Assembly (NCBI GenBank): GCA_018969015.1
Contig: JAGWZE010000010.1
Coordinates: forward strand, 1 to 64,000
Reading direction: 5' to 3'
Source of the DNA: Alphaproteobacteria bacterium
GTDB taxonomy: Bacteria > Pseudomonadota > Alphaproteobacteria > Caulobacterales > Aquidulcibacteraceae
DNA length: 64,000 nucleotides
This document shows positions 1 to 64,000 of the stretch, in pieces (position 1 is the first letter of the stretch; every line of letters starts with the position of its first letter). The notes beneath the pieces were generated by a model that had not been told where the DNA came from, did no database searches, and was given only the letters and a program-made list of their open reading frames with translations. The position numbers were made by a program, and so were the translations under genes.

Positions 1-220
1 GAGATAGGCGCGCACACCCACACGGGGGCGACCCTGCTCTCGAGGCAGGTTTTCCCGGGTCCTGACCGCAACTCTTCGAGGCGTCACCCTCTCCGAGCCC
101 GTTCACCGATCCGCTGCCCGTTCTCGACGTTCTAGACCGCCCTTTCGCAGCGACGGGAGGAGTATGCGGCGGGATCGTCCGGGTGCGGATTAGTTTTTGG
201 CTATCCCACACGTCTGCGGC
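1..220. other. Gene-free left edge
   Basis: No gene can be supported here. The open frames are short and lack a family signature; one plus-strand frame open from the window edge stops near position 136 and could be the tail of an upstream gene, but nothing identifies it. No tRNA-like or intrinsic-terminator structure was recognised. The region ends at a dispersed palindromic repeat. Confidence 0.4.
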
Positions 221-317
221 GTCATCCTCGGCGCGCCGCAGGCGCGGCGGGGATCCAGGCGTTCGGTGAGGCGGTCTCTGGATCCCCGCCTCGCACGGGG
301 TGCGAGGCGAGGATGAC
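221..317. repeat. Dispersed ~97-bp palindromic repeat, copy 1
   Basis: The element starts with GTCATCCTC and ends with GAGGATGAC, and has an inner inverted pair GGGATCCAG / CTGGATCCC. Copies with the same outer arms and inner GGATCC core lie at 24794-24891 (close match) and 60178-60273 (diverged). All three are intergenic. The architecture is that of REP-like or small non-autonomous palindromic elements; no transposase is linked to any copy. Confidence 0.8.
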
Positions 318-360
318 GGAGAGGTGGGTGGGTGCGTCTCCCCCTCCCCCTCACTCGCCC

Positions 361-1188
361 CTACTCCGCGGGGACGGAGGCCGCGGTGGGGCGGGTGGCG
401 ACGGCGGCGAAGCGGGCGTGGTACTCGGGGTGTTCGGTGCGCATCCAGCGGTCCCACCAGGTGAAGTAGAGGCCGTAATTGCAGCCCGCGTAGGCGTGGT
501 GGAGGTCGTGATGGGTGACGGTCGTCATCCAATCGAACAGCGGCTTGCCGTTCTTGCCCGCGGGGAAGAGTTCGTAGCCGCAATGGCCGAGCACGTTGCG
601 CGCGATCTGGTGCAGCATGAACAGGCCGAACGCCACCCAGGGGATGGGCAACGCCAGCACCAGAGCCGGCGTGAACGCGGCCATCAGCGCGGCCTCGCCG
701 AGATCGAAGCTGTAGGCGGTGAACGGCGTGGGATTGTGCGAGCGGTGATGGCGGCGATGGAAGACGCGGAACAGGCGCGGATCGTGGATCGCCCGGTGCA
801 CCCAGTAGAAATAGGCGTCATGCAGGACGACGCTCACGACGAAGCCGGCGACGATCGGCAGGAGATCGCCTGACATGCGCCAGGTCGCGCCCCAGAGAAG
901 CCCGGCCTTTTCGAGGCCGAACGTGATCAGCGCCACGGTGGAGAACACGGCGACCGAGCGCACCGAACAGGCCAGCTCGATCCAGAGCTGTCGGGCGGGC
1001 GGGCGCGTCGGGCGGATCTTGCGGTGAGCCAGGACGGGCGCGAGGATCACGCAGATGACGAGCCACGCCAGCGGCGCGGCGAACACGTAGCGGCGCAGAT
1101 CGACGACGAAATTCTCGATCCATTGGCCGGCGACGGTGGCGACGAGCGGACCGAGCGCGGCGACGTCGAAGGTGGAAAGATCGGGCAT
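361..1188 (-). CDS. Sterol desaturase / fatty acid hydroxylase family membrane protein
   Basis: A 275-residue integral membrane di-iron enzyme of the fatty acid hydroxylase superfamily, predicted to hydroxylate or desaturate a lipid at the inner membrane. Visible histidine clusters are H123 and HRAIH (131-135), HRRHH (144-148) and HHDLHH (226-231), the pattern that binds the two irons. Hydrophobic segments lie at about 33-55, 75-95, 108-125 and 165-195. It is downstream of an AraC-type membrane regulator on the same strand with a gap of 118 bp, so that regulator is the obvious candidate to control it. The substrate (carotenoid, fatty acid or sterol-like) cannot be read from the sequence. Confidence 0.85.
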   Translation of the reverse strand: MPDLSTFDVAALGPLVATVAGQWIENFVVDLRRYVFAAPLAWLVICVILAPVLAHRKIRPTRPPARQLWIELACSVRSVAVFSTVALITFGLEKAGLLWGATWRMSGDLLPIVAGFVVSVVLHDAYFYWVHRAIHDPRLFRVFHRRHHRSHNPTPFTAYSFDLGEAALMAAFTPALVLALPIPWVAFGLFMLHQIARNVLGHCGYELFPAGKNGKPLFDWMTTVTHHDLHHAYAGCNYGLYFTWWDRWMRTEHPEYHARFAAVATRPTAASVPAE

Positions 1189-1306
1189 GCAGGCCTCCGT
1201 TGCGGATGGCCGTTGGATGCCGAGGCGCGGGGCGGCGCGCTTCCTTGCAGCGAAAAACCCTTGGCGTTTCCGAAATCGGCAAGGGAATTTCGAAATTGGC
1301 GAGCGC

Positions 1307-2341
1307 TCAGCGGCCGTCGAGGGCCCCCTTCCGCCATTCCGTTGGCGTCTGGCCGGTGGCGTCCTTGAACGCGCGGTTGAACGGGCCGAGCGAAGCGTAA
1401 CCGAGATCGAACGCGATCGCCGAAACCGGCTCGCGCGCGCGCGCGGGGTCGGCGAGCGCGGCCTTGGCGGCGGCGATGCGGCGGCCGTTGAGGAAATCGG
1501 CGAAGTTGCGATGGCCGAGGCTGTCGTTGATCAGGCGGCGCAGACGGTGTTCGGGGGCGCCGAGTTCGGCGGCGAGCGCGCCGATGGTGAGGCCCTCGCG
1601 CCGCCAGGCCCCCGCCTCCATCGCCGCCTCGAGCTTGGCGGCGAGCGCGCGATCGGCGGCGGGGACGCGAGCGTCGTCTGCGGGCGCATCGGGAGACCGG
1701 GCGGCGGTGTCGGGCAGAAGGCCGGGCCTCAGCTGGACGAACAGGGCCGAGCCGAGCAGCGACAGTGCGGCGAGCGTGAGCGCCAGGGCGAACATGCCCC
1801 AGCTGCGATCCCCCGTGGCGATCTCGACGATCTCGATGCCGGACTGGGCGATGGCGTAGAGGCAGACGGCGGCGAAGAACGGGGCGCGGACGGAGCGGCG
1901 CGCTTCGACGAGATCGCCGCCGGCGCTTTTCCAGATCGTCCAGAGGATGTGGGCCGTCAGCGCGACCTCGAACAGGTTGTGCGCGAGCCAGATCCCCGCG
2001 GAGGCGGGCCGCGGAGTCAGGGCGCCCATGACGCCCACCAGCGACATGAAGGCGACGGGCGCGAACAGGATCGGGCGCACCCGCGCGTCGGAGAACACCG
2101 TGACGGCGAACAGCCAGAAATAGGCCGTGCCGGCCCAGGCGAGCGTCTGCGCGATCGCGGCGAACGGTTGCACCGGCGGCAGGCCTTCGGGGACGACGAG
2201 GCCGTACCCGGCGACCGACAGCGAGAACAGCCCGCCGACCCAATGCGCTGGCGTGCGCGGCTTTTCCCGCAACACCGCGGCGCCGAGCGTCAGCGCCGCG
2301 CCGACGGCGATCCCGGCGAACAGGATCGAAAGCGCCTCCAC
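1307..2341 (-). CDS. AraC-family regulator with N-terminal membrane domain
   Basis: A 344-residue protein with seven or so hydrophobic segments in residues 1-205 followed by an AraC/XylS double helix-turn-helix at about 235-340, including FDLGYASLGPFNRAFKDATG, the typical second HTH. The layout suggests a membrane-embedded sensor coupled to transcription. The first codon is GTG, 12 bp after the gyrB stop and without a clear ribosome-binding site, so the start is uncertain; it may be translated from gyrB readthrough mRNA. The lipid hydroxylase gene lies directly downstream and is the likely target. The signal sensed is unknown. Confidence 0.85.
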   Translation of the reverse strand: MEALSILFAGIAVGAALTLGAAVLREKPRTPAHWVGGLFSLSVAGYGLVVPEGLPPVQPFAAIAQTLAWAGTAYFWLFAVTVFSDARVRPILFAPVAFMSLVGVMGALTPRPASAGIWLAHNLFEVALTAHILWTIWKSAGGDLVEARRSVRAPFFAAVCLYAIAQSGIEIVEIATGDRSWGMFALALTLAALSLLGSALFVQLRPGLLPDTAARSPDAPADDARVPAADRALAAKLEAAMEAGAWRREGLTIGALAAELGAPEHRLRRLINDSLGHRNFADFLNGRRIAAAKAALADPARAREPVSAIAFDLGYASLGPFNRAFKDATGQTPTEWRKGALDGR

Positions 2342-2353
2342 GGGGACGCGGCC

Positions 2354-4789
<2,436 letters not shown>

Positions 4790-4850
4790 CTAGGCGCAAA
4801 ACGCGGTCGCGTCTCGTTTTTCCGGCCGATTTCGGGGCGCGATGACAGGC

Positions 4851-5768
4851 TCAGGCGGGCCCCGTCCGCTCGCGCACGACCCAAAGGCAGGCGAACACGA
4901 TCGGCATGGCGACGAGGCCGTCCAGCGTGGCGTTGTAGATCAGCCAATGATCGGTCGAGAGGCTGAAGATCGCGGCCAAATCGACCACCGCCACGGCGAG
5001 GCCCGCCACCCCCATCGCGGCCGACGCGCGGGCGGGACGCAGGCGCATGAGCGTTTCCAGATACCCGACCATCCGGACGCCGAGATAACGCCCGCCGAAG
5101 GCCGCGTCGGTCAGGAAAGCGAGCGCCCCGATGCCGCCGATCACCGTGCCGCGGAGCTTCACGGCCAGATCGGACTGGAACGCGAGCGCCGCGCCGGCCG
5201 ACAACAGCGACAGCACGACGCCGAACACCGCGAGACCGCCAAGCAGGTCGACCCGGATGAGGCGCTGGACGCCGAACAGGACGACCGTGACGGCCGCGCC
5301 GGTGACGGCGGCAGTGGTGAGACCGAACTGTTTGGCGAGGACGAAGAACAGCACGCCCATCGCCAGATCGACGGCGATGGAGGGCGTGCGCGCCTTCATG
5401 CGGGCGGCGACGGCGGCGCGCTCCTCCGGCGTCTGGCCGGACTGGGCGGCGATTTTCTTGAGGCCATCGAACTTGCCCCAGGCGCGTTTCGTCGAGCAAT
5501 ACACATCGGCGCCGGCGAGCTGGGCGACACACCCCATCGCCACCCAATCGAGATAGCCGACGGTGACGTCGAGCGGACCTTCGGGCGTATCGACGCGCAG
5601 CGTGTGCGGATCGTAGACCGCGGGATCGGTGGACGGGAGCGTCTTCTCGGCGCTCGGCGTCGTGGCGTCGCCGTCGAAGACGCTGATGCGCACCACCTCC
5701 ACGCCGACTTTCGCCCGCACGCGCCAGGACCGCCCAGCGGCCGCGAAAGCCCATTTGTAGGTGAACAT
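4851..5768 (-). CDS. YciB/IspZ-like membrane protein with soluble N-terminal domain
   Basis: A 305-residue protein. Residues 1-120 look soluble and unrecognised. Residues about 128-300 hold five or six hydrophobic segments resembling the intracellular septation protein A (YciB/IspZ) family, including PSIAVDLAMGVLFFVLAKQF and a basic FGGRYLGVRMV stretch; the match is judged by eye. It begins 11 bp after recF with a purine-rich site before the ATG, so it is probably co-transcribed with dnaN and recF. The N-terminal extension is not part of standard YciB (about 180 residues) and its role is unknown. A function in envelope or division is only an inference from the family. Confidence 0.6.
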   Translation of the reverse strand: MFTYKWAFAAAGRSWRVRAKVGVEVVRISVFDGDATTPSAEKTLPSTDPAVYDPHTLRVDTPEGPLDVTVGYLDWVAMGCVAQLAGADVYCSTKRAWGKFDGLKKIAAQSGQTPEERAAVAARMKARTPSIAVDLAMGVLFFVLAKQFGLTTAAVTGAAVTVVLFGVQRLIRVDLLGGLAVFGVVLSLLSAGAALAFQSDLAVKLRGTVIGGIGALAFLTDAAFGGRYLGVRMVGYLETLMRLRPARASAAMGVAGLAVAVVDLAAIFSLSTDHWLIYNATLDGLVAMPIVFACLWVVRERTGPA

Positions 5769-5779
5769 CGCCTGCCCCC

Positions 5780-6925
5780 TCAGATCGCGTCCGCTGCGCC
5801 GTCGCGCAGCTCGAATTTCTGCGCCCGCAAGCCGAACGCCTCGAACAGCACCGCGTCGGTGCCGGTGAGCCAGGCCTGACCCGGGCCGTCGACCAGCTCG
5901 TCGAACAGCGCCGCACGTCGTGCGGAATCGAGGTGCGCGGCCGCTTCGTCAAGCAACAATATCGCAGGCCCCGCGCCGGGATCGGCGGCGAGCGCGCGCA
6001 CGTGCGCCAGCACGATGCCGAGCAGCAGCGCCTTTTGTTCGCCCGTCGAACACGCAGCCGCGGGCATGTCCTTCGCGGCGTGGCGGACTTCGAGATCGGT
6101 GCGGTGCGGCCCTTCGAGGGCACGGCCCGCGGCGGCGTCGCGCGCGCGGCCGGCGCGCAGGCGGGCGGCGAAGTCGTCCTCGATGTCGGCGCTCGCGGCG
6201 CCGGCGGCGAAGGCGGACTCGAGCGGACCGGTAAGGCCCAGCACCGCTTTCGGGAACGCGCCTTCGGGCCGCGCAGCGATCTCGGCGGCGAGCGCCTTGA
6301 GCGTGCGCGCCCGCACCTGCGCGACGGCTGCTCCGTGTACGGACATTTCCTGCTCGAGCCCGTCGAGCCAGGCGCCGGACGCGCCGCCCTCATCAAGCAG
6401 ACGCTGGCGTTCGCGCAACGCGCGCTCATACGCGGCCGCTGCGGCGCCGTGCTCCGGCGCGAAGGCGAAGGCGAGACGATCGAAAAAGCGGCGGCGATCT
6501 CCCGGCGGCCCGGCGAACAGGCGGTCCATCGCCGGCGTCACCCAGGAGAGGCGCATGAGGCTTGCGGCTTCGGCGGCGGGGGCGGTGCGCCCATCGAGAC
6601 GGGCCGTGCGCTTGTAGCCGCCGTCCGGCGTGCGTTCGGCGGCGACGCCGAGCGTGTGGCGATCGCCATCGAGCACCGCTTCGGCGAACACGACCCAGCC
6701 GCGCGGGCGCGTTTCGGCGCCGGCGGCGCGCGCCATGTCCGCGAGGCCGGCGCCGCGCAGTCCCCTGCCCGGCCCGAGCGCGGAAACGGCTTCGAGCACG
6801 TTGGTCTTGCCGGCGCCGTTGGGGCCGATGAGGCATACGGGCCGATCATCGAGGGCGAGACGGAACTCCGCATGGCTGCGAAAGTCCGTCAGCCGCAGGT
6901 CCGCCAGCCAGAGGCGGGCGCTCAC
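5780..6925 (-). CDS. recF: DNA replication and repair protein RecF
   Basis: RecF ATPase of the RecFOR pathway, which loads RecA at gapped DNA. 381 residues. The N-terminus LADLRLTDFRSHAEF and Walker A GPNGAGKTNVLEA are typical, followed by STGEQKALLLGIVLAH (signature) and PAILLLDEAAAHLD (Walker B). The GTG start at 6925 is chosen because it overlaps the dnaN stop as GTGA and gives the canonical RecF N-terminus; the much longer open frame upstream of it is a shadow of dnaN. The 4-bp overlap implies translational coupling to dnaN. Confidence 0.95.
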   Translation of the reverse strand: MSARLWLADLRLTDFRSHAEFRLALDDRPVCLIGPNGAGKTNVLEAVSALGPGRGLRGAGLADMARAAGAETRPRGWVVFAEAVLDGDRHTLGVAAERTPDGGYKRTARLDGRTAPAAEAASLMRLSWVTPAMDRLFAGPPGDRRRFFDRLAFAFAPEHGAAAAAYERALRERQRLLDEGGASGAWLDGLEQEMSVHGAAVAQVRARTLKALAAEIAARPEGAFPKAVLGLTGPLESAFAAGAASADIEDDFAARLRAGRARDAAAGRALEGPHRTDLEVRHAAKDMPAAACSTGEQKALLLGIVLAHVRALAADPGAGPAILLLDEAAAHLDSARRAALFDELVDGPGQAWLTGTDAVLFEAFGLRAQKFELRDGAADAI

Positions 6926-8040
6926 ACGCGCAGCGGCATCAGCACGTAGAGCGCCTGGCCGTCGGCGGGATCGCGCACGAGCGTGGGCGATCCGGAATCG
7001 GCGAACTCGAACTGCGCCTCGACGCCCTCGATCTGATCGGTGACGTCTTTCAGGAATTTCGAGTTGAAGCCGATTTCCAGCGCGTCGGATTGATAATCCG
7101 CAGGCAGATCTTCGGTCGCGACGCCCTGATCCGGGTTGTTGACGGTGAGCGTCACGCGTTCGGCTTCGAGCGCCAGCTTCACGGAGCGCGAACGCTCCGC
7201 CGAGACGGTGGACACGCGGTCCACGGCCTGCGCGAAGCCGCGATTGTCGACCTTGAGGATGCGCGAGTTCGCCTTCGGGATGACGCGCGCATATTCCGGG
7301 AACGAACCGTCGATCAGCTTGGAGGTGAGCACGGCGTCGGCCACGGCGAAGCGGATTTTCTGCGCCGACACCGCGACTTCGACATCGCCGGTGGCGTCTT
7401 CGAGAAGGCGGCGCAGTTCCTGGATCGTCTTGCGCGGCACGATCACGCCCGGCATGCCAACGGAGCCTTCCGGCGCCGTCGCATCGGCGAGCGCGAGACG
7501 GTGGCCGTCCGTCGCGACCGCGCGCAGCATCGGCTCGCCGTTGACCGCGACGGCGTGGATGAAGATGCCGTTGAGATAGTAGCGCGTCTCTTCCGTGGAG
7601 ATCGCGAACTTCGTCTTGTCGATCAGGCGGGCCAGTTCCGTCGGCGGGATCAGGAACGTGTGGCCGGCGGCGTCGATCGGCATGGACGGGAAATCGCCCG
7701 GCGGCAGCACCGGCAGCTGCAGGCGCGCCTTGCCAGCGGAAACCGCGAGGCGGCTGTCTTCGCCCGAAAGCTCCAGACGCACGGGCTGGCCTTCGGGCAG
7801 ACGGCGGACGAACTCGAACAGGGTGTGGGCCGGGGTCGTCGTCGCGCCGGCGCGATCGATCTGCGCGGGCGCCATCTCGGCGATCTCGATGTCCAGATCC
7901 GTGGCGGTGAGCTTCACCCCGTCGCCGGCGGCGGTCAGCAGCACGTTGGAGAGGATCGGGATGGTGTTGCGCCGCTCGACGACGCTTTGAACGTGACTGA
8001 GCGCCTTGAGCAACGCGCTGCGCTCGATGGACAACCGCAT
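6922..8040 (-). CDS. dnaN: DNA polymerase III beta subunit (sliding clamp)
   Basis: Ring-shaped processivity clamp that tethers DNA polymerase III and other enzymes to DNA. 372 residues, a normal length, beginning MRLSIERSALLKALSHVQS and containing RRNTIPILSNVLL, ATDLDIEI and the C-terminal hydrophobic cleft residues VLMPLRV typical of DnaN. It precedes recF with a 4-bp overlap and lies 402 bp downstream of dnaA, a gap that includes a large hairpin-forming repeat. The gap is long enough for its own promoter. Confidence 0.97.
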   Translation of the reverse strand: MRLSIERSALLKALSHVQSVVERRNTIPILSNVLLTAAGDGVKLTATDLDIEIAEMAPAQIDRAGATTTPAHTLFEFVRRLPEGQPVRLELSGEDSRLAVSAGKARLQLPVLPPGDFPSMPIDAAGHTFLIPPTELARLIDKTKFAISTEETRYYLNGIFIHAVAVNGEPMLRAVATDGHRLALADATAPEGSVGMPGVIVPRKTIQELRRLLEDATGDVEVAVSAQKIRFAVADAVLTSKLIDGSFPEYARVIPKANSRILKVDNRGFAQAVDRVSTVSAERSRSVKLALEAERVTLTVNNPDQGVATEDLPADYQSDALEIGFNSKFLKDVTDQIEGVEAQFEFADSGSPTLVRDPADGQALYVLMPLRV

Positions 8041-8442
8041 GTCGGCTTCCTGCCTTCATGCCCCTTAGGGGCGCCTGGGTCCTCCGGCAGGGAGCCCTGC
8101 CGGCCCCCGCCCGCGAGTCGACGCGTGGCAGGGGGAGCAGGTTAGCGAGAAGTGACGTGCGGGAAAAGGGCGTGTGGCCACGCCGAGCGCCGATTGCTCA
8201 CGGATTTGGTGGTTAATGCGGGCGCTGTTGGTTCACATATGCGCCAAGCGCGCCCGGCACGTGGGCGACACGCCCTTTCGGCCGAGCTGACACCCCTCAT
8301 CCGTCTCGCGAGCTTCGCTCGCGATCCACCTTCTCCCACAAGGGGAGAAGGTCGCCGCAGTGGCCCCTCTCCCCTTGTGGGAGAAGGTGGCGCGGAGCGC
8401 CGGGTGAGGAGTGAACCACCGGCGCTCCGTGCATGCCAGGAC
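8041..8442. other. dnaA-dnaN intergenic region
   Basis: A 402-bp gap without a credible gene. Its dnaA-proximal part is filled by a hairpin-forming repeat (8296-8409). The dnaN-proximal 250 bp should hold a dnaN promoter, with a relatively AT-rich patch near 8195-8240, but no consensus promoter or canonical DnaA box was recognised. Confidence 0.5.
8296..8409. repeat. Large hairpin-forming intergenic repeat
   Basis: Two 26-nt arms (8326-8351 and 8365-8390) are inverted complements with one mismatch, separated by 13 nt, around the core CTTCTCCCACAAGGGGAGAA. An outer pair CCTCATCCG (8296-8304) and CGGGTGAGG (8401-8409) and an inner TCGCGAGC-TTC-GCTCGCGA palindrome surround it. Such TTCTCCC/GGGAGAA palindromes with CCTCATCCG ends are a common interspersed type in alphaproteobacterial genomes. 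It lies just past the dnaA stop and may also end dnaA transcription, though no T-tract follows on the minus strand. Confidence 0.75.
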
Positions 8443-9849
8443 CTAGAGACCGTCGCGGATCGCCTGCTCGATGGCGGCCACGTCCGCGGCGAAGCGGGCG
8501 CAGGTGTCCACCCGCTTGGCGACGCTGTTGCGGGCGTAAAGCACCGTGGTGTGGTCGAAGCCGCCGAAGCGCCGGGCGATGTCCGGCAGGGAGCGCACGG
8601 TCATTTTCGTCGCCAGGAACATGGCGATCTGGCGCGGCTTGGCGATCTCGGCCCGGCGGGTGCGCTCCAGGAGCTCCTGGGGCGTCAGCTGGTGATACTT
8701 GGCCACCGACTTGATGATGTGGTCGACGGTGACCTTCTTTTCCGGGACGAAGCGGTGACGCAGCGCGGCTTCCGCCGTGGCCAGCGTGATCTTCTGCGGC
8801 TCGTCGAGCCAGATCATCAGGAGCTGCTTCACGGCGCCGTCGAGATCGCGGCCGGAGGCCGTGACGCGCGCGGCGACCATGTCCAGCACCGCCGGCTCGG
8901 CGGCGAAGCCCGGATGCATCGCGGCATAGGCCGCGAAGCGCGAGGCGACGATCCGGCTGCGGAGTTCGAAATCGGGATCGCCGATCGCGCAATCCGTGGC
9001 GCCGCGGAGCTGGGTCTTCAGGCGCTCGTCGAAGCCGTCGAGGCCGTTCGGCCCGTGATCCGCGCTGACGACGACCTGCCCGCCATGCGCCATGACGACG
9101 GAGATCGTGTCGAGGAACTCCTCCTCGGTGACGCGCTTGCCGGCGATGCGGTGCACGTCATCCAGGAGGAAGAGGTCGTTCTCGCGAACCAGGGCCTTGA
9201 AGGCGGACATGTCGCGCTTCTTGGCCAGGGCGTCCTGGAACTCCTGGATGAAGATGGGCGCCATCATGTAGCGGACGCGGCGGCCCGGCGTGAGCACGCT
9301 GGCCTCGGCGCTGATGGCGGTGAGAAGGTGGGTTTTGCCGACGCCCGGCGAGCCGTGGAACAGGATCAGCGGGAAGGCGCTGGCCTGATTGGCGGCGACC
9401 GCGCGGGCCATCGTGTAGGCGGCCTTGTTGGACGGCCCGACACAGAAGCTGTCGAACGACAGCGCCGCGGCCGGGGCTTCCGGTTCGGCGTTGGGCGCGC
9501 CCGGGAACGGGACGACGTTGACGCCCTGCTGAACCAGCGCGCGTGCGCCCTCCGGGAGATCACCCGCGCTGACGATCATGGCGCGGGCGTCGTCGCCCAG
9601 CGTTTCCACGAGCACGGAGTCGATCAGGTGCGCCGCATCCTGTTGCACCCGATCGCGAACGATGGTGCGCGGCACGACGAACACATAGCAGCCATCGACC
9701 CGGCCGATCAGCCGGAGGTCCTTGTACCAGGCCGCAAACTCCTGCGGCGCAAAGGTGGATTTAAGGTGCTTATGTACCGCGGATTCCACTGCAACGTGGA
9801 CGCGCGGCTCCATCGCCTCAACAGAGGCGAAAACATCGCTATGGCGCAT
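8443..9849 (-). CDS. dnaA: Chromosomal replication initiator DnaA (divergent)
   Basis: AAA+ initiator that binds and melts oriC. 468 residues with a short domain I, linker, AAA+ core and C-terminal DNA-binding domain. Walker A is GSPGVGKT (166-173) and Walker B LFLLDD (226-231). The box VII segment reads DERLKTQLRG, so the position of the E. coli arginine finger R285 is Gln280; R276 matches R281. Sensor 1 reads SADH rather than SADR. The DNA-binding signature reads GGFDHTTV (429-436) instead of GGRDHTTV. A GAGGGGG ribosome-binding site precedes the ATG. Position between rpsT and dnaN is canonical, so identity is firm despite these substitutions. Confidence 0.95.
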   Translation of the reverse strand: MRHSDVFASVEAMEPRVHVAVESAVHKHLKSTFAPQEFAAWYKDLRLIGRVDGCYVFVVPRTIVRDRVQQDAAHLIDSVLVETLGDDARAMIVSAGDLPEGARALVQQGVNVVPFPGAPNAEPEAPAAALSFDSFCVGPSNKAAYTMARAVAANQASAFPLILFHGSPGVGKTHLLTAISAEASVLTPGRRVRYMMAPIFIQEFQDALAKKRDMSAFKALVRENDLFLLDDVHRIAGKRVTEEEFLDTISVVMAHGGQVVVSADHGPNGLDGFDERLKTQLRGATDCAIGDPDFELRSRIVASRFAAYAAMHPGFAAEPAVLDMVAARVTASGRDLDGAVKQLLMIWLDEPQKITLATAEAALRHRFVPEKKVTVDHIIKSVAKYHQLTPQELLERTRRAEIAKPRQIAMFLATKMTVRSLPDIARRFGGFDHTTVLYARNSVAKRVDTCARFAADVAAIEQAIRDGL

Positions 9850-10193
9850 AAAGCCCCCTCGCCGTTTCGCAACCTAATAGGTGCCAGCCCCACTGGCGTG
9901 CCAAACAGACTCCTCCCGTAGCGTGCGACGCGTGCGCGCCGCCGCCCCACGACTTAAGCCGTCGTTTTGCGGGGAACCGGACCGAAATCCGTCTGACTTG
10001 GTAACTTTGGATTCATCTCTTGGACGCGTCAACGCCTTTCGAGGGCCAGATTGGGGTTGTGACAGCACGGTTAATCACAGGGCGTTGGAAAATCAGAGAT
10101 TTAGCCATTCCAACAAAATGACGTTGATTTCTAACGGTTTTTTCGTGGCATTTCTGCAACAACCATTTGACGATCAGATGAAAACAACAAAAA
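9850..10193 (-). promoter_or_regulatory. dnaA leader / upstream region
   Basis: A 344-bp stretch between the dnaA start and the rpsT terminator with no gene. It must hold the dnaA promoter. It contains one weak DnaA-box-like sequence, TTAATCACA (10071-10079, one mismatch to TTATNCACA), one GANTC site (GATTC near 10010) of the kind methylated by CcrM, an inverted repeat GTTGGAA/TTCCAAC (10084-10090, 10108-10114), and an AT-rich patch at about 10085-10195. No cluster of canonical DnaA boxes is present, so an oriC is not claimed. Confidence 0.45.
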
Positions 10194-10219
10194 ACGCCTC
10201 GCCGTTTCCGGCGAGGCGT
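10194..10219 (-). terminator. Rho-independent terminator of rpsT
   Basis: A perfect 10-bp stem, ACGCCTCGCC / GGCGAGGCGT, with loop GTTTCC. Read on the minus strand it is followed immediately by TTTTTTGTTGTTTT (complement of 10181-10193), a classical intrinsic terminator 46 bp past the rpsT stop. It separates rpsT transcription from dnaA. Confidence 0.9.
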
Positions 10220-10265
10220 GCATCAGCGTTCATCCTCGGCGCGGACACCGCGCCAAGGCGGAATT

Positions 10266-10535
10266 TCAGGCGTTTTGGAGCTTCTTCACGCGCTGCGTGA
10301 GGCGCGAAACCTTCCGCGAGCCGGTGTTCTTCGCGAACACGCCCTTGGTGACCGCCCGCATGGTTTCCGATTCGGCCGCCTTCAGCGCCGCCTGGGCCGC
10401 CGCCGCGTCCCCCTTCTCGAGGGCTTCCTCCACCGTGCGCCAGAACGTGCGCACGCGCGAGCGGCGCGCCTTGTTCACTTCGGTGCGGCGGGCGATCTTG
10501 CGGATCGCTTTCTTCGCGGACGACGTATTCGCCAT
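10266..10535 (-). CDS. rpsT: 30S ribosomal protein S20
   Basis: Small-subunit ribosomal protein binding 16S rRNA. 89 residues, highly basic, with the family N-terminus [20 protein letters not shown] and the C-terminal [11 protein letters not shown] segment. It lies upstream of dnaA on the same strand, the usual alphaproteobacterial arrangement, and is followed by a strong intrinsic terminator. Confidence 0.97.
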
Positions 10536-10656
10536 TCGATCACATCCAGGGCGCCACGGGCGCCGGCAAAAGAGAAGCGGTGCGTATACGCAGGTCGGCC
10601 GGTTCCGTCAATGAACGTTTCGCCGCTCGGGGGCGCGTCGGGCCGCCGCGAAGCGT

Positions 10657-11055
10657 CTACTCCGTGGGCGACGGCGGCGGGCGGACGATCACGCGCACGC
10701 GCAGCGTGGCGCCGGTCGCGGTCGCCTCGGTTTCGAGCGTGAGCGTCTCGCGGCCACGCAGAAGAAGGGCGCGGGTGGGCTCCGCTTCGGCGAGGCTCCA
10801 GCCAAGCCCCTTCAGGGCGGCGACGATCCAGGCGCGGGCGGCTTCGGACGAGCCCGGCCCCTCGGCGACGGCGACGAGGATCCGGCCAGGCTCGCCCTCG
10901 AACGCGGTGGCGAGGGCCGTGCGCTCGGAAAAGCCCGGCGGCAGCGGGACGTCGTCCAGCGTGGTGAAGAAGGCTGCGGCGCGGGCGGGCGGGGCGCCGC
11001 CGACGGCGGCCAGCGCCATAAACAGCGTCGCGACGAGGAGACGGAGCCGAGCCAT
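10657..11055 (-). CDS. Hypothetical exported protein
   Basis: A 132-residue protein with a signal peptide (MARLRLLVATLFMALAAVGG, cleavage likely near PARA-AAF). The mature part is about 105 residues, without cysteines or a motif I recognise, and probably an alpha/beta fold with repeated short beta strands (RILVAVAEG, TLTLETEA, TLRVRVIV). It is upstream of rpsT on the same strand with a 121-bp gap. Predicted periplasmic; no function is assigned. Confidence 0.65.
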   Translation of the reverse strand: MARLRLLVATLFMALAAVGGAPPARAAAFFTTLDDVPLPPGFSERTALATAFEGEPGRILVAVAEGPGSSEAARAWIVAALKGLGWSLAEAEPTRALLLRGRETLTLETEATATGATLRVRVIVRPPPSPTE

Positions 11056-11111
11056 GGCCGCCTTCTAAGCCGCTTCGCGCCGGGGCGGAACGCCCCGCGC
11101 GCGGGCCGGCG

Positions 11112-11735
11112 TCAGTCGAACGCGCCGGCGGCGAGCGCGGCGACGATCTTGTCGCGGATGGGCTTGTAGTGATCGAGCGCCTGCGCCGGCGTCCAGCCAT
11201 GAACGAGGGCCATACGGAGCACCTCGGCGTAGGACGTGCTGGCCATCGCCAAAGCGGTGTCGAGGGCGACGTCGCCGGCCTTGGACGCCTTGGCGCGCAT
11301 CAGCCGGCGCACGATCGCCATCCGCGGCTCCATGGCCTGGCGGAGGCGCTCGTCCTGTTCGGGGCGCAGCCGCCACGTCATCTCCATGAGAGACACCGTG
11401 CGGTACGGGCTCTCGAGATCGGCGGCGAGCGCGAATTTGCAGAGATCGTCCAGAGACTTGAACGCGCCGCGGGACTCTTTGGCGGCGAGCTGCGCGTTGA
11501 ACGTCTCCTCCATCCGCGTCGTGAGAGACTCGAACAGGAGATCGCTCTTCGATCCGAAATAGCGAATGATCAGCGCCGCAGAGACGCCCGCCTCGCGCGC
11601 GACGTCCCGGAGCTGGATTTCCTCGCCCAATCCCCGCTCGATCATGTCGATCATGCAGCGGAGAATCCGCTCGCGGGTTTCGGCCCCGCCGCGAAGGCGC
11701 GAGCTCTGGCCGGAGATGTCGATGTCTGGTCCCAT
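11112..11735 (-). CDS. TetR/AcrR family transcriptional regulator
   Basis: A 207-residue one-component regulator. The N-terminal HTH (about residues 20-66) reads TRERILRCMIDMIERG and VAREAGVSAALIIRYFGSK, a typical TetR recognition helix. The C-terminal ligand domain has no recognisable family motif. It lies downstream of mutM on the same strand (40-bp gap) and upstream of the exported hypothetical protein. Its target and ligand are unknown; the tail residues AGAFD end the protein. Confidence 0.88.
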   Translation of the reverse strand: MGPDIDISGQSSRLRGGAETRERILRCMIDMIERGLGEEIQLRDVAREAGVSAALIIRYFGSKSDLLFESLTTRMEETFNAQLAAKESRGAFKSLDDLCKFALAADLESPYRTVSLMEMTWRLRPEQDERLRQAMEPRMAIVRRLMRAKASKAGDVALDTALAMASTSYAEVLRMALVHGWTPAQALDHYKPIRDKIVAALAAGAFD

Positions 11736-11775
11736 GCGTCTGCTTTAAGCCCGATTTGGGCGGAAACGCCAGCGC

Positions 11776-12654
11776 CTATGACTGACAGGCGGCGCAATAG
11801 AAGGTGGATCGGCCGCCCTGCGTCTTGCGGTGCACAAGACCTGCGCAGCCCGCGCGCGGGCAAGCGGCGCCTTCACGGTCATAGACCTGAAAACGATGTT
11901 GAAAATACCCCAGCGCACCCTGGGCTCCAGCGAAGTCGCGCAAGCTCGAGCCCCCCGCCTCTATCGCAGACGCGAGCACGTCCTTGATGGCCGTGACCAG
12001 CCGGTCGAGACGGCGGCGGGAAACGCGACCGGCCGGTCGGTTTGGGGAGATGCCCGCCATGAACAGGGCTTCGCAGACATAGATGTTGCCCAACCCGGCC
12101 ACGACTTTTTGATCCAGCAGGGCAGACTTGATCGGCGTCCGCGCGCCTCGCAGCGCCGCGGCGAGGACGGCGCCGTCGAAGCCGGGATCCAGCGGTTCGG
12201 GTCCCATGTCGGCGAACGCGCGATGCCCGGCGAGCGCGGCGGTCGGCGCGAGGTCCATGAAGCCGAACCGGCGCGGATCGTTGTACTCGACGCGGACGCC
12301 GGCGTCGGTCTCGAAGACGACGTGCGTGTGGACCGGGTTCGGGGGCGTGGCGAAATAGAAGGCGCCGGGCGCGCCGCCGGCGGCGGCTGCGGTGTCGCCG
12401 GGCGCAACGACCGTGAAGCGGCCGGACATGCCCAGATGGGCGATCAGGGTCTCGCCGGTGTCGAGGGCGGCCAGAAGGTACTTCGCGCGGCGCTCGAGCG
12501 CCTCGATGCGGGCGCCCGTGAGCCTGTCGGCGAACCGCTCCGGCAGCGGGAAGCGCAGATCGGGCCGTCGCGCCTCGACCCGCACCAGACGCCGGCCGAC
12601 CAGCGAGGGCGCGAGCCCGCGGCGGACCGTCTCGACTTCGGGAAGTTCAGGCAC
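11776..12654 (-). CDS. mutM: Formamidopyrimidine-DNA glycosylase
   Basis: Base-excision repair enzyme that removes 8-oxoguanine and FapyG and nicks the strand. 292 residues. The catalytic residue is the N-terminal proline exposed after Met removal, so the protein must begin [12 protein letters not shown]. The GTG at 12654 directly precedes the CCT of that proline and is therefore the start; a TTG 12 nt upstream would leave the proline internal and is rejected. Other marks are the conserved Lys in [15 protein letters not shown], and a C-terminal zinc finger with C-x4-C and C-x2-C pairs (CPRAGC, CAAC). It diverges from ubiE across an 86-bp promoter region. Confidence 0.96.
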
Positions 12655-12740
12655 GCCCGGCGCCAATCAATTGGAAACAAAGGATGAATGCACGCGGCTC
12701 TATAGCGCCTTAACCACCCCGCCGCTATTGTCCCCGCGCC

Positions 12741-13520
12741 ATGGCCGAAGTCCGCCCCCCCTCACCCGACGAAGAACCCGCCTCGTTCGGGTTCAACACC
12801 GTTCCGCGCGCGGAAAAAGCCAAGCTCGTCAAAGGGGTGTTCGATCGCGTCGCGCGCAACTACGACCTGATGAACGACCTCATGTCCGCCGGCCTGCACC
12901 GGGTCTGGAAGGACGCGTTCGCGGATTTCGTGAACCCGCAGCCGGGCGAAACGATCTACGACCTCGCCGGCGGCACGGGCGATATCGCCCGCCGGCTGGC
13001 CAAGCGGGCCGACAAGGCGCGCCGGCGGCGCGGCGGTTTGCCGGCGCGGATCGTGGTCTCCGACATCAACGAGGAGATGCTGGCGGCGGGCCGCACGCGC
13101 GGCGACGACGGGCTGGAGTGGGAACAGGCCGACGCCGAGAACCTGCCCTTCCCCGACGCGTCCGCGGACGCCGTCACGATCGCCTTCGGCATCCGCAACG
13201 TCACCGATATCGACAAGGTGCTGCGCGAGGCGCGGCGCGTGCTGAAGCCGGGCGGGCGCTTCGCCTGCCTCGAGTTCTCGCGCCTCGCCGTCGGCGCGCT
13301 CGAGCCGGCCTATGATCTCTACTCGTTCCAGGTGATCCCGCGCGTGGGCAAGCTCGTGGCCAATGACGAGGCGGCGTACCGCTACCTCGTCGAGAGCATT
13401 CGACGCTTTCCCGAGCAGGAGAAGTTCCTGGCGATGATCCGCGGCGCCGGGTTCGGCCGCGCGGGCTTCCGCAACTTCACCGCCGGCGTCGCCGCCCTCC
13501 ATTATGGCTGGGCCGTGTGA
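12741..13520 (+). CDS. ubiE: Ubiquinone/menaquinone C-methyltransferase
   Basis: SAM-dependent methyltransferase acting on the benzoquinol ring in ubiquinone synthesis. 259 residues. Family motifs are [14 protein letters not shown], the SAM-binding [11 protein letters not shown] (motif I), [18 protein letters not shown] and [14 protein letters not shown]. It opens a tight plus-strand operon ubiE-ubiB-coaBC, with the ubiE stop overlapping the ubiB start. Confidence 0.96.
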
Positions 13521-15046
13521 TGCTGGGCATCGACCACATCTTCCGGCTCCTGCGCGTGGGCATCGTGCTCGTGCGCTACGACGCGCTCTTCCCGCGCGAG
13601 TATCAGGAGCGGCTGCCTATTCCGTGGCGCGTCGTGGCGCAGGGCTTGCGGCTGTTTGCCCGCCGGCGCCGCCCGAAATCGCCGGGCGCGCGCCTGGCAA
13701 TGGCGCTCGAAAAGCTCGGCCCGGCGTACGTCAAACTCGGGCAGTTCCTCGCGACGCGGCCCGACATCATCGGCGTGACCGCGGCGCAGGATCTCGGCCG
13801 CCTGAAAGACCGCCTGCCCCCATTTGCGCGGGACCGTGCGCTCGACACGATCAACGCCGAGCTCGGCGCGACCGAATCGCTGTTCGGCGCGATCTCGGAA
13901 GCGCTGGCGGCGGCGTCGATCGCGCAGGTGCACATGTCGGTGCATCCCCGCAGCGGCACGATGGCGGTGAAGGTGCTCCGCCCCCGGATCGAACGGAAAC
14001 TGCGGCGCGAGATGGATGCGCTGCGCTTCGGCGCGAAGCTGATCGAGTTCTTCTCGGTGCGCTCGCGCCGGCTCGAGCCGGTGCAGTTCGTCGAGACGGT
14101 GGCGACGGCGCTCGAGCGCGAGCTGGATTTGCGTCTGGAAGCCGGCGCCGCGGCGGAGTTCCGCGAAGTGGCGGCAAAGGACGGGTTCCTGGCCGTTCCG
14201 GAGATCGACTGGTCGCGCTCCTCGAAGCGCGTGCTGACGCAGACCTGGGTGGAAGGCGTTTCGCTGACCGATTCCGCGGGACTCGACCGCGCCGGCGCCG
14301 ATCGCCCGGCGCTTGCCGTGAAGGTCACGCGCGGGTTCCTCGCGGCGGCGCTCGACTACGGCTTCTTCCACGCCGACATGCACGAGGGCAACCTCATCTA
14401 CGGCAAGGACGGGCAGCTCTGGGTCGTCGATTTCGGCATCATGGGCCGGATCGGCAAGAAGGAGCGCCGGTACCTCGCGGAGATTCTGTATGGCTTCCTG
14501 CGCCGCGACTATCGCCGCGTCGCCGAGGTGCATGGCGAAGCGGGCTACGTGCCGGAGAAGTACACCGTCGACGAATTCGCCCAGGCGCTGCGCGCCATCG
14601 GCGAACCGATCTTCGGCAAGACCGCCGACGAAGTCTCGATGAGCCGCCTGCTGCTCCAGCTGTTCGACGTGACGCACCTGTTCGGCATGCATCTGCGGCC
14701 CGAACTCGTGCTGCTGCAGAAGACGATGGTGCAGGTCGAGGGCGTGGCGCGCGGGCTCGATCCCAAGCACGACATGTGGGGCGCGGCGCGCCCGATCGTT
14801 GAGCGCTGGGTGAAGCGCGAGCTCGGCGCGGAGGCGATGGGACGGCGCGTGATGGACGAGGCCGCCGGCGGCATCGCCGCGCTGCGCCGTCTGCCGCAGA
14901 CGCTCGCCGCGCTGGAGGGCGCCGCCGAGGAGATCCGTCGCGGACCGCCGCCGGCCGAGCGCGCGCGCTTCCAGTGGATGAGCTTCTTCGTGGGCTTCGC
15001 CGTGGGCGGCGTGCTCGTGTTCATGGCCTACTACGCGGGCCTCTGA
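13520..15046 (+). CDS. ubiB: UbiB/ABC1 atypical protein kinase-like ATPase
   Basis: Membrane-associated ATPase required for ubiquinone biosynthesis. About 508 residues. The KxGQ motif appears in AYVKLGQFLATRPDI, the Ala-rich loop in AAASIAQVHM, the ATP-binding Lys in MAVKVLRPRIE, and the catalytic segments in FHADMHEGNLIYG and VVDFGIMG. A hydrophobic C-terminal tail, FFVGFAVGGVLVFMAYY, anchors it to the membrane. The ATG at 13520 overlaps the ubiE TGA by one base; a GTG three bases upstream is an equal alternative. coaBC starts one base after its stop codon. Confidence 0.95.
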   Translation: MLGIDHIFRLLRVGIVLVRYDALFPREYQERLPIPWRVVAQGLRLFARRRRPKSPGARLAMALEKLGPAYVKLGQFLATRPDIIGVTAAQDLGRLKDRLPPFARDRALDTINAELGATESLFGAISEALAAASIAQVHMSVHPRSGTMAVKVLRPRIERKLRREMDALRFGAKLIEFFSVRSRRLEPVQFVETVATALERELDLRLEAGAAAEFREVAAKDGFLAVPEIDWSRSSKRVLTQTWVEGVSLTDSAGLDRAGADRPALAVKVTRGFLAAALDYGFFHADMHEGNLIYGKDGQLWVVDFGIMGRIGKKERRYLAEILYGFLRRDYRRVAEVHGEAGYVPEKYTVDEFAQALRAIGEPIFGKTADEVSMSRLLLQLFDVTHLFGMHLRPELVLLQKTMVQVEGVARGLDPKHDMWGAARPIVERWVKRELGAEAMGRRVMDEAAGGIAALRRLPQTLAALEGAAEEIRRGPPPAERARFQWMSFFVGFAVGGVLVFMAYYAGL

Positions 15047-15047
15047 G

Positions 15048-16268
15048 ATGGGCGAGCGGCGCATCCTCCTCATCGTCGGCGGCGGCATCGCCGCCTACAA
15101 GAGCCTCGAGCTGGTGCGCCTGCTCGCAGCGGAGAACGTGCGCACGCGCGCGATCCTGACGGCGGCAGGCGCGCAATTCGTGACGCCGCTCTCGCTCGGC
15201 GCCCTGACGCAAGACAAGGTCTATCGCGACCTGTTCGACCTCACCGACGAAGCCGAGATGGGGCATATCGAACTGTCGCGGCAGGCCGATCTCGTCGTCG
15301 TCGCGCCCGCCACCGCCGACCTGATGGCGCGCGCGGCGAACGGGCTGGCCAACGATCTCGCCACGACCGCCCTGCTCGCCACCGACAAGCCGGTGATGAT
15401 GGCGCCGGCGATGAACGTGCGGATGTGGGAGCACGCGGCGACGCAGCGCAATCTCGCGCAACTGAAGGCCGACGGCGTCACGTTCGTGGGCCCCGACGAC
15501 GGCGCGATGGCATGCGGCGAGTTCGGCCCGGGGCGCATGGCCGAGCCGGCCGCGATCCGCGACGCAGTGATGGCGTTCTACGCGCACCGCGGCGTTGGCG
15601 CGGGCGTCGCCGCCACCGGCGCGCGCCCGCTGCAGGGGCGGCGCATCCTCGTCACCGCCGGGCCGACGATCGAGCCGATCGATCCCGTGCGATTCCTGTC
15701 GAACCGCTCCTCGGGAAAGCAGGGCTTCGCGATCGCCGCGGAGCTCGCGAAGCTCGGCGCGGACGTGCGTCTCGTCGCCGGCCCCGTGGGCCTCGATAAT
15801 CCCTCGGGCGTCACGGTCACGCGCGTCGAGACCGCCGCCCAGATGCTCGGCGCATGCCAGGCCGCCCTGCCCGCCGACGCGGCGGTGTGCGTGGCGGCCG
15901 TCGCCGATTGGCGGCCGGCGGCCGTCGCCGCCACGAAGCTCAAGAAGACCAAGACCGGCCTGCCCGCGATCACGCTGGCCGAGAACCCGGACATCCTCGC
16001 CACATTGTCCGCCCCCGGACCAAACCGTCCGCGGCTGGTGGTGGGCTTCGCCGCCGAGACGGACGACGTGGAGGCGCATGCGCGCGCCAAGCTCGCCCGC
16101 AAAGGCTGCGACTGGATCGTCGCGAACGACGTTTCAGGCGACGTGATGGGCGGCGACGCCAACGAGGTGGCGATCGTCACCGCCGCCGGCGTCGAACGCT
16201 GGCCCCGCGCGCCGAAGGGGGCGGTGGCCGCCCGCCTCGCCCACGCCATAGCCGCGGCCCTGGCCTGA
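15048..16268 (+). CDS. coaBC: Bifunctional phosphopantothenoylcysteine decarboxylase/synthetase
   Basis: Joins 4'-phosphopantothenate to cysteine (CoaB) and decarboxylates the product (CoaC) in CoA synthesis. 406 residues. The FMN-binding CoaC half (about 1-185) has VGGGIAAYKSLELV, PAMNVRMW and the active-site ACGEFGPGRM. The CoaB half starts at GRRILVTAGPTIEPIDPVRF and includes NRSSGKQGFAIA. It is the third gene of the ubiE-ubiB-coaBC operon, one nucleotide after ubiB. Confidence 0.96.
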   Translation: MGERRILLIVGGGIAAYKSLELVRLLAAENVRTRAILTAAGAQFVTPLSLGALTQDKVYRDLFDLTDEAEMGHIELSRQADLVVVAPATADLMARAANGLANDLATTALLATDKPVMMAPAMNVRMWEHAATQRNLAQLKADGVTFVGPDDGAMACGEFGPGRMAEPAAIRDAVMAFYAHRGVGAGVAATGARPLQGRRILVTAGPTIEPIDPVRFLSNRSSGKQGFAIAAELAKLGADVRLVAGPVGLDNPSGVTVTRVETAAQMLGACQAALPADAAVCVAAVADWRPAAVAATKLKKTKTGLPAITLAENPDILATLSAPGPNRPRLVVGFAAETDDVEAHARAKLARKGCDWIVANDVSGDVMGGDANEVAIVTAAGVERWPRAPKGAVAARLAHAIAAALA

Positions 16269-16480
16269 CGCCGCAAGGGCATTGCGCCCAATCTGGACGA
16301 CGAAAGGCCGAACCCGGACGTTTTCGGCGATCGCCGTTCGACTTCTTTAAGCCCTTGCGCCGTATCCTGGTGGATAGGGACGCAAAATCCGCCGCGCGAA
16401 CCGCGCGGGGCCCTTTCGCGGCGCTCGGTGCGCCGTTGAAGGCCGCAGGCTGCGCCGGACGTCCCGAACGGGAGAGGCGC

Positions 16481-17851
16481 GTGACCAACGCGGACCGGAT
16501 TGCGGTGGGCCCAGGCGACGACGGTCTCGGCGGACTGCCGGACGCGATCGCGGTCTCGCGGCGCGGCCTTCCGGCGCGCCTCGCCTCGGCCGCGCTCGGC
16601 GCCGCGGTGATGAGCCCCTGGCTGGGGCCCTTCGCCTGTCTGTTCTGGTTCGCCGTCGTCGTGGCGTACGAGCTCAATTTCCATTTCCTCCTGGTCCGGC
16701 ACGTCGTCGCACTGCATGCGCGCGCGCCGCACCGCGCCGAGCTGGCGCACAACGCGATCTGCGCGGGGGGCGGCCTCGTCTATGTCTGCGCGCCGGCGGC
16801 GTCGTGGGTGGCGGGCGGCACGGTGGGCGCCATTTTCGCCGTGTGCTGGCTCGCCGGCACGATGATCCATGGCTTCCATTACTACTCGCACCGGCGCGGC
16901 GCCCTGATCGCGGCGATCGGCTCGCCACTCGTCGTCATGGTGACCTTCCCTATCCTGACGCTCGGGCTGACGATCGCGGGTCTCGCGGTGACGCTGGTGA
17001 TGGCGCAGCTGATCGCCATCTCGATTTTCGGCGCCCGCGACTTCGAACGCCTGCGTGCGGAGCGGGACGCCCACGATCGCGCGCGGCGCGCCGCCGAAGC
17101 TGCGAGCGCGGCGAAATCGCAGTTCCTCGCGGTGATGAGCCACGAGCTGCGCACACCTTTGAACGCCGTGATCGGCTACGCCGAAATCCTCGAGGAAGAC
17201 GCCGAGAACGGCGCGGCGCGCGCGCAGGACGCGCAGCGCATCCAGGCGGCGGCGCGGCATCTGCTTTCGCTGATCAGCGACGTGCTCGACATGTCGAAGA
17301 TCGAGGCCGGGCGCATGGAGCTCGCGCCCGCCGACACCGACATCGCCGCGCTGGTGACGGACGTGGGCGCGACGGTGCGCAGCGTCGCGGAGTCGAACGG
17401 CAACCGCCTCACCCTGTTGATCGAGCCGGGCGTCGGGCATGCGTGGGTCGATCCGGTGAAGCTGCGGCAGTGCCTGCTGAACCTCGCCTCGAACGCCTGC
17501 AAGTTCACCGAGAACGGCGAAGTGGTGATCGCGGCGCGGCGGGAGGTCGACGCGCTCGGCGCGCGGCTCGCCTTCACGGTCAGCGACACCGGCGTCGGGA
17601 TCGCGCCGGACCAGGCCGAGCGGCTGTTCATGCCGTTCACGCAGCTCGATGCGACCAAGAAGCGCCGTCACAGCGGCACCGGGCTGGGGCTGGCGATCAC
17701 GCGCGAGCTCGCGCGGCTCATGGACGGCGACGTGGAGCTGGCGCCGTCCCACGGACGGGGCGCGGTGTTCCGGCTGTGGACGCCGCTGCGGGCCGCGCCG
17801 GTCGCGGCGCTCCCCCGTTCCGCCGAGAGCGACATCGCCGACGCGGCCTGA
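16481..17851 (+). CDS. Membrane sensor histidine kinase
   Basis: A 456-residue two-component kinase. Residues 30-185 carry five to six membrane segments without a recognisable periplasmic sensor. HisKA follows with FLAVMSHELRTPLNAVIGYA (phospho-acceptor H221), then the HATPase motifs NLASNACKFTENG (N box), SDTGVGIAPD (G1) and GTGLGLAITREL (G2). The start is GTG at 16481, preceded by GGGAGAGG; the open frame reaches further upstream only as a shadow of coaBC. It sits between coaBC and dut with no response regulator gene beside it, so its partner is elsewhere. The N-terminal seven-helix-like sensor suggests it detects a membrane signal. Confidence 0.9.
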   Translation: MTNADRIAVGPGDDGLGGLPDAIAVSRRGLPARLASAALGAAVMSPWLGPFACLFWFAVVVAYELNFHFLLVRHVVALHARAPHRAELAHNAICAGGGLVYVCAPAASWVAGGTVGAIFAVCWLAGTMIHGFHYYSHRRGALIAAIGSPLVVMVTFPILTLGLTIAGLAVTLVMAQLIAISIFGARDFERLRAERDAHDRARRAAEAASAAKSQFLAVMSHELRTPLNAVIGYAEILEEDAENGAARAQDAQRIQAAARHLLSLISDVLDMSKIEAGRMELAPADTDIAALVTDVGATVRSVAESNGNRLTLLIEPGVGHAWVDPVKLRQCLLNLASNACKFTENGEVVIAARREVDALGARLAFTVSDTGVGIAPDQAERLFMPFTQLDATKKRRHSGTGLGLAITRELARLMDGDVELAPSHGRGAVFRLWTPLRAAPVAALPRSAESDIADAA

Positions 17852-17882
17852 ACGCATGGCGCGAATCCGCTAAGGTCTGCGG

Positions 17883-18338
17883 ATGACCACGCCGCAGATC
17901 GCCGTTCGCCGGCTTCCCCACAATCCCGACCTGCCTTTGCCCGCCTACGAGACCGCGCTGGCGGCCGGAATGGATCTGCGCGCGGCCGTGCCGGAAGACG
18001 CGCCGCTGACGCTGGAGCCCGGCGCGCGGGCGCTCGTGCCCACTGGCCTCGCGATGGCGCTGCCGCCCGGTTTCGAGGCGCAGATCCGGCCGCGCTCGGG
18101 GCTGGCGCTCAAGCACGGGCTCACCTGCCTCAATACGCCCGGCACGATCGACGCCGACTATCGCGGCGAGGTGCAGGTGCTGCTGATCAATCTGGGCCAG
18201 GCGCCGTTCGTGATCCGCCGCGGCGAACGCATCGCGCAGATGGTGATCGCACCGGTGACCCAGGCCGTGTGGCGCGAGACCGACACGCTCGACGACACCG
18301 CCCGCGGCGCCGGCGGGTTCGGCTCGACCGGACGGTGA
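17883..18338 (+). CDS. dut: Deoxyuridine 5'-triphosphate nucleotidohydrolase
   Basis: Homotrimeric dUTPase that converts dUTP to dUMP and PPi, preventing uracil incorporation and supplying dTMP synthesis. 151 residues. All five motifs are visible: AGMDLRA (I), RSGLALKHG (II), [11 protein letters not shown] (III, with the catalytic Asp), [10 protein letters not shown] (IV) and [11 protein letters not shown] (V, C-terminal arm). It begins 31 bp after the histidine kinase stop codon on the same strand. Confidence 0.97.
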
Positions 18339-18428
18339 ATCTTTAGCTGCGCTATATAGTCCAGCCGAGAACTCCTCGCTTCGCCCGGCGTTCGCCCGGC
18401 GTTACCCTGACGGGACGAGGAGACGACC

Positions 18429-19415
18429 ATGGCCGACCAGATTTCCACCGACGCGACCCCCGGCAAAGGCACGGTCGGCCGCGGCCGCATCTATGACGAT
18501 ATCACCGCCACGATCGGCGACACCCCCCTCGTCCGGCTGCCGAAGCTCGCCAAGGCGCACGGCGTGAAGGCGGACCTGATCGGCAAGCTCGAATTCTTCA
18601 ACCCGATCGCCTCCGTGAAGGACCGGATCGGCGTGGCGATGATCACCGATCTCGAAGCGCAAGGCGTGCTCAAGAAAGACAGCGTCCTGATCGAGCCGAC
18701 TTCGGGCAACACCGGGATCGCGCTCGCGTTCGTGGCGGCGCAGCGCGGCTACCGCCTGATCCTCGTAATGCCCGAGACGATGTCGCTCGAGCGGCGCAAG
18801 ATGCTGTCGCTGCTCGGCGCCGAGCTCGTGCTGACACCCGGCCCCGAAGGCATGCGCGGCGCGGTGGCGCGGGCGAAAGAGCTCGTCGCGGCGACGCCGA
18901 ACGCGATCATGCCGCAGCAGTTTGCCAATCCGTCGAACCCCGCCGTGCATCGCCGCACGACCGCGGAAGAAATCTGGACCGACACGGGCGGCAAGCTCGA
19001 CTATTTCGTCTCCGGCGTCGGCACGGGCGGCACGATCACGGGCGTCGGCCAGGTGCTGAAGCCGCGTCTGCCGAATCTGCGCGTCATCGCCGTCGAGCCG
19101 GAAGCGTCGCCGATCCTGTCGGGCGGCGCGCCGGGACCGCACAAGATCCAGGGCATCGGCGCGGGCTTCGTGCCGGACATTCTCGACAAGTCGGTGATCG
19201 ACGAGGTCGTCACGGTGTCCAACGACGAGTCGTTCGCGCTGGCGCGCGAGGCGGCGCGGCTCGAAGGTCTGCCGGGCGGTATTTCCTCGGGCGCGGCGCT
19301 TGCGGCGGCGATCAAGGTCGGTCGTCGTCCCGAAGCCGAAGGCAAACGCATCGTCGCGATCATTCCGAGTTTCGCGGAGCGCTATTTGTCGACGGCGCTG
19401 TTCGACGGACTCTGA
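18429..19415 (+). CDS. cysK: Cysteine synthase (O-acetylserine sulfhydrylase)
   Basis: PLP enzyme making L-cysteine from O-acetylserine and sulfide. 328 residues, with IGDTPLVRL, the PLP lysine in [11 protein letters not shown], the substrate loop [10 protein letters not shown] and the phosphate-binding [12 protein letters not shown]. It starts behind an AGGAG-like site (GACGAGGAGACGACC-ATG). It is followed 94 bp later by a small HTH protein. CysK rather than CysM is favoured by the [10 protein letters not shown] and TSGNTG context and the C-terminal [12 protein letters not shown]. Confidence 0.93.
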
Positions 19416-19465
19416 ATTAACCCCTTTTTCAAGTTTCGCATCGCCCGAATCCGGTTGCTCCGGAT

Positions 19466-19483
19466 GGTGTGAACCTGTACACC
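19466..19483. promoter_or_regulatory. Inverted repeat upstream of the small HTH gene
   Basis: GGTGT and ACACC arms flank an 8-nt spacer (GGTGTGAACCTGTACACC) 26 bp before the proposed start of the HTH gene. It could be an autoregulatory operator; that is inference from position and symmetry only. Confidence 0.4.
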
Positions 19484-19509
19484 TTTTGCACGTCTTGAAG
19501 GGGTGCACG

Positions 19510-19968
19510 GTGGACAGGATCGGCGCGCGTTTCGGTTTACTTTTTCCACTCATCAACACGCACTATCTACGCATGATGGTGATGTGGCGCTCCGCCTTCG
19601 ATGGTGACTTGGAGAAAGTCATGATCGTCAGCGCCGTGATCGATCAGGGCATGAAGGCCTCAGGATTCGCGGAGCAGTCATACGAATCGTATCTGGGTTC
19701 ATTCATTTTCGAGAACCAGGCGCCGCCCACGAACGTGCAATCGATCGCAGATTTCACCGGCATTCCGCGCGAAACCGTGCGCCGCAAGGTAAATGATTTG
19801 TGTGCGAAAGGCTGGCTCGATCGCGACAAAGACGGCGCGGTTCGTTTGGCTATCCAGGGCGCTTTGGATTTGGCTCCGCAATTGCGGGAGATGGCGCGGC
19901 AATTGGAGAAATTGTCCGCTGCTATTTCCGATGCATTGCGGAATGGAGATTTCCGTCAGGCCGTTTGA
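19510..19968 (+). CDS. Small winged-HTH-like regulator
   Basis: About 152 residues. The frame is open further upstream only because it overlaps cysK antisense-like sequence; the start proposed here is GTG 19510 (or ATG 19573), downstream of the cysK stop. Residues about 70-115 contain SIADFTGIPRETVRRKVNDL, which reads as a helix-turn-helix with the recognition helix ETVRRKVNDLCAKGWL followed by a short wing (RDKDGAVRL). The N-terminal half is helical. No family name is assigned. An inverted repeat lies just upstream and may be its own operator. It is on the same strand as cysK but probably has its own promoter. Confidence 0.7.
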   Translation: MDRIGARFGLLFPLINTHYLRMMVMWRSAFDGDLEKVMIVSAVIDQGMKASGFAEQSYESYLGSFIFENQAPPTNVQSIADFTGIPRETVRRKVNDLCAKGWLDRDKDGAVRLAIQGALDLAPQLREMARQLEKLSAAISDALRNGDFRQAV

Positions 19969-20027
19969 GCGACCGCCCGAATTGGGCGATCGCGTGCTGC
20001 GAAATGTGCGCGCATTTTGGGGCGCGG

Positions 20028-20125
20028 AACGCACGAACAAACGAGCGCACAGAGCACCAACGAAGACGGGACGAACGTACGAGCCACGAACGGGCGAACG
20101 CACGAACGGATAAACGCACGAGAAG
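20028..20125. repeat. Degenerate ACGAACG-type short repeats
   Basis: An intergenic stretch with about ten irregularly spaced copies of ACGAACG or ACGA, for example ACGAACGTACGAGCCACGAA. It codes for no supported protein. The spacing is uneven, so it is neither a clean tandem array nor CRISPR-like. It adjoins the terminator of the csg genes. Confidence 0.55.
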
Positions 20126-20127
20126 AA

Positions 20128-20154
20128 GCGGCGAGCGCGCGATGCGCTCGCCGC
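20128..20154 (-). terminator. Probable terminator of the csgA-csgH transcript
   Basis: A perfect 11-bp stem, GCGGCGAGCGC / GCGCTCGCCGC, with a 5-nt loop, 40 bp past the csgH stop. On the minus strand it is followed by TTCTTCTCG, a moderately T-rich tail, so termination of the minus-strand csg transcript is more likely than of the HTH gene on the other strand. Confidence 0.6.
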
Positions 20155-20193
20155 AAGTCATTGGGGAGGGGCGAAGCTTCGGCCGGACGCGTG

Positions 20194-20589
20194 TCAGGCG
20201 CCGCGCGGCGCGGTGGCGACGCAGACGGGGCCGACGCGATCGCTGACGACGAGGCGCGCGGTGTAGCGCAACGGGCGCGCGCCCATGTCGACCGAGCCGA
20301 GCGTTTCGGCGCGTCCCGGCGCGACGCGGACCGCCCCGCCCTGCTCGACGCTGGCCGAGCCGCTGCGCGAGATCTTGTCCACCGAGAATTCGTACGAGCC
20401 GGCCATCGGACGCGAGGACCAGACGACGGGGACGAGCGCGACGCCGCCGCGTCCGCGCGACTCGCGGATCGCGCAGGACACCGGCGCGGCGTCACGATAG
20501 GCGGGGCGCGCGTCGGCCACGGGCGGCGCGGGCGTGGCGCAGGCGGCCAGCACGGCGGCGGCGGCGAGCGCGGATGCGAGGATCTTCAT
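20194..20589 (-). CDS. csgH: CsgH-like curli assembly chaperone, lipoprotein-like leader
   Basis: A 131-residue secreted protein matching the CsgH domain found with alphaproteobacterial curli genes. CsgH is a periplasmic beta-sandwich that binds CsgA-type subunits and blocks premature amyloid formation. Recognisable are the first cysteine strand VSCAIRES, the MAGSYEFSVDKIS strand, SASVEQGG, and the second cysteine in VGPVCVAT; C39 and the late Cys probably form the domain's disulfide. The leader MKILASALAAAAVLAACA has a lipobox-like LAAC, so it may be lipid-anchored, which is unusual for CsgH. GAGGAG precedes the ATG. It lies 112 bp downstream of the curlin gene on the same strand. Confidence 0.8.
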   Translation of the reverse strand: MKILASALAAAAVLAACATPAPPVADARPAYRDAAPVSCAIRESRGRGGVALVPVVWSSRPMAGSYEFSVDKISRSGSASVEQGGAVRVAPGRAETLGSVDMGARPLRYTARLVVSDRVGPVCVATAPRGA

Positions 20590-20701
20590 GACGATCTCCT
20601 CTGTGCAATAACGCGGGGGGCGCGAAGCGAAGCGGGCGCAGGGCGGCGGCGGCCTCGGCGCCGACGGGGGAGGTCGTCGACGCCGAGGGTTTCACGCACC
20701 G

Positions 20702-21199
20702 TCATTCGCCTTGAATGACGACCGAGATGTTGCCTTCGCCAACCTGACGGACCTTGGCGTTCTGGCCGTCACCGACCTGGATCACCGCCGTCGTGTTGTT
20801 GATCCCGGCCTGGTCGGCGATCGCCGTCGACCCGCGGCCGATCTGGGCGATGCCGGCGATGTTGCCAGCGCCGACCTGGCGCGTATCAGCGCGCAGATCG
20901 AAGCCTTGCTGCCCAGTCACGGAGTAGTTGTCGACGCCGCGCTGTTCGGTCGTGACGCGGTTGCGCGTGCCGTACTGGTCCATCCGCAGATAGTTGCGGT
21001 AGCCGTTCTGGACGCCGCGCGAGTATTGTCCGACGCCGGACTGGGTCACGACGGCCCCGTTCAGGTCGCCGTTCTGGACCGTCGCCGTGCCATGACCATA
21101 GCCATACTGGCTGATGGTCGTGCGGTTCCGCGCTTCGGCGACACCCGAGAGCGTGGCGAGCGCGGCGAGCGAAGCAACCGCAAGCGCGATGGATTTCAT
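20702..21199 (-). CDS. csgA: Curlin repeat protein (CsgA-type amyloid subunit)
   Basis: A 165-residue exported protein. Residues 1-23 form a signal peptide (MKSIALAVASLAALATLSGV). The rest is Q/N/G-rich with about six to seven imperfect curlin repeats of the Q-x-G-x-x-N-x-A-x-V-x-Q-x-G type, such as NGAVVTQSGVGQYS, NIAGIAQIGRGST and NAKVRQVGEGN; these stack as a beta-helix in extracellular functional amyloid. ATG 21199 is chosen for its AAGGAGAG site and clean signal peptide. The partner chaperone csgH follows. No csgG secretion pore or csgE/F is in the window, so export must depend on genes elsewhere. A 17-bp palindrome lies in the 5' leader. Confidence 0.85.
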   Translation of the reverse strand: MKSIALAVASLAALATLSGVAEARNRTTISQYGYGHGTATVQNGDLNGAVVTQSGVGQYSRGVQNGYRNYLRMDQYGTRNRVTTEQRGVDNYSVTGQQGFDLRADTRQVGAGNIAGIAQIGRGSTAIADQAGINNTTAVIQVGDGQNAKVRQVGEGNISVVIQGE

Positions 21200-21220
21200 G
21201 GTCGTCTCTCCTTCGTCCGA

Positions 21221-21290
21221 CGTCGCGCAGCGCGACGACGCACACAGGACTAAAGGGGCGCGGCTGAGCGTGTGCTGAACTCGCCGTTCA
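21221..21290 (-). promoter_or_regulatory. Candidate csgA promoter-leader signals
   Basis: Between csgA and the upstream gene lie a perfect 8-bp-arm palindrome, CGTCGCGCAGCGCGACG (21221-21237), which would form a hairpin in the csgA 5' leader, and a TGAAC-N5-GTTCA inverted repeat (21276-21290) placed where a regulator would bind upstream of the promoter. Function is inferred from position only. Confidence 0.4.
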
Positions 21291-21305
21291 CCCGGCGTTG
21301 TCTCG

Positions 21306-21587
21306 TCACCGCGGTTTCGAGGCGGGATCGGCGGACGACTCCGGCGGCGCGTGGCCGCGCGGAAACGCGTAGTGGGGCCGGACATCGACATTGGCGCTGC
21401 CGCACCGCCCGCAGCGCACGTCGCGCGCGATGCGGGCGAGGCGCGTGCGCACGCCCCACAGATGGAGCGCCGTCGCCATCGGCATCATGGCCGAGCGCTG
21501 GCAGGCGTCGCAGCTGAACCAGAGCCCGCGCGCCTCGGTGAGGGCGCCGAGGCGTGGTCCCTCGACCGCATGGGCGACTTTGATCAT
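21306..21587 (-). CDS. Small zinc-ribbon-like protein
   Basis: A 93-residue protein with two CxxC pairs, FSCDACQRS (about 25-28) and VRCGRCGSAN (about 59-62), spaced as in a zinc ribbon. The N-terminus and the proline-rich tail are unremarkable. It starts behind AAGAAG. It lies upstream of csgA on the same strand, but a candidate csgA promoter separates them, so co-transcription is uncertain. No specific function is assigned. Confidence 0.6.
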   Translation of the reverse strand: MIKVAHAVEGPRLGALTEARGLWFSCDACQRSAMMPMATALHLWGVRTRLARIARDVRCGRCGSANVDVRPHYAFPRGHAPPESSADPASKPR

Positions 21588-21745
21588 GTTCTTCTTTTGT
21601 TCTTTTCTACGCCGCCGCCCGGTTCCCCGGCAAGCCCGGAATGGGCCATGACCGGCCCGTCATTCCTCACTTAGGAAATTGTTGACGTGGTCGGGCGACG
21701 CTACCCATCACTCGTGAGCGAAGTTGACCGCGACCCAGGGAGCGC

Positions 21746-21913
21746 ATGATGCGGGTTCGCCCCCATGCACGAACAGGCCCAGCCATCGTGGCGGATGATC
21801 CGCGCACGCCGGTGCGCCGTCTGCCGCCGCTCGTGGGGTTGTCGCTGGCGCTCGGTCTTTCGCTGCTGGCCTGGACGGGCATTGCCGCCGTGATCCGCGC
21901 CCTGCTCGGCTAA
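21746..21913 (+). CDS. Small single-span membrane protein (55 residues)
   Basis: A short frame starting ATGATG with GGGAG six bases upstream, encoding a basic, polar N-terminus (about residues 1-28, MMRVRPHARTGPAIVADDPR) followed by one membrane helix, PPLVGLSLALGLSLLAWTGI, and a short AVIRALLG tail. The positive-inside bias puts the N-terminus in the cytoplasm. It ends 6 bp before the convergent response regulator gene. No homologue is recognised; it is supported by its start signal and its coding character. Confidence 0.5.
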   Translation: MMRVRPHARTGPAIVADDPRTPVRRLPPLVGLSLALGLSLLAWTGIAAVIRALLG

Positions 21914-21919
21914 CGCGGC

Positions 21920-22747
21920 TCAGACCGCGCCGGCCGCTTTCCCCTGAACGTCCGCCAGCGCCGCGCGCAGGGCCGTCGAAAGATCCTCGCGCTGGAACGG
22001 CTTCGACACGGCCCGATGCGCGCCGATCTTGATCGCCGCCGTGAGGGCCGAGCCCTTCCCCATCCGGTCGCCGAGCCCGCCCGACATCGCCACGATCGCC
22101 AGATCCGGCGCACGCTGGCGCAGCTGCTGAATGCCCTCGATCCCGCCGATCCCGGCCATGAACACGTCGGTGAGCACCGCCGCATACCGCACGCGATCGA
22201 GGTGCGCGTGCGCCTCCTCCACCGTGCCGACGGCGTGGGCGACGAAGCCGTCCTGCTCGAGCATGCAGGTGGCGAGGTCACGCATCGTGCGCATGTCGTC
22301 GATCACGAGCACCGGCCCAGGGGACGTCTCGGCCTCGGGCGTAGCCGTCGCCAGCCGGCGAACGAGGCCCACGGCCCGCGTGAGCGTGGCGGGCGTATCG
22401 GCCGCCGGGACGTGGAAGTCGAGCCGCTCGGGCGAGACGGGCGGCCAGCCGCCAATGGCGATGCGCCGCGCCGAAGGCCAGTTGGCGGCAACCGCGGCGA
22501 TCGCCCCTGCGCCGTCCCGCGCCAGGACCGGCGCATCGATGAGCACGGCCTGCGCCGGCGATCGGGCGAACGCGCGGGCGAGTTCGGCGAGGCTTTCGGC
22601 GGACAAACAGGTCGCGCCCGATCGGGCGAGCATGTCGCCGACGGACTGGGCTGCGCCGTACTGGGGCCCGGCCACCAGGATCGTCGTACGCGCCGCGCGC
22701 GCGGGATGAGGCGCCGGGGCGGCGTGCAGCTGGGGGGGAGTCGTCAT
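21920..22747 (-). CDS. Response regulator with degenerate and intact receiver domains
   Basis: A 275-residue protein with two receiver-like domains and no output domain. The C-terminal one (about 145-265) is intact: VLVIDDMRT (D150, D151), phospho-acceptor D194 in LTDVFMAGIGG, MSGG and K249 in VSKPF. The N-terminal one (about 20-130) keeps the fold and a possible acceptor D71 in AVLIDAP but lacks the acidic pair (TILVAGPQYG), so it looks like a pseudo-receiver. It may act through protein contacts, as in phosphorelays or stand-alone CheY/DivK types. It is adjacent to no kinase; the nearest one in the window is near 16.5 kb. Confidence 0.85.
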   Translation of the reverse strand: MTTPPQLHAAPAPHPARAARTTILVAGPQYGAAQSVGDMLARSGATCLSAESLAELARAFARSPAQAVLIDAPVLARDGAGAIAAVAANWPSARRIAIGGWPPVSPERLDFHVPAADTPATLTRAVGLVRRLATATPEAETSPGPVLVIDDMRTMRDLATCMLEQDGFVAHAVGTVEEAHAHLDRVRYAAVLTDVFMAGIGGIEGIQQLRQRAPDLAIVAMSGGLGDRMGKGSALTAAIKIGAHRAVSKPFQREDLSTALRAALADVQGKAAGAV

Positions 22748-22824
22748 GAAGCCGTCAACAGGTTGAGCTTCGTTTTGCCCCGAAAGGCCCTAAACAAGTT
22801 CTAACGCGCCGTTCTTCGATGGGG

Positions 22825-23757
22825 TCAGGCCGGCGGGTACGCCGAGGCGGCGGCTTCGGCGATGACGCCCCGCAGCCAGGCCAGCGCCGGATCGGCTCCC
22901 CGCGCCTGTGACCACACCAGGACCTGAGCAAGCGTCGACGGCAGCGGCGGCGGCTTCAGCACGAGATCGAACAGGCCCGCGAACCGGCTGGCGAACGCGT
23001 GCGAGATCGTCGTCGCGTGGTCGGTCTGCGCCACCACAGCCAGGGCGGAGAGGAAATGCGGCGTGGTGAGCGCCATGCGGCGGGTCACGCCGTGGGCCGC
23101 CAGGGCGGCGTCGAGGTCGCTGGGGCTGTCGCCGAAGATCGACACGCCGACATGATCGACACGGCCATAGTCCGCGACGGTCCAGTCCCGGTCAGCCAAA
23201 GGGTGGCCGCGGCGCAAGACGAGCGACAGCCGGTCGGCGCCGATCGGCATGCTGGCGGCGCCCGGCGGCAACGGCGTCGAGGCAAGCGCGATGGCGAAGT
23301 CCACCTCCCCCCGCTCCATGCGCGCGACGATGTCGGGGCGGACGGTTTCGAACCGCAGATCCAGCAGCGGGGCGGCCTTGGCCAGCCGCGCCGCTAGAGG
23401 CGGCCCGAGCAGGACCGAATGGACGTCGGTGGCGACGAGACGGATCGTGCGCTCCAGCCGCTCGGGCGCGAACGCGGCGGGACGGTAGACGCCGCGCAGG
23501 GCCTCCATGGCGGCGGCGACGCGCGGCAGTAGATCGACCGCCCGGGCCGTCAGGATCAGTTGGCCGCCGGCGCGTACGAGCAGCGGATCCCCGAACACGT
23601 CGCGCAGGCGGGCCAGCGCCCGGCTCATCGCCGGCTGGCTGAGGCCGATGTCGGCGGCCGCCGCCGTCACGCTGCGCCGACGCAGAAGCGCCTCCAGCGC
23701 CGGCAGGAGGTTGAGATCAAGACCCGGTATATGCGCCTGGTGCATGGATATCATCAT
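22825..23757 (-). CDS. LysR-family transcriptional regulator
   Basis: A 310-residue LysR-type regulator. The N-terminal winged HTH is LNLLPALEALLRRRSVTAAA and LSQPAMSRALARLRDVFGDP; the rest is the periplasmic-binding-like effector domain. It is divergent from the NAD-dependent epimerase gene at 23817, the usual position of a LysR target. The region across its start carries two inverted copies of TATGCGCCnnnTGCAT. Three in-frame ATGs (23757, 23754, 23745) make the start uncertain; the first is used here. The inducer is unknown. Confidence 0.9.
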   Translation of the reverse strand: MMISMHQAHIPGLDLNLLPALEALLRRRSVTAAAADIGLSQPAMSRALARLRDVFGDPLLVRAGGQLILTARAVDLLPRVAAAMEALRGVYRPAAFAPERLERTIRLVATDVHSVLLGPPLAARLAKAAPLLDLRFETVRPDIVARMERGEVDFAIALASTPLPPGAASMPIGADRLSLVLRRGHPLADRDWTVADYGRVDHVGVSIFGDSPSDLDAALAAHGVTRRMALTTPHFLSALAVVAQTDHATTISHAFASRFAGLFDLVLKPPPLPSTLAQVLVWSQARGADPALAWLRGVIAEAAASAYPPA

Positions 23758-23777
23758 TACAATGCATTTGGCGCATA
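23730..23777. promoter_or_regulatory. Inverted-repeat operator at the LysR-epimerase divergon
   Basis: TATGCGCCTGGTGCAT (23730-23745) is repeated in inverted orientation as TATGCGCCAAATGCAT (complement of 23762-23777), 13 of 16 positions identical and 32 bp centre to centre. The pair spans the LysR start and the divergent promoter region, as expected for LysR binding and autoregulation. Confidence 0.65.
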
Positions 23778-23816
23778 TGCGAGAGGCGCGTACGGTCAGG
23801 CCAACAGGAGGTCGAC

Positions 23817-24767
23817 ATGACGCGTATCGTGATTTTCGGGTTCGGGGCGGTGGGCAAGGCGGCGGCGGAGCAGGCCGTGCAGCGGGGCCATGAGGTGACG
23901 GTCGCGCAGCGCAGCGCGCCCAACGATCTTCCCGCCGGCGCGAAGTTCGTTTCCTGCGACGTCACCGACGTCGAGGCTGTGCGGCGCGCAGCGGCCGCGG
24001 CGAACGCCGAACAGATCGTCCTCGCGGTGGGCTTCGCCTATACCGGCGCGGTCTGGCGCGAGGTGTGGCCGAAGACGATGCACGCCGTCCTGACGGTTTG
24101 CGCCGAGCGGCGGGCGCGGCTCGTGTTCGTCGACAATCTCTACATGTACGGGCCGCAGACGGCGCCCCTGCGCGAGGACATGCCGCTCACCGACCATGGC
24201 GCGAAGCCGGCCGCGCGCGCGGCGATCACGCGGCTCTGGATGGCGGAGGCGCAGGCCGGCCGCGTGAAGACGGCGGCCCTGCGCGCGCCAGACTTCTACG
24301 GGCCGGGCGTCACGCTTTCGCATCTGGGCGCAACGGGGCTCGCCGCGATCGCCGCGGGCAAGGCCGCGACGATGATCGTGCCGCCGGACATGCCGCACGC
24401 CTATGCGTACGTGCCGGATTTCGGACGCGGCGTCGTCACGCTGCTCGAGGCGCCCGACGACTGCTTCGGCCAGGCGTGGCACCTGCCCTGCCCGCCGGTG
24501 CGCACCTCGCGCGAGCTTCTGGCGATGGGTGCGGCGGCGCTCGGGCGCAAGCCGCAGATCAGCGCGCTGCCGTTCGCCGTTCAGGGCGTCGCGGGCCTGT
24601 TCGTGCCGATGCTGCGCGAAATGGCGGAGATGCGCTTCCAGTGGGACCGTCCGTACACGGTCGATTGGAGCAAGTGGGCGGGCCGGTTCTGGTCGGATGC
24701 GACGCCGCACGAGGTGGGCGTCCCGGCGGCGGTGCGGTCGTTTGCGGGGGAGAAGGTTGCGGCGTAA
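23817..24767 (+). CDS. NAD(P)-binding epimerase/dehydratase-like protein
   Basis: A 316-residue extended SDR or NmrA-like protein. The nucleotide-binding Rossmann motif is the N-terminal RIVIFGFGAVGKAA (about residues 3-16). The extended-SDR catalytic Tyr-x3-Lys is not clear, though VFVDNLYMYGP matches the region after the central strand. GGAGG precedes the ATG by 6 nt. It is divergent from the LysR gene, which probably controls it. The substrate is not known; it could be a sugar-nucleotide or a small aldehyde or ketone. Confidence 0.8.
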   Translation: MTRIVIFGFGAVGKAAAEQAVQRGHEVTVAQRSAPNDLPAGAKFVSCDVTDVEAVRRAAAAANAEQIVLAVGFAYTGAVWREVWPKTMHAVLTVCAERRARLVFVDNLYMYGPQTAPLREDMPLTDHGAKPAARAAITRLWMAEAQAGRVKTAALRAPDFYGPGVTLSHLGATGLAAIAAGKAATMIVPPDMPHAYAYVPDFGRGVVTLLEAPDDCFGQAWHLPCPPVRTSRELLAMGAAALGRKPQISALPFAVQGVAGLFVPMLREMAEMRFQWDRPYTVDWSKWAGRFWSDATPHEVGVPAAVRSFAGEKVAA

Positions 24768-24793
24768 GGCGAAGCGCCAACGACAACGCCGCC

Positions 24794-24891
24794 GTCATCC
24801 TCGGCGCGCCGCAGGCGCGTCGGGGATCCAGGCGTGCGGTCTCTCCGGCCGCTGGATCCCCGCCTCGCACACGGTGCGAGGCGAGGATGAC
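24794..24891. repeat. Dispersed ~97-bp palindromic repeat, copy 2
   Basis: Closely matches copy 1 at 221-317, including GTCATCCTCGGCGCGCCGCA at the left and GTGCGAGGCGAGGATGAC at the right, with an inner GGGATCCAG / CTGGATCCC pair. It occupies the gap between two converging genes, where it could also act as a bidirectional terminator. Confidence 0.85.
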
Positions 24892-24905
24892 GGAGGTGAT
24901 GAGGC

Positions 24906-26327
24906 CTAAGCCCGCGCCACGTACACCGCCTGCGGGACCATGTACTCAAGCAGGCCTTCCATGCCGTTCTCGACGCCGAAGCCGGACTGTTTGTGGCCGG
25001 CGAAGGGCGTGTCGGGACGGAGCTGGAGGTTCTGGTTGACCCAGACCGTGCCGGTCTCCATGCGGCGCGCGATTTCCATCGCTTTCGTGACATCCTTCGA
25101 CCACACTGCGCCGGCGAGGCCGTAGTCGCTGGCGTTGGCGCGATCGATGACGTCGTCGATGTCCTTGAATTTCAGCATCGGCAGGATCGGGCCGAAGGCT
25201 TCTTCCTGCACGACGCGCGACTCTTCCGGCGGGTTGTCGACGATCGTGACGGGGATGAAATAGCCCTTTTCGGGCACGCCGGCGCCCTGCAGCAGCGTCA
25301 GTTTGTTGGCCTTCGCGTCTTCCAGGAGATTCATCACGCGATCGTACTGCCGCTTGTTCTGGATCGGGCCGAGCACGGCGCCCTGCTCCGTGCCGTCGCC
25401 CACCTTCACCGCGCCGGCGATGGCGAGGAGGCGATCGCGCAGGCCGTCATAGACGCTCTCGTGCACGTAGAGGCGCTTGGTGGCGACGCAGATCTGCGCG
25501 GTGTTGAAGAAGGCGCCGAAGAAGATCTTCTGGGCGACGTCGTCGAGATCGACGTCCGGCAGCACGATCGCGGCGTCGTTGCCGCCGAGCTCGAGCGTGA
25601 CGCGCTTCAGGTCTTTCGCCGCGCTCTCCATCACGCGCTTGCCGGTGGCGGTGGAGCCGGTGAAGGAGATTTTCGCGAAACCCGGATGGCTCGTCATCAT
25701 CGGGCCGAGCTCGTCGCCGCCGGAAATGATGTTGAGCACGCCCGGCGGGAAGACGTCGCGGAACAGCTCGCCGATCTTGAGCGTGCACAGCGGCGTGAAC
25801 GGCGACGGCTTGAGCACCATCGTGTTGCCGGCGACGAGCGCGGGCGCGACCTTCCACATCGCCAGCGTCACGGGGAAGTTCCACGGCGCGATGGCGCAGA
25901 TGACGCCCAGCGGCACGTAGCGCGTCTCGATGAACTGCTGCGGGCTGTCTTCGACGACGTGCGTGGGCGGGCTCATCGCGGCGACGGCGTGCAGCCACAT
26001 CGCGGCGCCCTGGATTTCCTGCTTGGCGGCGTCGACCGGGCGTCCCTGTTCGCGGGTGAACAGGCGGGCGAGCTCGTCGGCGTGGGCGAGGAGGATATCC
26101 CCTGCCTTGCGCACGGCGGCCTGGCGCTGCTCGATCGGCACGGCGCGCCACGACTTGAAGGCGGCTTTCGCCGTGGCGACCGCCTCGTCGAGTTGGGCCT
26201 TCGTGCAATCCGGCGCCTGGGCGAACACCTCGCCGGTGGCGGGGTTCACGACGTCGATCGTCGCGCCGCCGGCGACGGACCTGCCGCCGATGGTCATCAC
26301 GTAGTTGCTGTGCAGATCGACCGACAT
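24906..26327 (-). CDS. Aldehyde dehydrogenase family protein
   Basis: A 473-residue NAD(P)-dependent aldehyde dehydrogenase oxidising an aldehyde to an acid. Catalytic residues are Cys280 (FFNTAQICVA), Glu246 (VTLELGGN) and Asn150 (IAPWNFP); the nucleotide-binding segment is SFTGSTATGKRV. The ATG at 26327 has GGGAGGA upstream and a good family N-terminus (VMTIGGRSV); the longer open frame is not coding. The GQxC site is AQIC here, a tolerated variation. It is divergent from the esterase gene at 26487 over a 159-bp gap. The specific substrate cannot be read from the sequence. Confidence 0.9.
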   Translation of the reverse strand: MSVDLHSNYVMTIGGRSVAGGATIDVVNPATGEVFAQAPDCTKAQLDEAVATAKAAFKSWRAVPIEQRQAAVRKAGDILLAHADELARLFTREQGRPVDAAKQEIQGAAMWLHAVAAMSPPTHVVEDSPQQFIETRYVPLGVICAIAPWNFPVTLAMWKVAPALVAGNTMVLKPSPFTPLCTLKIGELFRDVFPPGVLNIISGGDELGPMMTSHPGFAKISFTGSTATGKRVMESAAKDLKRVTLELGGNDAAIVLPDVDLDDVAQKIFFGAFFNTAQICVATKRLYVHESVYDGLRDRLLAIAGAVKVGDGTEQGAVLGPIQNKRQYDRVMNLLEDAKANKLTLLQGAGVPEKGYFIPVTIVDNPPEESRVVQEEAFGPILPMLKFKDIDDVIDRANASDYGLAGAVWSKDVTKAMEIARRMETGTVWVNQNLQLRPDTPFAGHKQSGFGVENGMEGLLEYMVPQAVYVARA

Positions 26328-26486
26328 GGCGTCCTCCCGCTCTCTTGTCCGTGGGGAGGCGTACAATGCGGCGCGGCCGGGCGCCTGTCGAGCGCTCGCC
26401 TTGCGTAAGGTGGCGGGCGCCGAGGCGGCCGCCCCTTGCGGCGATGGTCCGGGACCGATAGGCGGGAGCACGGGAGGACACCGCTC

Positions 26487-28241
26487 ATGTTTCGTCGCGC
26501 CGCCATCGCCCTGGTCGCGCTGCTCGCCAGCGCGTGCACGCACACGACCCCTGCCGCTGCCCCGACGCCCGATCCCGCAACGCAGCGGACGATCACGACC
26601 GGCGCGCTGGAAGGCTTCGTCGACACGTCGACGGGCGCCCATGTGTGGCGTTCGATCCCGTTCGCCGCGCCGCCCGTGGGGGACCTGCGCTGGCGTGCGC
26701 CGCGCCCGCCCGCGGCCTGGAGCGGCGTGCGCCCGGCGGTGGCCGAAGCGCCGTGGTGCCCGCAGGCGCTGAGCGCGCTGGACGGCGTCGGCAAGAGCGA
26801 GTGGGGCAAGATCGTCGGCCAGGAGGACTGCCTCTATCTCAACGTCTATGCGCCGCCGCTTTCGGCGGATGCGGCGAAGACGGCCCGCCTGCCGGTGATG
26901 ATGTGGATCCATGGCGGCTCGAACGTGTGGGGCCGCGCCGCGCAGTATGACGGCGCGACGCTCGCGGCGAAGCGCAACGTCATCGTCGTCGTCGTGCAGT
27001 ACCGGCTTGGCGTGCTTGGCTGGCTGGCGCATCCCGCGCTGCGCGAAAGCGCGCAGATCCCGGACGACGCCTCCGCCAACTTCGCGCTGCTCGATCACGT
27101 GAGCGCGCTGGAGTGGATCCGCGACAATATCGGCGCGTTCGGCGGCGACACCTCGCGCGTCACGATCTTCGGCGAGAGCGCCGGCGGCCTCGACGTCGCG
27201 GCCCTGCTCGCGAGCCCGCGCGCGAAGGGCCTGTTCCACCGGGCCATCGTGCAATCCGGCTCGGTGCGCACCGTGCCGCTCGCGGTCGCCGAGGCGGGCG
27301 ATGCGGAGATGAAGGATTCAGGACAGTCCATCGCCGCGAAGCTGACGCGCGGCGGGCCCGTGACCGCGGCGGCGCTGCGCGCGGCGCCGCTCGCCGACGT
27401 GTTCAAGTCCTACGACACGAGCCGGGAATCGCGCGGCCTGCCGCTGGTGATCGCCGACGGCGTGACCCTGCCGAAGGACGGCATCCTGGCGGCGCTGGCC
27501 GATCCCGCGCGCGTCAACGCCGTGCCCACGATCCTCGGCACGAACCGCGACGAGATGAAGCTCTTCAATGCGCTGAACCCGGCGCTGTCCAAGCGCGTGC
27601 TGGGCATTTTCCCGCAGGCGCGCGATCCGGTGCTGTACGAGGCGATGTCGCATTATCCGAGCCGCAACTGGCGCGCGACGGCGGTGGACGCACCCGCGGC
27701 CGCGCTGACGACCGGCGCCGGCAACGCTCAGGTCTGGACCTATCGCTTCGATTGGGACGAAGCGGGCTCCGTCGCGTTCACCGATCTCGGACAGATGCTC
27801 GGCGCCGCGCACAGCATGGAGATCCCGTTCATGTTCGGCCATTTCGTGCTGCTCGGCCGCTTCGACCAGTTCGCGTTCACGAAGGAGAACGCGCCGGGCC
27901 GTCTTGCGCTGTCGGACCAGATGATGGGCTACTGGACGCGCTTTGCCGCGACGGGCGATCCCTCCGGCGCCGACGCGCCGGCGTGGACACGCTTCACGAC
28001 CGCCGAGGGGCAACCCAACACGATGGTGTTCGACACCGCAAAGGACGGCGGCGTGCGCATGATCGCCGACCGAGAAACGCAGCCGAAACTCGTGGCCGAG
28101 CTGTTCGCCGACGCGACGCTTGGGGCCGACGCGCGCCGCTGCGCCGTGTTCGCCGCGATGGCGACCTGGAACAAGGAGATGCGCGGCATGGACGACGGCC
28201 GCTGCAGCGCCACCGAAGCGCCGCCGTCGCGCGGCCGGTGA
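26487..28241 (+). CDS. Carboxylesterase type B, putative lipoprotein
   Basis: A 584-residue alpha/beta hydrolase of the carboxylesterase/cholinesterase family. The nucleophile is Ser231 in FGESAGG; the oxyanion hole is IHGG (141-144), the acid is likely Glu or Asp in GTNRDEMKLF and the His lies in GAAHSMEIPF. The leader MFRRAAIALVALLASACTH ends in an LASAC lipobox (Cys17), so the enzyme is predicted to be lipid-anchored and envelope-facing. The start is fixed by GGGAGGA 8 bp upstream. It is divergent from the aldehyde dehydrogenase. It may hydrolyse esters of alcohols that the dehydrogenase then oxidises, but that is inference. Confidence 0.9.
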   Translation: MFRRAAIALVALLASACTHTTPAAAPTPDPATQRTITTGALEGFVDTSTGAHVWRSIPFAAPPVGDLRWRAPRPPAAWSGVRPAVAEAPWCPQALSALDGVGKSEWGKIVGQEDCLYLNVYAPPLSADAAKTARLPVMMWIHGGSNVWGRAAQYDGATLAAKRNVIVVVVQYRLGVLGWLAHPALRESAQIPDDASANFALLDHVSALEWIRDNIGAFGGDTSRVTIFGESAGGLDVAALLASPRAKGLFHRAIVQSGSVRTVPLAVAEAGDAEMKDSGQSIAAKLTRGGPVTAAALRAAPLADVFKSYDTSRESRGLPLVIADGVTLPKDGILAALADPARVNAVPTILGTNRDEMKLFNALNPALSKRVLGIFPQARDPVLYEAMSHYPSRNWRATAVDAPAAALTTGAGNAQVWTYRFDWDEAGSVAFTDLGQMLGAAHSMEIPFMFGHFVLLGRFDQFAFTKENAPGRLALSDQMMGYWTRFAATGDPSGADAPAWTRFTTAEGQPNTMVFDTAKDGGVRMIADRETQPKLVAELFADATLGADARRCAVFAAMATWNKEMRGMDDGRCSATEAPPSRGR

Positions 28242-28314
28242 TCGATCGAGACTTCACACGCGCAGGCGTGCGGTTCGACGTCGGCTAGGACGTTCGCCTT
28301 GGCGCGCGCCCGGA

Positions 28315-29301
28315 TCAGCCGAGGGGCTTGTCCAGGGCGGCGGGGTAGCGTGCGCCGGAGATGGCGTCGATCGGCACCGCGGCCTCGAGCGCTGCGAGAT
28401 CATCCGCGGACAGAACGACGCGCGCCGCGGCGACGTTCTCCTGCAGCCGATCCAGGCGGCGGGTTCCAGGGATCGGCGCGATGTGGGGCGCGCGGGCCAG
28501 GACCCACGCGAGCGCGATCTGCACGGCCGATGCGCCGTGCCGGGCCCCGATGGCGGCGACGGCGTCGACCAGGCGAAGATTGGCGCGCAGCGCTTCGTCC
28601 GAGAACCGCGGCAGGACCGTGCGGAAATCGCCTTTTCCGAATGCCGCGCTGTCCCGATAGGCGCCGGTGAGCAGCCCCCGGCTGATCGGCGAATAGGGCA
28701 CGAACGTCGCGCCGATCTCGCGGCAGGCGTCGATGACGCGCTCGGTCTCGCCGCCCCGCGTGGCGAGCGAGTACTCGTTCTGCACCGCGGCGATGGGCAG
28801 CAGGCCATGAGCGCGCCGGAGCGTCGCCGCGCTGACCTCCGACAGGCCCGCCGCCCTGATCTTCCCTTCCGCGATGAGATCGGCGAGCGCCCCGAGGCTC
28901 TCCTCCAATGGCGTCACGCCATCGAGACGATGCAGGTAGTAGAGATCGATGACGTCGGTGCCGAGGCGGCGCAGGGAGGCCTCGCATGCGCGGCGAATGT
29001 AGGCGGCGCTCGTGTCCCGCCCCTGCTCCAGCGGCGTGGCGCCGCGGGTGATTCCGCATTTGGTGGCGAGCACCACGCGCTCCCGCCGTCCCGGGAGGAA
29101 ACGCGCGATCAGCTCTTCGTTGGCGCCCCAGCCATAGATATCGGCCGTGTCGAAGAAGTTCACGCCGAGTTCGAGCGCGCCATCGAGCGTCTTGAGACAG
29201 CTTTCGGGATCGCTGTCTCCGTAGGCGGACGACATGCCCATGCAGCCAAGCCCGATGCGGCTGATCTCGAGGCCGGTGTGGCCAAGCGGAATCCGGATCA
29301 T
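28315..29301 (-). CDS. Aldo/keto reductase
   Basis: A 328-residue NADPH-dependent aldo/keto reductase. The catalytic tetrad is D51, Y56 (FFDTADIYG), K81 (LATKCG) and H124 (YYLHR). The C-terminal cofactor-binding stretch PIPGTRRLDRLQENV is present. It is the last gene of a minus-strand operon of three with the SnoaL-like protein (12 bp upstream) and the epimerase, regulated in divergence by a TetR. The substrate is unknown. Confidence 0.92.
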   Translation of the reverse strand: MIRIPLGHTGLEISRIGLGCMGMSSAYGDSDPESCLKTLDGALELGVNFFDTADIYGWGANEELIARFLPGRRERVVLATKCGITRGATPLEQGRDTSAAYIRRACEASLRRLGTDVIDLYYLHRLDGVTPLEESLGALADLIAEGKIRAAGLSEVSAATLRRAHGLLPIAAVQNEYSLATRGGETERVIDACREIGATFVPYSPISRGLLTGAYRDSAAFGKGDFRTVLPRFSDEALRANLRLVDAVAAIGARHGASAVQIALAWVLARAPHIAPIPGTRRLDRLQENVAAARVVLSADDLAALEAAVPIDAISGARYPAALDKPLG

Positions 29302-29313
29302 GCGTGGCTTCCC

Positions 29314-29739
29314 TCAGCTGCCGGTCAGGCTCGTCATCAGCGCGAGGCGATCATAGATCACTTCCTGCGCCGTGACCTTGCCGGCCGTGATCGTGTAGCG
29401 GGCGACATAGGGTCCTGAGATCGTCGCGCCGGTGGCGGGAAAGGTTTGGCCGCCGGGCAAAGCAAGCGGTCCCGTGTGACGCCCGGCCATGACGGCGAAA
29501 TCCACGATCTCGTCGCCATTCTCGAAGCGGGCGTAGGTGTCGACGGCGTTGTCGCTGAAGGCGTCGAGCCAGACGCGCTCGGCCGCCCGTCGCGCCGCGA
29601 GCCCGCGCAGGGCGACGCCCGGCGCCTTGTAGTCCACATCTTCGGCCCAGAAGGCGGCGATGGCCTCGAGATCTCCACGGCGGAAGGCCGCGTGCATGGC
29701 GTCGACCACTTCGGCCGGCGTGAATTCGGTGCGGGTCAT
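29314..29739 (-). CDS. SnoaL-like (NTF2-fold) protein
   Basis: A 141-residue protein of the SnoaL/NTF2-like superfamily of polyketide cyclases and small isomerases. The pattern FRRGDLEAIAAFWAEDVDYK and the sequence GRHTGPLALPGGQTFPAT are typical. ATG 29739 is used, 8 bp after the preceding SDR gene's stop. It sits in the TetR-controlled operon and may isomerise or bind a small ligand. No catalytic residues can be named with confidence. Confidence 0.75.
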   Translation of the reverse strand: MTRTEFTPAEVVDAMHAAFRRGDLEAIAAFWAEDVDYKAPGVALRGLAARRAAERVWLDAFSDNAVDTYARFENGDEIVDFAVMAGRHTGPLALPGGQTFPATGATISGPYVARYTITAGKVTAQEVIYDRLALMTSLTGS

Positions 29740-29747
29740 GGCTTGCC

Positions 29748-30800
29748 TCACGTGCTGGCGGACGGAACGGGCGTGACGGGCGCAAGCCCCCGCGCGCGAA
29801 ACCACGCGACGGTGTCGGCGAGGGTCTCCGTCACGGGGCGGAAGCGCAGGCCAAGCTCCTGCTCGGCCTTGGCGTTGTTGAACCGGGTGCGACCGCGCTC
29901 GCGCGCCATGTTCTTCACGGCGGCCCAGCTGAGCAGCACCGGCTTGCCCGTCACCCGCGCGACGCTCTCCTGCAGGCCCGCGATGACAAAGAGCAGGCCG
30001 AGCGGAAGTTTTGCGCGCGGCGCAGGCACGCGTGCGACCTGCTCCAGAAGCGGGAAAAGCTCCGTGAGCGCCATGTTGCGCCCTGCCGCCAGATACCGCT
30101 CGCCGCGGCGGCCTCGCTTGGCGGCGGCGATCTGCGCGGCGGCGACGTCGCGCGCGTCGACGAACGAGAACGTCGCGGGAGGGACGCCGGGGAGACGCCG
30201 GTTCAGGAAATCCAATGCGGTCTGCCCCGCCGAGGTCGGGCCGGCGTCACCCGGGCCCCACATCCAGGCGGGCAGGACGAGCGAGGCATGAAAATCCGGC
30301 CAGCGCGCCAGCGCGTCGAACACGGCGTCGTCCGCCAGGATCTTGCTGAGGTAGTAGTCGTCGGCGTTCGTCCGCTTTCGGACCATCGTCTCGTCGATCA
30401 GCGCGCCGCGGGGGCCGTCCAGGACGGCGATGGACGAGGTGTGCACCATGCGCCGGACGCCGGCGTCATAAGCGGCCTGGATCAATGCGCGGGTTCCGGC
30501 CTCGTTGGTCGCGATCAGCGCCTTGCGGTGCGAGCCGCCTTTGTAGCTGTCGCGGAAATAGGCGGCCGTGTGGAACAGCGTGGTCACCCCCGCGAGCCGC
30601 GCGGCGAACCCTTCAACCGCCGCCAGATCGCCGACCACGATCTCGAGATCCGGGCCGGCAAAGTCCGTGAACTGCGCGGCCGCCTTCTCCGCGGAGCGCG
30701 CCAGCGCCCGGACGCGCGCGCCCTCGGCAAGCAGCTGGCGGACCAGGTTGTTCCCCAAAAGCCCCGTCGCTCCCGTGACGAACACCGTTTGGCCACGCAT
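29748..30800 (-). CDS. NAD-dependent epimerase / dihydroflavonol-reductase-like SDR
   Basis: A 350-residue extended SDR. The cofactor motif is FVTGATGLLGNNL (TGxxGxxG) and the catalytic pair is Y-x3-K in DDYYLSK (about 150-154), with the partner Ser in VHTSSIAV. It opens the minus-strand operon with the SnoaL-like and aldo/keto reductase genes. An operator region with ATACC-type repeats separates it from the divergent TetR gene, which presumably represses both. It may reduce an unsaturated or keto compound. Confidence 0.88.
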   Translation of the reverse strand: MRGQTVFVTGATGLLGNNLVRQLLAEGARVRALARSAEKAAAQFTDFAGPDLEIVVGDLAAVEGFAARLAGVTTLFHTAAYFRDSYKGGSHRKALIATNEAGTRALIQAAYDAGVRRMVHTSSIAVLDGPRGALIDETMVRKRTNADDYYLSKILADDAVFDALARWPDFHASLVLPAWMWGPGDAGPTSAGQTALDFLNRRLPGVPPATFSFVDARDVAAAQIAAAKRGRRGERYLAAGRNMALTELFPLLEQVARVPAPRAKLPLGLLFVIAGLQESVARVTGKPVLLSWAAVKNMARERGRTRFNNAKAEQELGLRFRPVTETLADTVAWFRARGLAPVTPVPSAST

Positions 30801-30812
30801 CCCGCACCCTCC

Positions 30813-30868
30813 ATACCAACCGTTATTATAATACCGATTGGTATTTGCATGTGAATCGGTATACCACT
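30813..30868. promoter_or_regulatory. TetR operator region with ATACC repeats
   Basis: Between the divergent SDR and TetR genes, ATACCGATTGGTAT (30831-30844) is an inverted repeat with ATACC and GGTAT arms, flanked by ATACCAACCGTTAT (about 30814-30827) and AATCGGTATACC (30854-30865) carrying the same half-sites. Such clustered, AT-rich symmetric sites are usual for TetR repressors controlling a divergent operon. Confidence 0.6.
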
Positions 30869-30889
30869 TGGCCTGAAGCCGGAGGCCAC

Positions 30890-31498
30890 ATGCCGAGACT
30901 GACGCGGGAAGAGAGCCGGGAGCGCACCCGAAGCCTGTTGCTGGCGGCTGGCCGTTCGGTCTTTGCCCGGGCGGGCTATGGCGGCGCTTCGATCGACACC
31001 ATCGCCGAGACCGCCGGCTTCTCGAAGGGCGCCTTCTATTCGAACTTCGAGAGCAAGGAGGCGATCTTCCTCGAACTGCTCTCGGAGACCATGGCGGCCG
31101 AGCTGGCCGCCAGCCGCGACCTCGCGGCCGGTGGTCTCGACGTGGCGGACGCCATCGATCAGATCGCGGAGCGCTACGCGGTCGAGCAGGCCGATCAGGA
31201 ATGGTGTCTGCTGTCGGTGGAGTTTGCGCTCCATGTCGCGCGCCATCCGGCGCTCACCGAGCAGTTCGCCGATCTCTTCGAACGCCAGTACAAGGGCGCC
31301 GCGACGATCATCGCGCAGCTCGCGAAAAAAGCCGGCGCAAAGGTGGAGGATCCGATCAAGGCAGCGGCGCTGTTCATCGCCTTTCGCCAGGGGCTCGCGC
31401 TTGACCGCGCCTCGAAGGGCGCGGCGCTTTCGGAAGCGGATGCAAAGCAGGCGCTGCGCAGATTCATGTGGGGGCTGCTTGGGCGTCAGGCGCCCTGA
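30890..31498 (+). CDS. TetR-family transcriptional regulator (of the SDR-AKR operon)
   Basis: A 202-residue TetR-type repressor starting MPRLTREESRERTRSLL. HTH residues are VFARAGYGGASIDTIAETA and the recognition helix region GFSKGAFYSNFESKE. GGAGG (30881-30885) precedes the ATG at 30890, so the in-frame upstream start is not used. It is divergent from the SDR operon, with ATACC-type sites between. It is predicted to repress its own and the SDR-SnoaL-AKR transcript until a ligand binds. Confidence 0.9.
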   Translation: MPRLTREESRERTRSLLLAAGRSVFARAGYGGASIDTIAETAGFSKGAFYSNFESKEAIFLELLSETMAAELAASRDLAAGGLDVADAIDQIAERYAVEQADQEWCLLSVEFALHVARHPALTEQFADLFERQYKGAATIIAQLAKKAGAKVEDPIKAAALFIAFRQGLALDRASKGAALSEADAKQALRRFMWGLLGRQAP

Positions 31499-31563
31499 GC
31501 CGCACGGCCGCGCGCCGACGCGGTCACGTTTCCAGAATCGTCTCGAAGCCGCGGCGCGCCGTT

Positions 31564-32850
31564 TCAGGCGGGGACGATGCGCGGCAAGCGCACCCTGCCC
31601 GACACGAGATCCGGCTTCGGCCAATAGGCGCGGAATGACATCGTGAACGGTCCCTGCGCCGGAGCCGGCAGCCAGTTCGCGCGGCGCGCCTCGCCCGGAT
31701 CGGTGCGGGAAATCCAGATGTCGAGCGCGCCGTCGGCGTTGCGCACGAGGCCGGGCGTGCGATCCCCGATCGAATACCGCGCAAGAGGATTGGGCGTGAG
31801 GAAGCGCTGCTTGGCGGCGGTGACTTCGTACATGGTGAGCGACCAGAACGCCGAAACCGGAAGGTTGGCGGGGACCGTCAAACGGTATGGGCCGTCGCCG
31901 GTGAACTCGGCGCCGCGATCGCCCTCGGGCGAGAGATAGATCGCCTCGTCCGGCGGCAGCGCGCCGATGCCGCCCAGCGCGATTGCGGCGCGAAAAACGA
32001 AATCCTGCCCGAACAGGCCGAGATTCGGCGGCGGCGTGGACCACCCGTCGACGAAGCGCGGCGCCGTGAGCACCTTGCCGATGAGGGCGCGCGCTTCGGC
32101 GACGCCCGCGGCGATCTCGGCCCACTGCGCCGGCGTGAGCGCGGCGCGTGCGTCCGGTTTCAGAAGACCGACGCGCTTCAGGAACGCGCGATCCGCGCGC
32201 GGCGGCGGGTTGGCGGCCATGAGCGCCTGCGCGGCCTCGAAGAATGCGGGCGGCGCGGCGTCGCGCGTGGCGTAGGGCCCGGGCGTCGCGATCGCGGGGC
32301 CGGTCAGCGTGACGCCGTCCTGCGCGGCGTGGGCGGCGGCGAGATCGGCGGGGCCGTCCACCAGCGTGCGCACGATCATCCAGGCCTGCGGCGTCGAGAC
32401 GCGCGCGTGAAGCGGCCCGCGCGGCCTTTGCCCAGGCCCGACGAGTTCGAACGCCCCGCCCGCGCCCTTGACGGTGCGACCGCACAAGACCGCATCCGTA
32501 TCGGTGTACATGTTGAGGATGTGGACGGACTGGTACCGCTGCGAGGGCGCGTAGCCGAGCGTCACGGGGCCGCGCGTGAGATCGAGCCAGGCGGCGGAAT
32601 AGATCGTGTCGTTGTTCGGCGTCGTGACGACGCGGCTTTCCGGCGTCGCGAGCGTGCGCGTCGCCGTCAGCACGTTGGCGCCGGTCTGTGCGGCGCGCGC
32701 GCGGATGGTCGCCATTTCGATGAGCGGCAGAGCGTAGAGCCAGGCGTCGCGCGCGGCTTCGCGCAGAGAAGGCCCCGTCGCCGCGGCCGCGTGGCCGGCC
32801 GGCGCGGTGGCGAGCGCGGCGGCGCCAAGGAGAACGTCACGTCGGCGCAT
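31564..32850 (-). CDS. DUF1254/DUF1214 exported protein
   Basis: A 428-residue exported protein of the DUF1254-DUF1214 family, whose members occur in many Proteobacteria. The N-terminus MRRRDVLLGAAALATAPAGH has an RR pair and a Tat-like leader, so export by Tat is plausible. The DUF1254 half shows TPNNDTIYSAAWLDLTRGPV, and the C-terminal DUF1214 half shows LTMYEVTAAKQRFL and NPLARYSIGDRT. The ATG at 32850 has GGAGAT upstream; the in-frame upstream extension is rejected. It is separated by 82 bp from the ynjF-like gene but has no clear functional link to it. No biochemical role is known to me. Confidence 0.82.
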   Translation of the reverse strand: MRRRDVLLGAAALATAPAGHAAAATGPSLREAARDAWLYALPLIEMATIRARAAQTGANVLTATRTLATPESRVVTTPNNDTIYSAAWLDLTRGPVTLGYAPSQRYQSVHILNMYTDTDAVLCGRTVKGAGGAFELVGPGQRPRGPLHARVSTPQAWMIVRTLVDGPADLAAAHAAQDGVTLTGPAIATPGPYATRDAAPPAFFEAAQALMAANPPPRADRAFLKRVGLLKPDARAALTPAQWAEIAAGVAEARALIGKVLTAPRFVDGWSTPPPNLGLFGQDFVFRAAIALGGIGALPPDEAIYLSPEGDRGAEFTGDGPYRLTVPANLPVSAFWSLTMYEVTAAKQRFLTPNPLARYSIGDRTPGLVRNADGALDIWISRTDPGEARRANWLPAPAQGPFTMSFRAYWPKPDLVSGRVRLPRIVPA

Positions 32851-32932
32851 GGGGGATCTCCGGGGGTGGTCTTGTCCGGCCGCCAGCCAATCCGCCGCGG
32901 CGGCGTCCGTCAATGGCCGCGTCGCGCCCGCG

Positions 32933-33547
32933 TCAGTTCGTGCGGGCGAACACGCGCGCCGCGACCGCGACGCGCAGGATGGTGGTGAGCGCGCACAGCG
33001 CCGCGAGCGTCCAGGCCAAAGGCGCGAACCACGCCGGCCAAAGGACGAAAGCGACGAAGAATGCGATCGTCTCCCCGCCCTCGATCACTCCAAACGCCGC
33101 GTAGTAGGACTTTTCGCCGCGCGCCCGCGTGGTCAGGCCGTTTTTCGCGGCCAGCGCGGCGAAGGCGAGATAGCTCGACGCGGTCAGGCAGAAGCTCGCG
33201 AGCACCGCGGCGGCCGCCGCGCCGGCCCCCGCGGGATCGGCGATCGCGAAGGCGAGCGGGACGACGCCGTAGAAGAGGTAGTCGCACACGGTGTCGAGAT
33301 AGCCGCCGAAATCCGTCGCGCCGGCGCGGCGCGCGATGGCGCCGTCGAGCCCGTCGAGCACGCGGTTGAGGACGATCAGCGCAAGCGCCCATCCATAGGC
33401 GCCGGCCACGATCGCCGCGCCGACCGCGATCGCCACGGCCGCGCCTGCGAGCGTGACGGCGTTGGCGCCGATCCCCGCGGCGGCGAGACCGCGCGCGACC
33501 GCGTCGAGCGGCGGATCGATCAGACGGCGCAACGCGGCGTCGAACAC
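32933..33547 (-). CDS. ynjF: CDP-alcohol phosphatidyltransferase, YnjF-like
   Basis: A 204-residue membrane protein of the CDP-alcohol phosphatidyltransferase family, which joins a CDP-activated lipid to an alcohol head group. The signature region is DGLDGAIARRAGATDFGG followed by D85 and D89; the DGxxAR and the two Asp are intact, while the spacer before the glycine is 7 residues rather than the usual 8. Five to six membrane helices are visible. The sequence resembles E. coli YnjF most closely, and the gene is the last of a cluster matching ynjB-C-D-F, so this name is used. It lies 9 bp downstream of the TonB receptor. The substrate is unknown. Confidence 0.85.
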   Translation of the reverse strand: MFDAALRRLIDPPLDAVARGLAAAGIGANAVTLAGAAVAIAVGAAIVAGAYGWALALIVLNRVLDGLDGAIARRAGATDFGGYLDTVCDYLFYGVVPLAFAIADPAGAGAAAAAVLASFCLTASSYLAFAALAAKNGLTTRARGEKSYYAAFGVIEGGETIAFFVAFVLWPAWFAPLAWTLAALCALTTILRVAVAARVFARTN

Positions 33548-33556
33548 GGGGCGACC

Positions 33557-36500
33557 TCAGAAACTGTAGCGTGCGGTGACCTGGAACGTCCGCGGCGGAC
33601 CGGCGCTGTTCTGCGCAAAGGGCCGCCCGAAGATCTGACGCTGATTGGAGACGGTGAAATTCACCGGATAGCCGCTCTGCGTCTGCGCGTCGAACAGGTT
33701 GAAGATGTCGCCGCGCACCTCCACCGTACCGCGGGGCGCCGGGATGCGATAGCTCGCGCCGAGATCGATCGTCGTCGCCCCGTCGAGGCGGCCCGAGTTG
33801 CGCCGCACGCCCGGGAAGCGATCGGGATTGCCCGTGAACTGATCGGCGAACGAGAGCCCGTCGCCGTTGAGATCGGTCGTGCCGAACACCGCCGGATCGG
33901 GCACGAAGGTGACGGGCTGTCCGGATTGAACGAGGGCGGCGAGGGAGATCGTGAGCCGTGGCGTCGGGTATGCGTTCACGAGGGCCGAGATGACGTGCGT
34001 GCGGTCGTTGAGCGACGGGCCGTAATCGGCGGCGAAATCGTTGGCGTCATTGGCGCGGAAGTTGATGTCGTCGCTGTCGTTCCGCAAGCGTGAGAGCGTG
34101 TAGTAGACGACGCCGTCCCACCGCCCTTCGCCGCGGAGACGCCGCGCGGACAGCGTGAGCGCCTCGTACTTCGAGCGCCCGCGCGTTTCGGAGACCACGA
34201 TGGAGCGCGCGCCGCCCGCGGGCACGACGCCGCCCGGCGCCAATGCCGGCCGTGTCGCATCGGCCGCCGCACGCGACCGGACGAGCCCGAGCGCCTCGCG
34301 CTGCTGCGGCGTCAACGCGGCGACGCCCGCCGCGCCCAGCCGGGCGAATTCCGCTTCGTTGAACACGAAGGGCGCCGGCGCATTCAGGTCGCGAAGGCGG
34401 ACGAGGTTGCGCCCGTCCGAATACAGAAGATCGGCGCCGAGGAGCCAGCGATCGGCGGGCTGCCACTGCACGCCAAGGCTCGCCTGGATCGCTTCGGGAT
34501 TGTCGAGGCCATTGGGATTGAAGATGCGGCGCTCGCTTTGCGTCAGGCTGTTGCGCTGCGCGATGAGCGAGCGCGGGTCCGGGCAGGCCGTCAGGCTGGC
34601 GCAGAGGCTCGCCGCATCGACGGTGATGTTGCCCCGGTCGGTGGTGATCGCCGCGATGTCCGTGTTCGCCGGCAGGAGGCCGCGGTCTTTCAGGGTCTGC
34701 AGCTGGGCGAGGAAGCCCGGCGCGCGGGAGTTCTGCTGAATGGCGTCCGAAATGATGGCGTAGGGGATTTTCTCGACGAAGAGCCCAAGGCCGCCGCGGA
34801 TCGCGAGGGTTTCGCTGGGCGTGTAGTTGAAGCCGAGACGCGGGGCGAAGTTGTTGCGGTCCCCGCGCCCGACGATCTCCGTGAGCGAGTCGTAATCCCA
34901 GCGCAGGCCGAGCGTGAGGCTGAGATCGGCAGTGGCCTGCCATTGGTCTTCGATGAAGGCGCTCGTGAGCTCCTGCGGCGCGCCGAACGCGGACGGCTGT
35001 GTCTCGAAGCTCGCGGAAAGGATCTGCGCCGTCGCGGGGAGATCGCGGGCCGACAAGGCGAGGCCCCGTCCCTGCAGCCCGGCGAGGTCCGCGGGCGTCA
35101 GGGCGACGTTGAAATTGCCGTTCGGATTGCCGCCGCCGAACAGCTGGAAATCGGCATGCAGATGATCGAACCCCGCGCGGACGCGGTGGGCGCCGCGGTC
35201 GATGGTGAGCACGTGGCGGGTCTGCCAGGTGCGTTCGCGGTCGTCGAACACGAAGCCCGGATGGCCGATCACGGCGATGGGCGCGCTCAGATCGCCGGCG
35301 GCGAACAGGCTCACCTGCGGCCCGGCGCCCGCGCGCGGCTGCCCGTAGTCCCAGTCGAAGCGGCTGAATTGGAGGGCGCCGGCATAGTCGAAACCGTCGC
35401 CGCGATAGGTTGCCGTGAGCGCGACGTTCAAGGACTGCCGATCCTGGATGCTGCCGGCGCTCGGAAACGTGACGCCGCCGGTCAACCCGCCGCCCTGCCG
35501 CTCGAGCTGGACATCGCCATAGTTGACGCGCAGGGCCGTGCGCAGGCGCGGCGTCCAGACCTGATCGACACGCGCGGTGACGAGCGTTTGCGTATTGAGA
35601 CCCTGCAGGCGCGCGCGCACGCCGAGCGCCGGGGCGCTGAGGACGTTGTCCGTCGCGTCGCGGATGTACTCCACATTCAGGAAGAAGAACGTGCGATCCC
35701 GGACGATCGGGCCGGACAGGGATACCCCGCCCTGGTCGCGCGTGAAGGTCTCCGATACGGGCGCGCCGAAAAGAGAGGTGAGATTAGAGTCCGGCTTCGC
35801 GGTGATGAAGTCCCGCAGGCGGGTCACGGCGTAGATTTCGCCATGCAGGTCGTTGCCGCCGGCGGGCGTCGTGACGTTGACGACGCCGTTGGCCGTGCGG
35901 CCGAACGCGGCGGAGTACGAGCCGGACAGCACCGTCACGTCCTGCACGGCGCCGACCGGGATCGGGAAGCGCTGGCCGCCGAGGAAATTCTCGGTGTTGT
36001 CCAGGCCGTCGATCAGATAGCTCGTGAACAGCGCGTTGGCGCCATTGATGGCGACGGCCGGCGCTTCCGGAAAGAAGCCGGTGGACTGCGTGACGCCCGG
36101 CAGCCGGAACAGCAGACGCTCGAGGCTGCGCGCCTCGACGGGCACCTTGCTGATCGCCTCGGCGTCGAGCGTCGCGGAGACCTCGGCGTTGGCCGTGTTG
36201 AGCCCGGCGATGGTGCGGCGCCCGGTGACGACGATCTCGCCGGTCCCAGCGGCGGAGAGACGGAGCGTGACGTTCGATTGAAAATCCGTCCGCAGGCGGA
36301 TCGGATCGGACTCGAAGGCGGCGGTGGCGCCGGTCTCGGGCGTGCGCAGGAGCCATGCGCCGGCGGTGTCGAGCCCGCCGAACCGGACGCGGCCCGACGC
36401 ATCGCTGCGCGCTTCGCGCGTCGCGCCCGTGCCGGTGTTCTCGGCGCGGACGACCACGCCCGCCGCCGGCCGGCCGTCGGGCCCTAGAAGTCGCGCCTGG

Positions 36501-36580
36501 ATCGCGCTCTCGGCGAAGGCCGCGCCGGGCGCGATGGCGGCCAGGGCGAAACAGGCCGAGGCGAGACGAAGATGGCGCAT
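33557..36580 (-). CDS. TonB-dependent receptor with N-terminal carboxypeptidase-regulatory-like domain
   Basis: A 1007-residue outer-membrane receptor with a signal peptide (1-23, ending GAAFA) and a CarboxypepD_reg-like domain at about 25-110. A TonB-box-like EIVVTGRR follows (about 114-121), then a plug (about 125-240, with VPVEARSLERLLFRLPGV and FLIDGLDN-like SYLIDGLDNTENFLGG) and a 22-stranded barrel ending in the C-terminal ARYSF that is the outer-membrane signal. It takes up a ligand with energy from TonB/ExbBD. It is inserted between the ynjD-like ATPase and the ynjF-like gene, so it probably feeds the ynjBCD importer; the ligand is unknown. Confidence 0.9.
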   Translation of the reverse strand: MRHLRLASACFALAAIAPGAAFAESAIQARLLGPDGRPAAGVVVRAENTGTGATREARSDASGRVRFGGLDTAGAWLLRTPETGATAAFESDPIRLRTDFQSNVTLRLSAAGTGEIVVTGRRTIAGLNTANAEVSATLDAEAISKVPVEARSLERLLFRLPGVTQSTGFFPEAPAVAINGANALFTSYLIDGLDNTENFLGGQRFPIPVGAVQDVTVLSGSYSAAFGRTANGVVNVTTPAGGNDLHGEIYAVTRLRDFITAKPDSNLTSLFGAPVSETFTRDQGGVSLSGPIVRDRTFFFLNVEYIRDATDNVLSAPALGVRARLQGLNTQTLVTARVDQVWTPRLRTALRVNYGDVQLERQGGGLTGGVTFPSAGSIQDRQSLNVALTATYRGDGFDYAGALQFSRFDWDYGQPRAGAGPQVSLFAAGDLSAPIAVIGHPGFVFDDRERTWQTRHVLTIDRGAHRVRAGFDHLHADFQLFGGGNPNGNFNVALTPADLAGLQGRGLALSARDLPATAQILSASFETQPSAFGAPQELTSAFIEDQWQATADLSLTLGLRWDYDSLTEIVGRGDRNNFAPRLGFNYTPSETLAIRGGLGLFVEKIPYAIISDAIQQNSRAPGFLAQLQTLKDRGLLPANTDIAAITTDRGNITVDAASLCASLTACPDPRSLIAQRNSLTQSERRIFNPNGLDNPEAIQASLGVQWQPADRWLLGADLLYSDGRNLVRLRDLNAPAPFVFNEAEFARLGAAGVAALTPQQREALGLVRSRAAADATRPALAPGGVVPAGGARSIVVSETRGRSKYEALTLSARRLRGEGRWDGVVYYTLSRLRNDSDDINFRANDANDFAADYGPSLNDRTHVISALVNAYPTPRLTISLAALVQSGQPVTFVPDPAVFGTTDLNGDGLSFADQFTGNPDRFPGVRRNSGRLDGATTIDLGASYRIPAPRGTVEVRGDIFNLFDAQTQSGYPVNFTVSNQRQIFGRPFAQNSAGPPRTFQVTARYSF

Positions 36581-36669
36581 GCGTGCCCTTTCTGGAGCGC
36601 GGCCCGGAGCTTACGCTCCCGGCCGGGCCGCCGTTACACACCGCCGAAGACCGCGGCGCAAACCCTCTC

Positions 36670-37305
36670 TCAGGGGAAGGGAAGGATCGCGCCGGGCGCG
36701 TCGGCGGGGTCGTGCGTGACGAGAAGCGTCGGGATCGACCGTTCGGCGATCTGCGCGAACGTGAACGCCCGCGTCCGCGCCCTTAGCTCGGGATCGAGCT
36801 TGGAGAACGGCTCGTCGAGGAGCAGCGCCTTGGGCTCGGCCAAGAGCGCGCGCATCAGCGCGACGCGGGCCTTCTGGCCGCCGGACAGCGTGGCGGGGTC
36901 GCGTCGTTCGAAGCCGGACAGTTCGGCGAGATCGAGCGCCCGGCGGACCCGCGCCTGGCGTTCCACCCGCGAAAGGCCCGCCGGCGTGGCGAAGGCCAGG
37001 TTCTCGCCAACGGACATGTGCGCGAAGAGGAGATCGTCCTGGTACAGAACGCCCACGCGCCGCGCCTCGATGGGCAGGTGATCGATGCGGCGGCCGTCGA
37101 GCGATACGACGCCTTCGGCGACGAAGGTCTCCGGAAGGGCGCCCGCGACATAGGCAAGCAGGCTCGACTTGCCGACGCCGCTCGGCCCCATGAGCGTGAG
37201 CGTTTCGCCCGGTGCGATCGCGCAGGAGAAGCCGTCGAGCAGGCGGAGCCCATCGACGGCGATCTTCACGTTGGAGAGCATCAGGCCCGTTGCGGCGGTC
37301 GTCAT
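36670..37305 (-). CDS. ynjD: ABC transporter ATP-binding protein, YnjD-like
   Basis: A 211-residue ABC ATPase that powers the import permease encoded upstream. Walker A GPSGVGKSS (40-48), Q-loop Gln89, signature LSGGQ (140-144) and Walker B LLLDEP (161-166) are complete, and the H-loop is in LVTHDP. Start ATG 37305 overlaps the permease stop as ATGA, giving translational coupling. With the ynjB- and ynjC-like genes it forms a complete importer; its order and sequence match the E. coli ynjBCD operon. Confidence 0.92.
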   Translation of the reverse strand: MTTAATGLMLSNVKIAVDGLRLLDGFSCAIAPGETLTLMGPSGVGKSSLLAYVAGALPETFVAEGVVSLDGRRIDHLPIEARRVGVLYQDDLLFAHMSVGENLAFATPAGLSRVERQARVRRALDLAELSGFERRDPATLSGGQKARVALMRALLAEPKALLLDEPFSKLDPELRARTRAFTFAQIAERSIPTLLVTHDPADAPGAILPFP

Positions 37306-38996
37306 GCGGCGAGCCCCCGTCTGCGCCGCGCGGCCCAGGCGCCGAGGCCGAGCGCGAGCCTCAGCGCCGCGAACGGCAGCGCCGCGAGCGTGATCGCGAC
37401 GACGCCCAGGAGCCGCCTGTCCCCGCCGGCGGAAAGGGCGATCGTCTCGGTGGCGAGCGTGGTGACGCGCCCTGCCCCCGCGATGATCGTCGGCAGATAG
37501 AGGGTGACGCTGACGGTCAGGCCGATGGCCGTCGCCGTGAGGAGCGGACGCAACAGCAGCGGCAACTTGACCTGCAGGAGCGTGACGAGCCGCGACTTGC
37601 CAAGCGACCGGGCGCTGCGCGCGAGACGCGGATCGAGCGCGTGGAACGGGTCGCGCAGCGCGAGATACACGTAGGGCCCGACGAACAGAAGATGCGTGCA
37701 CACCACCGCGGCGATGGCGCCATCCCATCGCAGCGCGCTCCACATCACCTGCACGCCGAACAGGAACCCGGCTTGCGGCAACAGGAGCGGCGTGAGCACG
37801 ACCGCATCGATGGCGGCGTCCGGTCGTGGCGGACGCGCCTCGAGCGCCGCGATCGCAAGCGCCAGTGCGACCGCCGTGCTCAATGCCGCGACGAGCAGCG
37901 TGTCGCCCGCAAGCCGGAGGATCGTGGGCCACGCGGCGCCCCACTGCGCCAGCGTCCACCCGCGCGGCAGCGCCTCGGGCCACGGCCACGCCGCCGCGAC
38001 GGACCACAGCGCCAGCACGATCAGCGCGCCCGTGCTCACAGCGAGCGAGAGCCCGACGATGCCGCCGGCGCCGGCGCCGACCGCACGATCGAGCGCGCCG
38101 CCGCCACGATCGCCATCGAGCAGGCGCACGCGCGCGAATGCGGCGATCCCGCGTTCGCCCAGGCGCCAGGCCAGGATCGCCAGCAGCGTCGCGGCGAGCA
38201 GAACGAGAGCGCCCGCCGCCGCACGCTGCTGCAGGAGCGGATCAAAATCTGTGAACCAGCGCAGCAGCAGCGGCGCGAGTGGCGGCGGGGAGGATGGCCC
38301 GAGCACGAGCGCGAGATCGACGGAGCCAAGGCTCGAGGCGATCACCGCATAGACCGGCAACCGCACGCGGCGATAGGCCTGCGGCGCCACCGCCATCAGC
38401 CAGCCCCGCAGCGGCCGATAGCCGAGGCTGCGCGCCGTGCGCAGCAAGGACTCGGCCGGAAATTGTCCGAGCGCGGCCGTGATCATCAGGATCAGGAACA
38501 ACGTCTCTTTGAGCGCGAGCGCCGCGAGCAGTGACACGGCCCACGGATCGCCGACGAGGAGGAAATCCGGCGGCTCGCGCCATCCCGTCAGCTCCGGCGA
38601 CACCGCGCGCGCGATGAAGCCGCTGGGCGCGACCAGGAACGCGAGCCCGACGGCGAAGCTGGCGTGAGGCAGCGCAAGACCGGCCGCGAGCGCCGGGCGC
38701 ACGCGCGCAAACCACCGCGTCGGCGCGGCAAGCGCGCAGAAGCCGAACGCGGCGGCGACCGCGAGGAGCGAGGCGCCGAGCCCGGACATGACGCTCAGCG
38801 CGAGCGCACGGCCGAAGCTCGGATCCGTGAGCAGGCCGGCGAGCACGTCGAACGTCGGCCGCGTCGCGCCAAGGCCGGGATGCACGCCGAAGGCCGGGGC
38901 GACCACGCCCGCGAGACCGGCCGCCAGCGGCAGGCCGATCACGGCCGGCAACGCAAGGCCCGCCAGCGTCCAGGACGTCGGGCGCGGCGGCGTCAC
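37302..38996 (-). CDS. ynjC: ABC transporter permease, YnjC-like (fused duplicated halves)
   Basis: A 564-residue inner-membrane permease with about twelve membrane helices, organised as two homologous halves (about 1-280 and 300-564) like iron or thiamine permeases. The EAA-type loops that contact the ATPase are seen as SLGYRPLRGWLMAVAPQAYR in half one and SLGKSRLVTLLQVKLPLLLR in half two. It starts at GTG 38996, overlapping the binding-protein stop as GTGA, and ends overlapping the ATPase start, so the three genes are translationally coupled. E. coli YnjC has the same fused architecture. Confidence 0.92.
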   Translation of the reverse strand: MTPPRPTSWTLAGLALPAVIGLPLAAGLAGVVAPAFGVHPGLGATRPTFDVLAGLLTDPSFGRALALSVMSGLGASLLAVAAAFGFCALAAPTRWFARVRPALAAGLALPHASFAVGLAFLVAPSGFIARAVSPELTGWREPPDFLLVGDPWAVSLLAALALKETLFLILMITAALGQFPAESLLRTARSLGYRPLRGWLMAVAPQAYRRVRLPVYAVIASSLGSVDLALVLGPSSPPPLAPLLLRWFTDFDPLLQQRAAAGALVLLAATLLAILAWRLGERGIAAFARVRLLDGDRGGGALDRAVGAGAGGIVGLSLAVSTGALIVLALWSVAAAWPWPEALPRGWTLAQWGAAWPTILRLAGDTLLVAALSTAVALALAIAALEARPPRPDAAIDAVVLTPLLLPQAGFLFGVQVMWSALRWDGAIAAVVCTHLLFVGPYVYLALRDPFHALDPRLARSARSLGKSRLVTLLQVKLPLLLRPLLTATAIGLTVSVTLYLPTIIAGAGRVTTLATETIALSAGGDRRLLGVVAITLAALPFAALRLALGLGAWAARRRRGLAA

Positions 38997-40255
38997 GCGG
39001 CGTAGCGCGCGCGCCAGGCCTGCCCGAGCGCGATGTGCCAGGTGGGATGCGGTTCGGGCAGCGTGCGCGCGAGATCACCCGCCGAGGGCAAAGCGGCGTT
39101 GGCGGCCAGCGTGTCGAACGCGGCGCGCTCCGCCGGCGCGAGGCTGTCCAGCGCCAGGACGGTCGGATCGCCCCAGATCGCGGGATCGGCCTTGCGCGCC
39201 TGCGCGCGCGGCGACAGCAGCACGTTCGCCACCACCATCGCCGCCGCCTTGGCCGTGGCGTTGAACGGGATGGCGACGAAATGCGTGTTGGCGATCGTGC
39301 CGCCTTCGAACGTGAAGGCGCGCGTGGTCGTCGGAAGCCGGCCCGCCGCCACGGCCGTCGCGGCTTCGGCGGGATTGAAGGCGAACGCGAGATCGACCTC
39401 GGTGTCCTCGAGCAGCCGCATCAGGCCCGGATAATCCGGCGGAAAGGCGCGCCCGCTGCGCCACAGGTGCGGATGCAGCGCATCGAGATAGGCCCAGAGC
39501 GGCGCGGTCTGCGCGGCGAACCGCGCGGGCTCGACCGGCGCCGCCAACACCGCGCGATCCGCGATGAGTTCGCTCAGCACCTGCTTCAGGAAACTGACGC
39601 CGACGAAATCCCCAGGCGCGGGATAGGTGAAACGTCCACGTCGCGTCTTCGCCCAATCCAGCAAAGCCGGCACGGAGCGCGGCGGCGCCGGAAGACGGGC
39701 GGCGTCGTGGAAAAAGGTGATCTGCGCCATGCCCCACGGGCTTTCGTACCCGTCCGTGGGCAGCGTGAAATCGCGGACCGTCGATGGTTTGCCGATGCGG
39801 TCGACGAAGCGGAAATTGGGCAGCCGCTCCGCGAAGGGGCCGTAGAGCAGGTTCTGCGCGCGCGCGGCGGCGAAGTTCTCGCCATTGATCCACAGAAGAT
39901 CGATGGCGCCGCCGTCGCTGCGGCCCGCGGTCTTGTCGGCGCGCAGCCGCGTAACGCCCGAGCTTGGATCGTCCGTCTTCAGATGTTCGAGGCGGATGCC
40001 ATGCGCGGCGGAGACTTCCTGCCCGACCCATTCGATGAACGCGTTGATCTTCTGGTCGCCGGCCCACGCGCTCCAGCGCACCGTCTGGCCGCGGGCCGCG
40101 CGTTCGACGCCGGGCCAGTCGAGCGGCGGCGCATCGGCGGCGGGAGAGGCAGGGCGACAGGCCGCCAGGACGCCGGCCGCTGCGCCGGCGGGGGCAGCCG
40201 CGAGCAGCGTGCGTCGCGTGAGGGGGGCCATGGGGAAAGGCGCGGGGCGCGTCAT
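38993..40255 (-). CDS. ynjB: ABC transporter substrate-binding protein, YnjB-like
   Basis: A 420-residue periplasmic solute-binding protein, lipid-anchored. Motifs known from YnjB are conserved: GQTVRWSAWAGDQKINAFIE, DLLWINGENF, SPWGMAQITF, YLDALHPHLWRSGRAFPP, NTHFVAIPFNA and QARKADPAIWGDP. The leader contains RR and an LAAC lipobox (near residue 30), so Tat export and lipidation are possible. The start may be ATG 40255 or 40231; neither has a strong ribosome-binding site. It heads the operon and lies divergent from a 30-residue microprotein gene; the gap between them contains a CRP-like palindrome. The ligand is unknown. Confidence 0.88.
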   Translation of the reverse strand: MTRPAPFPMAPLTRRTLLAAAPAGAAAGVLAACRPASPAADAPPLDWPGVERAARGQTVRWSAWAGDQKINAFIEWVGQEVSAAHGIRLEHLKTDDPSSGVTRLRADKTAGRSDGGAIDLLWINGENFAAARAQNLLYGPFAERLPNFRFVDRIGKPSTVRDFTLPTDGYESPWGMAQITFFHDAARLPAPPRSVPALLDWAKTRRGRFTYPAPGDFVGVSFLKQVLSELIADRAVLAAPVEPARFAAQTAPLWAYLDALHPHLWRSGRAFPPDYPGLMRLLEDTEVDLAFAFNPAEAATAVAAGRLPTTTRAFTFEGGTIANTHFVAIPFNATAKAAAMVVANVLLSPRAQARKADPAIWGDPTVLALDSLAPAERAAFDTLAANAALPSAGDLARTLPEPHPTWHIALGQAWRARYAA

Positions 40256-40338
40256 CGCTCGTCGGATAGCGCACCGGGCGCGGGGCGCCAAACGCGCCGG
40301 CGCACGCCCCCGCCCCGACGGGGGCGCCTTCGCAGCGT

Positions 40339-40390
40339 GTGACCTCGGTCACGGCGGGGCGGCAGGGGGCGGCGTAGGCTCCTTTCATCG
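40339..40390 (+). promoter_or_regulatory. CRP-like operator and promoter of microprotein gene 1
   Basis: The palindrome GTGACCTCGGTCAC (40339-40352) lies within TGTGA-N6-TCACG, close to the CRP-family consensus. TAGGCT (40375-40380), a plausible -10 element, starts 22 nt after it and is followed by CCTTTCATCG. If transcription begins about 7 nt after that box, the palindrome is centred near -41.5, the class II activator position. The same sequence and spacing recur at 62587-62638 upstream of the paralogous gene. Confidence 0.7.
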
Positions 40391-40426
40391 AGACCGGGGC
40401 TGCGCCCCGCACCACGGGAGACCACC

Positions 40427-40519
40427 ATGATCCGCTTTGCTTCCCTCGCTGTCGCTCTGGCCGTGTTCGCGGGCGTGATCGCGCCGTTCGTGACCGTCGC
40501 GGCGCAGATCGTGGCGTGA
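40427..40519 (+). CDS. 30-residue microprotein, paralogue 1
   Basis: A 31-codon gene (ATG-TGA) encoding a hydrophobic 30-residue peptide beginning MIRFASL and ending AAQIVA. A paralogue at 62671-62763 is 18/30 identical, with shared MIRFASL at the start and AAQIVA at the end, so both are real genes under selection. The central part is one membrane-length hydrophobic segment; it could be a single-span membrane peptide or a signal peptide releasing a short tail. GGGAG (40415-40419) is a ribosome-binding site. It lies 64 bp upstream of the GST gene. I do not recognise this family. Confidence 0.7.
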   Translation: MIRFASLAVALAVFAGVIAPFVTVAAQIVA

Positions 40520-40583
40520 TCCGCGCCCGCCTTGCCTCGCGCCGCGACCGGGGCGAGGCTGTCACCTGATCTGCGAGGTGACC

Positions 40584-41198
40584 ATGCTGCTCTACTCCGC
40601 CCCGATGCCGGCGCCGAACCCGAGACGGGTCCGTATCTTCCTCGCCGAGAAGGGCGTGACCGTGCCGATCCGCGATCTCTCCCTGCGGGACGGCGACCAC
40701 AAGAAGCCCGAGTTCGTCGCGATCAATCCCATGGGCCAGGCGCCGACCCTGCTGCTCGATGACGGGCGCGCGCTGACCGAAAGCGTCTCGATCTGCCGCT
40801 ATTTCGAATCCCTGCACCCGGAGCCGCCGCTGTTCGGCGTCGATGCGTACAACGCCGCCGAGATCGACGTCTGGCTGCGCCGCGTGGAGTTTCGCCTGCA
40901 GCGCGCGTTGGGCCTCGTGTGGCAGCACACGCACCCGTTCACGGCTCATCTCGTCAAGCCGCAGTACAAGGAGTTCGGCGAGACGCAGCGCAAGGCCGCC
41001 CTCGCCTACATGCGCGAACTCGACACCGCGCTGGCGGACCGCGAGTGGCTGGACGGGCGCGCGTACACGATTGCGGACATCGTGCTTTTGAGCTGCATCG
41101 ACTTCGGACTCTTCATCGGCGTGACCCCGCCGGAGGATCTGCGCGCGCTCGGCGCATGGCATCAACGTGCGACGACGCGCCCAAGCTCGAAGGCCTAG
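40584..41198 (+). CDS. Glutathione S-transferase family protein
   Basis: About 204 residues with an N-terminal thioredoxin-like GST domain (LLYSAPMPAPNPRRVRIFLA and ATNPMGQAP-like AINPMGQAPTLLLDDG) and a helical C-terminal domain (TIADIVLLSCIDF). It conjugates glutathione to electrophiles or acts in thiol-dependent isomerisation. The ATG at 40584 follows GAGGTG; a GTG two codons earlier is a possible start. It lies 64 bp behind the microprotein gene and could share its mRNA, although a GC hairpin lies between (arms GCCTCGC 40534-40540 and GCGAGGC 40553-40559). Confidence 0.88.
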   Translation: MLLYSAPMPAPNPRRVRIFLAEKGVTVPIRDLSLRDGDHKKPEFVAINPMGQAPTLLLDDGRALTESVSICRYFESLHPEPPLFGVDAYNAAEIDVWLRRVEFRLQRALGLVWQHTHPFTAHLVKPQYKEFGETQRKAALAYMRELDTALADREWLDGRAYTIADIVLLSCIDFGLFIGVTPPEDLRALGAWHQRATTRPSSKA

Positions 41199-41252
41199 GC
41201 GCGCCGCCGGCTTTCCGTACGCCGTCGATAATCCGTGCGCTTTCCCTCCTCA

Positions 41253-41273
41253 CCCCTCCCCGCTGGGGAGGGG
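41253..41273. repeat. Short GC-rich hairpin repeat
   Basis: CCCCTCCCC-GCT-GGGGAGGGG, in the gap between converging gst and dabA genes. Related C-tract/G-tract hairpins are found at 56774-56794 and 56872-56892. It could serve as a bidirectional terminator. Confidence 0.6.
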
Positions 41274-41330
41274 TTAGGGGCTGGCCATGGCCCTCGCAGC
41301 TGTTGCGAAAGGTCGCCCCGCGCCGCGCCT

Positions 41331-43727
41331 TTATGCGACGCGCTGGGCCGCAGCGGTCTTCGTCGGCGTTTCCGCGACCCAGGCGAGATCGCCCGCGTAG
41401 CGCCACACCATCTGGCCCTGGTCGTCCAGCGCGAAGAGGTGCAGCCAGCGATTGTCGAACAGCGCGCGCACGCCGGGGTGGCGCTCGAGGATCGCGCTCA
41501 TCGCCTCGCGCGGCGCCTCCACGCACACCGACAGGCGCAGCGGATCGTGCATCAGCTTCTCGCCGTCATGCACCGACTGCCACGGCAGGCCGACGCGCAG
41601 GAGGCCGCCATTGCCTTCGACGACGCCGATGCCGCCGACGACGTTGTGCAGCGTCTTGTCGCCGCCGCCGAACAGGTCGGGCGACACCGTCGAGCCGTAA
41701 TACTGCAGGCTGATCCAGCTCGCGACGACGACCGGCGCCGTCAGGATCAGCTCGAGCACCTTGAACTCGGTGTCGGCGCGCCAATCATAGTTGTGCAGGA
41801 AGGCGCGGCCCTCGAGGCTGCGGCCCGCCGTGCGCGACCGCGGGGCCGCGATGAAGGCTTTGCAGCCCGCGAGCGCCCATTCGGGACGAACCTGCGCCCA
41901 GTCGCGGCTGCGCTGCAGAACCGCATCGCCGGACTTCGCGCCCGGAAGACGCTGCGACCGCTCGCCCCGCGCGCGCGACCCCGCCGTCTCCAGCCACGCC
42001 TTGACCTGCGTCATGTCGGCGGCGTGCGTCGCCGGGACCGGCGTGTCGGTGTAGACCGTGACCGTGTCGCTCGTGGTGTCGTGCAGCGCCGCGACGAAGA
42101 GCGTGTCCTCCGGCACCGTAATGCCGCGCTCGATCAGCCCCGCGCGAATGCTCGGCAGGTTGAGCAGGCCGGCGAGCAGGCGGGCGTTCACCTCGCCCGA
42201 GTAGCCGCCGCAGGCGCCGCAAGCGAGCGCGCTGGCGTGCGGGTTGTTCACCACCTGCGCGCCGTGGCCCGCGAGCAGAACCACCCGCGCGAAGTTCGAC
42301 GTCAGCGACATCGCGCGCAGGATCGTCTCGGCCGCGTTGAGCAGCGTCGCCTGGTCGAGCGCGGGCACGAGTTGCGGCGCGGGCTCGTTCGGCGCGTCCT
42401 TGCCGGCGAGGCCGAGCGCGTCCTTGATCAGCTTGCCCAGATAGAGCGGGCCCGCAGATTCGACGAACGCGAAGGACGATACCGCCGCGAGCTTGAAGCG
42501 GCCCCAGGCGCGCTTGCCGCGCGCGTCCACCCGCGCCTTGTGGTCGGCGTCCTTGTGGTCATGGCCGCCCGAGCAGGAGTGCACGCCGGGGTTCAAGAGC
42601 ACCGGCAGACGCAGCTCTTCGACGTCCGAAGCGAAGGACCGGTGCGACGCGCCGAGACCGAAGAAGCCGGCAAAGCCGAGCGTTTCGATCCGCGGATCGA
42701 CCGATTCCAGCGCGCGGCGGAACACTTCCGAACGCACGTCGATGCAGAGCGCGGCCTGCAGAGTCGGCCGGGCGGCGGGCGTCTTGGGCGCCGGCAGGGC
42801 GAACGCCGCGGCGAGACCGCGCTGCGTGGCGCGCTCGGCGGCTTCCTGAAGGGCGGCGTCGATCAGAAGATCCTTGTCCGGATCGAGCGGCGCGGCGTGC
42901 TGCGTGCGCGCCTGCTCCCACCCTTCCGCGATCGCGCTTTCGTGCTGCTCGTACAGCGCGACCTCGAACGCGAGGCGGATCGCCAGCATCTCGAGCGCGG
43001 TGCTGTCTTTTCCGCCGCCGAGCTCGGCCATCCAGAGCTTGTAGCGGCCCGCCTGCGCCCAGCCGCCCATGCTCAGCAGCAACTGGTGGAAGTAGGTCGG
43101 CATCATCTGCGGCGCGAGGCCGAGGCGCTCGGCGGCGCGCGCGATCATCACGTCGGCGTCGTCGGGCGCATCGGCGACGAACGCCGCAAAGCCCTTGAGG
43201 CCCAGAATTTCCGGCGTGAGGTCGTGCTGGGCTCCGGCGCTCCAGCTGCGCCAGGCGCCCTTCGCGCGCGGCGCGGCCCACAGCGCCTGGCCGGCGTCGA
43301 AGAAGCCGGCCGCCCACGCGCCGATCCGTTCGGCCACGATGCCCGTCCAGTCAATGCCGGCCGCCTTCGCCGCGAGATCCGCGACCGTGGGCGCAGCCGA
43401 GCGCGTCGGCTGGGTCTTGTTGAGCGCGGACTTCATCAGTTCGATGTCGAGGCCCGCGAGGGCGGCTGCGGCGGCAAGATCGGCGTCGGTGATCTCACCG
43501 GCCTCGATTTTCGCCTTGAACCAGCTGCGCGGCATCGTCACCGGCGCGCCGGCGACACGGGCGAGACGCGCGCCCGTTTGCGCGAGGCTTTCGCCCGTCT
43601 GCCCCAGATAGGGGTTGACGGCGACGGTCGCGGCCAGCGGCCACACCGGCGGGATGGCGCGCACGGCGCCGTCCGCGGCGGCGAGTGCGGTCTGCAGTTT
43701 CGAGGGAAGCGGCGTGATGGCGGTCAT
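41331..43727 (-). CDS. dabA: Inorganic carbon transporter subunit DabA
   Basis: A 798-residue cytoplasmic, membrane-associated DUF2309 protein. With DabB it captures CO2/bicarbonate in an ion-gradient-driven reaction, concentrating inorganic carbon. It has a beta-carbonic-anhydrase-like zinc site: C328 and D330 (ALCIDVRSE), H488 (LAGHGAQ) and C503 ([11 protein letters not shown]), with spacings identical to those of characterised DabA. It follows dabB with a 39-bp gap. No RuBisCO or carboxysome genes are in the window, so it probably supports heterotrophic carboxylation or growth at low CO2. Confidence 0.95.
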
Positions 43728-43766
43728 CGGAGTGATCCTTTCGGAAATCGGGGAAGGGTCGGCGGC

Positions 43767-45329
43767 TCAGGCGCGGCGCGGTTTGGACCACAGGCCAAGC
43801 CAGCGATCCGTCAGCGCATTCACGTAGAGGCCGTTGGCGAGGTGGACGCGCAGGCCGGCGGCGGCCGGGTGGTAGGCCCAGTTCGGGAACGTGGCCTGCG
43901 CGATGGCGACGAGGCCGAAGCTCACGATCGCCAGGGCGAGCAGCGCCCATTCGAGCGGGCCCGGCGCCGGCGCCGCGGGCAGCACGCCGGCATAGAGCGC
44001 CTGGGCGCCCGCCTGCAGCGCGAAGTAGGCGATCGTGGCCGCCGCGGCGTAGCCCGCGGTGATGGCCGTGAGCGCCTTCGGCGCGGTATCGGCGAAGCCC
44101 TGCGCGAAGAGGTAGGCGACGCCCAGCACCAGGATCGCGCCGAGCGCGAGGGCCTGCGGCGACTTCGCATCGGCGCCGAAGATCGCGCTGTAGCCGATCG
44201 ACATCGCGGCGTAGATCGCGAGCGCCATGACGAAGGCGCGCACCACCGCGCCCCACCCCGGCGTCGCGACCGGGCCCGGGCGACGGATCGCGGCCACCTG
44301 CTCGACCGCCGTGCCCGAGCTCAGGAACGCGTGCGCCTTGTAGAGCGAGTGCGCCACGATGTGCAGCAGCGCGAGCGGGAAGAGCGCCAGGCCGCACTGG
44401 AAGATCATGAAGCCCATCTGCGCGACGGTGGACCACGCGAGAGAGGTCTTCACCGCCGGCTGGCTCAGCATCACGAGGCCGCCGAACAGCGCGGTGAAAC
44501 CGCCGATGAAGACGAGGACGGCGAGCGTCGGCGGCGAGAGCAGCAGCACGTCGGCGAAGCGGATGAGCAGGAAGCCGCCCGCGTTGATCAGGCCGGCGTG
44601 CAGCATCGCCGAGACGGGCGTCGGCGCTTCCATCACTTCGGTGAGCCAGCCGTGCGTCGGGAACTGCGCCGACTTGAACACCGCCGCGAGCGCGATCAGG
44701 CCGGTGGCCCAAAGCGCCGGAGCCGGAGCATTTCCGGCGCGGGCGGCGTCGAGGATCGTCGCGATGTCGGTGGTCTGATAGGCCGTGTGCAGCAGCCAGG
44801 CCGCGCCGAGCAGCGCTGCATCGCCGATCCGCGCCACGACGAACTTCTTCTGCGCCGCGCGCTGCGCGCCGGCCCGCTCGGAGAAGAACAGCAGAAGCTG
44901 GTGGAGGAAGAGGCTCGTCGCGATCCAGGCGATCGCGAGCTGCACGAGGTTACCCGCCGTGACGAGCGAAATGACGGCGGCGAGCGTGAGGCTCATCCAG
45001 CCGAGGAACGCGCCCTGGCGCTCGGTCCCGTCGAGATAGGTGCGGCTGAAGCGGAGCACGATCGCCCCGACCGCCGCGATCAGGATCAGGAGCGTGACGC
45101 TGACGAGGTCGAACCGCAGGGAGAAACCGGAGGCCAGCGCGAGGGTCGTCGGGCCGCTCTGTGCGAGCGCGACGCCGGCAAGGATCGCCGGCGCGATCGA
45201 CAGCGCGCCGAGACCGGCAATCAGGCCGGCCGTGGCCGGGCGCTTGCCGGGTTGGAGGAACCCAAGAAGGGCGGCGAGGACGAACAGGCTGGGCGCGAGA
45301 GCCCCAACCCAGACGGGCACTTCAGGCAT
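43767..45329 (-). CDS. dabB: Inorganic carbon transporter subunit DabB (NuoL-like)
   Basis: A 520-residue proton-translocating membrane subunit of the NADH dehydrogenase subunit L/MrpA family. About 14-16 hydrophobic segments are visible, and the ion-channel motif region is seen in FPTHGWLTEVMEAPTPVSAM and LINAGGFLLIRFA. It couples ion flow to DabA activity. It is followed by dabA on the same strand; upstream lies a 180-bp region with an AT-rich palindrome. The DabA-DabB order dabB-dabA is one of the known arrangements. Confidence 0.93.
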   Translation of the reverse strand: MPEVPVWVGALAPSLFVLAALLGFLQPGKRPATAGLIAGLGALSIAPAILAGVALAQSGPTTLALASGFSLRFDLVSVTLLILIAAVGAIVLRFSRTYLDGTERQGAFLGWMSLTLAAVISLVTAGNLVQLAIAWIATSLFLHQLLLFFSERAGAQRAAQKKFVVARIGDAALLGAAWLLHTAYQTTDIATILDAARAGNAPAPALWATGLIALAAVFKSAQFPTHGWLTEVMEAPTPVSAMLHAGLINAGGFLLIRFADVLLLSPPTLAVLVFIGGFTALFGGLVMLSQPAVKTSLAWSTVAQMGFMIFQCGLALFPLALLHIVAHSLYKAHAFLSSGTAVEQVAAIRRPGPVATPGWGAVVRAFVMALAIYAAMSIGYSAIFGADAKSPQALALGAILVLGVAYLFAQGFADTAPKALTAITAGYAAAATIAYFALQAGAQALYAGVLPAAPAPGPLEWALLALAIVSFGLVAIAQATFPNWAYHPAAAGLRVHLANGLYVNALTDRWLGLWSKPRRA

Positions 45330-45387
45330 GCGAACCTCCGCAACGGATGTGCCGCATGTCTACGGGCGCCCGCGCCCTTAGAATAAT

Positions 45388-45399
45388 TCAAATATTTGA
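45388..45399. promoter_or_regulatory. Palindrome upstream of dabB
   Basis: TCAAATATTTGA is a perfect 12-bp palindrome 58 bp before the dabB start, within the only AT-rich patch of this region. It is a good operator candidate for the dab operon; no regulator can be assigned, since the neighbouring TetR has a different operator motif. Confidence 0.5.
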
Positions 45400-45511
45400 T
45401 TCAACCGTTCGCACAAACAGAACGAAAAGGTCGTTTTGACCGCCGATTGGTTGAAGGCGCGAAGGATCGTTCGCCTGTCGGCGCATCAGGCCGCCCCTCG
45501 TGCTCTGGCGG

Positions 45512-46177
45512 TCAGCGTCCGCGGGCCGCCGACTTGGCGGGAAACAGCGCGAGCAGGCGATCCACGGCGCGATCGGCGTCGCGCACGATCTGCTCGTCGT
45601 CCGGGATCGGCTCGATGCCCAGCGAGACGCAATGCACGCGATGGCCGCGCAGGAGCCCCATGAACACGTCGTGGAAGTCGCGCACGTCGTCATAGGCGAC
45701 GATCCGCGCCTTCGCGAGCGCCGGGGCGATGCGGTCCATCAGCACGCAGGTGCGGCCGCAAGAGTACTCGTCGAACACGCGCGCGACTTCGGGCATGCGG
45801 TCCGCGACGTGCATCACCATGCGGAAAACCGCGATTCCTTCGGGCTTCAGGAACATGCGGAGCGATTCACGCGCGAGTTCGCGCAACGCCACCAGCGGAT
45901 CGGCGATCTCGCCGCGCTCCATCGCCTCGAGCGCCGCCGGCTGGCGCCGCGCGCCCCAGGCGAGCAGTGCGTAGAACAGCCCCTCCTTGGAGTCGAAGCG
46001 GTTGTAGAGCGTCTCTTTCGAGATGCGCGCGCGGGCCGCGACATCCGCCATCGTCGCGCCGTCGAGGCCCTTCTCGACGAACACGTCGAACGCGGCGGAG
46101 AGGATCATTTCGTTGCGCGGGTCGGACAGCGGGGCGAGCCATTCGGGCCGATTGTCGAGCATGGGGCGGGGCGTCAT
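45512..46177 (-). CDS. TetR-family regulator with twin GTACCG operators
   Basis: A 221-residue TetR protein. HTH: ILSAAFDVFVEKGLDGATMADVAARARISKETLYNRF. A GAGGAGG site precedes ATG 46177. Upstream, two perfect GTACCGnnCGGTAC palindromes are spaced 19 bp centre to centre, presumably its own operator. It is on the same strand as dabBA with a 182-bp gap to dabB, so it may or may not control them; it is also convergent in position with the chemoreceptor gene's 3' end. The ligand is unknown. Confidence 0.9.
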   Translation of the reverse strand: MTPRPMLDNRPEWLAPLSDPRNEMILSAAFDVFVEKGLDGATMADVAARARISKETLYNRFDSKEGLFYALLAWGARRQPAALEAMERGEIADPLVALRELARESLRMFLKPEGIAVFRMVMHVADRMPEVARVFDEYSCGRTCVLMDRIAPALAKARIVAYDDVRDFHDVFMGLLRGHRVHCVSLGIEPIPDDEQIVRDADRAVDRLLALFPAKSAARGR

Positions 46178-46221
46178 CGGGGCCTCCTCGGAGGCGGCGT
46201 TTGCGCCCGCCTCACGTACCG

Positions 46222-46254
46222 TACCGTTCGGTACTTTCAGTACCGGGCGGTACG
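46222..46254. promoter_or_regulatory. Twin GTACCGnnCGGTAC operators
   Basis: GTACCGTTCGGTAC (46222-46235) and GTACCGGGCGGTAC (46241-46254) are both perfect palindromes with a 2-nt centre, 19 bp apart centre to centre. A further GTACC half-site adjoins on the left. They lie 45 bp upstream of the TetR gene start, in its promoter region. The duplicated perfect symmetry is strong evidence of a protein-binding site. Confidence 0.8.
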
Positions 46255-46305
46255 GGCGCCGTCAAGAGGCGGCCCCGGCGTTGCCCCCGCACGGTCTGGC
46301 CGGCG

Positions 46306-48204
46306 CTAGAACGCCTCCCAGCCATCCTCGTCCTGGCGCGGCGCGACCTTCACCGCCGCGCCGCCGCGGCCGATCGTCTTGAGCGCGGGCGCCTTGGCCG
46401 GCGGACGCGCCGGCGGCTTCGGCGCCGCCGCGCGCGCCATGCCCAGATCGAACGCGGAGAGCGAGCGCTCGAGCGCATCGGCTTCGCGCGCGAGGCCATG
46501 GCTCGCGGCCGTCGACTGCTCGACCATCGCGGCGTTCTGCTGGGTCACCTGGTCCATCTGGTTGATGGCGGCGTTGACCTGCGCCAGCGCGGTCGCCTGC
46601 TGTTCCGCCGACGCCGCGATCTCCATCACGAGCGTGTCGATCTCCAGCACGCGCGCGACGATGCGATGAAGCGCATCGCCGCTCTGCCCGACGAGGCCGA
46701 CACCGGCGTCGACGTGCCCGGCGCTTTCGGTGATCAGGAGCTTGATCTCCTTGGCGGCGTCGGCGGAGCGCTGCGCCAGCGCGCGCACTTCCTGCGCCAC
46801 GACGGCGAAGCCGCGGCCCGCCTCGCCTGCCCGCGCGGCTTCGACGCCGGCATTGAGCGCGAGGAGGTTCGTCTGGAAGGCGATCTCGTCGATGACGCCG
46901 ATGATCTGCGCGATCTTGCGGGCCGAGTTCTCGATCGCGTTCATGGCCTCGACGGCGTCGCGCACGACGACCCCGGAAGATTCCGCCTCGTTGCGCGCCG
47001 ACTGAACGATGGTGGACGCGCGTTTGGCGCCGTGCGCCGTCTTACCGATCGTCGCCGTCACTTCATCGAGCGCCGCGGCGGTTTCCTCGAGGCTCGCGGC
47101 CTGCTGCTCGGTCCGGCGGGAGAGATCGTCGGCCGCCGCGCTGATCTCCGTGGAGCCCGTGCGGATCACCGTGGCGTTCTCGAGAATCTGGCGCATCGGC
47201 TCGCGCAGTTTGGCCGTGGCGGCGTTGAAATCGGCCCGCAGGCTTTCATAGGCGGCCGGGAACGGCTCGCGAATCTCGATCGTGAGATCGCCGTGGGCGA
47301 GGCGGTCGAGCGCATCCCCCAGGGCGCCCACGGCGTGCTGCAGTTCGGCGGCGGCTTCAGCGCGCGCGGCCTCGTTGCTCGCGCGCTCGGCGTCGGCCTC
47401 CGCGCGCGCGGCGTCCTGCTCCGCCCGCAGCCGGATGGTCTCTGCCGCGTTTGCCTTGAAGACGTCGAGGGCGCGGGCAAGTTCGCCGAACTCGTCCTTT
47501 CGATCCGCGCCTTCGACCGGCGCCGCCAGATCACCATTGGCGAGGCGCGTGATCGTCGACGTCACGTGGGAGACAGGCCGGCCGAGGATCCGCTGCAGCG
47601 CGACCGCCAGGACGAGGCCGACGACCAGCGCAAGCCCTATGGCGATCGAGGCATAGAACACCGTTTCCTTGGCGGTGCGCGACATCTGCGCGCCGATCTC
47701 GTCCTGACGCGCCCGAAGCGCGTCGTTCAGCACCTTGATGCGCGCAACCATGTCCTTCGCGACGGCGTTGCGCGGCGCCTCGCCGTCGCGCGGCGCGGCC
47801 ATCGCCGCTTCGACATATCTGTCGAACGCCGCGCTGAGCGCGAGAATGTCCTTGGCGATCGCCGCATCGGTCACGAAGCGGCTCGCAGCGGCGAGGTCCT
47901 TCTTTGCGAGGACGTGATTTTCGCCCAGCGTGGCGATGGCCTCGCGGGCCTTTTCGCTGTTTCCGGCCTCGGTATGTCGGAGGTAGTCGCGCGCGGCGAT
48001 CCGCATGGTCGACATTTCGAGATTGGCTTCGCCGATCGACGACTTGGCCGACACCGACGCGCGGTAGGCGTCGGTCAGGCGTTGGACGGACGACATCTGC
48101 AGCAGGACGAAGCCGAGCGACACCAACGTCAAAAGGACAAGGCCGCCCAAGGCGATCCGAAGCTTCGTCGAAAACCGTGCGTTCTCGGCGTACCACTTCA
48201 GCAT
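46306..48204 (-). CDS. Methyl-accepting chemotaxis protein
   Basis: A 632-residue transducer. N-terminal TM1 (about 15-37) and TM2 (about 180-202) enclose a periplasmic helical sensor; HAMP domains follow ([20 protein letters not shown] and a second copy around [17 protein letters not shown]). The signalling tip is [21 protein letters not shown], the CheA/CheW-binding hairpin. The C-terminus is DGWEAF, resembling the pentapeptide that tethers CheR/CheB in some receptors. ATG 48204 is used with a weak GGGGAT site; an in-frame TTG lies 30 nt upstream. It stands alone, without adjacent che genes. The ligand is unknown. Confidence 0.93.
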
Positions 48205-48346
48205 GATGCGATCCCCAACGACCAGCTCGGTCAAGCCTAAGCAGCTTGGGGGTCACTGCGTTTACCATGTGTGAAATCCAGCATGGCGCTACGTCACATT
48301 TTCTTGAGTATCCGCCATAAGCTATCCGCAGGACGGCCGACGGCCG

Positions 48347-49000
48347 CTACGCGGTCATTCCGCGGGCGAGGTCTTCCAAGGTCGCGGCCATCGCGGTCTC
48401 GAAGTCGATCCGCATGAACGCCAGCGAGGCGTCCGCGGCCAGAATGTCCTCGACCGCGGCCGGCGGACGGCTCATCGGCCCGAGCCCGATCGCGAGCGCG
48501 TGCGCGCGCAGGAACCACGTCGCGCCGAAGCCCGGGCGGGCGTCGATCGCCGCCTCCACGGCGCGGCCGATCCGGCCAAGACCGTCGCGCAGGAAGACCT
48601 TGAACGCCCGCAGCGCCTCGGCCGGCGCATTCGGTTCGAGGCGGCCGTGCAGAAGCTCCAGAAGCTTGAGAAGCACCGGCGCCCGCGCCAGGGAGCGCCC
48701 CACGAGCCGCGCGGCCGCACGCTTCGGCTCTCCCCGCAGGCGGGCCATGCCCGCCTCGATCTCGTCGAACCAGAGACCGAGATCCTCCTGCAACAGCGCG
48801 AGGAACAGCTCTTCCTTGGTGGAGAAGTAGAGATACGCCGCCCCTTTCGAGACGCCGGCCGCCTCGGCGACGTCCGCCATCGTAATGGCGTCATAGGGGC
48901 GATCGGCAATCGCGGCGCGCGCACATGCCACGAGCGCCGCGCGGCGCAGCGCGCGGTCTTCTTCGGTGCGGGCGCGGCGCTTGCCGTGGGGCAGCATCAT
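48347..49000 (-). CDS. TetR-family regulator coupled to an SDR gene
   Basis: A 217-residue TetR protein with HTH VACARAAIADRPYDAITMAD and AEAAGVSKGAAYLYFSTKEE. Its ATG overlaps the SDR stop codon as ATGA, so it is translated from the SDR transcript. The operator at 49858-49898 lies upstream of the SDR and would put both under its control. It is thus a repressor located downstream of its presumed target, an unusual order. Confidence 0.9.
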   Translation of the reverse strand: MMLPHGKRRARTEEDRALRRAALVACARAAIADRPYDAITMADVAEAAGVSKGAAYLYFSTKEELFLALLQEDLGLWFDEIEAGMARLRGEPKRAAARLVGRSLARAPVLLKLLELLHGRLEPNAPAEALRAFKVFLRDGLGRIGRAVEAAIDARPGFGATWFLRAHALAIGLGPMSRPPAAVEDILAADASLAFMRIDFETAMAATLEDLARGMTA

Positions 49001-49842
49001 TCAGGTCCGGGGGAGGGAAAATTCCCGCGCAGGAATCCATCCCAAGCCGCGTCCGACATCAAGCGGCGTTGCGCGAGCAGGAGATCGGCGGACGGCGTGA
49101 CGGTGTAGCGCGCTTTCGGCCGGCCGGCGGCGAGCGCGCGCGCGATCACCTTCGCGACCGCATCCGGCGGGCCGCCGAGCGCGGCGAGCGGACCGCGCTC
49201 GTAGACATCGGACGTGGCCTGCGCGACGGCGGCGTTGAACGCGGCGTACGGGCCCGGCTGCGGCGGCTCCATGGCGCGCCCCGCGGCCTCGGCGAACCCG
49301 GTGCGGATCAACCCGGGCTCGATGACGATGACGTCGACCCCGAACCCGCGCACCTCGAACCGCAGCGCATCCGAAAGCGCCTCGAGCGCGTGCTTGCTGG
49401 CGTGATAGGCGCCGCCGCCCGGAAAGGTCAGCTTGCCGCCCATCGACGAGACGTTGACGATCCGGCCGAAGCCCTGCGCGCGCATGCGCGGAAGAACGAG
49501 CTGCGCCATGCGCAGCGCGCCGAACGTGTTGGTCTCGAACTGCCGCCGCACGGCGTCGAGCGACAACGTCTCGAGCGCGCCGGATTGCGAATAGCCCGCA
49601 TTGTTGACGAGCACGCCCACCGCGCCTTCCCGCGCCTCGACGGCGGCGACGGCCTCCTGCATGGAGCGCTCGTCCGTGACGTCGAGCGCGAGCGTCTCGC
49701 AGCCGGCCTCGCGCAGGGCGGAAATCGCCTCCGCGCGCCGCGCCGTCGCATAGACGCGCCACCCCTTGCCGGCGAGACGGCGGGCCGTCGCCGCGCCGAT
49801 GCCCGAGGAACACCCGGTGATGAGGACTGCCTTGGAGACCAT
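48997..49842 (-). CDS. Short-chain dehydrogenase/reductase
   Basis: A 281-residue classical SDR. The cofactor motif is TGCSSGIG (about 8-15), with NNAGYS, the catalytic Ser in IVNVSSMGG and the Y-x3-K motif in YHASK. ATG 49842 is preceded by AAGGGG; the longer open frame continues through an antisense-like region and is rejected. It forms a two-gene unit with the TetR (4-bp overlap) and is divergent from the royal-jelly-type gene. It oxidises or reduces a hydroxyl or keto substrate that is not identified. Confidence 0.92.
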   Translation of the reverse strand: MVSKAVLITGCSSGIGAATARRLAGKGWRVYATARRAEAISALREAGCETLALDVTDERSMQEAVAAVEAREGAVGVLVNNAGYSQSGALETLSLDAVRRQFETNTFGALRMAQLVLPRMRAQGFGRIVNVSSMGGKLTFPGGGAYHASKHALEALSDALRFEVRGFGVDVIVIEPGLIRTGFAEAAGRAMEPPQPGPYAAFNAAVAQATSDVYERGPLAALGGPPDAVAKVIARALAAGRPKARYTVTPSADLLLAQRRLMSDAAWDGFLRGNFPSPGPE

Positions 49843-49857
49843 CGTGACGCCCCTTGC

Positions 49858-49898
49858 AAATGACTGTTGGTCGGTTATTAATTGACCAATGGTCATTT
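49858..49898. promoter_or_regulatory. Double TGACC-type operator in a divergent promoter
   Basis: A 41-bp imperfect palindrome between the SDR and the royal-jelly-type gene, with arms 49858-49876 and 49880-49898 (15/19 complementary). Each arm holds a 13-bp site: TGACTGTTGGTCG and the perfect TGACCAATGGTCA, 22 bp centre to centre, about two helical turns. It overlaps the divergent promoters and suits the TetR encoded nearby. Confidence 0.7.
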
Positions 49899-49914
49899 GT
49901 CGAGAGGCCGAACG

Positions 49915-51051
49915 ATGCTGAAGCTCCTGCGCATGGGCGCAATCGTGGTGGGTGTGGTGATCGCGGCCGCCGCGGGCGGACTTTATCTGCGGTACGGCGG
50001 GGGCGCGCCGTTTCCGGGCAAGCCGGGCGCGCCGCTCCTGCCGGCCGCGGCGCTCGAGATCGTCGCGAGCCTTCCCGAGCCTCCGGGCAACGTTGCGGTG
50101 AGCGCGGACGGGCGCGTGTTCGTCACCATCCACCCGGAAGCGAAGCCGCAGGACCTGCACGTCGTCGAGCTCGTCGGCGGCAAGGCGGTTCCCTACCCGG
50201 ACGCCGCCGCGCAAAATACCCTCTACACCGCGCCGCAGGGCATTCGCATCGACCGCCAGGGGCGGCTGTGGACGATCGACCATGGCGACAACGGCATCGC
50301 GCCCGCACGGCTCGTCGCCATCGATCTCGCCACGGGCAAGGTCGCGCACGACCACACCTTCGATCGCACGATCGCGCCGACGCTCTCCTATCTGCAGGAC
50401 CTCGTGATCTCGCCGGACGGGCGCACGATCTACATCGCCGACGTCTCGTTCTTCCGGCAGACGCCCGGCCTCATCGTCTATGACGTGACCTCCAAGGCCG
50501 CGCGCCGCGTGCTCGACACGCATCCCAGCGTCGAACCGCAAGGCTACAAGGTGCGCGTCGGCGACGGCTACATGGAGCGCCTCGGCGGCCTGATCGCCCT
50601 CAAGCCCGGGCTCGATTCGATCGCGCTTTCGATCGGTGGCGGCACGCTCTTTCTTGGCCCGATGTCCGGCGGCGATCTGTGGGCCGTCGACACGGCCTCG
50701 CTGCGCGATACGACGCTCGCGCCGGACGCGCTCGCGGCACGGGTCCGCAAGATTGCGGAAAAGCCGCTGAGCGACGGCGCCTCCGCCGATGACAAGGGCC
50801 GCATCTACCTGACCGACGTGGAGAACCACGGCGTCGTGCGCGTGACGCCGGGCGGCGGCCGCGAAACGCTCGTCAACGATCCGCGGATCAGATGGGCCGA
50901 CGGGCTCTCGTTCGGGCCGGACGGGTGGCTGTACGTGTCCGACAGCGCGATTCCCTGGATCGCCCTGCGCTCGCGCGCAGACGTCGCGGCCGCGGGCCCG
51001 TACTTCGTCTGGCGGTTCAAGCCCGGCGCGACGGCGCCGGCCGGACAATAG
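49915..51051 (+). CDS. Royal-jelly/yellow-type beta-propeller protein
   Basis: A 378-residue protein with a membrane anchor or signal (about residues 5-23, MGAIVVGVVIAAAAGGLYL) followed by a predicted six-bladed propeller. Matches to the major royal jelly protein/yellow family are PQGIRIDRQGRLWTIDHGDN, SPDGRTIYIADVSF, LTDVENHGVVRV and WADGLSFGPDGWLYVSDSAI. Insect homologues include L-dopachrome-related enzymes; bacterial ones are usually uncharacterised or lactonase-like. The ATG follows GAGAGG. It lies divergent from the SDR-TetR pair and is probably controlled by the same operator. The function is unknown. Confidence 0.8.
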   Translation: MLKLLRMGAIVVGVVIAAAAGGLYLRYGGGAPFPGKPGAPLLPAAALEIVASLPEPPGNVAVSADGRVFVTIHPEAKPQDLHVVELVGGKAVPYPDAAAQNTLYTAPQGIRIDRQGRLWTIDHGDNGIAPARLVAIDLATGKVAHDHTFDRTIAPTLSYLQDLVISPDGRTIYIADVSFFRQTPGLIVYDVTSKAARRVLDTHPSVEPQGYKVRVGDGYMERLGGLIALKPGLDSIALSIGGGTLFLGPMSGGDLWAVDTASLRDTTLAPDALAARVRKIAEKPLSDGASADDKGRIYLTDVENHGVVRVTPGGGRETLVNDPRIRWADGLSFGPDGWLYVSDSAIPWIALRSRADVAAAGPYFVWRFKPGATAPAGQ

Positions 51052-51054
51052 GCT

Positions 51055-51888
51055 TCAGGACTTGGGGCGCTCCGCGCCGAGCTGGGCCGCGTAGCCCGAC
51101 GCCACGAGCTGCGCCATCATATCGAACAGGCGCTCGGGATCGGCGCGCCGCAGCCGCGCCGCTTCCGCCTCCCCGCCTTCGGCGAGGATCAGTTCGCGGG
51201 CGCCGGTGCGGATCGCCTCGACGATGCGCGCGGCGGCGTCTTCGGGCGCCATGCCCTGGTCGATCGCGGCGTCGCTGAAGCCACGCGCCGTCGCGTCGGC
51301 GCCGAGCGCGTTCTTCGAGACGTTCGTGCGCACCGAGCCCGGCGCGACGACGAGCACCTTCAGCCCCAGCGGCTCGGTTTCGGCGCGCACGCTGTCGCTG
51401 TAGCCGATGAGGCCGTGCTTGGCGGCGCTGTAGGCGCTCCGCAGCGGCGAGCCGACGATCCCCGCCACGCTCGAGATCGACACGATGTGCCCGCGGCGCG
51501 CCGCCGCCATGCGCGGCAGGACCGCCTGCGTGAGCGCGATCGGCGCCAGAAGATCGACGGCGATCACCTTCTCGTACACCGCAAACACCGTTTCGACGGC
51601 GAGCGAGCGCTGCGAGATGCCGGCATTGTTGACGAGGCACAGCGTTGCGCCGCGCGCGCCGGCCCAGGCGAACGCGGTGTCGGCGTGACCAGGGATCGCG
51701 GCGTGATCCGTCGCTTCGAACGGCAGCACGAGCGCCTCCCGCGAGAGCGTGCGCGCGACGTCGGCCAGCGCCTGCTCGTTGCGGCCGGAGAGGATGAGAT
51801 GCGCGCCGGCGCGATCCAGCGCCGCGGCAAGCGCGGCGCCGATCCCCGAAGAGGCGCCCGTGATCCACCAGGCCTGGGTCTCGAACAT
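51055..51888 (-). CDS. Short-chain dehydrogenase/reductase
   Basis: A 277-residue SDR. The cofactor motif is ITGASSGIG near residue 9, NNAGIS is present, the catalytic Ser is in SISSVAGI and the Tyr/Lys pair is in YSAAKHG. It is convergent with the royal-jelly-type gene (3 bp apart), and lies 64 bp downstream of the nitroreductase gene on the same strand, so it may be the last gene of the operon that begins with D-cysteine desulfhydrase. Confidence 0.9.
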   Translation of the reverse strand: MFETQAWWITGASSGIGAALAAALDRAGAHLILSGRNEQALADVARTLSREALVLPFEATDHAAIPGHADTAFAWAGARGATLCLVNNAGISQRSLAVETVFAVYEKVIAVDLLAPIALTQAVLPRMAAARRGHIVSISSVAGIVGSPLRSAYSAAKHGLIGYSDSVRAETEPLGLKVLVVAPGSVRTNVSKNALGADATARGFSDAAIDQGMAPEDAAARIVEAIRTGARELILAEGGEAEAARLRRADPERLFDMMAQLVASGYAAQLGAERPKS

Positions 51889-51952
51889 GTGCGCCTCCTG
51901 CTTTTCGTAGTTGTCGAAACGACCCGTATCTCACGCCGCGCGCGGCGGCGGC

Positions 51953-52633
51953 CTAGGCGTCGTCGAAGCCGACGAACACGGCGGCTTCGTCCACCGATTT
52001 GCGCCGTGAGACGACGGCGTTGGCGGGGAAGCTGTCGTCCGGATAGCCCATGGCGACGCAGATCATGATCACCTGATCGTCCGGAATGCCCGCATGCTCG
52101 CGCACGACCGGCGACTGCATGATCCCCTGGCTGTTGATCACGCAGCCAAGGCCCCGCGACCAGGCGGCGTTGACGAGCGCGTTCGTCACGGCGCCGCAAT
52201 CGAACGCGGCGATGTCGCCGCCCTGCAGCACGCGATCATAGGTGACGACGATCGACACCGGCGCGTCAAACTGGCGGAAGCCGCGCAGCACCCAGTCCTT
52301 GCGCTTCACCTGGTCCTCGCGCGCGATGTCCATCGCCGCGAACAGCTGCTTGGCGATCTCGATCTGCCGTTCGCGATGCACGCCTTCATAGGCGCCGTGC
52401 GACCGAAACTCGCGCGAATCCGGCACGCCGGCGAGATTGCGCTCCACATTGCCGGCACGAATCCGATCGAGCGGCGCGCCGGTGAGGACGTAGAAGTTCC
52501 AGGGCTGCGTGTTGAGCGAGGAGGGCGCGCGCATCGCCAGATGCAGCACTTCGCGGATCACCGCGGGGGGAACGGGGTCTTTCTTGAAGCCGCGAATGCT
52601 GCGCCGGCCGAGAACGACTTCGTCATAGGTCAT
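51953..52633 (-). CDS. Nitroreductase family protein
   Basis: A 226-residue FMN-dependent nitroreductase-like enzyme. Family marks are RRSIRGFKKDPVP, the FMN contacts in RAPSSLNTQPWNFYV, and the C-terminal MGYPDDSFPANAV-type segment. It starts at ATG 52633 behind a GGAAGGGG-like site. It lies 37 bp downstream of an SDR gene in the minus-strand operon. Its physiological substrate is not given by sequence; the operon context does not decide it. Confidence 0.9.
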   Translation of the reverse strand: MTYDEVVLGRRSIRGFKKDPVPPAVIREVLHLAMRAPSSLNTQPWNFYVLTGAPLDRIRAGNVERNLAGVPDSREFRSHGAYEGVHRERQIEIAKQLFAAMDIAREDQVKRKDWVLRGFRQFDAPVSIVVTYDRVLQGGDIAAFDCGAVTNALVNAAWSRGLGCVINSQGIMQSPVVREHAGIPDDQVIMICVAMGYPDDSFPANAVVSRRKSVDEAAVFVGFDDA

Positions 52634-52670
52634 GCGCGCCCCTTCCCTAACGTTCGCGCCTGCCGCCGCG

Positions 52671-53354
52671 TCAGGTGCGCGCGGCGACGAGCACTTCCGC
52701 GCCGGTGATCGCGCGGGCGCCGTCGGAAAGCAAGAAGGCGATCGTATCGGCCAGCGCGTCGGGCGCGACCCAGCGGCTCGCATCGGCGTCGGGCATGTCG
52801 GCGCGATTGGCGGGCGTATCGATCGTGGTGGGCGCGACCGCGTTCACGCGCACGCCCTTGTCCTTCAATTCTTCGGCGAGCGCTTCGGTCAGGCGCGACA
52901 CGGACGCTTTGGATGCGGCATAGGCGCCCATCCCGCCGGCGGCGCGGCGCGCGCCCGCGGCCGCGACATTGACGATCGCGCCGCCGCCTTTCTGCAGGAA
53001 CGGCAACGCCGCGGTCGAGGCGTTCACGGCAGTGACGACGTTGATGTCGAACATGCGCCGCCAGGCCGCGAGGCCGGCGTCCTGCACATGCCCCCAGACG
53101 AACCCGCCCGCCACGTTGACGAGGCCGCCGAGCGCGCCGCCTGCGGCGTTTGCGGCATCCGAGATCGCCTTGGCGGCGGCGTCCGCATCGGAGAGATCGG
53201 CGGCGGCGACGCCCGCCTCGGGCGCCGCGCGCACGTCGAGGCCGGCGACGTCGACGCCCGCGGCGCGCAGGCGCGTGACGACCGCGCGCCCCAGCGCGCC
53301 GGAGGCGCCGGTGACGACGACGCGGCCCGGAATGGCGAACGTGAGCGTGCCCAT
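52671..53354 (-). CDS. Short-chain dehydrogenase/reductase
   Basis: A 227-residue SDR. The cofactor motif is VVTGASGALGRAV (near 13-25), a VNVAGG segment replaces the canonical NNAG, and the catalytic region reads YAASKASV. It starts at ATG 53354 with a GGGGATC-like site and ends 37 bp before the nitroreductase start. It is part of the minus-strand operon that starts with D-cysteine desulfhydrase and the racemase. The substrate is unknown. Confidence 0.9.
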   Translation of the reverse strand: MGTLTFAIPGRVVVTGASGALGRAVVTRLRAAGVDVAGLDVRAAPEAGVAAADLSDADAAAKAISDAANAAGGALGGLVNVAGGFVWGHVQDAGLAAWRRMFDINVVTAVNASTAALPFLQKGGGAIVNVAAAGARRAAGGMGAYAASKASVSRLTEALAEELKDKGVRVNAVAPTTIDTPANRADMPDADASRWVAPDALADTIAFLLSDGARAITGAEVLVAART

Positions 53355-53374
53355 GATGATCCCCTTCGTTCGGA

Positions 53375-54058
53375 TTACGCCTGCAGGCGCGGAATAGTTG
53401 CCGCCACGAGCGCGTCGAGGCTGTCGACGAGTGGCGCTTCGACATCGGCCTGCGTGAGCACGAGACCAACTTCGGTGCAGCCCGCCACGAGGGCCGCCGC
53501 GCCCGCGTCCAAGAGCGCGGCGACGAAGCCCGTCATGGCCGCACGTTCGCCCGCGCCGCGATGCCCGGCCTTGATCCGATAGACGGTCTGCATGAAGGCA
53601 GCCTGCGCCGGCGCGTCGAGCAGGATGGGCCGCGCGCCGCGTGCGACGAGGGCGTCCTGGTACAAGCCCGCGCCGAGGCAACCGTCGACGGCGAGCACGC
53701 CGACGCGCGTGGCGCCGCCGCGAAGCGCGGCCTGCGTCGTTGCGGCGATGATGTCGACGAACGGCCCCGGCGCGGCCGCTTCGATCTCGGCGCGATACGT
53801 GTGCGCGGTGTTGCAGGGCATGGCGAGCACTTCGGCGCCGGCCGCGCGCAGGCCACGGGCCATCGCTGCGAGGTAGGCGCCCGGAGAAGGCCCTTCGCCG
53901 CGCTGGGCGGCGTTGCGATCGGGCACGCGCGGATCGCAATCGACGAGAATGCGCGGATGGTCCTGGTCGCGCGTGGCGGGCATGGCGGCGGTGAGGCGCG
54001 CGCAGAAATCGAACGTCGCCGCCGGCCCCATGCCGCCGAGAACGCCGAGCGTCTTCAC
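53375..54058 (-). CDS. Aspartate/glutamate racemase family protein
   Basis: A 227-residue cofactor-independent racemase. The two catalytic cysteines are C82 (MPCNTAHTY) and C194 (VAGCTEVGL), with the family N-terminus KTLGVLGGMGP. The GTG start at 54058 overlaps the D-cysteine desulfhydrase stop as GTGA and gives that N-terminus; the longer open frame is rejected. Interconverts L- and D-aspartate or glutamate. It is translationally coupled to the desulfhydrase, which favours a D-amino-acid pathway. Confidence 0.93.
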   Translation of the reverse strand: MKTLGVLGGMGPAATFDFCARLTAAMPATRDQDHPRILVDCDPRVPDRNAAQRGEGPSPGAYLAAMARGLRAAGAEVLAMPCNTAHTYRAEIEAAAPGPFVDIIAATTQAALRGGATRVGVLAVDGCLGAGLYQDALVARGARPILLDAPAQAAFMQTVYRIKAGHRGAGERAAMTGFVAALLDAGAAALVAGCTEVGLVLTQADVEAPLVDSLDALVAATIPRLQA

Positions 54059-55050
54059 GCCAGGAACACGTCGGCGAACGCCGACAGCGACGGCGCGCCG
54101 CCGGTGTGGAGGAAGACGACCGTTTCGCCCTTCTTGAAGCGGCCCTGGCGGATCAGCCCGATCAGGCCCGCCATCGCCTTGCCGGTATAGACCGGATCGA
54201 GCAGCACGCCCTCGAGCGACGCGACCATCCGCACGGCTTCGATCATCTCGTCCGTGGGCAGAGAATAGCCCGCGCCGACATAGCCATCCTCGACGACGAC
54301 GGCCTCGCGCGCCGGCGCAGCGGCGCCGAGCAGCGTGGCGCACTCGACGGCGAGCTTGTGGACGTTCGGCTCCTGCTCACCGCGCGGCCGGCGCACGCTG
54401 ACGCCGGTGACGGGCAGACGCGCATCGAGCGCGGCAAGGCCCGCGACCAGCCCCGCATGCGTGCCGGCGCTTCCGCTGGCGCACACGAACTGATCGAGCC
54501 GCACGCCGAGCTCGAACGCCTGCTGCATCAGTTCCTGCGCGCAGGCGGCATAGCCGAGCGCGCCACGCGCGTTGGAGCCGCCGCCCGGCAGCACGTACGC
54601 CTTGCGCCCAAGCGCCGCCACGGCCGCGGCTTCCTGCTCCATGCGCGCGGCGAGGTCCGTCCCGGCGGGGACGACGTCGATCGCTTCGACGCCGAGCAGA
54701 TGGAACAGAAGATTGTTGCCGGAGGCGCCGGGCCGGTACGAGTTCGGCACCCGCTCTTCCAGGATCAGGCGGCACTTCAACCCTTCGGCCGCGGCGGCGG
54801 CGGCGGTCAGGCGGCAGTGGTTGGACTGCACGGCCCCGACGGTGATGAGCGTGTCGGCGCCATGCGCCAGCGCATCGGCGACGAGGAACTCGAGCTTGCG
54901 CGTCTTGTTGCCGCCGCCGGCGAGGCCGAGCAGGTCGTCCCGCTTGAACCAGATGTCGGGCCCGCCGAGATGCGCGCTCAAGCGGCGCGCGGGCTCGAGC
55001 GGCGTGGCGTGGGGCGTGTAGCGGCGGCGGGGGAAATCGAACAGGCGCAT
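54055..55050 (-). CDS. dcyD: D-cysteine desulfhydrase / ACC deaminase family PLP enzyme
   Basis: A 331-residue PLP enzyme. It has PLP Lys49 in GGGNKTRKLE and the substrate loop S76-N77-H78 in AVQSNHCR, as in D-cysteine desulfhydrase and ACC deaminase. It would release sulfide, pyruvate and ammonia from D-cysteine. ATG 55050 is used because GGGCGAGGG lies just upstream and the protein then has the normal N-terminus MRLFDFPRR; an in-frame upstream start exists. It begins the operon with the Asp/Glu racemase. The ACC deaminase and DcyD activities cannot be told apart by sequence alone; the length and motif fit DcyD. Confidence 0.85.
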   Translation of the reverse strand: MRLFDFPRRRYTPHATPLEPARRLSAHLGGPDIWFKRDDLLGLAGGGNKTRKLEFLVADALAHGADTLITVGAVQSNHCRLTAAAAAAEGLKCRLILEERVPNSYRPGASGNNLLFHLLGVEAIDVVPAGTDLAARMEQEAAAVAALGRKAYVLPGGGSNARGALGYAACAQELMQQAFELGVRLDQFVCASGSAGTHAGLVAGLAALDARLPVTGVSVRRPRGEQEPNVHKLAVECATLLGAAAPAREAVVVEDGYVGAGYSLPTDEMIEAVRMVASLEGVLLDPVYTGKAMAGLIGLIRQGRFKKGETVVFLHTGGAPSLSAFADVFLA

Positions 55051-55158
55051 CCCTCGCCCATAGGGCCAAAGCGTCGTCATTTCCAGCCGCAACCGGCGCC
55101 GCGCCCTTCCCCTTGCCCGCGGGCGCGGCTAGCTGTGACCACGATCAAGGGGAGCCTC

Positions 55159-56745
55159 ATGGCGAAAGGGTCGAAGGTCGTCATCATCGGCGGCGGGCAC
55201 AACGGGCTCACCTGCGCCTTCTATCTGGCGCGGGCGGGGTGCGCCGTGACGGTACTCGAGCGCCGCGATGTCGTCGGCGGCGCGGCGGTGACGGAGGAGT
55301 TCCATCCCGGGTTTCGCAATTCCGTGGCGAGCTACACGGTCTCGCTCCTGAATCCGCGTATCATCCGCGATCTCGATCTGGCGGGGCATGGGCTCAGAAT
55401 CGTCGAGCGCCGCGCCGCCAATTTCCTGCCGCTGGACGACGGCCGATCCCTCGTGCTCGGCGAGGGACGCACGCACGCGGAGGTCGCGCAGTTCTCGCCG
55501 GCCGATGCGGACCGCCTCGACGCCTATGGCGAGCGCCTGGAGCGCATCGCGGACGTGCTGCGGGATGTCGTGCTGCAAACGCCGCCGAACATGGTCGAAG
55601 GCGGGCTGGCGGCGCTGGGCGAACTCCTGAAGGGCGCCGCGCTCGGCGGGCGGCTCGCGAAGCTCGACGTCACGGCGCGGCGTGATCTCCTGGCGTTGTT
55701 CTCGCAATCGGCGGGCGATTGGCTTGACGGCTGGTTCGAAAGCGATCCCATCAAGGCGGCATATGGCTTCGACGGCGTCGTCGGCAACTATGCGAGCCCC
55801 TATACGCCGGGTTCGGCCTATGTGCTCCTGCACCACGTCTTCGGCGAAGTGAACGGCAAGCGCGGCGCCTGGGGCCACGCCATCGGCGGCATGGGCGCGA
55901 TCACGCAGGCGATGGCGAAAGCGTGCCTCGCCGCGGGCGTCGACATCCGCGTTGCGAGCCCGGTGCGGGAAGTGCTCGTGCGCGATGGCCGCGCCGTTGG
56001 CGTCAAGACCGAGGACGGCGAGACGCACGCGGCGGACGTCGTCGTCTCAAATCTAAATCCGAAGCTGCTGTTCGGCAGTCTCGTCGATCCCGCCCACCTT
56101 CCCGGCGATTTCCGCGAGCGGATCACGCGGTTCAAGGTCGGATCCGGCACGTTCCGCATGAACGTCGCGCTGTCCGGCCTGCCCCGCTTCACCTCACGCC
56201 CCGACGCCGGGGACCACATGACCGCGGGCATCATCATGGCGCCGAGCCTCGCCTACATGGACCGCGCCTACATGGACGCCCGCGCGTTCGGCTGGTCGCG
56301 CGCGCCGATCGTGGAGATGCTCATTCCCTCCACGCTCGACGACACGCTCGCCCCGCCGGGCCAGCATGTCGCGAGCCTGTTCTGCCAGCATGTCACGCCC
56401 GCCTTCGCAGACGGCCGCACGTGGGACCAGTGCCGCGAAGAGGTGGCCGATCTGATGATCGCCACCGTCGATCGCTACGCGCCGGGCTTCAAGGATCTGG
56501 TGATCGGGCGCCAGGTGCTCTCGCCGCTGGATCTCGAGCGGACGTTCGGCCTGATCGGCGGCGACATCTTCCACGGCGCATTGTCGCTCGATCAGCTGTT
56601 CAGCGCGCGGCCCGTGCTGGGCCACGGCGACTATCGCACGCCGATCCGCGGGCTGTTCCAGTGCGGCTCGGGCACGCACCCCGGCGGCGGCGTCACCGGC
56701 GCGCCGGGGCACAATGCGGCGCGGGAGATTTTGCGGCGGGTGTAG
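55159..56745 (+). CDS. FAD-dependent oxidoreductase, PYROXD2/phytoene-desaturase-like
   Basis: A 528-residue flavoprotein. The FAD-binding motif is VVIIGGGHNGLTCAFYL, and the C-terminal FAD-binding motif is FQCGSGTHPGGGVTGAPGHN. AAGGGGAG precedes the ATG at 55159 by 5 bp; the longer open frame is a shadow. It belongs to the amine-oxidase/phytoene-desaturase superfamily, close to the vertebrate-like PYROXD2 group; its substrate is unknown. It is divergent from dcyD and may be part of the lipophilic-compound block that follows. Confidence 0.9.
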   Translation: MAKGSKVVIIGGGHNGLTCAFYLARAGCAVTVLERRDVVGGAAVTEEFHPGFRNSVASYTVSLLNPRIIRDLDLAGHGLRIVERRAANFLPLDDGRSLVLGEGRTHAEVAQFSPADADRLDAYGERLERIADVLRDVVLQTPPNMVEGGLAALGELLKGAALGGRLAKLDVTARRDLLALFSQSAGDWLDGWFESDPIKAAYGFDGVVGNYASPYTPGSAYVLLHHVFGEVNGKRGAWGHAIGGMGAITQAMAKACLAAGVDIRVASPVREVLVRDGRAVGVKTEDGETHAADVVVSNLNPKLLFGSLVDPAHLPGDFRERITRFKVGSGTFRMNVALSGLPRFTSRPDAGDHMTAGIIMAPSLAYMDRAYMDARAFGWSRAPIVEMLIPSTLDDTLAPPGQHVASLFCQHVTPAFADGRTWDQCREEVADLMIATVDRYAPGFKDLVIGRQVLSPLDLERTFGLIGGDIFHGALSLDQLFSARPVLGHGDYRTPIRGLFQCGSGTHPGGGVTGAPGHNAAREILRRV

Positions 56746-56773
56746 GCGACGCCGGTCGACCGCAGCGACGAAG

Positions 56774-56892
56774 CCCTCCCCCAGCGGGGGAGGGTTGGGA
56801 GGGGGAGACGCGCGCGGCGACGCAGATTTTCGTAGTCTTGCGAGCGGCGCGCCGGCTCTCCCCTCCCCTGACCCCTCCCCGCTGGAGAGGGG
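56774..56892. repeat. Two GC-rich hairpins between convergent genes
   Basis: CCCTCCCCC-AGC-GGGGGAGGG (56774-56794) and, 80 bp on, CCCCTCCCC-GCT-GGAGAGGGG (56872-56892). Both resemble the hairpin at 41253-41273. They fill the gap between the convergent oxidoreductase and APH genes, where they may act as terminators. Confidence 0.6.
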
Positions 56893-56925
56893 AAATTTCG
56901 CTCCACACGCCGATGCGCGGAACCC

Positions 56926-57975
56926 TCACCGCCCCTCCAGAATCGCCAGCGCCTGCTGTGCGAGGTGCTGCGTGCCATTGATGGCGGGGCGGTCGCTGGC
57001 GACGGCGCCGGAGAGCACGCGCCGATAGACGCCCTGCGAGATCGAGGCGAGCCGGAAGATCCCGAACGCCATATAGAAGTTCCAGTTGTCGACGCCGGCG
57101 CGGCCCGTACGGCGGCAGTAGGCGTCGAGATAGGCCTTTTCGCTGGGGATGCCGCTCGTGTCGAAATCGACGCCAAGCAGACTGCCCCACCCCGGCGAGT
57201 CCGAGCGCCACAGAAAGCAATTGTAGGCGATGTCGGCGAGCGGGTGGCCGATCGTGGAAAGCTCCCAATCGAGCACGGCGATCAGCCGTGGCTCGGTGGG
57301 ATGGAACATCGTGTTCTCGAGGCGATAGTCACCGTGCGCGATGGTGACGCTGTCGTCCTTTGGGATGAGCGAGGGGAACGCCGCGATCAGCGCCTCCATC
57401 TCGGGGATGTGCTCGGATTCTGCGCCGCGATACTGCGCGATCCAGCGCTTCAGCTGGCGCTCGTAGTAGCCGCCCGCCTTGCCGTAATCGCCGAGCCCGA
57501 CGGCCTGGTAATCGACCTTGTGCAGCTTTGCGAGCGTGGCGTTCAGATCGTCATAGACGGCGGCGCGCTCGCGCGGTGAAAGATCGGGAAGCGTGGCGTC
57601 GCGGAACACGCGGCCTTCCTTGTAGTCCATGACGTAGAACGCCGTACCGATCACACTGGCGTCCTCGCACAGGCAGCGCATCACCGGCACGGGAACGTCC
57701 GTCTGCGCCAGCGCCTTCATCACCTTGTATTCGCGATCGACCTGATGGGCGCTCGCGAGCAGATCGCCCGGCGGCTTCTTGCGCAGCACGTAGTGCGTCT
57801 CGGCGCCGCGGCGCGTGGTGGTGAGGAGGAAGGTCGGGTTCGAGGCGCCGCCCTGGAACTGGCGCACGATCAGGCCGTCGCCGAAATCCTCGATGGCGCT
57901 GCGCAGATAGGTTTCCAGGCGCGCGGTGTCGAACCGGTGCTTTTCGGCGACTTCGGTGACCGGGGCGGACGTCAT
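56926..57975 (-). CDS. Aminoglycoside-phosphotransferase-fold protein (ACAD10/11-like kinase)
   Basis: A 349-residue APH-fold protein resembling the kinase domain of ACAD10/ACAD11 and bacterial homologues near acyl-CoA dehydrogenases. The catalytic loop is IAHGDYRLENTMFHP and the metal-binding motif is VLDWELSTIGHPLADIAYN. ATG 57975 follows GAGGAG; the open frame extends upstream of it without support. Homologues phosphorylate hydroxylated fatty acyl compounds. It is divergent from the SDR at 58123 and probably works with the neighbouring redox genes. Confidence 0.9.
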   Translation of the reverse strand: MTSAPVTEVAEKHRFDTARLETYLRSAIEDFGDGLIVRQFQGGASNPTFLLTTTRRGAETHYVLRKKPPGDLLASAHQVDREYKVMKALAQTDVPVPVMRCLCEDASVIGTAFYVMDYKEGRVFRDATLPDLSPRERAAVYDDLNATLAKLHKVDYQAVGLGDYGKAGGYYERQLKRWIAQYRGAESEHIPEMEALIAAFPSLIPKDDSVTIAHGDYRLENTMFHPTEPRLIAVLDWELSTIGHPLADIAYNCFLWRSDSPGWGSLLGVDFDTSGIPSEKAYLDAYCRRTGRAGVDNWNFYMAFGIFRLASISQGVYRRVLSGAVASDRPAINGTQHLAQQALAILEGR

Positions 57976-58122
57976 CTGCGGCTCCTCACTGGCGGCGCCA
58001 GCAAGACACGGGCGCGGGCCCGGACGCAACCTCGCGTCACGTCACCCCGCGTGGCGCGCGCGGCGGGCTTGCGCCGGCGGGCGCCGGGGCGGACAGTCTG
58101 CGCCAACGATAGGGAGGACGGC

Positions 58123-58911
58123 ATGCAACGGTTCCAGGGCAAGGTGGCGGTCATCACCGGCGGGGCTTCGGGCATCGGCGCGGCGACGGCGCGCCGGCTG
58201 CACGCGGAAGGCGCGGCCGTTCTGCTGGCCGACCTCAACGACGACGCGGGCCGCGCGCTCGCGGCCGAACTTGGCGACGGGCGCGCGATCTATCGCCGGG
58301 CGGACGTGGCGGTCTGGGACGACGTCGAGGGCATGGTGGCCGCGGCGGTCGCCGCGTTCGGCCGGATCGACATCCTCGTCAACAATGCCGGCATCGGCAG
58401 CTTCGCGACGGTGGCGGACATCAGCCTCGAGGAGTGGCGCAAGGTGCTCGCGATCGACCTCGACGGCGTCTTCTACGGCTGCCGCGCCGCGATCCCGCAC
58501 ATGCGCAAGACCGGCGGCGGCGCGATCGTCAACATCGCCTCCGCCTCCGGCCTCGCGGGCGATTTCTCCTTCGCGGCCTACAACACCGCGAAAGGCGGCG
58601 TCGTGAACCTCACCCGCGCCGCCGCGATCGATCATGCCCGCGAAGGCATCCGCATCAACGCCGTCTGCCCCGGCCCGGTGGCGACGCCGATCATCGCCGC
58701 GGTCGACGACATGCCCGGCGTGCGCGCGATGTGGGACGAACGCGTGCCGATGGGCCGCTTCGCGCAACCGGAGGAGATCGCCAGCGTCGTCGCTTTCCTC
58801 GCCAGCAGCGACGCGAGCTACGTGACGGGCGCGATCGTCAGCGTCGATGGCGGCTTGATGGCCCACACCGGCCAACCGAACCTGCCGCGCGTTCTCGCTG
58901 GGCTGGGCTGA
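58123..58911 (+). CDS. Short-chain dehydrogenase/reductase
   Basis: A 262-residue SDR. The cofactor motif is ITGGASGIGAATA (about 11-23), with NNAGIGS, the Ser in NIASASGL and the Tyr/Lys in YNTAKGG, followed by the GPVATP motif. AGGGAGG precedes the ATG at 58123. It is followed 97 bp later by an MDR gene on the same strand. The pair probably converts an alcohol or ketone in the same pathway. Confidence 0.93.
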   Translation: MQRFQGKVAVITGGASGIGAATARRLHAEGAAVLLADLNDDAGRALAAELGDGRAIYRRADVAVWDDVEGMVAAAVAAFGRIDILVNNAGIGSFATVADISLEEWRKVLAIDLDGVFYGCRAAIPHMRKTGGGAIVNIASASGLAGDFSFAAYNTAKGGVVNLTRAAAIDHAREGIRINAVCPGPVATPIIAAVDDMPGVRAMWDERVPMGRFAQPEEIASVVAFLASSDASYVTGAIVSVDGGLMAHTGQPNLPRVLAGLG

Positions 58912-59008
58912 GCGCAGCCTCCCGTCATCGCGGGCCTTCCGTTTCGCCCGTGTTGTACCGTTTCGTTTCTTCCGTTAGCCGTTGCACACCCCACTCAGGA
59001 GCGCAGCC

Positions 59009-60139
59009 ATGACCGACCTGCCCGCAGACAACCTGACCATGCTGACGCTCGTGAAGGAGGCCGGCGAACTCGAGATCTCGCTGGTGCGCCAGCCGATGCC
59101 GCAGCCGCGCGACCACGAAGTGCTGGTCAAGGTGCTGGCGACGCCGATCAATCCGTCCGATCTCGGACTTCTGGTGGGCGCCGCCGACGTCCGCACGGCG
59201 CGAGCTTCGACGCGCGACGGCCTGCCCGTGATCGTCGCCGACGTTCCCCCCGCCGGCATGCGCGCCATGGCCGGGCGCGTCGGCGAGGCCCTCCCGATCG
59301 GCAACGAAGGGTGCGGCGTGGTCGTGAAGGCTGGCGCCTCGCCCGAGGCGCAGGCGCTTTTGGGCAAGACCGTCGCCCTGCTCGGCGGCGCCATGTACGC
59401 GCAGTACCGGTGCCTGCCGGCCGCGATGTGCATGGAGCTTCCCGCCGGCGTCGATCCGGCCGACGGCGCGTCCTGCTTCGTCAATCCGCTCACCGCGCTC
59501 GCCTTCACCGAAGTCATGCGCCGCGAAGGCCATACGGCGCTGGCGCACACCGCGGCGGCGTCGAACCTCGGGCAGATGCTGGTGAAGATCTGCGCGAAGG
59601 ACGGCATCCCGCTGGTCAACATCGTCCGCAGCGCCGAACAGGCAGCGCTCCTGAAGGGCATCGGGGCCAGCCACGTTCTCGACTCGACGTCGGAGACCTT
59701 CATGGAGGACCTGACGACCGCGCTGACGGAGACCGGCGCGACGCTTGGCTTCGACGCCATCGGCGGCGGCAAGCTCGCGGGGCAACTGCTTGCGGCGATG
59801 GAAGCGGCGGCGGTCCGGCGCATGACCACCTACAGCCGCTACGGCTCCGACACCTTCAAGCAGGTGTACATCTATGGCGGCCTCGATCTGTCGCCGACGA
59901 CGCTCACGCGCAGCTTCGGCTTCTCGTGGTCGCTGTCCGGCTTCCTGTTGACGCCGTTCCTGGCCAAAGCCGGCCCCGAAGTCGTGGCGCGTATGCGCAA
60001 GCGCGTCGTCGACGAACTGACCACGACGTTCAAGAGCCACTACAGCCACCAGATCTCGCTCGAACAGGCGCTCGATCCCACCGTGCTCGCCGCGTACAAC
60101 GCGAAGCGCACGGGCGAGAAGTATCTGATCCGGCCGTAG
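59009..60139 (+). CDS. Zinc-free MDR / quinone-oxidoreductase-like protein
   Basis: A 376-residue medium-chain dehydrogenase/reductase superfamily protein. Segments typical of the family are PRDHEVLVKVLATPINPSD, GNEGCGVV and the Rossmann TAAASNLGQMLVK. The catalytic and structural zinc cysteines of alcohol dehydrogenases are absent, so it fits the quinone oxidoreductase or reductase type using NADPH. ATG 59009 has CAGGAG upstream. It follows the SDR gene. The substrate is unknown. Confidence 0.88.
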   Translation: MTDLPADNLTMLTLVKEAGELEISLVRQPMPQPRDHEVLVKVLATPINPSDLGLLVGAADVRTARASTRDGLPVIVADVPPAGMRAMAGRVGEALPIGNEGCGVVVKAGASPEAQALLGKTVALLGGAMYAQYRCLPAAMCMELPAGVDPADGASCFVNPLTALAFTEVMRREGHTALAHTAAASNLGQMLVKICAKDGIPLVNIVRSAEQAALLKGIGASHVLDSTSETFMEDLTTALTETGATLGFDAIGGGKLAGQLLAAMEAAAVRRMTTYSRYGSDTFKQVYIYGGLDLSPTTLTRSFGFSWSLSGFLLTPFLAKAGPEVVARMRKRVVDELTTTFKSHYSHQISLEQALDPTVLAAYNAKRTGEKYLIRP

Positions 60140-60177
60140 CGCGTCCTATCGAGATGGCGCGGTCGCCTTGGCCATCC

Positions 60178-60273
60178 GTCATCCTGGATGCGCCGCAGGC
60201 GCGTCCGGGATCCAGGGGCGGCGCTGCGGCCCCTGGGTTCCGGGTTCGCGCGTGTCGCGCGCCCCGGAATGAC
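60178..60273. repeat. Dispersed ~97-bp palindromic repeat, copy 3 (diverged)
   Basis: Starts GTCATCCTGGATGCGCCGCA and ends CCCCGGAATGAC, with inner GGGATCCAGG and CCTGGGTTCC arms. It keeps the outer GTCAT/ATGAC ends and the inner palindrome core of copies at 221-317 and 24794-24891 but differs elsewhere. It lies between the convergent MDR and rubredoxin genes. Confidence 0.75.
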
Positions 60274-60329
60274 GGAGCGGTTTGGTGTGGGGCGTGGACG
60301 GCCCGGAAGCGCCGCGCGCCGCGCCCCGC

Positions 60330-60509
60330 CTAAAGCTCGATCATGTCGAAGTCCGACTTCGGCGTGCCGCACAGGGGGCAGGCCCAGTCCGCCGGCACGT
60401 CGGCCCAGCGGGTGCCGGGCGCCAGGCCTTCATCGGGCGCGCCGGCCTCTTCGTCGTAGATCCAGCCGCAGGTGCGGCATTGCCAGATCTTGAACCCCGC
60501 ATCGCTCAT
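60330..60509 (-). CDS. Rubredoxin
   Basis: A 59-residue one-iron electron carrier. The iron ligands are C11, C14 (QCRTCGWIYD) and C44, C47 (WACPLCGTPKSDF), the classical rubredoxin pattern. Its ATG overlaps the stop of the TetR gene as ATGA, so it is translated from the TetR mRNA. It is divergent from the cytochrome P450 gene beyond the TetR; rubredoxins often donate electrons to hydroxylases, but typical P450 partners are ferredoxins, so partnership is an inference. Confidence 0.93.
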   Translation of the reverse strand: MSDAGFKIWQCRTCGWIYDEEAGAPDEGLAPGTRWADVPADWACPLCGTPKSDFDMIEL

Positions 60510-61168
60510 GCGCGCGTTCTCCTCTTGCGTGGCGGCTCCGTCTGCGACGGCGGCGCGAGGCTGCGCAGCAGAACGTCGGCCAGGCCCTCGCACACGGGCG
60601 CGACCTTCACGTCCGGATCGACGAGCGCCTGCATGCTGACGCCGAGCAGCAGGCTGCCCGCCATCAGCGCGGTGCCTTCGGCGTCGACGTCGGCGCGGAT
60701 GCGGCCCTCGCGCTGGCCGCGGCGGACGAGATCGGCCAGCCGCGCCTTCACCCGCTCGTGCGAGGCCGCGAACACGGCGCGCGCCTCCTGCACGTCGGCG
60801 ACCGCATCGGCCAGCAGCATGAAATAGGCGCGCAGATGGGGCGATCCGTCGAACCCGGCCCCGAACTGGCGCACGAAGGCGACGAGCGCTTCGAGGCCGT
60901 CGAGCGCGTCGATGTGCGCGATCTCGAGGTCCTCGTCCTGCCGGGCGTGCAGATAGGCGACGACCGCGTCGATCAGGCCGGCCTTCGAGCCGAAATGCTG
61001 GGTGGCGAGGCCGCGCGAATAGCCGGCGCGGCGGCCGATGGCGTCGAACGTGGCGGCGCAGACGCCGGCTTCGGAGATCACCGCCAGCGTCGCCTCCACG
61101 AGGCTGCGCTCGGCGGCGTCGCGGCGCTCGGCCTGGGACCGGCGGACGGCGGTGATCGACTGCGGCAC
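60506..61168 (-). CDS. TetR-family regulator of the P450 locus
   Basis: A 220-residue TetR protein. HTH: LVEATLAVISEAGVCAATFD and RRAGYSRGLATQHFGSKAGL. It is divergent from the P450 gene, and the intergenic region contains a CTTGT-N6-ACAAG inverted repeat. Its stop codon overlaps the rubredoxin start. It is expected to regulate both the rubredoxin and P450 units. Confidence 0.9.
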   Translation of the reverse strand: MPQSITAVRRSQAERRDAAERSLVEATLAVISEAGVCAATFDAIGRRAGYSRGLATQHFGSKAGLIDAVVAYLHARQDEDLEIAHIDALDGLEALVAFVRQFGAGFDGSPHLRAYFMLLADAVADVQEARAVFAASHERVKARLADLVRRGQREGRIRADVDAEGTALMAGSLLLGVSMQALVDPDVKVAPVCEGLADVLLRSLAPPSQTEPPRKRRTRA

Positions 61169-61183
61169 GACGACACCCTACGT

Positions 61184-61205
61184 ACTTGTTGGCTGACAAG
61201 CAAGT
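61184..61205. promoter_or_regulatory. Inverted-repeat operator between TetR and P450
   Basis: ACTTGTTGGCTGACAAGCAAGT: a CTTGT-N6-ACAAG inverted repeat (61185-61200) inside a wider ACTTG/CAAGT pair. It is 15 bp upstream of the TetR start and 73 bp upstream of the P450 start, a suitable position for TetR control of both. Confidence 0.6.
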
Positions 61206-61278
61206 TGGTGTTAGAGCATCGGCAAAGATGCGCGGGGCCGGCCACGACGGCGGTCCGCGCCGGCCCGGAGGACACGTC

Positions 61279-62553
61279 ATGCGCATCCCAGAAGACGTCG
61301 CGATCGCCGTCGTCGACCCCAAGTCCTATTCGGACGGCAAGCGCATCGACGACGCGCTGGCCTATCTGCGCCGGGAGGCGCCGCTGGCCGTCGCCCAGCC
61401 GCCGGGCTTCGATCCCTTCTGGGTCGTCACGCGCCACGCCGACATTCTCAACGTCGAGCGCCAGAACGATCTCTTCCACAACGGCGACCGCTCCACCGTT
61501 GTGACGACCATCGAAGCCGATCAGCGCGTGCGCGCGATGATGGGCGGCTCGCCGCATCTGGTGCGCTCGCTCGTGCAGATGGACAACCCGGACCACTTCG
61601 CCTACCGGCGCCTGACGCAGGCGTGGTTCCTGCCGCAGAACCTGCGCAATCTCGAAGTGCGCGTGCGCGAGATCGCGCGCGGCGCGGTGGCGAAGATGCT
61701 GGACAGTGGCGGCGAGTGCGATTTCGCGCGCGACGTCGCGTTCCTCTATCCGCTGCACGTGATCATGGAAGTGCTCGGCGTGCCGGAGATGGACGAGCCG
61801 CGCATGCTGAAGCTCACGCAGGAGCTGTTCGGCTCTCAGGATCCGGAAGTGAACCGCACCGGCAAGCGCACGGACGACGTGGCCGAGGGCCTTGCCGCGC
61901 TGCAGGCGACGGTCGTCGACTTCATGACCTACTTCAACGCCATGACCGAGGATCGACGCCGCAATCCGCGCAACGATCTCGCCAGCGTCATCGCCAACGG
62001 CGCGATCGAAGGCCAGCCGCTCGGCCATCTCGAGGCGATGTCCTACTACATCATCGCCGCCACGGCGGGCCACGACACCACGTCCAACACCACGGCCGGC
62101 GCAATGTGGGCGCTGGCGGAGCGGCCGGACCAGTTCCGCAAGCTCAAGGAGAACCCCGCGCTGATCCCCTCGATGGTGGAGGAGTCGATCCGCTGGGAGA
62201 CGCCGGTGAAGCACTTCATGCGCACCGCGACGGCCGATACCGAGCTGGCCGGCCAGAAGATCGCCAAGGGCGACTGGCTGATGCTCTGCTACCCCTCGGG
62301 CAATCGCGACGAGGCGGTATTCGACGACCCCTTCGCGTTCAATGTGGAGCGCACGCCCAACAAGCACGTGTCGTTCGGCTACGGAGCGCACATCTGCCTC
62401 GGCCAGCACCTCGCCCGCATGGAAATGCGCATCCTCTGGGAAGAGCTGTTGCCACGCGTGAAGAGCGTCGAGCTCGCCGGCACGCCCCGCCGCACCGAAG
62501 CGAACTTCGTGTGCGGGCCCAAGGCGGTGCCGATCCGGTTCGCGCTGGCGTAG
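61279..62553 (+). CDS. Cytochrome P450
   Basis: A 424-residue soluble class I-type P450 monooxygenase. The oxygen-activation motif is AGHDTT (263-268), the ExxR motif is ESIR (302-305), and the haem-binding Cys373 is in FGYGAHICLG. ATG 61279 follows GGAGGA. It is divergent from a TetR and a rubredoxin gene, with SDR and MDR enzymes nearby, suggesting hydroxylation and further oxidation of a lipophilic substrate. No ferredoxin or ferredoxin reductase is adjacent, so electron supply comes from elsewhere or via the rubredoxin. Confidence 0.95.
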   Translation: MRIPEDVAIAVVDPKSYSDGKRIDDALAYLRREAPLAVAQPPGFDPFWVVTRHADILNVERQNDLFHNGDRSTVVTTIEADQRVRAMMGGSPHLVRSLVQMDNPDHFAYRRLTQAWFLPQNLRNLEVRVREIARGAVAKMLDSGGECDFARDVAFLYPLHVIMEVLGVPEMDEPRMLKLTQELFGSQDPEVNRTGKRTDDVAEGLAALQATVVDFMTYFNAMTEDRRRNPRNDLASVIANGAIEGQPLGHLEAMSYYIIAATAGHDTTSNTTAGAMWALAERPDQFRKLKENPALIPSMVEESIRWETPVKHFMRTATADTELAGQKIAKGDWLMLCYPSGNRDEAVFDDPFAFNVERTPNKHVSFGYGAHICLGQHLARMEMRILWEELLPRVKSVELAGTPRRTEANFVCGPKAVPIRFALA

Positions 62554-62586
62554 CTTCCGCCGCGGGCGTTGGCGGTCGTTGGCGGC

Positions 62587-62638
62587 GTGACCTCGGTCAC
62601 GCCGTCCGGCCGCCCGCCCACATAGGGTCTTTTCAACG
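62587..62638 (+). promoter_or_regulatory. CRP-like operator and promoter of microprotein gene 2
   Basis: GTGACCTCGGTCAC (62587-62600), identical to the palindrome at 40339-40352, is followed after exactly 22 nt by TAGGGTCTTTTCAACG (62623-62638), 13/16 identical to the corresponding TAGGCTCCTTTCATCG. The repetition in two unrelated contexts shows this is a conserved regulatory module rather than chance symmetry. Confidence 0.75.
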
Positions 62639-62670
62639 GCGGCGCACATGCCGCCCGAAGGAGACCCGCC

Positions 62671-62763
62671 ATGATCCGCTTCGCTTCGCTCTCGATCGCC
62701 GCCGTCCTGTTCGCCGCGATGGCCCTGCCGGTCCTGACGACGGCGGCGCAGATCGTCGCTTAA
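62671..62763 (+). CDS. 30-residue microprotein, paralogue 2
   Basis: A 31-codon gene encoding a 30-residue hydrophobic peptide, MIRFASLSIAAVLFAAMALP at the start and AAQIVA at the end, 18/30 identical to the gene at 40427-40519. GAAGGAG (62657-62663) is its ribosome-binding site. The central segment is hydrophobic enough to be a membrane helix or a signal peptide; the strictly kept AAQIVA tail may be the functional part. It lies 64 bp upstream of a sensor kinase, exactly the same distance as paralogue 1 to the GST. I do not recognise the family. Confidence 0.7.
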   Translation: MIRFASLSIAAVLFAAMALPVLTTAAQIVA

Positions 62764-62827
62764 CGCCCTGACGGTGCGTCAAGGTCACAGCTTTCAATGA
62801 CCGGCCCCTCATGGTCGAACGAGAGCG

Positions 62828-64000
62828 ATGCCTGACGCGACGCTCGCCCCGCCCCTTAAGGCGCTCGCCGCCGCCTTCGACGCGGCGCCCAGCGCACTCG
62901 CGGTGTTCGATACGGACGGCCGCATCCTTCACGCCAATCCCGTCTTTCACGCGCTCGTCGGGCCGCAGCTTGCCGCTTCTCTCGCCGCCGCGGCGCGCGC
63001 CGCCGTCGACCCCCTGACCCGCGGCGAGGACTGCCCCGCCACTGCGCTCGTCGCCGGCCCGCCCGAGGGCGTTGGCCTCGAAGCCCGATGGTCCGCGATC
63101 CGCGCGCCGTCCGGCCGGGTGACGTCCGTCTGCTGCGCCGTGCACGACATGTCCCGCGCCGTCGCGGCGGAGTCGGCGCTGCGCGCCAGCGACGACCGGT
63201 TCCGCACCTTCATGAAGAACAGCCCGCTTTCGACATGGATCGTCGATCGCGAGGGCCGCTACGTCTACGCAAGCCCCGGCTATGAGCGGCACTTCGCATC
63301 GCTTGCGCCGGGCGCGGCGCGCACCATCCGCAACGCCTTTCCCGCAGATCTCGCCGAAGAGTATCTGCGCAACAACGCCGAAGTCCTGGCCTCCGGTGAA
63401 CGCCGGGAGGCGATCGAGAACGGGCTGCGCCCGGACGGGGTGCAGGGCAAGTTTTTCGTCGTGAAGTTTCCGGTGCGCGCCACCGACGGCGACACCCTCG
63501 TCGGCGGGATCGCGCTCGACGTGACCGAGATGCTCGCGGCCGAGCGCTCCGCGCTCGACAGCGAACTGCGCTTCGGCGCGATCTTCGACAACGCCGCCGT
63601 CGGGATCGCGCAGGTGTCGACGGACGGCGTGCTCGTGCGCGTGAACCGCCGTCTCGCCGAAATCGTCGGGCACCCTGCGGAAGACCTGCTCGGCCGCACG
63701 TTCACCGACATCACGCACCCCGACGATATCGCAGCGAACCTCGCCGTCTCCCAGCAGGTCAGAGACGGACTCATCGACGAGTTCGCGATGGAGAAGCGGT
63801 ACATCCGCAAGGACGGCTCGATCGTGTGGGCGACGTTGAACGTGCGCTGCGTCCGCGAGGCCAGCGGGGCGATCGCCTATTTCGTCTCCGTCATCGAGGA
63901 CATCAGCGCCCGCAAGCAGGCGCAGGACCGAATCGAGCTCCTGATCGCGGAGGTCAATCACCGCGCGAAGAACATGCTCGCCGTGGTGCAGGCGATCGCG
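62828..64000 (+). CDS. PAS-containing sensor histidine kinase, HWE/HisKA_2 type (truncated by window)
   Basis: The frame is open from ATG 62828 to the window end (391 codons) and continues beyond it. Three PAS domains are seen: about 15-100 (LAVFDTDGRILHANP), about 125-235 (STWIVDREGRYVYASPG) and about 250-365 (VGIAQVSTDGVLVRVNRRLA with GRTFTDITHPDD). The acceptor motif LLIAEVNHRAKNMLAVVQ begins the phosphotransfer domain of the HWE/HisKA_2 class, often linked to general stress responses in Alphaproteobacteria. No membrane segment is seen, so it is cytoplasmic. It lies 64 bp downstream of a microprotein gene and may share its transcript. Confidence 0.9.
   Translation, partial: MPDATLAPPLKALAAAFDAAPSALAVFDTDGRILHANPVFHALVGPQLAASLAAAARAAVDPLTRGEDCPATALVAGPPEGVGLEARWSAIRAPSGRVTSVCCAVHDMSRAVAAESALRASDDRFRTFMKNSPLSTWIVDREGRYVYASPGYERHFASLAPGAARTIRNAFPADLAEEYLRNNAEVLASGERREAIENGLRPDGVQGKFFVVKFPVRATDGDTLVGGIALDVTEMLAAERSALDSELRFGAIFDNAAVGIAQVSTDGVLVRVNRRLAEIVGHPAEDLLGRTFTDITHPDDIAANLAVSQQVRDGLIDEFAMEKRYIRKDGSIVWATLNVRCVREASGAIAYFVSVIEDISARKQAQDRIELLIAEVNHRAKNMLAVVQAIA

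Follow-up and report, generated by a model that had tools for sequence, protein, structure and literature searches.

A dispersed family of 30-codon microprotein genes with a common, predicted CRP-type class II promoter in an Aquidulcibacteraceae genome

CRP regulons have been described, as have microproteins that are exported or sit in a membrane. CydX, KdpF and AcrZ pack onto a partner as single-pass microproteins. The type I toxins of the Ibs/Ldr/TisB kind are tiny (about 30 aa), hydrophobic and multi-copy, with a structured leader. The streptococcal SHP come from a tiny gene that yields a hydrophobic C-terminal peptide; they are reportedly exported by PptAB and are said to act with an Rgg regulator. 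We know of no regulon made up of some twenty microprotein genes that are nearly identical. For the Phr/RRNPPA systems of Bacillota, the excerpts of PMC11343458 available to us describe a Sec leader, a cut by signal peptidase, a released peptide of 5–10 residues that is usually C-terminal, and duplicated pheromones. With respect to CRP, excerpts of two further sources give the consensus as TGTGA-N6-TCACA (PMC4005916) and describe class II promoters as having a site that overlaps the -35 region, with its centre at -41.5 (PMC2859248).

The window (the whole stretch of DNA that was analysed, 64,000 nucleotides) contains two microprotein genes, the features of which are collected in Table 1. As the first-pass annotation had claimed, both frames read through with equal length, and their translations, MIRFASLAVALAVFAGVIAPFVTVAAQIVA for copy 1 and MIRFASLSIAAVLFAAMALPVLTTAAQIVA for copy 2, are identical at 18 of 30 residues (60%). 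The good ribosome-binding sites that it described were also observed, GGGAGA ending 5 bases 5' of the ATG of copy 1 and AAGGAGA 6 bases 5' of that of copy 2. Its two-member family was an undercount, since a peptide search followed by a profile search gave 20 members in the own genome. The contexts of the two copies, which it had called unrelated, are so for the coding neighbours, but the control region is common to both. The selection that it had argued from the pair was borne out for the wider family and not for the window pair, because the two copies taken alone have diverged (pN/pS about 0.63).

Table 1. Positions in the window of the two microprotein genes and of the elements assigned to them
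Feature	Position	Strand	Details
Microprotein gene, copy 1	40427..40519	+	30 aa; translation, own-genome peptide and profile search, pN/pS
Microprotein gene, copy 2	62671..62763	+	30 aa; translation, own-genome peptide and profile search, pN/pS
CRP-type operator GTGACCTCGGTCAC, copy 1	40339..40352	+	centre -41.5; 14-mer identical at copy 2
CRP-type operator GTGACCTCGGTCAC, copy 2	62587..62600	+	centre -41.5
-10 element TAGGCT, copy 1	40375..40380	+	promoter alignment
-10 element TAGGGT, copy 2	62623..62628	+	promoter alignment
5' leader, copy 1	40387..40426	+	inferred +1 at A40387; ribosome site GGGAGA 40416-40421
Possible hairpin CGGGGC-UGC-GCCCCG, copy 1 leader	40395-40409	+	inferred
5' leader, copy 2	62635..62670	+	inferred +1 at A62635; ribosome site AAGGAGA 62658-62664
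Possible hairpin GGCGGC-GCACAT-GCCGCC, copy 2 leader	62638-62655	+	inferred

When the copy 2 peptide was searched against its own genome (3.4 Mb), 19 matches, including the query, were obtained over residues 1–29 or 1–30. Sixteen of these had E < 0.01, and a 20th member was added by the profile search (E 0.0056). The matches are far beyond chance. All but one of the 20 read as exactly 30 residues, the member on contig C58 having a longer N-terminus. The first-pass annotation had pointed to related genomes as the place to look for homologous frames, and there they were found: with an alignment of 59 members (A2), members at E ≤ 0.01 were present in 37 of the 60 genomes of the taxonomic family, in 6 of its 14 genera, at up to 24 copies per genome. 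Within the 37, genus g9 is represented by a single weak match (G008, E 0.0033); with the first alignment (A1), one divergent member was seen in each of the three g9 genomes. Order-wide, 37 of 398 genomes matched at E ≤ 0.001, of which 36 lay inside the taxonomic family and one, a weak match (5.5e-4), in another. Among 385 genomes across the class, only the own genome matched at E ≤ 1e-4 (0 of 384 others). Terricaulis and Vitreimonas are assigned to the proposed Aquidulcibacteraceae in the available parts of PMC12700997 and PMC13109427.

In genera g1, g9 and g10, a longer, single-copy relative has a similar location, flanked by tsaD and gpsA and near hemC (L201, i.e., own C58:6103-6189 plus upstream; L035; L038; L041; L057:4531). 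At L041, tsaD and gpsA were not called. A tetR gene was called beside the relative in g9 and g10, and none in the own genome. Its upstream region has a TGACG-N3-CGTCA-like palindrome, not clear in L057, and is without a CRP site. The multi-copy family may have descended from this relative. It may also be noted that two 35-residue members of g12 (L031:1480, L036:1498) have a different upstream region with repeated GACAAAG-like boxes, and lie before a further frame.

The Ka/Ks-type check that the first-pass annotation had proposed was carried out on 141 genes read as exactly 30 codons, and gave a low pN/pS between close homologues (pairs 90–99.5% alike in DNA): 0.138 over 176 pairs from all genomes, and 0.197 for 5 pairs of the own genome. 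For own-genome pairs the ratio rose to 0.41, 0.64 and 0.73 in the bands of 80–90%, 70–80% and 60–70% DNA similarity; such a climb with divergence is what would be expected of old paralogs whose silent sites are saturating. An ATG start was found in 137 of the 141 genes and an SD-like motif in 133. A length of exactly 30 residues was observed for 124 of 164 distinct sequences, although it is partly a choice, the start codon having been taken by best profile score. Judged from substitution patterns, the members are real protein-coding genes under purifying selection. The most conserved residues are K/R3, A10, A18, A25, A26, V29 and A30, each in at least 131 of the 141 (A10 and A25 in 140, A18 in 136), followed by I28, A15 and Q24 (119–123 of 141). 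Among the 124 distinct 30-mers, 122 have a proline, and in 121 it is at position 16 or 20.

The family had not been recognised at first pass, and none of the family libraries searched gave a match. Pfam and NCBIfam were searched with 2 and 4 members, respectively, and the PDB with a profile of 59 members, all with no match; for 3 proteins tried against PHROGs, the best PHROG had an E of 0.26. Rfam, run on 40250-40650 of the window, returned two matches, both far below the gathering scores. The plasmid collection, for which the query was one Terricaulis-like member, gave no match. The strings AAQIVA and MIRFASL were present in no paper of the literature searched, and the literature on Terricaulis/Vitreimonas and on CRP with small membrane proteins yielded taxonomy and background only.

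The 14-mer GTGACCTCGGTCAC has only two exact matches in the window, one per copy, equidistant from a -10-like element. In the own genome, the operator GTGAC-N4-GTCAC was found before 18 of the 20 copies, in one case with a mismatch, in a promoter having the -10 element TANNNT and followed by a predicted 5' hairpin; the operator is lacking before the C58 gene and before the second member of the C29 pair. The wider sample comprised 185 non-redundant genes from the fetched loci (local search, E < 1e-3), including at least one evident false positive (L051) and a shortened frame (L151). The operator, with at most one mismatch and 32–33 bases before [CT]ATCG, was found within 220 bases upstream of 127 of them, second genes of tandem pairs included. 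When 86 promoters were aligned on the operator and the ATCG-like start, the frequencies of T at -12, A at -11 and T at -7 were 1.00, 1.00 and 0.99, these letters not being selection criteria; 16 further promoters were shorter by 1–2 bases. The operator is a TGTGA-N6-TCACA-like palindrome, and relative to the inferred start its centre lies at -41.5, the class II position, with the -10 hexamer at -12 to -7. By these counts and this alignment, a rigid promoter architecture is common to most of the family copies. Position -32, which adjoins the operator, is a C in 98% of the 86 promoters, without evident reason.

A pattern made of operator, spacing and ATCG gave 91 matches in 19 of 30 genomes, while a single match was found across the 30 genomes with the reversed pattern, used as control. 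In the own genome, all 15 matches precede members. At least one match was obtained for each of the 17 multi-copy genomes, and one each for 2 of the 13 others. Twenty-nine of the matching places were fetched and examined. Members follow at 23 of these and a diverged member-like ORF at another (L253), and nothing related follows at L232, L238, L239 and L245, among which are the sole matches of G007, G008 and G014. When the pattern was mis-spaced (gap of 20–30 instead of about 33 bases), 5 matches were obtained in 23 genomes, none of them a correctly spaced member promoter; one (G000:C55:52163) overlaps the operator of a member on the opposite strand. The remaining one of the 29 places examined (L244, in G034) leads to a larger frame with a signal-peptide-like start (MTKLSASGFATAIALAMIAG...), possibly a non-microprotein member of the regulon.

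Two proteins of the own genome were over the HTH_Crp_2 cut-off, and 9 gave weaker matches. One of the two appears, from a reading of its recognition helix, to be of the FixK/FNR type. In the CRP-like protein, a cNMP_binding and an HTH_Crp_2 domain were detected. The solved structure that it matches best is 3d0s, a CRP/FNR-family protein that we take to be M. tuberculosis CRP Rv3676, and both contain G-A-S-R-E-x-V-N in the recognition helix. The gene (start taken at MSERAP) follows one microprotein copy (C63) at a distance of about 165 bases, and precedes a gene with a Guanylate_cyc (class III cyclase) domain. A CRP orthologue (E below 1e-50) was detected in 35 of the 60 genomes of the taxonomic family: 33 genomes have both it and family members, 4 have members only, 2 have CRP only and 21 have neither, a count that includes G066 (57% complete). 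Fisher's test gave 3e-10 by genome, without correction for descent, and 3e-4 by genus, again without such correction and with g9 counted as both although the two were in different genomes. The co-occurrence follows clades and may therefore represent few events.

The exceptions were as follows. Members without a CRP orthologue are found in G025 (83% complete), G072 (79%) and G074 (91%, 5% contaminated), and also in G008, which has one weak member (E 0.0033). G015 and G020 have CRP and no A2 member, with one divergent member each when A1 was used; G023 and G030 have a distant CRP homologue (28–31%) and no member. Judged by these counts, the family and one CRP orthologue co-occur closely, not perfectly. 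Ten g12 genomes were examined, and in 4 of them the CRP gene also has a member behind it, at a distance of up to about 1.4 kb. In the same genus, the CRP orthologue adjoins a gene for what is presumably, from the start of the protein, a CcrM-like cell-cycle DNA methyltransferase (L205, L207, L211-L216), which may point to a link with the cell cycle.

A hairpin near the 5' end was predicted for 87 of 93 first-in-operon leaders, compared with 45.8 expected from dinucleotide shuffles, and the folding energy of the 93 was mildly below that of the shuffles (mean z -1.06). The outer helices comprise 43 different sequences, some of only 2–3 pairs; pairing is therefore kept while the letters change. 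The mean unpaired probability of the ribosome site was 0.69. That this site is kept free was not clearly supported, all four SD bases being unpaired in 32 of the 93 folds and mostly paired in 13. Nor was a hairpin hiding the site (GGTCTCTCC...GGAGAGACC) supported as such, because its first half coincides in part with the -10 element, which lies 5' of the inferred start, and the leader folds mostly pair at the 5' end. In tandem clusters of more diverged members (L074, L152, L162, L153, L158), a recurring intergenic stretch like GGCATCTCATA precedes many genes and may be an RNA or processing element.

The coding neighbours vary from copy to copy. As to the regulator of an envelope complex, a further role suggested at first pass, no constant neighbouring complex was recognised across the neighbourhoods compared, and no receptor or partner gene was recognised by eye near the copies among these diverse neighbours. 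A MazE-like antitoxin and PIN-domain toxin pair was seen between two microprotein copies (L191:5531-6213).

These surroundings bear on several other explanations of the family. If the ORF were a leader peptide, or part of a promoter cassette, it would control a downstream gene. A same-strand non-member gene indeed lies within 200 bp of 11 of the 20 own copies (by simple gene calls; CRP and a PAS-like gene are among them), but the other 9 are without one, 6 of them facing a convergent gene and the rest preceding another copy. With a co-directional downstream gene at only 11 of 20, the copies are not obligatory leaders, and the reading was rejected on these orientation counts; the downstream genes are, moreover, unrelated, and the amino acids, above all those of the C-terminus, are conserved. 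We consider it very improbable. The least probable reading of all is a small mobile or self-copying element in which the ORF is incidental. What favours it is the near-identity of three copies on C55 (L191, C55:50351-52367; 3–5 bases apart from their neighbours) and of two on C19 (L195, C19:3976-5341; identical across all 93 bases), which are alike from about -90 to the stop codon only, with unrelated flanks. Set against this are a pN/pS far below 1 between close homologues and the edges of similarity, which fall at the operator and the stop codon; no transposase or terminal repeat was noticed in an unsystematic look. Such edges suggest conversion between, or copying of, functional units. Between these two boundaries a unit of ~185 bp was either duplicated or has been kept uniform by gene conversion. 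Type I-toxin-like peptides, which would depolarise the membrane and slow growth at high cAMP, would account for the size, the hydrophobicity, the multiple and tandem copies, and a structured leader in which the ribosome site is at least partly paired in many folds. This explanation we also regard as improbable, though less so than the former two: in the two clusters examined, resemblance between the copies ends at the stop, with no conserved flank in which an antisense RNA could lie, the very C-terminus is strongly conserved and the promoter is of the activator type.

The remaining choice lies between cleavage and an uncleaved helix. Members have a positive N-terminus followed by a hydrophobic stretch, with 3 acidic residues across all 124 distinct 30-mers. 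In the group with proline 16, residues 18 and 20 fit the (-3,-1) rule of signal peptidase in 80 of 89 sequences (cut between 20 and 21), and for residues 23 and 25 (cut between 25 and 26) the count is 23 of 89; in the group with proline 20, residues 23 and 25 fit in 27 of 32 and residues 18 and 20 in none. The weighted fractions, 0.79 and 0.81, compare with about 0.2 from composition alone. For members of all lengths the expected site was found in 95 of 104 (proline 16) and 32 of 43 (proline 20), and all 20 own members fit at the cut between 25 and 26. The proline-20 group also fits inside the hydrophobic stretch, between 15 and 16 (weighted 0.78) and between 18 and 19 (0.63), because the chain is alanine-rich. 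The coupling of proline and cleavage site largely follows the genus split. The secreted short tail proposed at first pass gains some sequence support from the proline/cleavage-site pattern, and a membrane-peptide role is also conceivable. After cleavage the tail would have 5 or 10 residues, with a signal or a ligand of an envelope protein as candidate roles. Against cleavage, the conservation of A10 and A18 equals that of the tail, something that no signal peptide needs. They would instead belong, with K/R3, L7, F14, L22, A25 and V29, to the packing face of an uncleaved single-pass inner-membrane microprotein, held onto itself or onto a membrane partner, the amount being set by cAMP-CRP. Over the 124 distinct 30-mers, the conservation is weakly helix-periodic (p 0.03 for residues 2–30, 0.05 for 3–24 and 0.09 for 4–22), and the scarcity of acidic residues agrees with such a helix. 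It is a possible, if doubtful, explanation: no constant partner operon was recognised, a stoichiometric subunit would not usually be encoded in about 20 near-identical copies, and the coupled shift of proline and A-x-A is left unexplained. We slightly prefer the exported precursor because it would explain why proline and cleavage motif move together.

As a whole, a dosage-amplified cAMP-CRP regulon of exported micro-precursors is, in our opinion, just on the probable side; export and the function of the tail are what we infer from the peptide sequences. The unit would be a small, largely self-contained gene, ~185 bp from operator to stop, with a precursor usually of 30 residues. On a rise in cAMP, the CRP whose gene adjoins one copy likely binds the palindrome at -41.5, and the bound CRP would likely activate the copies together as class II promoters, with copy number setting the dosage. 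It is plausible that the 5' hairpin stabilises the short mRNA. The peptide, a minimal signal peptide in this view, is likely inserted N-in (K/R at residue 3) into the inner membrane through the Sec/YidC pathway. Signal peptidase I would then cut at the A-x-A-like site 4–5 residues after the single proline, a step for which the chances against an uncleaved helix seem about even. In that event the conserved tail would be freed into the periplasm, for instance as AQIVA or AMIVA in the own genus and as TLNQAAQIVA in the Terricaulis-like genus, and with its free C-terminus would carry the function, by signalling or by binding to an envelope protein. More broadly, the data suggest a tiny membrane-type peptide, exported or retained in the membrane, that is made in bulk when cAMP is high. 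A bolder extension, which we put forward tentatively and consider unlikely, is a Gram-negative counterpart of the signal-peptide-derived pheromones, with the ~20 cAMP-CRP-driven copies flooding the periplasm or the medium with penta- to decapeptides (AQIVA and AMIVA, or TLNQAAQIVA) and so signalling starvation to other cells or to a sensor in the envelope.

It is unusual for a set of promoters to serve, as in the own genome, a single 30-codon gene in many copies. Routine gene finders may miss so short a gene, and it lies outside all family libraries searched. Knocking out one regulator should switch off the whole family. If the tail is exported, the family would be a way into signalling by peptides, or envelope control, in this bacterial group.

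Compared with the systems described at the outset, the family shares features with each. Like CydX, KdpF, AcrZ and CcoM (36 aa), which have about 30–50 aa and one hydrophobic segment, the members are short and have a single such segment; each of those proteins, however, belongs to one complex, and no sequence match to them was found here. A position within or beside the operon of a complex, of the CydX/KdpF kind, was not observed, the neighbours being diverse. Like the Ibs/Ldr/TisB toxins, the members are tiny, hydrophobic and multi-copy with a structured leader, but here the promoter is of the activator type, the C-terminus is conserved and no conserved antisense space was present in the copies compared. 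With SHP the family has in common the tiny gene and the hydrophobic C-terminal peptide, whereas PptAB and Rgg were not seen here. The Phr/RRNPPA systems resemble what is proposed here, from sequence, in the Sec leader, the signal peptidase cut, the short C-terminal peptide and the duplication. They differ in that the present family is Gram-negative, with 30 aa instead of 50–120, in about 20 dispersed copies behind a CRP-type promoter, with no receptor gene recognised alongside. The promoters themselves agree with E. coli CRP class II promoters, so far as the available parts of the sources describe these, in the fit to TGTGA-N6-TCACA (PMC4005916) and in the centre at -41.5 (PMC2859248), with the -10 element in place. 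Unlike the E. coli promoters, which serve varied catabolic genes, all 15 full-pattern matches of the own genome precede one microprotein gene.
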